From a virus, in the IMG/VR virus record IMGVR_UViG_3300021131_000041, positions 1-26,657 of that record: a stretch of DNA of 26,657 nt. One strand, 5' to 3'. Below the pieces are notes generated by a model that was not told the origin of the DNA, did no database searches, and was given only the letters and a program-made list of their open reading frames with translations. The translations under genes and the position numbers were made by a program. Below are positions 1-26,657 of this stretch, piece after piece. The first letter of the stretch is position 1. Each line of letters starts with the position of its first letter.

Positions 1-90
1 TGGATAAGCAATTTTAATGATTGGATATCAGTGAATAAGAAACCTGAAAATCCAATGATGCGTATAAATGTTCCAACCACCAAGCACTGA
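1..90 (+). CDS. C-terminal end of an upstream phage gene (partial)
   Basis: Frame 1 is open from the left edge to a TGA at 88-90 and gives 29 residues ending INVPTTKH. The start lies outside the window. The next gene begins 9 bases later with its ribosome site (TGAGGAA) overlapping this stop, as expected in one transcript. Nothing in 29 residues identifies a family. From its place before the tail and lysis genes it may be a virion protein, but that is a guess. Confidence 0.6.
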   Translation, partial: WISNFNDWISVNKKPENPMMRINVPTTKH

Positions 91-99
91 GGAATTAAA

Positions 100-285
100 A
101 TGGAAGAGCAGAAACTTACAGTTGAATTGACCATCTCTCAATGGAACACAGTTCTCGCGTCTTTAGGTGAGATCCCGCTGAAAAATGGCGTTGATACATT
201 TAACGCTATCCGCGCTCAGGCTGACGCTCAGGTTGCGGCGCTTGTTGCGGCATCTTCAACGGAAACTGAAGCACAGCCATCGTAA
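100..285 (+). CDS. Small phage protein of unknown function, 61 aa
   Basis: A 61-residue acidic protein starting MEEQKLTVELT. It is predicted to form a short beta strand (LTVELTISQWNTVLASL) and then a helix rich in Ala and Gln. GAGGAA sits about 6 bases before the ATG. Its TAA overlaps the ATG of the next gene by one base (TAATG), so translation is probably coupled. Short proteins with a central TISQWN-like segment are common beside phage structural genes, but I know no function for them. A long reverse-strand reading frame across 228-767 has no codon logic or ribosome site and is a shadow. Confidence 0.75.
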   Translation: MEEQKLTVELTISQWNTVLASLGEIPLKNGVDTFNAIRAQADAQVAALVAASSTETEAQPS

Positions 286-1343
286 TGAAGATCTGCGTCT
301 ACGCGATCTCTAAAAATGAAGAGCAATTCGTTGAGCGGTGGGCAACCTCCGCTCACGATGCTGACCTGCTCCTTGTTGCCGACACTGGCAGCACGGATAA
401 CACAGTAGAAGAATGTAAGAAAAACGGGATAACCGTTCATGAGATCTGCATTACACCTTGGCGGTTCGATCATGCTCGTAATGCTTCTATCGCCCTTATA
501 CCTCGTGATATGGACGTCTGTGTGTCTCTTGATATGGACGAGGTTATGGAGCCCGGATGGCGAGAGGAGATAGAGCGCGTCTGGAAAGAAGACACAACCC
601 GCCTTCGTTACATGTTTGACTGGGGCTGCGGCGTTAAATTTGGGTATGAAAAGATCCATCACCGCCACGGCTACTACTGGCACCACCCGTGCCACGAATA
701 CCCACGCTTTGATGCGCGTATCAACGAGATCTACGCCTACACCGATAAGCTGCTTGTCAGCCACCACCCGGACCCCACAAAGAGCCGCGGGCAGTATCTG
801 GACCTGTTGGCGCTGTCGGTCAAAGAAGACCCTGTGTGCCCGCGCAATGCCTTTTACTATGCCCGTGAGTTATCTTTTTACGCAGAATGGGACAAATCAA
901 TAGAGGAGCTAAAGCGGTATTTAGCCCTCCCCGGCGCTACGTGGATCAATGAGCGGTCATACGCAATGCGCACACTGGCAAAATGCTATGAAGGAAAAGG
1001 CGATCCCGCCGAGGCGGAGGCTTGGTGGCTTCGGTCGGCAGCTGAGAGCCCGAATACCCGCGAACCTTGGTGCGGGCTGTCAAATCTCTACTATATGCAG
1101 GCAAGATGGCAGGAATGTTATGGCGCTGCAATGCGTGCGCTATCTATAAAAGATAGAGAATTTGTTTACACCGTTGATCCTGCTGTTTGGGGTGCCCATC
1201 CCCACGACCTTGCCGCTATTGCGGCGTGGAACTTGGGTATGAAGGAAATTGCAGCAGAACAAGGGTGCTTGGCGTTGGAATTAGCGCCTGAAGATGGTAG
1301 ACTAAAAGAGAACCTGTCTTGGTATTTAGGCGAAAAAGGCTAA
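285..1343 (+). CDS. Glycosyltransferase family 2 with C-terminal TPR-like repeats
   Basis: The 352-residue product opens with a GT-A fold signature: MKICVYAISKNEEQF, then D33-TGSTDNT, then the metal- and nucleotide-sugar-binding D83-M-D85 followed by E86. Such enzymes move a sugar from a nucleotide-sugar to an acceptor. Residues about 185-345 are helical, with paired-helix spacing and W/Y/A positions like TPR repeats (AEAEAWWLRSAAESPNTREP, then NLYYMQARWQECYGAAMRAL), probably for partner binding. The ATG overlaps the previous stop by one base. Phage enzymes of this type modify virion proteins, DNA bases or host surface glycans; the sequence does not say which. The site next to tail and lysis genes slightly favours virion or surface modification. 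Confidence 0.85.
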   Translation: MKICVYAISKNEEQFVERWATSAHDADLLLVADTGSTDNTVEECKKNGITVHEICITPWRFDHARNASIALIPRDMDVCVSLDMDEVMEPGWREEIERVWKEDTTRLRYMFDWGCGVKFGYEKIHHRHGYYWHHPCHEYPRFDARINEIYAYTDKLLVSHHPDPTKSRGQYLDLLALSVKEDPVCPRNAFYYARELSFYAEWDKSIEELKRYLALPGATWINERSYAMRTLAKCYEGKGDPAEAEAWWLRSAAESPNTREPWCGLSNLYYMQARWQECYGAAMRALSIKDREFVYTVDPAVWGAHPHDLAAIAAWNLGMKEIAAEQGCLALELAPEDGRLKENLSWYLGEKG

Positions 1344-1347
1344 TCAA

Positions 1348-1596
1348 ATGGAACCCCAAACGATCATTAATCTTGTCGCGGGCTCAGTATTGATGGTTGT
1401 TGGCTGGTTAGCCAGAGAATTATGGGTGGCAGTTAAAGAATTAAGGGCCGACCTTCACCGCATAGAGATAGAAATGCCGACAAATTACATTAGGCGGGAC
1501 GAGTTTTCTGAAGGCATGAAAGAGATAAAAGAGATGCTGCGGCAGATCTTTGATAAAATGGACGGAAAAGCAGACAAACCTTGGGGGGGCAAATGA
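1348..1596 (+). CDS. Small membrane protein with coiled-coil tail, lysis-cassette member
   Basis: 82 residues. Residues about 5-28 form one hydrophobic membrane segment (IINLVAGSVLMVVGWLARELWV). A charged heptad-like helix follows and ends in a helix rich in Lys, Glu and Met (RDEFSEGMKEIKEMLRQIF). Its stop overlaps the endolysin start as ATGA, so the two are translationally coupled. One membrane segment plus a coiled coil next to an endolysin fits an accessory lysis protein (pinholin-like or extra spanin-like). A separate two-segment holin candidate and a clear spanin pair lie just downstream, so its exact role is open. Confidence 0.7.
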   Translation: MEPQTIINLVAGSVLMVVGWLARELWVAVKELRADLHRIEIEMPTNYIRRDEFSEGMKEIKEMLRQIFDKMDGKADKPWGGK

Positions 1597-2081
1597 CTTG
1601 GCCATTACAATCACAGTGCGATAGTTACTACGGCAACCCTCGCGGGCGCAACGGCAATGCCTCTGCGCAATGGGAAAAGGCGAACCTAACGCGCATATCG
1701 CCGCCCTTTAAAATGTATTTTGCCGGCAAGCCTGTAACGTCAATTTCTATCAATAAAAAATGCGCCGACAGCCTGTCTCGCGTATTCGCGGCTATCTGGG
1801 AAGCAGCAGGAAAAGACCAAAAGACAATCGACAACTGGGGCGTTTCTGTCTTTTCTGGGTCATACAACTATCGTGTTATGCGTGGGGGCGCTGTTTTGAG
1901 TATGCACGCCTATGGCTGTGCAATTGATCTAGATGCTCCCAGAAACTTCTTTCACGACCAAGATCCCCACTTTGCCCACGTCCCACAAGTCGTAAAAGCC
2001 TTCAAGGATGAGGGTTGGGTTTGGGGTGGAGATTGGTCGGGGCGAAGTAAGGACGGGATGCATTTCAAGCAGCCCGTGTAG
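1593..2081 (+). CDS. Endolysin: M15-type peptidoglycan peptidase (VanY/D-Ala-D-Ala carboxypeptidase-like)
   Basis: 162 residues from the ATG at 1593. This start is preferred over an in-frame TTG at 1581 because it makes an ATGA overlap with the upstream gene and has a G-rich ribosome site just before it. The zinc site of the M15 family is visible: S103-M-H105-AYGCA-I-D112 (SxHxxGxAxD) and D154-G-M-H157-F. The C-terminal GWVWGGDW stretch (141-148) is also typical of M15C phage endolysins. The enzyme should cut peptide stems of peptidoglycan at the end of infection. No signal peptide is seen, so it needs a holin to reach the wall. Length is normal for a single-domain endolysin. Confidence 0.92.
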   Translation: MTWPLQSQCDSYYGNPRGRNGNASAQWEKANLTRISPPFKMYFAGKPVTSISINKKCADSLSRVFAAIWEAAGKDQKTIDNWGVSVFSGSYNYRVMRGGAVLSMHAYGCAIDLDAPRNFFHDQDPHFAHVPQVVKAFKDEGWVWGGDWSGRSKDGMHFKQPV

Positions 2082-2104
2082 GTTAGTCCTACAGCTACAC
2101 GGGC
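2072..2104. terminator. Stem-loop after the endolysin, possible weak terminator
   Basis: GCCCGTGTAG at 2072-2081, which includes the endolysin stop, pairs perfectly with CTACACGGGC at 2095-2104: a 10 bp stem with a 13-base loop. A competing shorter hairpin (TGTAGG at 2077-2082 with CCTACA at 2088-2093) uses the same bases, so the two folds exclude each other. No T-run follows on either strand, so intrinsic termination would be weak. It lies between convergent genes (endolysin plus, HNH minus) and could slow polymerase or protect the mRNA end. Confidence 0.5.
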
Positions 2105-2118
2105 CAAAGGTAGGAAAA

Positions 2119-2616
2119 TCAATACCAACGGGCAGTAAGCCCGTTGCGTATCCTTAAAACTCTTGTGATGCTTACGTTGTATTTTTCTGCAACTTGTTTC
2201 AGTGATCCTTCTTCTTTTTTTATAGAATTAAATTCTTTCTCAGATATTTTTCTTCCGACCCTTGAGTGTTTATTTTTTCCTAATTCTCTTGAATTGTGAA
2301 TTTGATTTGTTCTTCTATCGCACCATTCTAGATTATCGACATTATTATTATGCTTATTCCCATCCTTATGATTTACTTCTGGAAGTTTATTAGGATTAGG
2401 GATAAAATGTGTTGCCACAAGAATGTGGACATAAAAGTTTATTTTGTTTAGTCTAAGTTGCAAATAGCCTCCGGAATGAGGCTGAGGCGATCTCATGCTT
2501 GGCGGAGCGTATCTTTTGGTTTTTCCAAATTTTCTCCATCCACCAATAAATCTGACTTCGCCAGAAGTAGATACTTCATATGAAGGATGATCAGATATTT
2601 CTTTCCAGATTGTCAT
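2119..2616 (-). CDS. HNH homing endonuclease with NUMOD4 and C-terminal HTH
   Basis: 165 residues on the strand opposite to all neighbours. Residues 3-50 match NUMOD4 (W-K-E-I, YEVSTSGEVR). Residues about 63-110 carry the HNH nuclease fold: VHILVATHFIPNP, then VNHKDGNKHNNNVDNLEWC with the catalytic H and metal-binding H/N. Residues about 125-160 (SLKQVAEKYNVSITRVLRIRNG) form a helix-turn-helix likely to bind DNA. AGGAG precedes the ATG. The gene is visibly richer in A+T than its surroundings, fitting a mobile insertion. It sits cleanly between endolysin and holin genes and disrupts neither. No intron is evident, so it is a free-standing homing gene. Confidence 0.92.
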   Translation of the reverse strand: MTIWKEISDHPSYEVSTSGEVRFIGGWRKFGKTKRYAPPSMRSPQPHSGGYLQLRLNKINFYVHILVATHFIPNPNKLPEVNHKDGNKHNNNVDNLEWCDRRTNQIHNSRELGKNKHSRVGRKISEKEFNSIKKEEGSLKQVAEKYNVSITRVLRIRNGLTARWY

Positions 2617-2682
2617 GCGGAGCTCCTATGGCTGCAATGCATACCATCTGTAGTTAAGAATATCAATAACTAAGAGGAGAGA

Positions 2683-2901
2683 ATGATGGGTAATCTTATT
2701 CAGACATATTTTGTAGCAAACTGGAAAACGACTGCGTCTGGCGTTCTGTTGGGTCTCCTTGTTGTCCTGCATTATTTTGGCATCAACATCCCCGGCGTTG
2801 TTATTCCGTCAGACGTTGGCTCTCAGGTTGCTATGGTCCTTGCGGCTATTGGCCTTATCTCGGCTAAAGACGCCTCAACGGTCGGCGTTCCGGGTAAATG
2901 A
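2683..2901 (+). CDS. Holin candidate, two membrane segments
   Basis: 72 residues with a strong GAGGAGAG ribosome site. Two hydrophobic stretches are visible: about 17-34 (TASGVLLGLLVVLHYFGI) and about 47-62 (QVAMVLAAIGLISAKD), joined by a short loop with Pro and Gly. The protein ends in a short polar tail. Small size, two membrane segments and a place directly upstream of spanin genes fit a class II-like holin that permeabilises the inner membrane for the endolysin. A second start codon three bases later (MGNLI) could give a shorter dual-start product, as some holins do; this is not proven here. The stop overlaps the next start as ATGA. Confidence 0.72.
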   Translation: MMGNLIQTYFVANWKTTASGVLLGLLVVLHYFGINIPGVVIPSDVGSQVAMVLAAIGLISAKDASTVGVPGK

Positions 2902-3146
2902 GTGCCGCGTTAATATCCGCAATTGTAAGTCTCCTTGGCGGCTTCATATCTGCGGTTGTTAACTTTTTTAACTGGCTGCACGAGCAACAGCTTGTGCAGT
3001 CGGGAATAGCTCAAGCACAATTACAGAGCCTGAAAGATCAAGCTCATGAAGCACAAATCGCCATTGCCGCTCGTGAGGCTGTTCGCGCTGATGTTTCCTC
3101 TAAGCTTGACAGCGTGCCAGTCAACGACCCTTTCCTCAGAGACTAG
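2898..3146 (+). CDS. i-spanin (Rz-like inner-membrane spanin)
   Basis: 82 residues: an N-terminal membrane anchor (about 3-25, LISAIVSLLGGFISAVVNFF), then a long Gln/Ala-rich coiled coil in the periplasm (HEQQLVQSGIAQAQLQSLKD onward). This is the Rz architecture: inner-membrane subunit of the two-part spanin that fuses inner and outer membranes after wall breakdown. The call rests mainly on the lipoprotein gene nested in another frame inside its 3' half (3046-3276), the classic Rz/Rz1 arrangement. It overlaps the holin stop by four bases. Confidence 0.85.
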   Translation: MSAALISAIVSLLGGFISAVVNFFNWLHEQQLVQSGIAQAQLQSLKDQAHEAQIAIAAREAVRADVSSKLDSVPVNDPFLRD

Positions 3147-3276
3147 CCACGTTTCTTTCTGTGAGGCGGCTCGTGCTATATACTATTCTAGGCACGACAC
3201 GGCCCCCACTAGGGCCCAGATACGCGAGCACAATGCGGTAGGCGTGGCTCTAAAGTGTGGGTGGATTAAGAAATGA
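3046..3276 (+). CDS. o-spanin (Rz1-like outer-membrane lipoprotein)
   Basis: 76 residues read in a different frame from the i-spanin gene, which it overlaps by 101 bases before running past its end. The N-terminus is a lipoprotein signal peptide: basic MKHK, hydrophobic core, then lipobox L21-T-A-C24, predicting lipid attachment at C24 and a mature protein of about 52 residues. Rz1 proteins often carry Pro and are short; this one has few prolines after cleavage and two extra cysteines. The paired layout with the i-spanin makes the assignment firm. Its stop overlaps the next gene's start as ATGA, coupling lysis and head-tail genes. Confidence 0.88.
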   Translation: MKHKSPLPLVRLFALMFPLSLTACQSTTLSSETSHVSFCEAARAIYYSRHDTAPTRAQIREHNAVGVALKCGWIKK

Positions 3277-4079
3277 CGACGGGGTTAAGCTTTAACGGAA
3301 GTGACGCGGGGACATCTAGCTACGTCGCGCAAATATCGACGATGGCGGTTGTCGACCCCCTGGACGATGCTTTTGTTACGATCCTGCCCCAAATGATCAC
3401 ATATGCGGAAAACCGCATATATCGCGATCTAGACTTTCTCTTCACGTCTCTGTCCACTACTTCTTACTCATTAACGACCGGAAGTCGGCAGCTAAATATA
3501 TTAATTTCTCCGACAATGACGCCTGGACCGTTTGTCGTCCCAGAGCAAATAAATCTCATCACGCCTGCCGGACAAACAAACCCAGATCTTGGGACCCGCG
3601 TCCCGCTTTTGCCAACGACAAAAGAGTTTCTTGATGCCGTTTACGGTAACTCGACAGCAACGGGACAGCCAAAGTATTGGTGTCCCTTTGACGACTACAC
3701 GTTCCTTGTCGGGCCATACCCAGACAGTGCCTACACAGTAGAGTTCGTTGGAACGTATCGACCGCAAAGTCTTGGCCCTGGTGTGTCTGGTGATCCTAAT
3801 TATCCAAGCTATCCAAATGCGGCATACACAACGACGAACACATTCATTAGCCTGTATCTGCCTGATCTTTTTATTATGGCAAGCATGATCTACATTTCTG
3901 CTTACCAGCGTAATTTCTCAAGTGCTATGGGCAACGACCCACAAATGCCTATCACATACGAGACGCAGTATCAGACGCTTCTGAAAAGCGCTCTCAGCGA
4001 AGAGAACCGCAAAAAGTTCGAGGCAGCGGCGTGGAGCTCGCAAGGGGCATCCACGTCTGCCACGCCTACGCGGGGATAG
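3273..4079 (+). CDS. Head-tail adaptor protein (SU10-type phage adaptor)
   Basis: 268 residues. The pattern of an N-terminal helical part (DPLDDAFVTILPQMITYAENRIYRDLDF), a central beta part and a C-terminal helix (YETQYQTLLKSALSEENRKKF) is that of adaptor proteins of short-tailed phages. These form a ring between portal and tail nozzle. The conserved start, with an Ala-Glu-Asn-Arg-Ile-Tyr-Arg-Asp-Leu segment, is what I rely on. The gene directly upstream of the nozzle gene (4083) supports the role. Starts in ATGA overlap with the o-spanin stop. Confidence 0.78.
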   Translation: MTTGLSFNGSDAGTSSYVAQISTMAVVDPLDDAFVTILPQMITYAENRIYRDLDFLFTSLSTTSYSLTTGSRQLNILISPTMTPGPFVVPEQINLITPAGQTNPDLGTRVPLLPTTKEFLDAVYGNSTATGQPKYWCPFDDYTFLVGPYPDSAYTVEFVGTYRPQSLGPGVSGDPNYPSYPNAAYTTTNTFISLYLPDLFIMASMIYISAYQRNFSSAMGNDPQMPITYETQYQTLLKSALSEENRKKFEAAAWSSQGASTSATPTRG

Positions 4080-4082
4080 TAA

Positions 4083-6383
4083 ATGCCGCATCAAACACTC
4101 AAGCTTATCCCTGGCGTCGATCAAAACCGCACAACGACGTTCAACGAGGCGGCGATATCTCAAACAAACCTCATACGGTTCGTGCCCGATCGCCAGGGCG
4201 TCGCGCTTGTCCAAAAGCTTGGCGGATGGACAAAGTTCTTCGCGAACTCAGTGGGAGACATCGTCCGCGCATTGTGGGCGTGGGAAGACACGAACGCCAA
4301 TACTTATTTAGGTCTTGGGCAGCAAAGCACGTCGGCAAGCGGAAATGGTCTTTCTGTTATTTATAACAGCAATAGGCAGGTTATTACGCCAAGAACTGAC
4401 ACTTTAAACTATTCATTCGACGCGACTGACGGCATTACGACATCTGCCGGATCAAGCGTTCTAACTGTTTACGCCGTCGCGTCAAATGTTAGCGCGTATG
4501 ACGCTGTTTATATCAGAACACAGATAGCAGTAGACGGATTAGTTCTGTTTGGGACTTATCCGTGCTTGTTTTTAAGCGCTGACCAATTTCAAATTGTTTC
4601 AAAAGACCCCCTTGGCAATCCCTTAGCTGCGACTTCTACGATAACGTCGCCAAGTGGGGCAGTCCCCGTATTTACGTTTTCAACTAATCAGGCTCAAGTA
4701 AGTGTTGTATTAAACAATCACGGCTATTCTGTTGGAAGCACATTCCCAATTGTTGTAACCGGAACATATGGATCCGTAACATTATACGGAAACTACACTG
4801 TAAATTCAGTTAGTGACACAAACACATTTACTTTTATTGCAGGATCAACAGCAACAACGGCGTCTATTGTTAGCGCAAGCGTTACAGCGGGAACTGCGAC
4901 TGTAATTTTTAGCGGGACTTACACTTTCCACGTCGGCGACAAAGTAACAGTTTCTGGAACGACAACGTATGACGGCACGTATACTGTCACTGCGGCAACG
5001 TCTAGCAGCGTGTCTTTTGCTCACGGAGCCGCGGCTTCTATTGGCGCTGTTGGGACTGTATTAAATAGTTCAGGGTCTTTAAACAGCGGGAAGGCTCAGT
5101 ATCAATTCTACAGAACGCCTGCCCCTCTGCCGACAAGCATCGGATACGGCGTCGCGGGCTATGGAGCCGGCGGTTACGGCACCGGCGTTTTACCTCCTGC
5201 GACCATTCAAGGGTCGCCAATTACTGTTTCTGACTGGACGCTCGATAACTGGGGGCAGATATTTATGTCATGCCCAGTCGGCGGTGGAATATACTACTGG
5301 CAGCCAAATGCTGGTTCTGTTGTCGCGTCAGTAATACCAACTGCGCCGATAGTAAATGACGGCATGTTTGTCGCGATGCCTCAACGCCAGGTTGTTGCGT
5401 GGGGTTCCACGTTTACAGGCATCCAAGACCCATTACTTATTAATTGGTCTGACGTTAATGATTACACGTCTTGGATACCAAAAATAACAAACCAAGCCGG
5501 ATCTTATCGGCTTCCTCGTGGGTCTAAAATTGTTGGCTGCATCCAAGGTCCTCAACAGGGTCTTGTGTGGACAGATCTTGCTATATGGGCAATGCAATAT
5601 TCTGGTCCGCCATACGTTTATCAGTTCAACGAAATTGGCACGGGTTGCGGACTTATTTCCCGCAAAGCTGCAACGTCAATGAATGGCATTGTTTATTGGA
5701 TGGGGCAAAGCCAGTTCTTTAAACTTGGCGGCAGCGGCGTAGAAATAATTAGATGCCCAATATGGGACGTTATTTTCCAGGACCTTGATTTAAACAATGT
5801 AGATAAAATTAGGATTGCCGCAAACTCTCAGTTTGGAGAAATATCCTGGTATTATCCAACAACAACAGACGGTGGCGAAGTATCTAAATACGTCAAATAT
5901 AATGTCACGCTTGATCAGTGGGACTTTGGAACCTTAACGAGAACGGCGTGGATTAATCAATCCGTTCTTGGTCCGCCAATTGGTGCGGGAATATCGTCTC
6001 CAAACTATTACGTTTATCAGCACGAAACATCCCCAGACGCTGACGGGGCAGTAATGCAGTCGTTCTTCCAGACTGGATATTTTGCAATGTCTGACGCTGA
6101 GGTTAAGGTATTTGTTGACCAGGTTTGGCCTGACATGAAGTGGGGATACTATGGTCAGTCGCAGACTGCTCACGTAGAGCTATCCTTCTACACAGCAGAC
6201 TACCCAACAGATACGCCAAAGGTTTATGGACCTTATGACCTCAGCACGGCGACGACATACATAACGCCACGTTTTCGTGCGCGCCTAATGGCTCTACGCA
6301 TAGATAGCTCTCCGACTGAAATTGGGACTTTCTGGCGTCTTGGTGCTATACGTTACCGCTATGAACAAGATGGGAAATTCTAG
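4083..6383 (+). CDS. Tail nozzle / phage stabilisation protein (P22 gp10-like)
   Basis: 766 residues. The N-terminus (LIPGVDQNRTTTFNEAAI, then NLIRFVPDRQGVALVQKLGGW) matches the signature of large stabilisation or nozzle proteins in podovirus-like tails, which close the tail below the adaptor and hold the DNA in. The C-terminal half is a beta-propeller-like region rich in W, G and Y. About residues 200-330 hold two diverged beta modules of the kind VGxxVxVxGT...YxGxYTVxxxxxxxFxF, which look like an insertion of Ig-like repeats. A related module occurs in the protein at 6890. Three bases separate it from the adaptor gene. Its TAG overlaps the GTG of an HNH gene by one base. Confidence 0.78.
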   Translation: MPHQTLKLIPGVDQNRTTTFNEAAISQTNLIRFVPDRQGVALVQKLGGWTKFFANSVGDIVRALWAWEDTNANTYLGLGQQSTSASGNGLSVIYNSNRQVITPRTDTLNYSFDATDGITTSAGSSVLTVYAVASNVSAYDAVYIRTQIAVDGLVLFGTYPCLFLSADQFQIVSKDPLGNPLAATSTITSPSGAVPVFTFSTNQAQVSVVLNNHGYSVGSTFPIVVTGTYGSVTLYGNYTVNSVSDTNTFTFIAGSTATTASIVSASVTAGTATVIFSGTYTFHVGDKVTVSGTTTYDGTYTVTAATSSSVSFAHGAAASIGAVGTVLNSSGSLNSGKAQYQFYRTPAPLPTSIGYGVAGYGAGGYGTGVLPPATIQGSPITVSDWTLDNWGQIFMSCPVGGGIYYWQPNAGSVVASVIPTAPIVNDGMFVAMPQRQVVAWGSTFTGIQDPLLINWSDVNDYTSWIPKITNQAGSYRLPRGSKIVGCIQGPQQGLVWTDLAIWAMQYSGPPYVYQFNEIGTGCGLISRKAATSMNGIVYWMGQSQFFKLGGSGVEIIRCPIWDVIFQDLDLNNVDKIRIAANSQFGEISWYYPTTTDGGEVSKYVKYNVTLDQWDFGTLTRTAWINQSVLGPPIGAGISSPNYYVYQHETSPDADGAVMQSFFQTGYFAMSDAEVKVFVDQVWPDMKWGYYGQSQTAHVELSFYTADYPTDTPKVYGPYDLSTATTYITPRFRARLMALRIDSSPTEIGTFWRLGAIRYRYEQDGKF

Positions 6384-6880
6384 TGGAAAATGATCATATA
6401 AAAAATATTGCTTTTGAGCAGCTAATATACAACCCAGATACTGGTGTTTTTACTTGGGCTGTATCGCGAAGAGGAATTAGCGCGGGGGCTATTGCCGGAA
6501 CAAAAGAAAAAACTGGGTATAGAAAAATAATGATTAATCGTCGTTATTGCGGGTCGCATCGGTTAGCTTGGCTTTTTATTTATGGCGAATGGCCAAATGG
6601 TATTATTGATCATATAGATGGCGATCCATCAAATAATATAGCTTCTAATTTGAGGATTTCTAATACATCATTAAACGCAGCTAATAAGAAAAAGCCCATT
6701 ACTAACACATCTGGGTTTAAAGGCGTCTCTCTCGTAAAATCTACTGGAAAATGGTATGCATGCATTAAAATAAACGGCAGAACTAAAAATCTTGGATTTT
6801 ATGATAACCCTGAGATGGCACATAATTCTTATATAACCGCAGCGCGTTTGCATTTTGGCGAACACGCTAGAGCCAAATAG
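6383..6880 (+). CDS. HNH homing endonuclease with C-terminal AP2 domain
   Basis: 165 residues. The HNH region is about residues 58-100 (SHRLAWLFIYGEWP, IDHIDGDPSNN, NLRISN). An AP2 DNA-binding domain follows (about 108-163: SGFKGVSLVKSTGKWYACI, LGFYDNPEMA, AARLHFGE). HNH-AP2 proteins are mobile nicking or homing nucleases of phages. The start is a GTG overlapping the upstream TAG; the next in-frame ATG would cut into the HNH core, so GTG is favoured. The gene is A+T-rich compared with its neighbours. It lies in sense between two virion genes, and both junctions carry TAG, so removing it would leave the upstream stop joined to the next ribosome site. Confidence 0.9.
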   Translation: MENDHIKNIAFEQLIYNPDTGVFTWAVSRRGISAGAIAGTKEKTGYRKIMINRRYCGSHRLAWLFIYGEWPNGIIDHIDGDPSNNIASNLRISNTSLNAANKKKPITNTSGFKGVSLVKSTGKWYACIKINGRTKNLGFYDNPEMAHNSYITAARLHFGEHARAK

Positions 6881-6889
6881 GAGGTTACC

Positions 6890-7498
6890 GTCGCTACCCT
6901 CGATGACATCCTCACAACACAGAAGAATGGCGTCATTGCCATCAACAACCTTAATCAGACGCTGACGACGTTTCAGAAAAATTACTCTTACGCGGTTGGT
7001 CAATACACATCTGACGGCATAAGCACGTCAGGAGGTGTTGTGTCTTTATCAGCGGGTAGAATTGTAAGCGTTAATACAATTGTCGCCGGGACGGCCCCAA
7101 GTATAATTTATGATTATCACACATACCCGACAACGTCTGCTAACAGCAGCTCTGGAACCGCCACAATTGGTTATAGCGGAGGCTCCACAATTACGCCTAC
7201 GTTCGCCTCAGGCGACACTGTTATCATAGCAGGTATTGCGCCGTCCGGGTTTAATAACGCTACTGGTGTTACTGTATTAGCTTCCCCCGCGCCAACAACA
7301 ACAACCTTCTCATACACGAACAGCACGGCTGGCCCTCAAACAGTTGCCGGCACTGTTTTCAATTTAAATGCTGCAAATAAAATAATTGCGGTGCCTACAA
7401 CTGTTGGAACTATTCAGGTTGGCGCTCAATTTTCATACGGAATTTACGTTATAATTGGAACAGGTCAGACTATTTCCATCACTTACTCGCTTGGTTGA
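6890..7498 (+). CDS. Virion-associated beta-rich protein; probable non-standard GTC start
   Basis: Coding quality extends upstream of the first standard start (GTG at 7040) all the way to 6890. The extra residues (ATLDDILTTQKNGV, then INNLNQTLTTF) look like the normal N-terminus of a phage structural family that usually begins Met-Ala-Thr-Leu/Ile-Asp-Asp. AGGAGG at 6879-6884 lies 5 bases before a GTC exactly where ATG would be expected. A second perfect AGGAGG (7030-7035) precedes the GTG at 7040, which would give a 152-residue form instead of 202. The protein is Ser/Thr/Gly-rich beta sheet, with one module like those in the nozzle protein. It could be a head or tail decoration protein. The frame is certain; the start is not. 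Confidence 0.7.
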   Translation, partial: VATLDDILTTQKNGVIAINNLNQTLTTFQKNYSYAVGQYTSDGISTSGGVVSLSAGRIVSVNTIVAGTAPSIIYDYHTYPTTSANSSSGTATIGYSGGSTITPTFASGDTVIIAGIAPSGFNNATGVTVLASPAPTTTTFSYTNSTAGPQTVAGTVFNLNAANKIIAVPTTVGTIQVGAQFSYGIYVIIGTGQTISITYSLG

Positions 7499-7506
7499 GG
7501 TGACAC

Positions 7507-8013
7507 ATGCCGTTACTTAAAGGATCAAGCCAGAAAACAATCAGCAAAAATATTTCTGAAATGGTCAAGGCAGGCCACCCCCAGAAACAAGCGGTAGCCG
7601 CCGCGCTTAATCAGTCTCGCCAAAAACGCGCTATGGGCGGAGAGATCTCAAATAAGATCCACGTCGGCCCCATACACAGTCCGGTAGCCGGTCGCACGGA
7701 TCACTTGCCAGTTAATGTTCACTCTGGGTCTTACGTCATCCCCGCGGACATTATCTCCGCAATGGGTGAAGGCAACACAATGGCGGGGTTTCGTATCGCC
7801 AATGACGTGTTTGGGACGCAGCATGTTGGCGAAGAGCCGCCAGTAGAAGTTATCGTGGCAGGGGGCGAGTATGTTATTACGCCTTTTAATGTCTCTCGCA
7901 TTGGCGGTGGGGATATTGATAGAGGCCATCACACACTTGATGACTTCGTTACAGACTACCGCGCAAAAACTGTTCAGACACTGAAAAAACTTCCAGGGCC
8001 AAAACGCGACTAA
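7507..8013 (+). CDS. DUF6496-like virion-module protein of unknown function
   Basis: 168 residues beginning MPLLKGSSQKTISKNISEMV, then Lys/Gln-rich AGHPQKQAVAAALNQ: the start typical of DUF6496-type phage proteins. The middle (GPIHSPVAGRTDHLPVNVHS, then GSYVIPADIISAMGEGNTMA) is a strongly patterned conserved-looking block also seen in internal virion proteins of related phages. It carries RAMGGEI (41-47), which resembles the K/R-x-G-G-R patches in the two large proteins downstream. GAGGTGA precedes the ATG. Its site between virion genes suggests a structural or assembly role; the biochemical function is unknown to me. Confidence 0.72.
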   Translation: MPLLKGSSQKTISKNISEMVKAGHPQKQAVAAALNQSRQKRAMGGEISNKIHVGPIHSPVAGRTDHLPVNVHSGSYVIPADIISAMGEGNTMAGFRIANDVFGTQHVGEEPPVEVIVAGGEYVITPFNVSRIGGGDIDRGHHTLDDFVTDYRAKTVQTLKKLPGPKRD

Positions 8014-8022
8014 GGGGGAACG

Positions 8023-8538
8023 ATGCCGCGCAAACCTATAGAAGAAGTAAAGATAAGAATTGGCGTGCCGCAAGATGTCGACGGCGTCATGGAATTGGCG
8101 CTTATGGTGTGCAAGGAAAACGGAATTTTTAAGCCAAATGTCGATAAGATTTTGTGGGATATTTGGATGTCTTTGCATCAGGACCACGGCCTGGTTGGCG
8201 TCATCGGCACCCCTGGCGAGATGGTCGAGGGCTTCGTTTTGTTACGCGTAGGAACAATGTGGTATTCTGACGCGCCAATAATTGAGGAAAAAACCGTATT
8301 TGTTCACCCAAAGCATAGGGGCGCAAGCGGTGGCCGGGCGAGAAAACTTTGCGAGTTCAGCAAGCAAGTGGCAGACGAACTTGGTATGCCGCTCATTATT
8401 GGTGTATTATCTACCCACAGAACCGAAAGCAAGGTCAAGCTTTATGAGAGAGTGTTTGGCGCTCCTGCCGGTGCTTTCTTCCTATACGGCGTAAAAACTG
8501 GTGGCTGGCAAGAGCCAGCTGTCGAAGTCAGGCAATAA
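8023..8538 (+). CDS. GNAT-family N-acetyltransferase
   Basis: 171 residues. The acetyl-CoA-binding motif is visible at about 90-110: VFVHPKHRGASGGRARKL, a variant of the R/QxxGxG/A pyrophosphate loop, followed by helix and strand (CEFSKQVADELGMPLIIGVL). The rest has the GNAT order of strands and helices (IRIGVPQDVDGVMELALMVC at the N-terminus). It should transfer an acetyl group from acetyl-CoA to an amine; the substrate is unknown. GNAT genes sit inside virion modules of several aquatic phages, where they may modify virion or host proteins. AGGGGG lies before the ATG. It ends 12 bases before the next gene. Confidence 0.85.
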   Translation: MPRKPIEEVKIRIGVPQDVDGVMELALMVCKENGIFKPNVDKILWDIWMSLHQDHGLVGVIGTPGEMVEGFVLLRVGTMWYSDAPIIEEKTVFVHPKHRGASGGRARKLCEFSKQVADELGMPLIIGVLSTHRTESKVKLYERVFGAPAGAFFLYGVKTGGWQEPAVEVRQ

Positions 8539-8550
8539 CGGAGAGAGTGC

Positions 8551-11500
8551 ATGTGCGGGAAAGGATCACAAAGCGGCGGAGGGACAGGTGCCCTTGGCTG
8601 GGGTGGATTGGCTCCCGCACAACAAGCAACGACACAGGCGTCGCCTCAGGCTCTTGGCTGGTATAATCAGGCAATGGGCATGGCGCAAAATGCCGTTGCC
8701 CAGCCTTACAAACAATTCGGAACAACAGCCCAAGATTTTGTTGCTCAATTAAACCCTCAACAGCAGGCCGCGCAACAAGGCTTGCAATATCAGGCAGCCG
8801 CAACACAGCCTTTTGCCTCACAGGGCGCTGCCCTAACTTATGGGGCCGGCCTGGCTAATCCAGCCATGATGGCTCAAAACTATATGAACCCATACATGAA
8901 CCAGGTTGTTAGCCCGGTTCAGCAGGCAATTCAACAGCAGCAAGGCCAGCAGTTAGCTCAGCAACAGGCAGACGCCATTAAAGGCGGCGCTTTTGGCGGG
9001 GAGCGTGCAGGACTACAGCGCGCAACGCTTATGGGTCAGCAGAACCTTGGACTTGGGCAAGCTCTTAGTCCGCTGTATCAAACTGGCTACGGCCAAGCAT
9101 TAGGCGCGGCTCAAGGTCAAATTGGCAATCAGCTGACTGCCGGGCAAAACCTTACGGGTCAGGGCCTCGCCGCTCAACAGGCTTCTCTTGGAGCTGGGAC
9201 GCTTGGCCAGCAGACGCAGCAAGCCGGCATCAACGCCCTATACAATCAGTTTCAGCAACAACAAATGTTTCCATACATGCAGGCGCAGTTTCTTGGCGGC
9301 CTTGCAGGCGGCCTTGGCCCGCTTACTGGTCAACAGACGTATCAAGCTCAAGCTCAAAATCCATTTGGCATGTTCCTGGCTCGTGGCGGTCGCGCCAAAG
9401 GCAAGGAGCGTATGGGCGGCGCTGTAATCGATCTAACGCCAGGTAAAGATTATTACCGCGGCGGAGTTGTTGGTCGTAAGGGATACAATCTCACTGGTGC
9501 CGTAGACACGGATCCTGCCGCGTTAGCCCAAGAACAAGCCAAAATGTATGAGGAAATGGACAAGGCTGAGAAGGCTCAAGCGATGCCTACTGGTCAGATC
9601 CAAGGATCTCACGGGTTAACGCCAGGCGGCCTTGGTGGTGGGAGCGGCGCTAAGCAAGGGACGTCTCTTTCTGGTTTATTAGGATTAGCAGATAAGGCCA
9701 CCAATCTTGGTAAAGATTTGGGGATTGGCGGTTTATTTAATTCTGGCTCTTCTTCCGCTGCTAACACTGGCGCGACAGTTGGCGGGAAGTCTTACGCGGA
9801 TGAATTAATTGCGGCTGGCATTAATCCAGAAGTCGCGTCTACTGTTGCCGGCGCATCTGAAGCCGCTCCAATGATGGAAGGGGCAAGCACTGCCGCGGGT
9901 GGTGCGGGACTTCTTGGCGGCCTTAGTGAACTTGGCTCTTCTATTATGAGCGGCCTTGGATCAATCGGATCTTTCTTAGGCCCTGCCGCTGCTTTTTTAG
10001 CAAAAGACGGCGGCCGTGTCGGCTATTACGATGGCGGTGTAGTCAACCGTCGTGGGTATGAAGGCGAAGGCTTTGTTAAGCCGTCAGACGACTTCGAGCG
10101 AAATGTAGAGCAGACCTTTAAGTTTGAGGGCGGACTGAACCCAAGCGACACAAACAGAACGCCGTCTATGTATGGCATCAATCAAGCCGCGCATCCGGGC
10201 ATTGACGTTAAAAACCTTACGCGCGACCAGGCCAAAGACATCTACCGCAAGGAATACTGGCAAGGCATTAATGCTGACCAACTCCCTGAAGGAGTTCGCG
10301 GCATGGCCTACGACACAGCAGTCATGGCGGGTCCAGGACGTGCGCGTCAGTTCCTGAAGCAATCAGGCAATGATCCTGAAAAGTTCATGGCGGCGCGAGA
10401 AGCATTCCTTGGCAATCTAATTACACGCAATCCTGAGAAATACGGAAAGTATGAAAAGGCTTGGGCAAATAGAAATGCAACATTGCGCGGCGGTGTCGGA
10501 GACGCCCTTTCTAACTTACCGCCAAATGCAAGAAGCTATTACGCTCAGGCAAATCTTCCTGACGAGGGATCGACAGTAAATCTTTCAGGAGGCGTTAAGC
10601 CATCTGAAGAAGGATTTGGCCTTAACCGCCAGACTGTCGTGCCTTTGCTTTCAGGTCTTGGCGCTGCACTTGAGGGGATGGTTTCGTCTCCGACCACAAG
10701 CCTTGGCGGCGCAATGCTGAGAGGCGCAGGTGCGGGTCTTGGCGCTGGCGCTAAGTCTTACATGGATGTCGGCAAGCAGATCCCAGAGATTGAGAAGCTC
10801 AAGGCTGAAGTTCCAAAACTTGCCGCTGAAACTAAAGAGCGCGAGAACCTCGCGGCACGCGCTGCGGCAGAGACAAAAGAAAAACTTTCTACTCTCTACG
10901 AGAAGCAGTGGGTGCCGAATGTTGGCTGGATGGTTTACGACAAGACACAGCCATACAAGACGCCTGTTCAGATCTCTGACGCTGAGGGCAACCCAACTAA
11001 AAACGTCGACGTTAATAAAATACCAACGCGCGGCGGCGGTGAAAGAATTGAAGATATTGGCAAGAAATCTCTTCAAGAAAAAGTTCAAGGCAAAGAGCGC
11101 AAGGTTGGCGACGCCATTGACTGGCAGCCGACGCTTGCCGCGCCAAAAGATACAAAGATCCCTGGCGCTCTTAACATTGCAATGAGCGGGGATCTTCCTA
11201 AGCAGCAAGAGGCGGCTAAGAAAGAGGTAGAAGGGCTTCGCACAACATCGAAGGCAGCGTTTGATCAGCTCTATCGTCTTGACGAGATGGAGCATCAATT
11301 TGATCAATTGCCTAAGGAGGCAAACTTCTTAGAGCCAGGGCCCGCGTCTCAAGCAAGAACAGACCTTGCTAAGACTGCAAACGAAATAACGACAATGCTT
11401 GGCGGCCAGCCTTTGTTTGATCCAAACAATGTCGCCGCGGCAGAAGCTCTGTCAAAAGACACAACACGTCTTGGCTTTGATGTCGCCAGGTCTCTTGGCC

Positions 11501-11859
11501 ACGAACCAGGCTTCATTGTGCAGAGTGCGGTAAAAGCAAATCCTGGCATGGAAAACAGCCCAATTGCTTATAAGCGTATCAGCGCAGGCTTGCGTGAGGC
11601 TGCAAAGTATCAGCAAGACCGATTAGCGTTTATGGAAGATTATGCGGCGCGCTTTGGCACACTTGCCGGCGCGGATACAACATTCAGAAAATTTAATCCT
11701 CCAGAGAGATATGTTAATCGCGCCATCCTTGAAGCAATCGACAAGGACGACATGGGTTACTTGAAGTCTTTAACAAAAGACCAAGTAAAATCTAGCAAAG
11801 GCGAGATTGATAAAATGTATGGTAAAGGCGTCGCGGCGATCCTTCTTGGAGAAAAGTAA
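8551..11859 (+). CDS. Large internal (ejection) virion protein with GH108-like muramidase domain
   Basis: 1102 residues, start supported by GGAGAG. Residues 1-280 are extremely Gln/Ala/Gly-rich (MCGKGSQSGGG, then many QQQ and AQQ tracts). Gly-rich patches with K/R-x-G-G-R follow at about 277-283 and 485-490. Residues about 515-640 look like a glycoside hydrolase 108 N-acetylmuramidase: F525-E526-G-G with E526 as likely catalytic acid, then MYGINQAAHPG, LTRDQAKDIYRKEYW and YDTAVMAGPGRA. The C-terminal third is helical with coiled coils. A giant internal protein carrying a wall-cutting domain fits an ejectosome protein that opens peptidoglycan during DNA entry, like T7 gp16. The last base overlaps the next start (TAATG). 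Confidence 0.8.
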   Translation: MCGKGSQSGGGTGALGWGGLAPAQQATTQASPQALGWYNQAMGMAQNAVAQPYKQFGTTAQDFVAQLNPQQQAAQQGLQYQAAATQPFASQGAALTYGAGLANPAMMAQNYMNPYMNQVVSPVQQAIQQQQGQQLAQQQADAIKGGAFGGERAGLQRATLMGQQNLGLGQALSPLYQTGYGQALGAAQGQIGNQLTAGQNLTGQGLAAQQASLGAGTLGQQTQQAGINALYNQFQQQQMFPYMQAQFLGGLAGGLGPLTGQQTYQAQAQNPFGMFLARGGRAKGKERMGGAVIDLTPGKDYYRGGVVGRKGYNLTGAVDTDPAALAQEQAKMYEEMDKAEKAQAMPTGQIQGSHGLTPGGLGGGSGAKQGTSLSGLLGLADKATNLGKDLGIGGLFNSGSSSAANTGATVGGKSYADELIAAGINPEVASTVAGASEAAPMMEGASTAAGGAGLLGGLSELGSSIMSGLGSIGSFLGPAAAFLAKDGGRVGYYDGGVVNRRGYEGEGFVKPSDDFERNVEQTFKFEGGLNPSDTNRTPSMYGINQAAHPGIDVKNLTRDQAKDIYRKEYWQGINADQLPEGVRGMAYDTAVMAGPGRARQFLKQSGNDPEKFMAAREAFLGNLITRNPEKYGKYEKAWANRNATLRGGVGDALSNLPPNARSYYAQANLPDEGSTVNLSGGVKPSEEGFGLNRQTVVPLLSGLGAALEGMVSSPTTSLGGAMLRGAGAGLGAGAKSYMDVGKQIPEIEKLKAEVPKLAAETKERENLAARAAAETKEKLSTLYEKQWVPNVGWMVYDKTQPYKTPVQISDAEGNPTKNVDVNKIPTRGGGERIEDIGKKSLQEKVQGKERKVGDAIDWQPTLAAPKDTKIPGALNIAMSGDLPKQQEAAKKEVEGLRTTSKAAFDQLYRLDEMEHQFDQLPKEANFLEPGPASQARTDLAKTANEITTMLGGQPLFDPNNVAAAEALSKDTTRLGFDVARSLGHEPGFIVQSAVKANPGMENSPIAYKRISAGLREAAKYQQDRLAFMEDYAARFGTLAGADTTFRKFNPPERYVNRAILEAIDKDDMGYLKSLTKDQVKSSKGEIDKMYGKGVAAILLGEK

Positions 11860-14561
11860 TGGCAGAGGAAGAGAAGAAGGATTTCGTCTTTTCCCCGCCA
11901 AGCTTGCGGAGAAAGGAAGCTCCAACCCCCGCATTTGTTGAGGCAGAAAGAAGCGCGACTTCTACGCCTGAATTTAAATTTAATCCTCCATCAGCGCGTA
12001 AGCCAACGCCCCCAGGTTTTGGTGAAGACATCGGTAAGGGGTTTGTGTCTGGGGCTGCCAAGGGCGCAGTCGGCATCCCCGGCATGCCTGGGTCTTTGGC
12101 TCAGCTGTATGATATTTCCGGCGAGTATGGCACGCGCAAACTAGCTGAGGGCGCTGAGGCTCTTGGCATGCTGCCACCAGGGAAAACTGCGGCTGGTTTT
12201 ATGGAAGCGGGAAAGAAACTTGGCCAGGAGTTCTACAAGCCGTCTGAGCGCGAGCTCGCCGGTGAAGTAACAACGATCGGCGGCCTTCCGGTCCCGACAG
12301 CTCACGGCATGCAGCAAGCGGCAATTCGCGCTGGCATGCCTGAGTATCACCCGCAAACACTGCCAGGACGTGTCGCAGAAGCAACAGGCGAGCTTACTGG
12401 CGGCTCTTTGGCTGGACCTGGCGGTATCGGCACCAGACTAGCCGCAGGCGCACTGGGCGGCCTTGGCTCAGGCATTGCAGGCGAACTGACGCGTGGCACA
12501 AAGTATGAGATGCCTGCACGCCTTCTTGGCGCACTTCCTGGCGCTGCAGGTGCGGCAGGTATTTCTAAACTTCTTGAAACACGGGCGGCCCCGGCTGTTG
12601 CTGAGCGCGCTAGTAAAATTGCGGGACAAGTCGCACGGGAAGCTTTTGCTGAGCCTGAAAAAGCGGCGTCGCGCTTAGAGACTGAGTTAAAGCTCCAAGG
12701 CCAGCCAGGTCGTTACGTCGAAGAAGTGCAGCCAACAACTGCGCAAGTCCTTGGCGGCGGCGAGGCAAAGGCGCTTGAGACCAGGCTGGAAGGCATGGGA
12801 CGCAAGGAAGGCGAGGAGGATATTGCGCGACGCAAGGCGCAAGAGGCCAGATCGCTTGAGGCGACAACTGCCGCGGCTCCTCGTGTTCCTGGTGAAGTCG
12901 GCACACACATTAAGCCAGTCGACATGGAGACCGCCGCCGGCCTTCCTCCGTCCTTAAACCCACAAGGCGACGCGGCAATACAAGTTAAGAATGTTGTGTC
13001 CGCCCTGGAGAAGCAAAAAGCAGAAGCAGAGAAGGCCGCGTGGGCGCATCCCGGACTGCAGTCTGCCGCGATCTACAAAACAAAAACGATGAATGAGCTC
13101 GCCGACTTCATCAATTCAATGTCGCCATCAAAGCGCAAAGCTCTCGACGCTGACGCCATGTCTGTCGTTGAGGCTCTTAGCCAGACTGAAGGCAAAAACA
13201 TTCCCCTCTTGCACTTCCAGGATCTTCGCTCGCAAATCCTTTCTGCGGCGCGCAGTGCTGGCGAGAAGGGTGATTATTTTACTCAGCACGCGAATAACGA
13301 AGTGGCGGCAAAGCTTGCAGAAATGCTCAACAACGAGAAAAACATTCTCTTTGGTGACAAGACGGGCGCTCAGCGTAATGCGTGGAACACGGCCCGCGCC
13401 GCGACAAAAGATTACCACGACACATTTGGCCCAAAGTTCCTGTCTGAGCTTGTTGCTGATATGCAAGGCGGCGGCGAGCGTATCGCGGGTGAAGCTGTCT
13501 TTGACAAAATGTTTTCAGGGCCAAATGCCGCACAAAACTTGCGCATGGTCCGCGAGCTCCCTGGCGTTAACATTGACGAGCCAACAACCAATTGGGTTAT
13601 TGGCAAGTTAACGAAAAACGGCACGAACTTTAATGTGACGCCTAAAGACGTCCAGAAATTTATCTCTGATCCTAAAATGGCGTCAGTGATTGACGAAATT
13701 CCTGGGTTGCGGGGAAGGGTAGAGAATATTGCGCAACGTGCGGGTGAAAGCGTCGAGGCAGCGCAAAAGCGTCAATTGACAGAAGCATTCCAGCGCGAGG
13801 CAGACAGCAATAATCCAAAGCGCTTGTCTAACTTTCTCGACAGAAACAAAGACAAAATAAAGGACATTGCCGCGGGCGATCATGACCTACAAAATTACAT
13901 TGACGCCTTGCATCGTTCGGCAAAGGTTGTGTCTCAGCTTCCTCACGGCAATCTGACAAGCACGAAGACGTTAGACAAGCTTGCCAACAACAATATTATG
14001 TCGATCCTTTACGGCAGGGCGACTGGCGCAATACCTGACGTGGCCGCCGCTGCTCTTCTTGGACACATAGCTGAAGGCGTGTCTACCGCGGCAAGCGGTG
14101 CGCCCTTTGGCGCTGCCGCTGCCCGCTTCCTGGGCGTCGGCAAAGGTCTTACTGCGCCAATTGTTTCTGGCATGAACTCATTCCTGTATGGGACGACAAA
14201 AGACGCCGCAATGAAGCTTCTGCAAGAGGCGATGCATGACCCTAAGCTAATGGCTCAGCTAATGCGCAAGCCGTCACCTGAGGCGTTCTCTTCTTTGTCT
14301 GGCGCAATTGCTAAGGTGGCAGAAGAGACAGGCAAGGCAATCCCTCAGGTTGGCTATCCCGCCGCTGTTGAGCAAGCCGGTCAGCCCCCTCGCTTACAGA
14401 GAAAAGCTGGCGGACGCATACCTGGAGAGATGACTGCCGACATGCTTATGAAGGCCGTTGATCGATCCAGAAAGCGTATAAATGACGGCACAAAGCAGAT
14501 ATTAAACGCTCCTGACGAACATGTCGTTAAGGCGCTTGAAGTCGCAAACAGACACATTTGA
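11859..14561 (+). CDS. Large internal (ejection) virion protein, unknown fold
   Basis: 900 residues, acidic start MAEEEKKDF, then Pro-rich (FNPPSARKPTPPGFGEDIG) and a long Gly/Ala-rich region (about 60-240) with weak hydrophobic helices such as LAAGALGGLGSGIAGEL. Residues about 250-700 are mainly charged helices and probable coiled coil. Residues about 720-790 are again Ala/Gly-rich and membrane-prone. The C-terminus has KAGGRIPGEM (about 848-857), matching the GGR patches of the preceding protein. Size, composition and tight coupling to 8551 suggest a second ejectosome subunit forming the trans-envelope channel. No enzyme motif is seen. Long frames on other strands here are shadows. Confidence 0.72.
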   Translation: MAEEEKKDFVFSPPSLRRKEAPTPAFVEAERSATSTPEFKFNPPSARKPTPPGFGEDIGKGFVSGAAKGAVGIPGMPGSLAQLYDISGEYGTRKLAEGAEALGMLPPGKTAAGFMEAGKKLGQEFYKPSERELAGEVTTIGGLPVPTAHGMQQAAIRAGMPEYHPQTLPGRVAEATGELTGGSLAGPGGIGTRLAAGALGGLGSGIAGELTRGTKYEMPARLLGALPGAAGAAGISKLLETRAAPAVAERASKIAGQVAREAFAEPEKAASRLETELKLQGQPGRYVEEVQPTTAQVLGGGEAKALETRLEGMGRKEGEEDIARRKAQEARSLEATTAAAPRVPGEVGTHIKPVDMETAAGLPPSLNPQGDAAIQVKNVVSALEKQKAEAEKAAWAHPGLQSAAIYKTKTMNELADFINSMSPSKRKALDADAMSVVEALSQTEGKNIPLLHFQDLRSQILSAARSAGEKGDYFTQHANNEVAAKLAEMLNNEKNILFGDKTGAQRNAWNTARAATKDYHDTFGPKFLSELVADMQGGGERIAGEAVFDKMFSGPNAAQNLRMVRELPGVNIDEPTTNWVIGKLTKNGTNFNVTPKDVQKFISDPKMASVIDEIPGLRGRVENIAQRAGESVEAAQKRQLTEAFQREADSNNPKRLSNFLDRNKDKIKDIAAGDHDLQNYIDALHRSAKVVSQLPHGNLTSTKTLDKLANNNIMSILYGRATGAIPDVAAAALLGHIAEGVSTAASGAPFGAAAARFLGVGKGLTAPIVSGMNSFLYGTTKDAAMKLLQEAMHDPKLMAQLMRKPSPEAFSSLSGAIAKVAEETGKAIPQVGYPAAVEQAGQPPRLQRKAGGRIPGEMTADMLMKAVDRSRKRINDGTKQILNAPDEHVVKALEVANRHI

Positions 14562-14570
14562 GGATAGGCA

Positions 14571-15392
14571 ATGACTACTCAGAATAAGGGTTTGTATCAA
14601 CCTCCATACAACCAGACGTCGCCAACGTGGGATGTTCCTCTTAATCTTAATTTTGGATATCTAGATGCATGTCTTGGTTCTGGCTTGCCGATATCTCTTA
14701 CTAGCTCAGACTACACGATGTCCGCTTCTGACGTTCAGAATGCACGCGTCGATCTCAGTGGAACAATTACTACAAATCTTAATGTTAATATTCCAAACAA
14801 CACGGGCGGCTTTTGGATATTTACGAATAGCACAACCGACACTGGCGCTGGATACACAGTGACAGTTAAGACTGTAAGTGGGTCGGGCGTTTTATTAACA
14901 CGCGGATACGCGACGCTTGTTTATAGTAGCGGCAATGTCAGCAACGTCGGAAGTATTTTCTACGCCTTGAGCGATAGATTATCTATTGCCGGCGGAACAA
15001 TGATTGGCAATCTTAACTTGCCGTCTAACGGTCTCAATGTTGGATCAGGTCAGCTGCAAGTCACTGGCGGCAATGTTACGACGAGCGGCAGTATAACTGC
15101 AACGGGTAATGTTACCGCTTACTCAGATCAGCGTCTTAAGGAAGACATTAGAACAATAGCTGACGCTCTTTCTATTGTTAAAAATATGCGCGGTGTCAGC
15201 TATATTAATAAGGCTACGGGTGAGGCAGGCATTGGCGTTGTGGCTCAAGAAGTGCTGGATGTTCTGCCGTCTGTGGTTCATCATGACGACAAAGGCATGA
15301 TGCACATTGCATACGGAAATATTGTCGGCCTCCTTATTAATGCAATTAAAGAGCTTACAGATAGAGTTGAGATTTTGGAGGGACGTAAATGA
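14571..15392 (+). CDS. Tail fibre/spike with C-terminal peptidase S74 chaperone domain
   Basis: 273 residues. The N-terminal part (YQPPYNQTSPTWDVPLNLNF) fits a virion attachment segment, followed by beta-rich repeats (GNLNLPSNGLNVGSGQLQV, GNVTTSGSITATGN). Residues 185-273 are an S74 intramolecular chaperone: S185-D-Q-R-L-K190-EDI, then VSYI, IGVVAQEVLDVLPSVV, and a C-terminal helix (YGNIVGLLINAIKELTDRVE). These domains trimerise the fibre and then cut themselves off; S185 and a nearby Lys would be the cleavage dyad, releasing about 89 residues. It should bind the host surface. AGGA precedes the ATG; the stop overlaps the next gene as ATGA. Confidence 0.88.
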   Translation: MTTQNKGLYQPPYNQTSPTWDVPLNLNFGYLDACLGSGLPISLTSSDYTMSASDVQNARVDLSGTITTNLNVNIPNNTGGFWIFTNSTTDTGAGYTVTVKTVSGSGVLLTRGYATLVYSSGNVSNVGSIFYALSDRLSIAGGTMIGNLNLPSNGLNVGSGQLQVTGGNVTTSGSITATGNVTAYSDQRLKEDIRTIADALSIVKNMRGVSYINKATGEAGIGVVAQEVLDVLPSVVHHDDKGMMHIAYGNIVGLLINAIKELTDRVEILEGRK

Positions 15393-16144
15393 CACTGCCG
15401 AATAGCGGTTCATTAGGATTAGGCGGACCAGCCTCTAATTCTATTAACAATGAATATGGCTACGGCGCTAATTTAAATGCTTACAGGAGTAAGCTTTACA
15501 CGAACTCAACTGGAACTACGATATCTGCATTTCCGTCTCAATATAATCCAATTACGATGCCGACTAATTTTTGGGGGACCAGAAAAATACCGTCAGGCAG
15601 CACAACATATAATCCTGGGACGTCTGCTATTACCATACCGCCATACAACAGCTTGACTGTTAACGTATACGGCCCAGGAGGCGGCGCATCCGGCAGCGAC
15701 GGTTACTACAATTGTGGTAGTTATACCAATAATATATTAGGCGGCGGAGGAACAGGCGGAAGTGGCCCGACGTATTTTGGAACCGGCAGCCCCGGATATG
15801 CCACGCTAACTGCTTACGCGGGTGGCGGAGCTCCACGCGGTTCTCCAGGGTCTAACGCCCCCGGAACTCTTTGGCCGTCTGGAGGCACTGGCGGTGGCAG
15901 CCCTGGCGGCAACGGATCGACAACCGGCATTACCTACACAAACCCACTGATTGGTGGCGGCAATGTTGGCCCAACGACCGGGACGTCCGTGCCTGTTTCA
16001 ATAGGGACAGGCGGCCCTGGTGGCGGTGGCGGCGCTCAAATTTATATCTTACCCGTATTTAATACACCTACCTGTAGTGCATGGAATAACGCCGGCTCAG
16101 GTGGTGGTGGGTCTAACGGGTATATATCTGTCAGCTGGAGCTAG
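15389..16144 (+). CDS. Glycine-rich tail tip adhesin candidate (T-even gp38-like polyglycine sandwich)
   Basis: 251 residues. The N-terminal 80 residues are polar (MTLPNSGSLGLGGPASNSIN, then NEYGYGANLNAYRSKLYT), the likely docking part. From about residue 88 (YNSLTVNVYGPGGGASGSD) to the end it is dominated by Gly tracts of 3-5 separated by short variable loops, ending VSWS. This is the composition of polyglycine II helix sandwiches in gp38-type phage adhesins, where the variable loops bind the receptor. It starts inside the stop of the S74 fibre gene, so the two proteins are probably made and assembled together. The homology is inferred from composition and order only. Confidence 0.7.
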   Translation: MTLPNSGSLGLGGPASNSINNEYGYGANLNAYRSKLYTNSTGTTISAFPSQYNPITMPTNFWGTRKIPSGSTTYNPGTSAITIPPYNSLTVNVYGPGGGASGSDGYYNCGSYTNNILGGGGTGGSGPTYFGTGSPGYATLTAYAGGGAPRGSPGSNAPGTLWPSGGTGGGSPGGNGSTTGITYTNPLIGGGNVGPTTGTSVPVSIGTGGPGGGGGAQIYILPVFNTPTCSAWNNAGSGGGGSNGYISVSWS

Positions 16145-16146
16145 TG

Positions 16147-16272
16147 ATGCACCCGGAGGACATGAATAAAATATACACGCTTCTCCGGGTGTTTGTCGCG
16201 TTGCTCATTGTTATTTTTACTGTCAGGTGCTTAAGCGCAGTATTTCACGGCGTATTATCTGCGATCGAGTAG
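16147..16272 (+). CDS. Tiny membrane protein, 41 aa
   Basis: A short frame starting 3 bases after the adhesin stop, with GGAG 7 bases before the ATG. The product is mostly one strong membrane helix (IYTLLRVFVALLIVIFTVRC) with a short polar start (MHPEDMNK). Its last 18 bases overlap the convergent 3' end of gcrA. A hairpin (16150-16191) lies over its 5' end and hides a second GGAGGA plus ATG (16162). It could be a small holin-like or envelope protein, or the segment could simply be a terminator. The hydrophobic run favours a gene, but the evidence is modest. Confidence 0.45.
   Translation: MHPEDMNKIYTLLRVFVALLIVIFTVRCLSAVFHGVLSAIE
16150..16191 (+). terminator. Hairpin at the end of the virion operon
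   Basis: CACCCGGAG (16150-16158) pairs perfectly with CTCCGGGTG (16183-16191), a 9 bp G+C-rich stem with a 24-base A+T-rich loop, followed on the plus strand by TTTGT. It comes just after the last virion gene and before convergent gcrA, where a terminator is expected. The T-run is short, so it may be weak, or it may instead control the tiny gene at 16147 by covering its ribosome-binding region. Confidence 0.45.
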
Positions 16273-16743
16273 TTTTTCCAATTTAATTCTTGCGGGTATG
16301 TAGCAACGATCGGCGTGAGGCTTGCAGTAAGAACCGCGGTCAACACGTTCGCCGCAATACACTGGCGGCTTGTCGTTTTCTGTTGTTACAATAAATCGGC
16401 ATGAGTAATAGCTCAAATCAAGCAATGACACGCCGGTTATTGGTTTGCTAAAGTATTCGTTTATGTCAAAGGCACTTGTTATATCTGCTCTTGGCATATC
16501 CATTCTTATCTTTGGCTTTACTTCTATTTTCTTTTCAATCTTTGCCTTCTTCTTTTCTGCCTTCTCTTTTTCGTTATTCCGCCCAGACGCTCTCTCCTCT
16601 ACAAAAACGCCACTTCTTCTTTGTCGGTGAACAAATCCAAGAATTGCGTTCCTGGTTAAGTTAAGGGCGGTGGCTATTTCGCTGCCGCTACTGCCGGCGT
16701 TCCACATTTCTATAATTTTATTTTTAGCTGCGTCGTCGATCAT
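16255..16743 (-). CDS. gcrA: GcrA-family cell-cycle transcription regulator
   Basis: 162 residues. Residues 1-45 match the GcrA DNA-binding helix-turn-helix (AAKNKIIEMWNAGSSGSEIA, then LNLTRNAILGFVHRQRRSG). A Lys/Glu linker follows (52-80), then the conserved GcrA C-terminus (105-147) with C115-R, V-Y-C130-G, SYC140-KPH143 spacing. In Alphaproteobacteria GcrA binds methylated GANTC near promoters and works with the housekeeping sigma factor to drive cell-division genes. A phage copy could redirect that programme or control phage promoters. AAGGTG precedes the ATG. It is divergent from 16870, and its 3' end meets the virion operon. The Lys-rich linker differs from host proteins as I know them. 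Confidence 0.88.
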   Translation of the reverse strand: MIDDAAKNKIIEMWNAGSSGSEIATALNLTRNAILGFVHRQRRSGVFVEERASGRNNEKEKAEKKKAKIEKKIEVKPKIRMDMPRADITSAFDINEYFSKPITGVSLLDLSYYSCRFIVTTENDKPPVYCGERVDRGSYCKPHADRCYIPARIKLEKLLDRR

Positions 16744-16869
16744 TTCATCACCTTGCTATATATCGATTTCTAACGTATGATGCGCAACATATTGACGTTA
16801 TTGACAATTCTGTGACGTCCCCTCATGCGCAAATCAAACATTAGTAAGACTTAACCAAAGGTCAATACA
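16744..16869. promoter_or_regulatory. Divergent control region between gcrA and metallophosphoesterase genes
   Basis: 126 bases must hold promoters for both directions. Three similar steps, TTGAC (16792), TTGAC (16801) and GTGAC (16812), lie 9 and 11 bases apart on the plus strand, which places them on about one face of the helix. They resemble either minus-35 elements or a row of operator half-sites. I cannot find a good minus-10 at standard spacing for any of them. TATATA lies at about 16757-16762 next to gcrA. No GANTC is present, so the phage GcrA is not expected to act here through methylated GANTC. Confidence 0.4.
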
Positions 16870-18186
16870 GTGGCGCGAGAAATCCCCTCAAAAGATGACC
16901 TAAAAAAATTAATTAAATTAATAGAAAGCCTTCTTCAGGAAGGCTGCAAGCCACAAGGCATTCCAACAAATAGCCACGAGCGGACGGCGATATCGACTGC
17001 CGCGAAGAAGATGGGCGTCCACGCGCAAACGGTTCACCGAAGACTGGCAATCGCCGAAACAGAATACGGCCTTGAGCCAGACTGGTCTCTTTACAAGGAT
17101 CCTGCTTCTTCTGGAGAGGAGAAGTCTGCGGAGCACTTAACGGTCCGCCGCTTAAAGGATAAGCTTGCCAGCGCTGAAGCCAGGGCAGCCGCCGCAGAGC
17201 GCACTACAATTAGCGCAGAGGCCCTCAGGGAGGGCGTATTTAATCTTACTGCTACTCCACTATACCCTCAGCCCTGGAAGCCATCCAAGGACACTGCGGG
17301 ACGCGTCAGAAAAGAGGCGCTTATTCTTCAGATATCCGACGTCCACATGGGCGAGTATATCGACAAAGACCAAATGGGCGGCAGGAACTCCTACAGCAAA
17401 GAAATATGCGGAAAGCGCTTGCAGAGGCTATTTCAAAGCGTCGTCAAAATGGGCACGGTTCATTGGTCCGGCCCTCCTCCTGCCATCATATACGTTATAC
17501 TTTGCGGAGATTTAATCTCCGGGGAAATACATGAAGAGCTGGCAAAAACCAATGATCTTTTGGCTATTCCTGCTGTGCGTGAGCTTTCTCAGCATCTCAT
17601 ATCCGGTCTGGAGCTTCTACTCTCTTCCTTTGACTGTGAAATCCGTGTCGTCTCCGTCCCAGGAAATCACGGTCGAACGACTAAGAAACCGGAAGCCAAA
17701 GGATTTGTTGTCAACTCATATGATACTTTGGTCGCTTGGCTTGTCGAGAGCTGGTTTACTGGAAGACAAACAAAGCGGATATCTTTCTCCGCTCCCATAT
17801 CTGGCGACGCATTAATCAATATAGCAGGCTGGAATTTCCTCTTCACGCATGGCGACAGAATAGGCAGCCGGGGCGGCATGGGCATGATTGGTCCGTCTGC
17901 CACGATCGCCAGGGGCATGCAGCGCATCATACAAGATTATGCATCTGAGCAAGTTGTGGTAGACTGGGTGATGGTTGGTCACTTCCACACTCCTGTGGAA
18001 CTAGAACAGGGGTTTGCCAATGGGTGTTTATCAGGCCCTTCTGAATACTCTCGCTCTGGCCGTATGCGTAGTCATCCTGCTTGTCAGTGGCTTATTTCCG
18101 TTCATCCTGATCACGGCGTTGCTCGCCGCTGGAAACTTGTCGTCGGGACCCCGGATGAGGGAAGTATATATAAGGGAAGGGCGTAA
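16870..18186 (+). CDS. Metallophosphoesterase with N-terminal HTH and coiled coil
   Basis: 438 residues from a GTG; no ATG fits better and the N-terminus reads well. Residues about 30-65 resemble a helix-turn-helix (ISTAAKKMGVHAQTVHRRL), followed by an Ala/Arg/Glu-rich coiled coil (90-120). The calcineurin-like phosphoesterase motifs are complete: D157-V-H159, G213-D214, G265-N266-H267, H327-G-D329 and G370-H371-F-H373. These bind two metals and cut phosphodiester or phosphomonoester bonds. The fused DNA-binding region suggests a nucleic-acid substrate, as in SbcD or Mre11-type nucleases, but no SbcC partner is seen. Such HTH-phosphoesterases recur in aquatic phages with unknown role. It is divergent from gcrA. 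Confidence 0.85.
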   Translation: MAREIPSKDDLKKLIKLIESLLQEGCKPQGIPTNSHERTAISTAAKKMGVHAQTVHRRLAIAETEYGLEPDWSLYKDPASSGEEKSAEHLTVRRLKDKLASAEARAAAAERTTISAEALREGVFNLTATPLYPQPWKPSKDTAGRVRKEALILQISDVHMGEYIDKDQMGGRNSYSKEICGKRLQRLFQSVVKMGTVHWSGPPPAIIYVILCGDLISGEIHEELAKTNDLLAIPAVRELSQHLISGLELLLSSFDCEIRVVSVPGNHGRTTKKPEAKGFVVNSYDTLVAWLVESWFTGRQTKRISFSAPISGDALINIAGWNFLFTHGDRIGSRGGMGMIGPSATIARGMQRIIQDYASEQVVVDWVMVGHFHTPVELEQGFANGCLSGPSEYSRSGRMRSHPACQWLISVHPDHGVARRWKLVVGTPDEGSIYKGRA

Positions 18187-18212
18187 GAAGCGTCCATTTT
18201 AAGGGGCAAGTC

Positions 18213-18458
18213 ATGAGTGAGTATGACGACGACGATATCCCAGAGATCGACACGTCAGACGTGGACGAATTTCCGCTAGACGCAGTCGCGGCAAGAGTAA
18301 TTTCCTTCACAAAGCTTATTGCCTTGGTGGATCACATCAAGCACGACGAAGCGCAGAAGGAAGCGGTCATGATGCTGAAGGCCGTTCGTCGCTCGTTCAA
18401 GACAATACCAACGGCAGACGAAATAACGTCAATACCAGGCGGTAAAACAGATAAGTAA
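18213..18458 (+). CDS. Small acidic protein of unknown function, 81 aa
   Basis: Starts MSEYDDDDIPEIDTSDVDEF: about half of the first 20 residues are acidic. A helical part follows (VAARVISFTKLIALVDHIKH, then EAQKEAVMMLKAVRRSFKTI). AAGGGG lies about 9 bases before the ATG. The acidic N-terminus could mimic DNA or bind a basic partner, but nothing proves this. It follows the phosphoesterase gene by 26 bases and probably shares its transcript. Its TAA directly abuts the TAA of the convergent gene at 18459, with no base between. Confidence 0.7.
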   Translation: MSEYDDDDIPEIDTSDVDEFPLDAVAARVISFTKLIALVDHIKHDEAQKEAVMMLKAVRRSFKTIPTADEITSIPGGKTDK

Positions 18459-18761
18459 TTACCGCCTTGTCTCTACTCTGATAATTTCTAAGACGTCTTC
18501 AAAGTCTGCGGCGTAGTGGCTGATCTTAAATATTGTATTATTTACGCGCGCAATTTCATTTTGCAGTCTGTCGCACTCAGCTTCGTATCCAATTGCGTCG
18601 TGCGTTATTCTTTCACTTAATATTTTTACTTCTTCGCGAAGCCGCACAATTTCTTCCGCGGCCTCAATCATTACTGGCCCGCACATAACGCGGTAAAGCT
18701 TACTCTCTCTCTTGGCCAATTCGTTAAGACGCTTAACAATGTCTCTACCTGGCCAGCTCAT
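18459..18761 (-). CDS. Small coiled-coil protein of unknown function, 100 aa
   Basis: Starts MSWPGRDIVKRLNELAKRES with AGGAA upstream. Residues about 35-75 are a heptad-patterned helix (AAEEIVRLREEVKILSERIT), and the C-terminus is another helix (FEDVLEIIRVETRR). The layout of a short charged head, an AAxEI core and a coiled coil is common in small phage early proteins and is loosely like the modules at 23351-24910, though the sequences are not clearly related. It is the last gene of the minus-strand operon. No function is known to me. Confidence 0.7.
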   Translation of the reverse strand: MSWPGRDIVKRLNELAKRESKLYRVMCGPVMIEAAEEIVRLREEVKILSERITHDAIGYEAECDRLQNEIARVNNTIFKISHYAADFEDVLEIIRVETRR

Positions 18762-18770
18762 TTTCCGTTC

Positions 18771-18956
18771 CTATTTGGAGTAACACTTTATTACAATTGG
18801 CGAAGTGGGTTCGCACTTTACTGGGCGGTATACACCATTTGATTTATACTCATACCCATTTGTGTCTACACTGCATCCAATGACTGGCAATATAATTATG
18901 GTCGATATTACCAGAGTGAATGCTATTTTGTCAGCTCTCAAAAGTATTGAGCGCAT
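18771..18956 (-). CDS. Small predicted lipoprotein, 61 aa
   Basis: AAGGAGG, which overlaps the upstream stop, sits 4 bases before the ATG. The N-terminus is a lipoprotein signal: MRSILLRADK, hydrophobic core IAFTLVISTIIILPVIG, and lipobox V25-I-G-C28. The mature part is only about 34 residues with two more cysteines (VKCEPT, IKCYSK) that could form a disulfide in the periplasm. It lies in the early operon far from the lysis cassette, which already has an o-spanin. Early phage lipoproteins such as T5 Llp can block receptors against superinfection, and that is a possible role here. Only the signal peptide is directly supported. Confidence 0.7.
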   Translation of the reverse strand: MRSILLRADKIAFTLVISTIIILPVIGCSVDTNGYEYKSNGVYRPVKCEPTSPIVIKCYSK

Positions 18957-18965
18957 GCAGCCTCC

Positions 18966-19163
18966 TTACACTATTGTCTTCTCAATGTCCTGCTTGATAA
19001 GACCAACAACCTTCAAGATAACCTTAAGTTCATACTCTCCGTAGTTTCCATAGTGGGACTGAATATAGGTCTGTGACTGCCACGCTTCACAAACCTGAAC
19101 GCATTTAGTCCATTCTGTTTTAGTGCCGGCAGCGTAGCCATCGGCGTATGGATCGTCAGACAT
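18966..19163 (-). CDS. Small protein of unknown function, 65 aa
   Basis: The start at 19163 (MSDDPYADGYAAGTKTEW) is chosen because GGAGAT lies just upstream; a longer frame to 19205 has no ribosome site and reads as non-protein. The product has a DPYADGYAAG opening, one CVQVCEAWQSQ helix and a C-terminal helix (ELKVILKVVGLIKQDIEKTI). The DPxxxGYxxG opening is frequent in small phage proteins. No function is known to me. Its stop codon overlaps the ribosome site of the lipoprotein gene, so the two are coupled. Confidence 0.68.
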   Translation of the reverse strand: MSDDPYADGYAAGTKTEWTKCVQVCEAWQSQTYIQSHYGNYGEYELKVILKVVGLIKQDIEKTIV

Positions 19164-19210
19164 CTTATCTCCTGCAGTGAAAAAGGCCGCAACAAGTGCG
19201 GCCATTGTTA

Positions 19211-19600
19211 TTACTCAGCGGGGCCAAGTATTTCATCGGACAAAGCGTCCAAGTCTACCGGGACGTTTTTTGTTTTCTTCGTAAAAGAAAGCGTATTCCC
19301 CGGAAGTCCAACACCCTTCATGCCAATTTCTGACGCGACGTGACCGGCAGCAAACTGACCAGCAAACGCTAAATAGTTCATGGCGTCAACGTAATTATCT
19401 TCATACGCACGCTTCTCCTGCATGCGGCCAAGCTTCACGCAATGCAAGATCATTGCAATATCGTAAGGCGTGTATTCCTCACCCATTGTCGCCGTTGCAA
19501 TGCGTGCAATGATTTCAAAGCATGCGTCAGGCGATCCGTATTGCTTTGACCTGTCGTCAACGATTTTTGCGGCAGTGAGTAATGCTTCCTTGTGATGCAT
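19211..19600 (-). CDS. DUF6378-like phage protein, 129 aa
   Basis: The block LLTAAKIVDDRSKQYGSPDA, then IARIATATMGEEYTPYDIAM, then KLGRMQEKRAYEDNYVDAMN matches the pattern of DUF6378: R-x-K/Q-Q-Y-G, T-P-x-D-I-A, K-x-x-R, D-x-x-x-D-x-x-x-Y. Helical proteins with this spacing of acidic residues and Lys resemble small all-alpha nucleotide-binding folds of the MazG type, but no activity is established. AGGAG lies before the ATG. The C-terminal 35 residues are a polar tail. It is a middle gene of the minus-strand DNA-metabolism operon. Confidence 0.78.
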   Translation of the reverse strand: MHHKEALLTAAKIVDDRSKQYGSPDACFEIIARIATATMGEEYTPYDIAMILHCVKLGRMQEKRAYEDNYVDAMNYLAFAGQFAAGHVASEIGMKGVGLPGNTLSFTKKTKNVPVDLDALSDEILGPAE

Positions 19601-19616
19601 ATCTATCTCCTATTTC

Positions 19617-19862
19617 TCACACATATTGATTGGTAAAAACTTTAACCTTGCCCACATAGCGATGATTAATCGCGACATTGCCACGACTAATATAGTTTGC
19701 TGAATAGCGATCTTTATAAAACTCTTCAACGATTACATAGTCATTCTCGTTAAGAACGCGAACAAAATCCTCAAGACTGTTTGATGATTTGTGCTCGACA
19801 TGCATTTGGTGAACAAGGTTATCTGTGTAAGATGGCATGTTCATCGTTATTAAAAATCGCAT
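19617..19862 (-). CDS. Small protein of unknown function, 81 aa
   Basis: Starts MRFLITMNMPSYTDNLVHQM with AAGGAA upstream. Beta/alpha pattern: strand, helix (SLEDFVRVLNENDYVIVEEF), strand, and a conserved-looking end (GNVAINHRYVGKVKVF). I have the impression that similar sequences are common in marine phages beside SSB and DUF6378 genes, but their function is not known. It follows a hairpin in the gap after the SSB-like gene, which may separate or stabilise the two messages. All features look like a normal expressed gene. Confidence 0.72.
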   Translation of the reverse strand: MRFLITMNMPSYTDNLVHQMHVEHKSSNSLEDFVRVLNENDYVIVEEFYKDRYSANYISRGNVAINHRYVGKVKVFTNQYV

Positions 19863-19880
19863 ATCAATTCCTTATTAAGC

Positions 19881-19920
19881 CGGGGTGTGATGCGGCTTTG
19901 CGTTGTAACACCACACCCCG
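19881..19920 (-). terminator. Stem-loop downstream of the SSB-like gene
   Basis: CGGGGTGTG (19881-19889) pairs perfectly with CACACCCCG (19912-19920), a 9 bp G+C-rich stem with a 22-base loop. It lies in the 97-base gap after the SSB-like gene on the minus strand. No T-run follows in the direction of transcription, so it may be an attenuator or an mRNA-end stabiliser that makes the SSB-like protein more abundant than downstream products, rather than a full stop. Confidence 0.5.
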
Positions 19921-19959
19921 TATCAGGCGACGTTGTTGGGCCCCGCCACCTAATTAATA

Positions 19960-20595
19960 TCAACCAAAGTCATCATCCCCGCCCGCGGGAGCAGAAACCT
20001 TAGTAGAGCCAGTCGACGGCGGCGTTGTTGATACTTTAGCCGACGAGCTACGCTCCTTGTGGACAAGATCATCAGGACGAGAAACCCAACCCGTGATCTT
20101 GAACTTTGGCGCGTAGTTCGTCGACTTACGGGCCCCTTCACCCGAAGTGATTGCTACTGTATCCTCAAGTGATACAATTGGCAATTTGCCTGCATTGGCA
20201 GAAGACTGAGACTTGTATTCGTCGTGCAGCTGGTCAAGGCCGCGCATAAACGCCTTAGCGGTTGACGCAAACTCTCTAATGTCGCCGCCGCAATCCTTGC
20301 CAAGCTTAACGATGAAGCGGACGCCTTCGCGGAAAGTGTCTCCTGGCTTCTCTGGCTTTGGTCCAGATCCCAGGACTGACATTGCAAACTGCGGAGCTCC
20401 GCTCTCAAAATCAATCCACCCAGTCTCAAGGTTCTCCAGGTCAAAGACAGCCTTAAATGTTCTTGAGATGTCTGTATTTTGGCTCTCTCCATTTACGCGA
20501 TCGACGCGAAACATCTTGCCGGCGCGGGCATCATATTTAACGATAGGTAAAAAATCACCACCGCCTGCGCTCTCATAATTAATACCTAATGCCAT
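19960..20595 (-). CDS. Single-stranded DNA-binding protein (phage type, probable)
   Basis: 211 residues with GGAGAG before the ATG. The N-terminal 160 residues are beta-rich with aromatic and charged positions (FLPIVKYDARAGKMFRVDRV, LETGWIDFESGAPQFAM), an OB-fold-like pattern. A flexible Ser/Thr/Pro/Lys linker follows (about 180-203), and the protein ends GGDDDFG. An acidic tip with a final Phe is the hallmark of SSB proteins, where it recruits replication and repair partners. Phage proteins of this type protect single strands during replication and recombination. A hairpin follows the gene. The family call is by layout and tail, not a full domain match. Confidence 0.72.
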   Translation of the reverse strand: MALGINYESAGGGDFLPIVKYDARAGKMFRVDRVNGESQNTDISRTFKAVFDLENLETGWIDFESGAPQFAMSVLGSGPKPEKPGDTFREGVRFIVKLGKDCGGDIREFASTAKAFMRGLDQLHDEYKSQSSANAGKLPIVSLEDTVAITSGEGARKSTNYAPKFKITGWVSRPDDLVHKERSSSAKVSTTPPSTGSTKVSAPAGGDDDFG

Positions 20596-20661
20596 AACTA
20601 CTCTCCATTTTAGGGTTATCTAGCCAACCCACTGCTCTTTGCCATTTTGGCGAAGCTCTAA

Positions 20662-20895
20662 TTATCGAAGATAGGGCGCGATAAAATTCTCTATCTGGTC
20701 GAAGATTTCTTCAGGCGTCTCAAAGACGCCAATCTCTCCGTGACTTGTCCTTATACCCGTCTTGCCCTTGTCTTCCTTATCACCAGCGGCGACGCCGTCT
20801 ACGTGACTGGCGCGTATATAAACTGGCTGGTCATTGTATGTGCTCTTGAGTTTAATAAACCCACACAAGTGATGCTTTTCCATATCAATCCCCAT
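20662..20895 (-). CDS. Small beta-rich protein (FlbD-like fold possible), 77 aa
   Basis: From the first ATG, which overlaps the oxygenase stop as TAATG, the product is MGIDMEKHHLCGFIKLKSTY and onward. A second ATG at 20883 is also possible and would remove four residues. The pattern FIKL..., PVYIRASHVDGV, GIRTSHGEIGVFETPEEIFD is three or four strands and a helix, like small proteins of the FlbD type and similar phage orphans with a core that sets a residue list before a strand I-x-V-x-E-(S/T)-P-E-E-I. The function in the phage is unknown. It is translationally coupled to the oxygenase gene. Confidence 0.68.
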   Translation of the reverse strand: MGIDMEKHHLCGFIKLKSTYNDQPVYIRASHVDGVAAGDKEDKGKTGIRTSHGEIGVFETPEEIFDQIENFIAPYLR

Positions 20896-21491
20896 TATGC
20901 CGTGCAGAACTCAATCCACGTAGTGACGATGTATTTATTACCAGACAAAGGCGGATTGCCTCTGTGCGTATGCGTGAAAGATGCGGGGCATAATATTATT
21001 GTCCCTCTTTTTGGTGGGATGCGTTTTCTTTGATAAAGAAGCTCTGTCTCGCCGCCTTCTTCTACGTCGTTCAAGTATAGAATAGCGACAAACAATCTTC
21101 TCCCAGTGGCGACAGATCCCGCCTCGCAATGCCATACGTGATAACCTTCTCCAGGTCCTGTCTTCTGTATCTGTATAGTCTCAGATATTCTGTGAGCGCC
21201 AAGAGATGGAATAACGCCATACTTATCTACATACTTTTCATAGCAGCGCCACAAGGCGTCGCAAAACGGTCTAATGGCACGAACATTATTCTCCATAAAT
21301 ACTGGATCGAAAGATTGCGTCGTAAAATACAAAGATCCTTCTTTGTGTATTTTAGAAATACCTTCGTGTGATTGGCGCGTATATGTCGTGCCAATTTTAT
21401 CCATGTATTCATACAGTGTAATTATCTCTTGGCACTCATCTTCAGACACGGCGTCTTCAAATATGCCAAGGAAGTCTTCTACTTCTGCCAT
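20895..21491 (-). CDS. 2-oxoglutarate/Fe(II) oxygenase (prolyl 4-hydroxylase-like)
   Basis: 198 residues. Jelly-roll dioxygenase signatures: Y118-HVWH121-C-E123 as an HxE variant of the HxD iron site, FVAILYLNDVEEGGETELLY (typical P4H strand), GTIILCPASFTHTHRG with distal His H176, and K186 ten residues further to hold 2-oxoglutarate. The enzyme should use O2 and 2-oxoglutarate to hydroxylate a substrate, which in phages could be a protein (virion or host) or a nucleic acid. GGGG lies before the ATG. It belongs to the early operon between nuclease and SSB-like genes. The HxE ligand is unusual but known in other members. Confidence 0.85.
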   Translation of the reverse strand: MAEVEDFLGIFEDAVSEDECQEIITLYEYMDKIGTTYTRQSHEGISKIHKEGSLYFTTQSFDPVFMENNVRAIRPFCDALWRCYEKYVDKYGVIPSLGAHRISETIQIQKTGPGEGYHVWHCEAGSVATGRRLFVAILYLNDVEEGGETELLYQRKRIPPKRGTIILCPASFTHTHRGNPPLSGNKYIVTTWIEFCTA

Positions 21492-21514
21492 TGTATTCCC
21501 CGATACTACATCTA

Positions 21515-22267
21515 TTACATTTTCCAGATATCAAAGACTGCCTGCCGCGCAAAAGGATCATTAAAATAAAAGCTGTCAACATCAGGAACAACAAGAGCGG
21601 CAAGTTCCATCGGATCATCACTGATAGATAGAAATTTTTGAATTGCAAGTCCTATTCTGCCTAACGTCGCGACGTGATCCTCAACATTCTCCAAGCGATA
21701 AACGGCGCTCTTTTTAGTGCTTACGTAAGCCAAACGCGGATCAAGGTCGTGACCCTTTGCGGCAGTGTATAGCGCAACTTGTCGCGCGTGGTTCGTCTTT
21801 ATTTTAGACGGAATGGCGTGTGTCGTTTTAAGGTCTACGATAATCTTGTGATTTTGCCATTCAAAATCAAAGTAACCAATGAATGGGACGAGGAGACCCT
21901 CGAACTGATACTCAATTTTTCCTTGCGCGCCAGTCGGAGGCCCATAAGGTCTAAGCTCTTTGAGGCCGACGCGGACCATATCTGCAACAGCTGCACGCTC
22001 TTTTTCTTTTTGCGGGTCCTGGGAGATCGCAGAAAGCTCATAAAACTTTTCATTTGCGACGCGGATGCATTCATCGTCTAAGGCTCCTGTCTCTAAGCCG
22101 TGAGCAATTCCGGCCTCTACAGCCGTCCCCCTGAATGCGGCGCAGCCTACTTGGCCTCGTTGCTTCAAGCATTTCTCAAGGACAAAGGAGGCAGGGCTTC
22201 CAACGTATGTGTTGCATGTTGACGGGGACAGGTGCGGTATGCCGTGGATTTCAAACGGGTTTTTCAT
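21515..22267 (-). CDS. PD-(D/E)XK nuclease (Cas4/RecB-like)
   Basis: 250 residues from the ATG at 22267 (MKNPFEIHGI); a TTG five codons earlier is possible but less likely. RecB-family nuclease motifs are in order: LSPSTCNTYVGSPASFVLEK at the start, R-G-T-A-V-E51 (motif I), G131-YFD134 followed by I-V-D145-L-K147 (catalytic D...DxK), and Q163-VALY167 (the QhxxY motif). It should cut or resect DNA, probably as the phage recombination or DNA-processing exonuclease beside the SSB-like protein and RuvC-like resolvase. It is the first gene of the minus-strand operon, so the promoter lies at 22268-22392. Confidence 0.88.
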   Translation of the reverse strand: MKNPFEIHGIPHLSPSTCNTYVGSPASFVLEKCLKQRGQVGCAAFRGTAVEAGIAHGLETGALDDECIRVANEKFYELSAISQDPQKEKERAAVADMVRVGLKELRPYGPPTGAQGKIEYQFEGLLVPFIGYFDFEWQNHKIIVDLKTTHAIPSKIKTNHARQVALYTAAKGHDLDPRLAYVSTKKSAVYRLENVEDHVATLGRIGLAIQKFLSISDDPMELAALVVPDVDSFYFNDPFARQAVFDIWKM

Positions 22268-22392
22268 AATATCCAATCTCAATTTTGATTTGTGTCACCC
22301 TGACTACACAAAACCGCCCCGTCAACCCACTTGACAAAAAAAATCCGGGAGGGCAGCTTGAGCGTCCAAATATGCACTAAGGGGAAATTGAT
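22268..22392. promoter_or_regulatory. Divergent promoter region with a dyad operator candidate
   Basis: Genes run away from both sides. A quasi-palindrome spans 22289-22312: TTTGTGT (22289-22295) and ACACAAA (22306-22312) with inner GTCA/TGAC (22294-22304), a likely repressor or activator site for the minus-strand operon. TTGACA at 22331-22336 is a plausible minus-35 for the plus strand and TTGACG on the minus strand (22321-22326) for the other, but neither has a clear minus-10 at 16-18 bases. AAGGGG (22379-22384) is the ribosome site of the gene at 22393. No GANTC is present. Confidence 0.5.
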
Positions 22393-22884
22393 ATGAATAA
22401 GCGCGATGGAAATAAGGGTCTTACATTTGAAGGAAGGGTCGATTTATCTCATTGGGATCTTTTTTCTATAGATAAAAAAATTGAAGATGCTTTTGATGAT
22501 TTTGAAACAATGATGGAATTAACAATCCAAAAAGCCAGGGATAATATAGAAAAAGCAATTGGAAAAACGGAAGACCGCGTCAGAGAAATATCAAGCGACG
22601 TTCTTCAGATAGCATTAGAGGAAGACCTCACTGTAGGGTTTTGGGAAATAGCAGAACATCCTGAGAAATTAACGATCTATTTATCTGAGTTTGCAGAGGA
22701 CGGCTATCACGTCCACGTAGACATAAAAAAAGCTATTCACGAACTCCTTATTGACGCCTGTCGCCAAGACAGCGATGGATACGTCAGCGACGAATATGAA
22801 GAGCATATAATTAAATTTGCTTCTATGCTTGATGATATTTCAAATGAGTTAAAAACCGCCATCAGGCCAAAGGAAAAAGAATGA
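22393..22884 (+). CDS. Protein of unknown function, 163 aa
   Basis: Starts MNKRDGNKGLTFEGRVDLSH with AAGGGG upstream. The sequence is highly charged, with long helices (KKIEDAFDDFETMMELTIQK, then RDNIEKAIGKTEDRVREISS) and a second helical block (VHVDIKKAIHELLIDACRQD). It has no enzyme motif. The A+T-rich codon use is closer to the HNH genes than to the virion genes, which may mean recent arrival. It is the first plus-strand gene after the divergent promoter and overlaps the RuvC-like gene by four bases, so it may be a regulator or partner of recombination; that is a guess. Confidence 0.72.
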   Translation: MNKRDGNKGLTFEGRVDLSHWDLFSIDKKIEDAFDDFETMMELTIQKARDNIEKAIGKTEDRVREISSDVLQIALEEDLTVGFWEIAEHPEKLTIYLSEFAEDGYHVHVDIKKAIHELLIDACRQDSDGYVSDEYEEHIIKFASMLDDISNELKTAIRPKEKE

Positions 22885-23339
22885 CATACAAATGCATAAT
22901 GGGCGTAGATCCTGGCGCATCAGGAGCCGTGGCGTTTTACTACACAAACGATATTCATCTTATTGCGGCGTATGACGTGCCGATTATAGGAAAAGAAATA
23001 AATGCGACGGCATTATTTGAGCTCATTAAGCATCACGCGCCGGATATGGCAGTTGTCGAAAGTGTTCACGCGATGCCGAAGCAAGGCGTTAGTTCGGTCT
23101 TCAATTTTGGTATGGCATATGGCGTCGCGAAAGGCGTTATCGGAGCGGCAGGCATCAGAAGAGTTGATGTGTCCCCCGGTAAGTGGAAAAGGCATTTTGG
23201 CCTTTCGGCGGATAAAGAGGCGGCAAGGGCGCTGGCTATTAGCCAATGGCCTAAGAGCGAACATTTTCGCCGCAAGAAAGATCACGGCAGGGCAGAGGCG
23301 GCGTTACTAGCTTTGTATGGTGCTCAAACACAAATGTAA
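22881..23339 (+). CDS. RuvC-like Holliday junction resolvase
   Basis: 152 residues. RNase H-fold motifs are clear: G-V-D10-P-G followed by SGAVAFY, VVE60-SVHAMPKQG, and the C-terminal K-D134-H-G-R-A-E-A helix. The acidic residues D10, E60 and D134 with a nearby H/E bind two metals. It should cut four-way DNA junctions, clearing branches before DNA packaging or during recombination-dependent replication. Length fits the phage and bacterial RuvC family (about 150-180). ATGA overlap with the upstream gene and one-base spacing to the next indicate a polycistronic early message. Confidence 0.9.
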   Translation: MTYKCIMGVDPGASGAVAFYYTNDIHLIAAYDVPIIGKEINATALFELIKHHAPDMAVVESVHAMPKQGVSSVFNFGMAYGVAKGVIGAAGIRRVDVSPGKWKRHFGLSADKEAARALAISQWPKSEHFRRKKDHGRAEAALLALYGAQTQM

Positions 23340-23350
23340 TGGAGATTGAC

Positions 23351-23755
23351 GTGAGTGAATATTCAGACCTCGTGAAGCGATTGCGTGGCATAAAGTTAAA
23401 CTGCACTTGTGCCGCTAAGTCAGCCAGTGAATGTTGTTGCGATACATATTGGCCTGAGAGCTTTTGCAATGAAGCCTCCGACGCATTAGAGGCGCAAGCA
23501 AAGCGGATCGAGGAACTAGAACATCAACTGAAATTCGAGTGTGACACCTATCTTTGGAACCGCAAACGTATGTCGAGACGTATTGCGCTGTTAGAATATT
23601 GGATGGAAAGGCTGTTTAAATACGGCAGTTCGCCGGAAGCAAAACGCAATGAACTGACAATGACGACAGAGATACCTGACTATTTGATTAGAGAGGGCGA
23701 GGATATTCTGCAGCATCTTGAGGAAAGATCAGATTTGGAGAAGGGGAATGAGTAG
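23351..23755 (+). CDS. Coiled-coil modular protein, copy 1 of a local family
   Basis: 134 residues from GTG 23351 (MSEYSDLVKRLR), chosen because a GGAG site lies 6 bases before it and because the family member at 24671 starts the same way with ATG. The shared module is SEYxxLVKRLR, then a variable loop (here Cys-rich: CTCAAKSASECCCD), then EASDALEAQAKRIEELEHQL. The DNA coding for the last part (23474-23505) repeats at 24435-24466 with one mismatch. The C-terminal half is unrelated to the other copies. Phage proteins with this D/EALxAxAxRIAELE core are common; their function is unknown. Stop overlaps the next start by eight bases. Confidence 0.75.
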   Translation: MSEYSDLVKRLRGIKLNCTCAAKSASECCCDTYWPESFCNEASDALEAQAKRIEELEHQLKFECDTYLWNRKRMSRRIALLEYWMERLFKYGSSPEAKRNELTMTTEIPDYLIREGEDILQHLEERSDLEKGNE

Positions 23756-24074
23756 GCAACTTACCATTGAGGAAGTCTACAGAATAATAGACCAAGTAGA
23801 AGACGAGCCTACCCGTAACTTATTGCGGATTGCTTATGGGCAATTACGCGCAGAATATGAATTTGATAGGGAATGGAAAGAAGCAAATCTTCCAGACTTA
23901 ATACGATTAGATAAACGAGTTAAAGATCTTGAAGCAGCGTTAAAGATAATGATTGACACGCAAGATGATTGGGAAAAAGGCGTTTCTGAAGTAGTTGGAA
24001 GGCAGCCAGATGTATTTAATCGCGCGATAGACGCCGCCCGTAAGGTATTGGGAGAGAAGTGGGGAGAGAAGTAA
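23748..24074 (+). CDS. Coiled-coil modular protein, copy 2 of a local family
   Basis: 108 residues from ATG 23748 (MSRQLTIEEVYRIIDQVEDE) with AAGGGG upstream. It lacks the SEYxxL opening but keeps a D-L-E-A-A-L-K helix and ends with AARKVLGEKWGEK, which matches in DNA (14 bases at 24036-24049) the end segment of copies 4 and 5. The last codons, GGAGAGAAG repeated twice (24051-24070), double as the ribosome site of the next gene. Its TAA overlaps the next ATG by one base. Function unknown; probable multimer through the coiled coil. Confidence 0.72.
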   Translation: MSRQLTIEEVYRIIDQVEDEPTRNLLRIAYGQLRAEYEFDREWKEANLPDLIRLDKRVKDLEAALKIMIDTQDDWEKGVSEVVGRQPDVFNRAIDAARKVLGEKWGEK

Positions 24075-24355
24075 TGGGATTATTTAATGTAACACCAGTT
24101 ACTGATGCACAGAGAGATCTAGTGGCAATGACAGATGCACGAACCAGAGAATGGTATTTGGAAGCTGAAATTACAATGCTGAATATGCGCATAGCTGAAC
24201 TAGAAGCGGCGTTAAAACCGTTTGAGGAAGAACTAAAAAATCAAGAATTGGAAGTTCCGCACGTTATTGATGGCGACAGTCTAATTCACAACTACGGGCT
24301 GAGGCTGCGTGATTTACGCTCCGTTCGCGCCGCTTTGGAGAAGAAAAATGACTGA
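24074..24355 (+). CDS. Coiled-coil modular protein, copy 3 of a local family
   Basis: 93 residues from ATG 24074 (MGLFNVTPVTDAQRDLVAMT), with GGGGAGAG just before it. The middle is the family coiled coil (RIAELEAALKPFEEELKN), with L-K-P-F shared with copy 5. The end (LRLRDLRSVRAALEKKND) corresponds to the KDLRQARKVLEN end of the other copies. It overlaps the next gene by eight bases. The N-terminus differs from all other copies, so the family looks like mixed heads and tails on one coiled-coil core. Function unknown. Confidence 0.7.
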   Translation: MGLFNVTPVTDAQRDLVAMTDARTREWYLEAEITMLNMRIAELEAALKPFEEELKNQELEVPHVIDGDSLIHNYGLRLRDLRSVRAALEKKND

Positions 24356-24674
24356 CCACACCGACCTTATCTCACGGCTGCGCAACATGCTTCACAACGA
24401 GACTGTCAAACATAGGTTCTATGCGATAGCTGACGCCTCTGACGCATTAGAGGCGCAAGCAAAGCGTATCGCTGAATTGACGGCAGCATTAGAGCCATTT
24501 GCTGAGGTAGTGGAAAGATATGCTTATTGTTTGCCGGAGTCCGGCATGCCAGCAGTAGCAGAAGATGATGTTGTTATGTTTGAGCTAATGTATTTTCTTC
24601 AAGCCCGTAAGGTATTAGAAAACTCTGTGGCAGATTGGGAGGCGCAAGACCGCGCTTTGGGAGAGAAGGAATGA
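24348..24674 (+). CDS. Coiled-coil modular protein, copy 4 of a local family
   Basis: 108 residues from ATG 24348 (MTDHTDLISRLRNMLHNETV); GGAG lies 7 bases upstream. Head TDHTDLISRLR, core ASDALEAQAKRIAELTAALE, tail LQARKVLEN. Long exact DNA repeats tie it to copies 1 and 5 (24435-24466 and 24600-24622). It holds the only GANTC site I found in the window (GAGTC, 24537-24541, codons for E64-S65). This suggests the segment is a recent arrival or escaped the selection that removed this site elsewhere. The stop makes ATGA with the next gene. Confidence 0.75.
   Translation: MTDHTDLISRLRNMLHNETVKHRFYAIADASDALEAQAKRIAELTAALEPFAEVVERYAYCLPESGMPAVAEDDVVMFELMYFLQARKVLENSVADWEAQDRALGEKE
24537..24541. 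other. Only GANTC (CcrM/HinfI) site found in the window
   Basis: GAGTC at 24537-24541, coding E64-S65 of the gene at 24348. Every other Asp-Ser or Glu-Ser pair I checked uses AGC or AGT for Ser, which avoids the site. About 104 sites would be expected by base composition. I read the whole window by eye, including junctions between lines, so a missed site is possible, but not dozens. Confidence 0.85.
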
Positions 24675-24910
24675 GTGAATACGCCGAACTTGTGAAGCGG
24701 TTGCGTGACTATCCAGTATGGACTGGTGACTGCCACGATGCAGCCGACGCTATTGAGGCGCAAGCAAAGCGGATTGCTGAATTAGAGTTGGCGTTAAAGC
24801 CGTTTGCTGATGCCAGCGATGTTCACCTTGGCAACGACGATATGTCGATAGCGTTTGGCATAACTATTAAAGACCTACGCCAAGCCCGTAAGGTATTAGA
24901 AAATGCCTGA
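24671..24910 (+). CDS. Coiled-coil modular protein, copy 5 of a local family
   Basis: 79 residues from ATG 24671 (MSEYAELVKRLRDYPVWTGD), AGAAGGA upstream. This is the shortest and cleanest form: head SEYAELVKRLR, linker, core DAIEAQAKRIAELELALKPF, tail KDLRQARKVLENA. Head and core match copy 1, and the tail matches copies 3 and 4. A 23-base exact DNA repeat (24881-24903) equals 24600-24622 in copy 4. It overlaps the next gene by eight bases. Function unknown; possibly an adaptor whose partners differ with each variable part. Confidence 0.75.
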   Translation: MSEYAELVKRLRDYPVWTGDCHDAADAIEAQAKRIAELELALKPFADASDVHLGNDDMSIAFGITIKDLRQARKVLENA

Positions 24911-25121
24911 CATCAGCATGTGCGCTGTAACTGATTGTCCAAAGTCGAACGAATGTTACCGACACAAAGATAGCGGCACAAAGCCTTGTGAATACTGGCA
25001 ATCATATTTCATCTGGCCTGATGATTACAAAGGCCCGTGTGAACATTTTTGGCAGATTTTACCGAACGGTAAATACAATAGTTCCCAAATGAAAAAAGAT
25101 AAAAATTTTACTGAGCAGTAA
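24903..25121 (+). CDS. Small Cys-rich protein, possible zinc binder
   Basis: 72 residues, MPDISMCAVTDCPKSNECYR. Cysteines at 7, 12, 18, 29 and 46 with nearby His 20 and 48; the C-x4-C-x5-C-x-H arrangement plus a downstream EYWQSY is frequent in small phage proteins and suggests a metal site. The last 12 residues are polar and A+T-rich in code; the stop lies inside a perfect 7 bp dyad (25107-25122). No RNA- or DNA-binding domain can be named. It is the last gene of the overlapping array. Confidence 0.7.
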   Translation: MPDISMCAVTDCPKSNECYRHKDSGTKPCEYWQSYFIWPDDYKGPCEHFWQILPNGKYNSSQMKKDKNFTEQ

Positions 25122-25258
25122 ATATTACAAATCCCTCATAATTGAGAATTATGTCGAATTTCACATACGTCTAAATATGGATCACGAAGCCTACATACGA
25201 ACCAAATATGACGCACGAAGTTCACACGATAAGCCCGTAAAATATTGGGAGACAACCA
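25107..25258. promoter_or_regulatory. A+T-rich control region with dyads and degenerate direct repeats
   Basis: Two perfect dyads: TTTACTG-AG-CAGTAAA (25107-25122) and CATAATT-GAG-AATTATG (25137-25153), centres 30.5 bases apart. Then two imperfect direct repeats starting AAATATG at 25173 and 25204 (31 bases apart), each with CACGAAG in the middle and a C-A-C/T-A-C-G end. The constant near-31 spacing equals three helical turns. It precedes the gene at 25259 and, further, the primase-polymerase, so it may be an operator cluster or a replication origin with iterons. A decayed copy of array repeat B lies at its right end. Confidence 0.42.
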
Positions 25259-25278
25259 ATGAACACCAAGCTTCCTGA
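25177..25278 (+). CDS. Possible very small protein, 33 aa
   Basis: An ATG frame inside the control region gives MDHEAYIRTKYDARSSHDKP and 13 more residues, overlapping the next gene's start by 20 bases in another frame. Codons look coding-like and the peptide is hydrophilic, but there is no ribosome site. Its 3' half lies over the decayed array repeat, so it may be a remnant of a former array member rather than a living gene. Confidence 0.2.
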   Translation: MDHEAYIRTKYDARSSHDKPVKYWETTNEHQAS

Positions 25279-25444
25279 GCAATATTATGCTTACGTTCCG
25301 CACTCTCGTGTTGATGCGTATGTTGAAATTGGCTGGGAGTTCGAAAGTGAATTGCCGCCGCCGCATTGCTTCTATGCATGCCTATACAGATGGATTGGCG
25401 AGGGGGAGCCATTAATGCCAAAACGAACAGATCAAAAAGAATAA
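25259..25444 (+). CDS. Small protein of unknown function, 61 aa
   Basis: Starts MNTKLPEQYYAYVPHSRVDA; TGGGAGA is about 7 bases before the ATG, part of a decayed array repeat. The pattern RVDAYVEIGWEFESELPPPH, then CFYACLYRWIGEGEPLMP resembles small phage proteins of the type YxxxGW...L...HxxYxxLLxW. It may have alpha/beta structure; the function is not known. It stands between the A+T-rich control region and a stem-loop, and is the last small gene before the primase-polymerase. Confidence 0.7.
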   Translation: MNTKLPEQYYAYVPHSRVDAYVEIGWEFESELPPPHCFYACLYRWIGEGEPLMPKRTDQKE

Positions 25445-25470
25445 AAAAAAGACCCGGCTGCAACCGGGCC
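25442..25470 (-). terminator. Intrinsic terminator acting on the minus strand
   Basis: Read on the minus strand, GGCCCGG-TTGCAG-CCGGGTC is followed by a run of eight T (25443-25450 on the plus strand is all A). The stem is 7 bp with one G-U pair. This is a standard rho-independent terminator for leftward transcription. On the plus strand there is no T-run, so rightward reading from the array into the primase-polymerase would not be stopped. No minus-strand gene is seen to its right inside the window. Confidence 0.7.
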
Positions 25471-25516
25471 TAAAAAGTTAACCATTGGAAGAGACATCAC
25501 CAAAAAGGAAATGGCT

Positions 25517-26657
25517 ATGTCGAGCGATAAGCTATCAGACATTGATGTATTGCGTCAAGATTTTGAGCAAGAATACGCGTCACCATCACAGTGGGCGCGT
25601 ATGTATCGATCACTTGGGTGGCAGGTTGTTCCTGTCATGCTGCCGTCAGAGGCAAAGCCAGGCAAGAGCTGCAAGCAGCCTATTGTAAAGTGGGCGGAGC
25701 ACGAGCGTGAGCTTACGTCAGACGAATTATTCAACAAGTGGTATGGCGCTGACGGTCTTTACTCTAAGCGCATTAATATGGGCATCGTCACTGGCGAGTG
25801 CTCGCAGTCTTTATTCGTCATTGATCTCGACTTGCACAAGAACACATTCCCTGCGGTGTGGTGGCAAGGCATCCACGACGATCACGCTGGCGGCATACTC
25901 CCTGACACGCCAAGGGCGACGACTGGCGGGGGTGGTAAGCATTACTTCTTTCGGGCTCCCCCTGGATGGGTGCCGCCCACAATAAAGACACCTCAAGGCA
26001 TCGACATTAGAGGGCGCGGCGGCTTTGTCGTGTCTGCGCCGTCACTGCACGAGACCGGCAATAATTACATATGGGACGAAGGCTTCGAGCCCTGGAACAT
26101 AGAGGTCGCGGTCGCCACGACGTGGCTGTGCGAGGAGGTCGAGCGTCTCGTATTAGAGAACGGCGGCAACATGCCTCACGAGGCCGTCAATCCAAGAACC
26201 TATGAAATATTGCCGCCGGTTTCTGGTCACGGCATGACGGGCGTCCAAAAGAACGAGTTCGGTATGATAACCGACGGTCGCGAAAGTCAGATGGCCAAGA
26301 TGATCTTTGGCCGTATGCTGGACGAGCGGCGCAAGGACCCAACATACCCCGACCCTAACCGCATACAGCGCATAGCGATTGATTTGTTCAAGCAATACGT
26401 GTCGCTGGTTAAGACGCGGATTGATGACCCCATTGCGAAAAAGCATGACTTGCTTGAGCGCGAGGGACGCGGCCTTACGCTCTTCACGGAGAAGATGCAC
26501 GACGCCCTGCGCAAGTGGGACACGAAGATCAAGCAATACGCGGAGGCTGGTCCTCCCCCAAAGCATGAGAGGCTTGAGCACAGACAAGACGCAACAGACA
26601 GCGTTAATCCCGACGAGGAAGAGTTTAATCTCAAGCCTGAACAAATATCCACACTGA
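25517..26657 (+). CDS. Primase-polymerase (AEP superfamily, bifunctional prim-pol), partial
   Basis: Open to the right edge: 380 complete codons and no stop. ATG 25517 (MSSDKLSDIDVLRQDFEQEY) is preferred over ATG 25511 because AAGGA (25505-25509) is then 7 bases away. Prim-pol motifs: YRSLGWQVVPV at the start, V-I-D103-L-D105 (metal-binding hDhD), G-G-G-G-K141-H142-YFF (sxH motif), and G-I-D163-IRGRGGFVVSAPS (third metal acid plus the RGxGG turn). It should make primers and extend DNA for phage replication. Residues 250-380 are helical and charged; a helicase part probably follows outside the window. Confidence 0.9.
   Translation, partial: MSSDKLSDIDVLRQDFEQEYASPSQWARMYRSLGWQVVPVMLPSEAKPGKSCKQPIVKWAEHERELTSDELFNKWYGADGLYSKRINMGIVTGECSQSLFVIDLDLHKNTFPAVWWQGIHDDHAGGILPDTPRATTGGGGKHYFFRAPPGWVPPTIKTPQGIDIRGRGGFVVSAPSLHETGNNYIWDEGFEPWNIEVAVATTWLCEEVERLVLENGGNMPHEAVNPRTYEILPPVSGHGMTGVQKNEFGMITDGRESQMAKMIFGRMLDERRKDPTYPDPNRIQRIAIDLFKQYVSLVKTRIDDPIAKKHDLLEREGRGLTLFTEKMHDALRKWDTKIKQYAEAGPPPKHERLEHRQDATDSVNPDEEEFNLKPEQISTL

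Follow-up and report, generated by a model that had tools for sequence, protein, structure and literature searches.

A phage virion-module gene with an HNH endonuclease gene on its start codon and a probable near-cognate start behind a perfect Shine-Dalgarno sequence

How does a conserved gene begin when its reading frame offers no standard start codon? The question is raised by one locus in a 26,657-nucleotide stretch of viral DNA (IMG/VR record IMGVR_UViG_3300021131_000041), the whole of which is here called the window. The stop codon of an HNH gene (TAG, 6878 to 6880) overlaps an AGGAGG (6879 to 6884), which is followed by five bases and then by GTC 6890. Beyond that stop, 205 codons in the same frame run uninterrupted to TGA 7496 to 7498 (202 codons counted from the GTC), and ATG, GTG, and TTG are absent from them until GTG 7040. 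A sequence-only reading had proposed that the GTC is used, that the original start was lost and a 152-residue form is made from GTG 7040, or that both forms are made. Its coordinates for GTC 6890, GTG 7040, and the AGGAGG before each were all exact on checking, and the HNH gene does lie in the frame of the virion gene with a single TAG between them; the shared frame follows from the geometry, as the T before the AGGAGG completes a TAG that lies 12 nt ahead of the start and so is always in frame. The features of the locus are as follows.

4083 to 6383, plus strand: upstream structural gene (virion structural or "stabilization" protein; phrog_3287, E=2.1e-53)
6383 to 6385, plus strand: captured start codon GTG, overlapping the TAG of the upstream structural gene
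6383 to 6880, plus strand: HNH-AP2 endonuclease gene at the start codon, in sense orientation (phrog_99, E=1.4e-60; Pfam HNH_3)
6879 to 6884, plus strand: AGGAGG, the virion gene's Shine-Dalgarno sequence, which shares bases with the TAG that ends the HNH gene
6890 to 6892, plus strand: GTC, inferred near-cognate start, homologous to GTG, ATG, or TTG; ATC or ACG in other displaced relatives
6890 to 7498, plus strand: virion-module gene with a conserved N-terminus (ATLDDILTTQKNGV.AINNLNQT) and a variable C-terminus, under purifying selection
7030 to 7042, plus strand: internal AGGAGG and GTG, probably not a (main) start; the codon is Ile in L002 and L005

The residues behind the GTC had been read as a conserved phage N-terminus, and this was borne out, since residues 2 to 45 of the window protein match its homologues with two differences. 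In this family the first 24 residues are nearly fixed and the C-terminal part is fully different between phages, as in modular fibres or decoration proteins. The assignment of the protein to the virion is putative and comes solely from the neighbouring genes, among them the upstream gene, whose homologue in MW202675.1 is annotated as a phage stabilization protein. The AlphaFold2 model of the virion protein was of low confidence (pLDDT 40). In INPHARED, no homologue of the full-length protein was found, and a search with the N-terminus gave one distant homologue with a canonical start; a scan of genome contigs found only four MAG loci with homologues. Elsewhere in the window, positions 285 to 1343 strongly match phrog_13126, a phage beta-1,4-glycosyltransferase family.

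What became of the original start was evident from close relatives with and without the HNH gene, whose presence or absence is precise at this one site. The gene is absent from five IMG/VR contigs whose virion protein is 79 to 80% identical (L002 to L006) and present in L007, L008, and L121. At the empty site of L002 to L006, the upstream gene ends in TTCTAG and the virion gene starts at an overlapping GTG (AAATTCTAGTGGCAACG). The left flank AAATTCTAGTGG is identical in L002 and L005, where it opens the virion gene, and in the window and L007, where it opens the HNH gene; in the window the virion gene resumes at GTCGCTACCCTC, while GTG 6383 opens the HNH gene. With the flank identical and its GTG now opening the HNH gene, the endonuclease gene therefore lies precisely at the start codon, which it has made its own. 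The proposal of a lost start was thus right in a specific way, namely that the HNH gene captured it, and in HNH-less relatives a GTG, ATG, or TTG stands at exactly the position of GTC 6890. L007 carries a near-identical HNH gene in the same place, on a contig that ends before the right junction. L008, at about 74% DNA identity, has an HNH gene 85% identical at the same place and a virion gene that starts with ATC behind AGGAGGCTAGT. An exact-pattern search (AATAGGAGGTTACCNTNGCTAC) found the window's own junction nowhere else. The window HNH gene matches Pfam HNH_3 with 48.4 bits (cut-off, 24.8) and AP2 with 25.7 bits (cut-off, 33.3); it is of the free-standing homing endonuclease type, for which cleavage and homing are predicted.

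Relatives gathered by a scan for the conserved N-terminus and by a DNA scan included a whole class in which AGGAGG and exactly five bases of varying sequence precede ATC, ACG or, in the window, GTC. This arrangement was found in 35 contigs including the window, which represent 21 distinct contexts (18 ATC, 2 ACG, and 1 GTC, among the matches listed). AGGAGG was present in 21/21 non-canonical contexts, always 5 nt upstream, compared to 0/194 canonical ones (215 distinct contexts, among the matches listed; the further canonical and ACG cases are likewise those among the matches listed, and the proportions are not frequencies). Fisher's test gave 1e-29 for the association between AGGAGG and codon, a value that is no true probability given that the sequences are related. 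When NT[ACT] at the start codon was searched for with no Shine-Dalgarno requirement, all 29 of 29 contigs had ATC behind AGGAGG at 5 nt. Over codons 2 to 55, ATC-only relatives had a pN/pS of 0.03 to 0.24, and on this measure the ATC and ACG alleles are under purifying selection. When the displaced state is mapped onto a tree built from the upstream protein (178 rows, a quick method, mosaic phages), no fewer than 14 changes are required, and displaced alleles adjoin near-identical canonical ones; the state is, as far as such a tree can tell, quickly gained, lost, or transferred.

The sequence in front of the displaced starts is diverse. An HNH gene stands there in sense orientation in the window, L008/L093, L121, and L124, and in antisense orientation in L091, L096, L100, L101, L112, L125, and L130. 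L104 has a 119-nt remnant of an antisense HNH gene, and L116, L098, L097, and L107 have inserts of 25 to 49 nt, which we read as scars. Other relatives have only a few bases there, for example TAATAGGAGGCTACCATC in L102 and others, TAAATAGGAGGCTGCCACG in L092 and others, and TAGGAGGCTACAATC in L094 and others. Just to the right of the antisense HNH gene in L091, L096, and L100, a short sequence between the gene's start and TAGGAGG is a perfect palindrome (TGTCATCTCAGATGACA). We dropped the idea that AGGAGG-N5-ATC is merely the 3' end of the HNH gene, as it is the 5' end that antisense HNH genes have at this position. Nor do we retain the idea that these genomes use non-standard starts throughout, as AGGAGG elsewhere in these loci precedes standard starts. 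Among the loci examined, one further near-cognate start of this type was found, an ATT in L155, where an unrelated 130-codon ORF (10032 to 10433) begins with it after TTAATAGGAGGCTACC.

Insertion does not by itself force a non-standard codon, since HNH-bearing L145, L245, L290, L090, L099, and L208 kept ATG. In L145, L245, and L290 the HNH genes are antisense and the ATG is preceded by GGAGG or GGAG; in L090/L099 an AGGAGG lies 6 nt before the ATG. AGGAGG at 5 nt was found here only with weak codons, which suggests that Shine-Dalgarno strength and codon strength compensate each other.

We consider it probable that the HNH gene took the start codon and that the displaced gene starts at GTC, ATC, or ACG through AGGAGG at 5 nt, in an initiation that would be driven by the Shine-Dalgarno sequence and probably coupled to termination, so that these starts would be the footprint of HNH insertion and loss. 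Normally, the virion start (ATG, GTG, or TTG) would overlap the upstream stop, as in TAATG, TAGTG, or TGATG, and presumably work by stop-start coupling without a Shine-Dalgarno sequence. An HNH-AP2 gene would insert exactly at this overlap and use that start codon itself, leaving the displaced gene to start at the homologous codon, GTC in the window, by means of the AGGAGG. Because the latter overlaps the HNH stop, a terminating ribosome could re-anchor there and reinitiate with fMet, and the near-cognate start (ATC, ACG) would outlast the insert, whether a sense or antisense HNH gene, a remnant, or nothing stands before it. Of the earlier proposal, use of the GTC is now the favoured part, because HNH-free homologues start at the same codon and many relatives, whether or not they carry an HNH gene, have ATC or ACG there behind the same AGGAGG. 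Actual use of the codon, its decoding with fMet, and the termination-reinitiation mechanism are what we infer.

Several precedents bear on such initiation. Bacteria are known to start some genes at AUC or AUU, and an AUC start has been confirmed for rnhC in Listeria (PMC13068326). A Shine-Dalgarno sequence enhances reinitiation and IF3 restrains non-canonical starts, and in published reporters it was a mutant initiator tRNA that decoded GUC (PMC2268962). GTC is the weakest member of the series, and initiation at it is the weakest point of our reading; its efficiency with a normal initiator tRNA may be very low. No tRNA genes were found in the window, hence no sign of a special initiator tRNA there. 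That the codon has stayed unrepaired to ATG could mean either that ATG behind so strong a Shine-Dalgarno sequence over-expresses the gene or that TG(GC) is avoided as part of the endonuclease target.

Translation might instead start solely at GTG 7040, giving the 152-residue form, or at both codons. This GTG is in frame and lies 4 nt behind a perfect AGGAGG of its own (7030 to 7035), and an internal AGGAGG followed by an in-frame NTG has P ~0.003 under synonymous randomisation (0.05 for AGGAGG anywhere). However, the codon is not conserved, being the Ile codon of the nearest relatives L002/L005, the AGGAGG encodes Ser-Gly-Gly, and the shorter form would lose the most conserved residues. Nor does it have a counterpart in other displaced relatives, which have no internal NTG preceded by a Shine-Dalgarno sequence save a late one in L096. 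In L131, L096, L008, and L094 the first in-frame NTG comes at residue 94 to 99 of 115 to 124; with no NTG before residue 94 in several relatives, an internal start cannot be general. HNH-free relatives start at the codon equivalent to GTC 6890 and not at GTG 7040. The 152-residue part of the earlier proposal is therefore disfavoured, and a start at GTG 7040, alone or as one of two, is unlikely; a minor second start there is possible in this one phage.

The displaced alleles could also be dead or dying, or the GTC an assembly error, for it is unique to the window, which is a metagenome contig. Against this, 34 further contigs have ATC or ACG alleles, which are under the purifying selection described above, and we regard this explanation as quite improbable. 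Still less credible is a start restored by RNA splicing, or by ribosomes bypassing the 507-nt insert from GTG 6383 to GCT 6893. Removal of 6386 to 6892 does restore TAGTG-GCTACC exactly in frame, and phage ICP1 has introns with HNH genes (PMC10448857). Yet the HNH ORF takes up almost all of the insert, an Rfam search of 6200 to 7200 up to E=1 gave no intron match, and insert-free relatives still have ATC or ACG, so that splicing or hopping fails as an explanation for the class as a whole. Read-through of the HNH stop into an HNH-virion fusion, which the shared frame and the one intervening TAG would allow, can practically be dismissed, since the upstream ORF of relatives is closed in a different frame or by tandem stops (TAA TAG), which keeps read-through from being general, and the linker codons show no conservation as protein.

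Unexpectedly, HNH genes occur at this junction in either orientation. Each of the 21 contexts with an insert has an operon-strand ORF that opens with the captured start codon (-1 to +2 relative to the upstream stop) and closes -39 to +20 nt from the virion start. With sense inserts this bridging ORF is the HNH gene; with antisense inserts it is the strand opposite the HNH gene, with ~165 to 182 open codons, and the HNH gene must therefore avoid in-frame TTA, CTA, and TCA. Within the HNH domain, the antisense genes here have none of these codons and the sense ones 4 to 8. Across six antisense lineages (<70% identity), 0 such codons were observed compared to ~17 expected from each phage's own codon usage (product of P ~8e-9), a figure that leaves out L208, with one such codon in a longer stretch, and in which lineages may share ancestry and HNH codon usage may differ from that of the phage. 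Among same-family HNH genes of isolated phages, 14/14 carry TTA, CTA, or TCA (1 to 13 each), including antisense ones of Skatevirus. A second, antisense HNH gene of another family in the window (2119 to 2616, minus strand; phrog_59) has eight, and its opposite strand is not stop-free. At a downstream junction, between the LPGPRKD* gene and an acetyltransferase gene, antisense HNH genes have none in L181 and L235 and three in L114.

The simplest reading would be that ribosomes need to keep translating through the insert, either to maintain coupling or to prevent transcriptional polarity. In a fuller version, which we put forward tentatively as somewhat short of likely, the stop-start homing site selects inserts with a readable operon strand (sense HNH gene, antisense HNH gene, or scar) and antisense HNH genes are purged of TTA, CTA, and TCA. 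Ribosomes would then cross to the AGGAGG and a near-cognate start, kept by an endonuclease that targets the start codon or because ATG behind that Shine-Dalgarno sequence would be too strong.

The window gene resembles free-standing phage HNH homing endonucleases (T4 mob; ICP1-like HNH-AP2 "IPA-HNH", PMC10448857; PMC2988022) in its HNH domain, its intergenic place, and its polymorphism between close relatives, and both are cassettes inside an operon, where expression of the neighbour must be preserved. Unlike those, it is inserted exactly on a start codon that it takes over, the neighbour's non-standard start outlives the endonuclease, and either orientation occurs with a stop-free operon strand. 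The codons are of the AUC/AUU class known from natural bacterial near-cognate starts (infC AUU; Listeria rnhC AUC, PMC13068326), but here a single phage gene has repeatedly acquired such codons (ATC, ACG and, in one case, GTC), in every instance with AGGAGG at 5 nt. As with Aeh1 mobE in nrdA (PMC2988022), endonuclease insertion alters the expression of a phage gene with function kept; whereas mobE splits nrdA, here the coding sequence is whole and only the start codon is lost. A search of open-licence papers brought up no account of a homing endonuclease capturing a start codon, of a near-cognate start remaining as the scar of one, or of an antisense homing endonuclease whose opposite strand is free of stops.

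At this locus nature has run the same experiment several times: a mobile element takes a gene's start codon, and the gene persists with ATC, ACG, or GTC and a perfect Shine-Dalgarno sequence. Gene finders limited to ATG, GTG, and TTG would miss or truncate such genes. The locus makes testable to what extent a strong Shine-Dalgarno sequence and termination-reinitiation can stand in for a start codon; its antisense HNH genes do the same for the question whether mRNA must be translated across a gene on the opposite strand.
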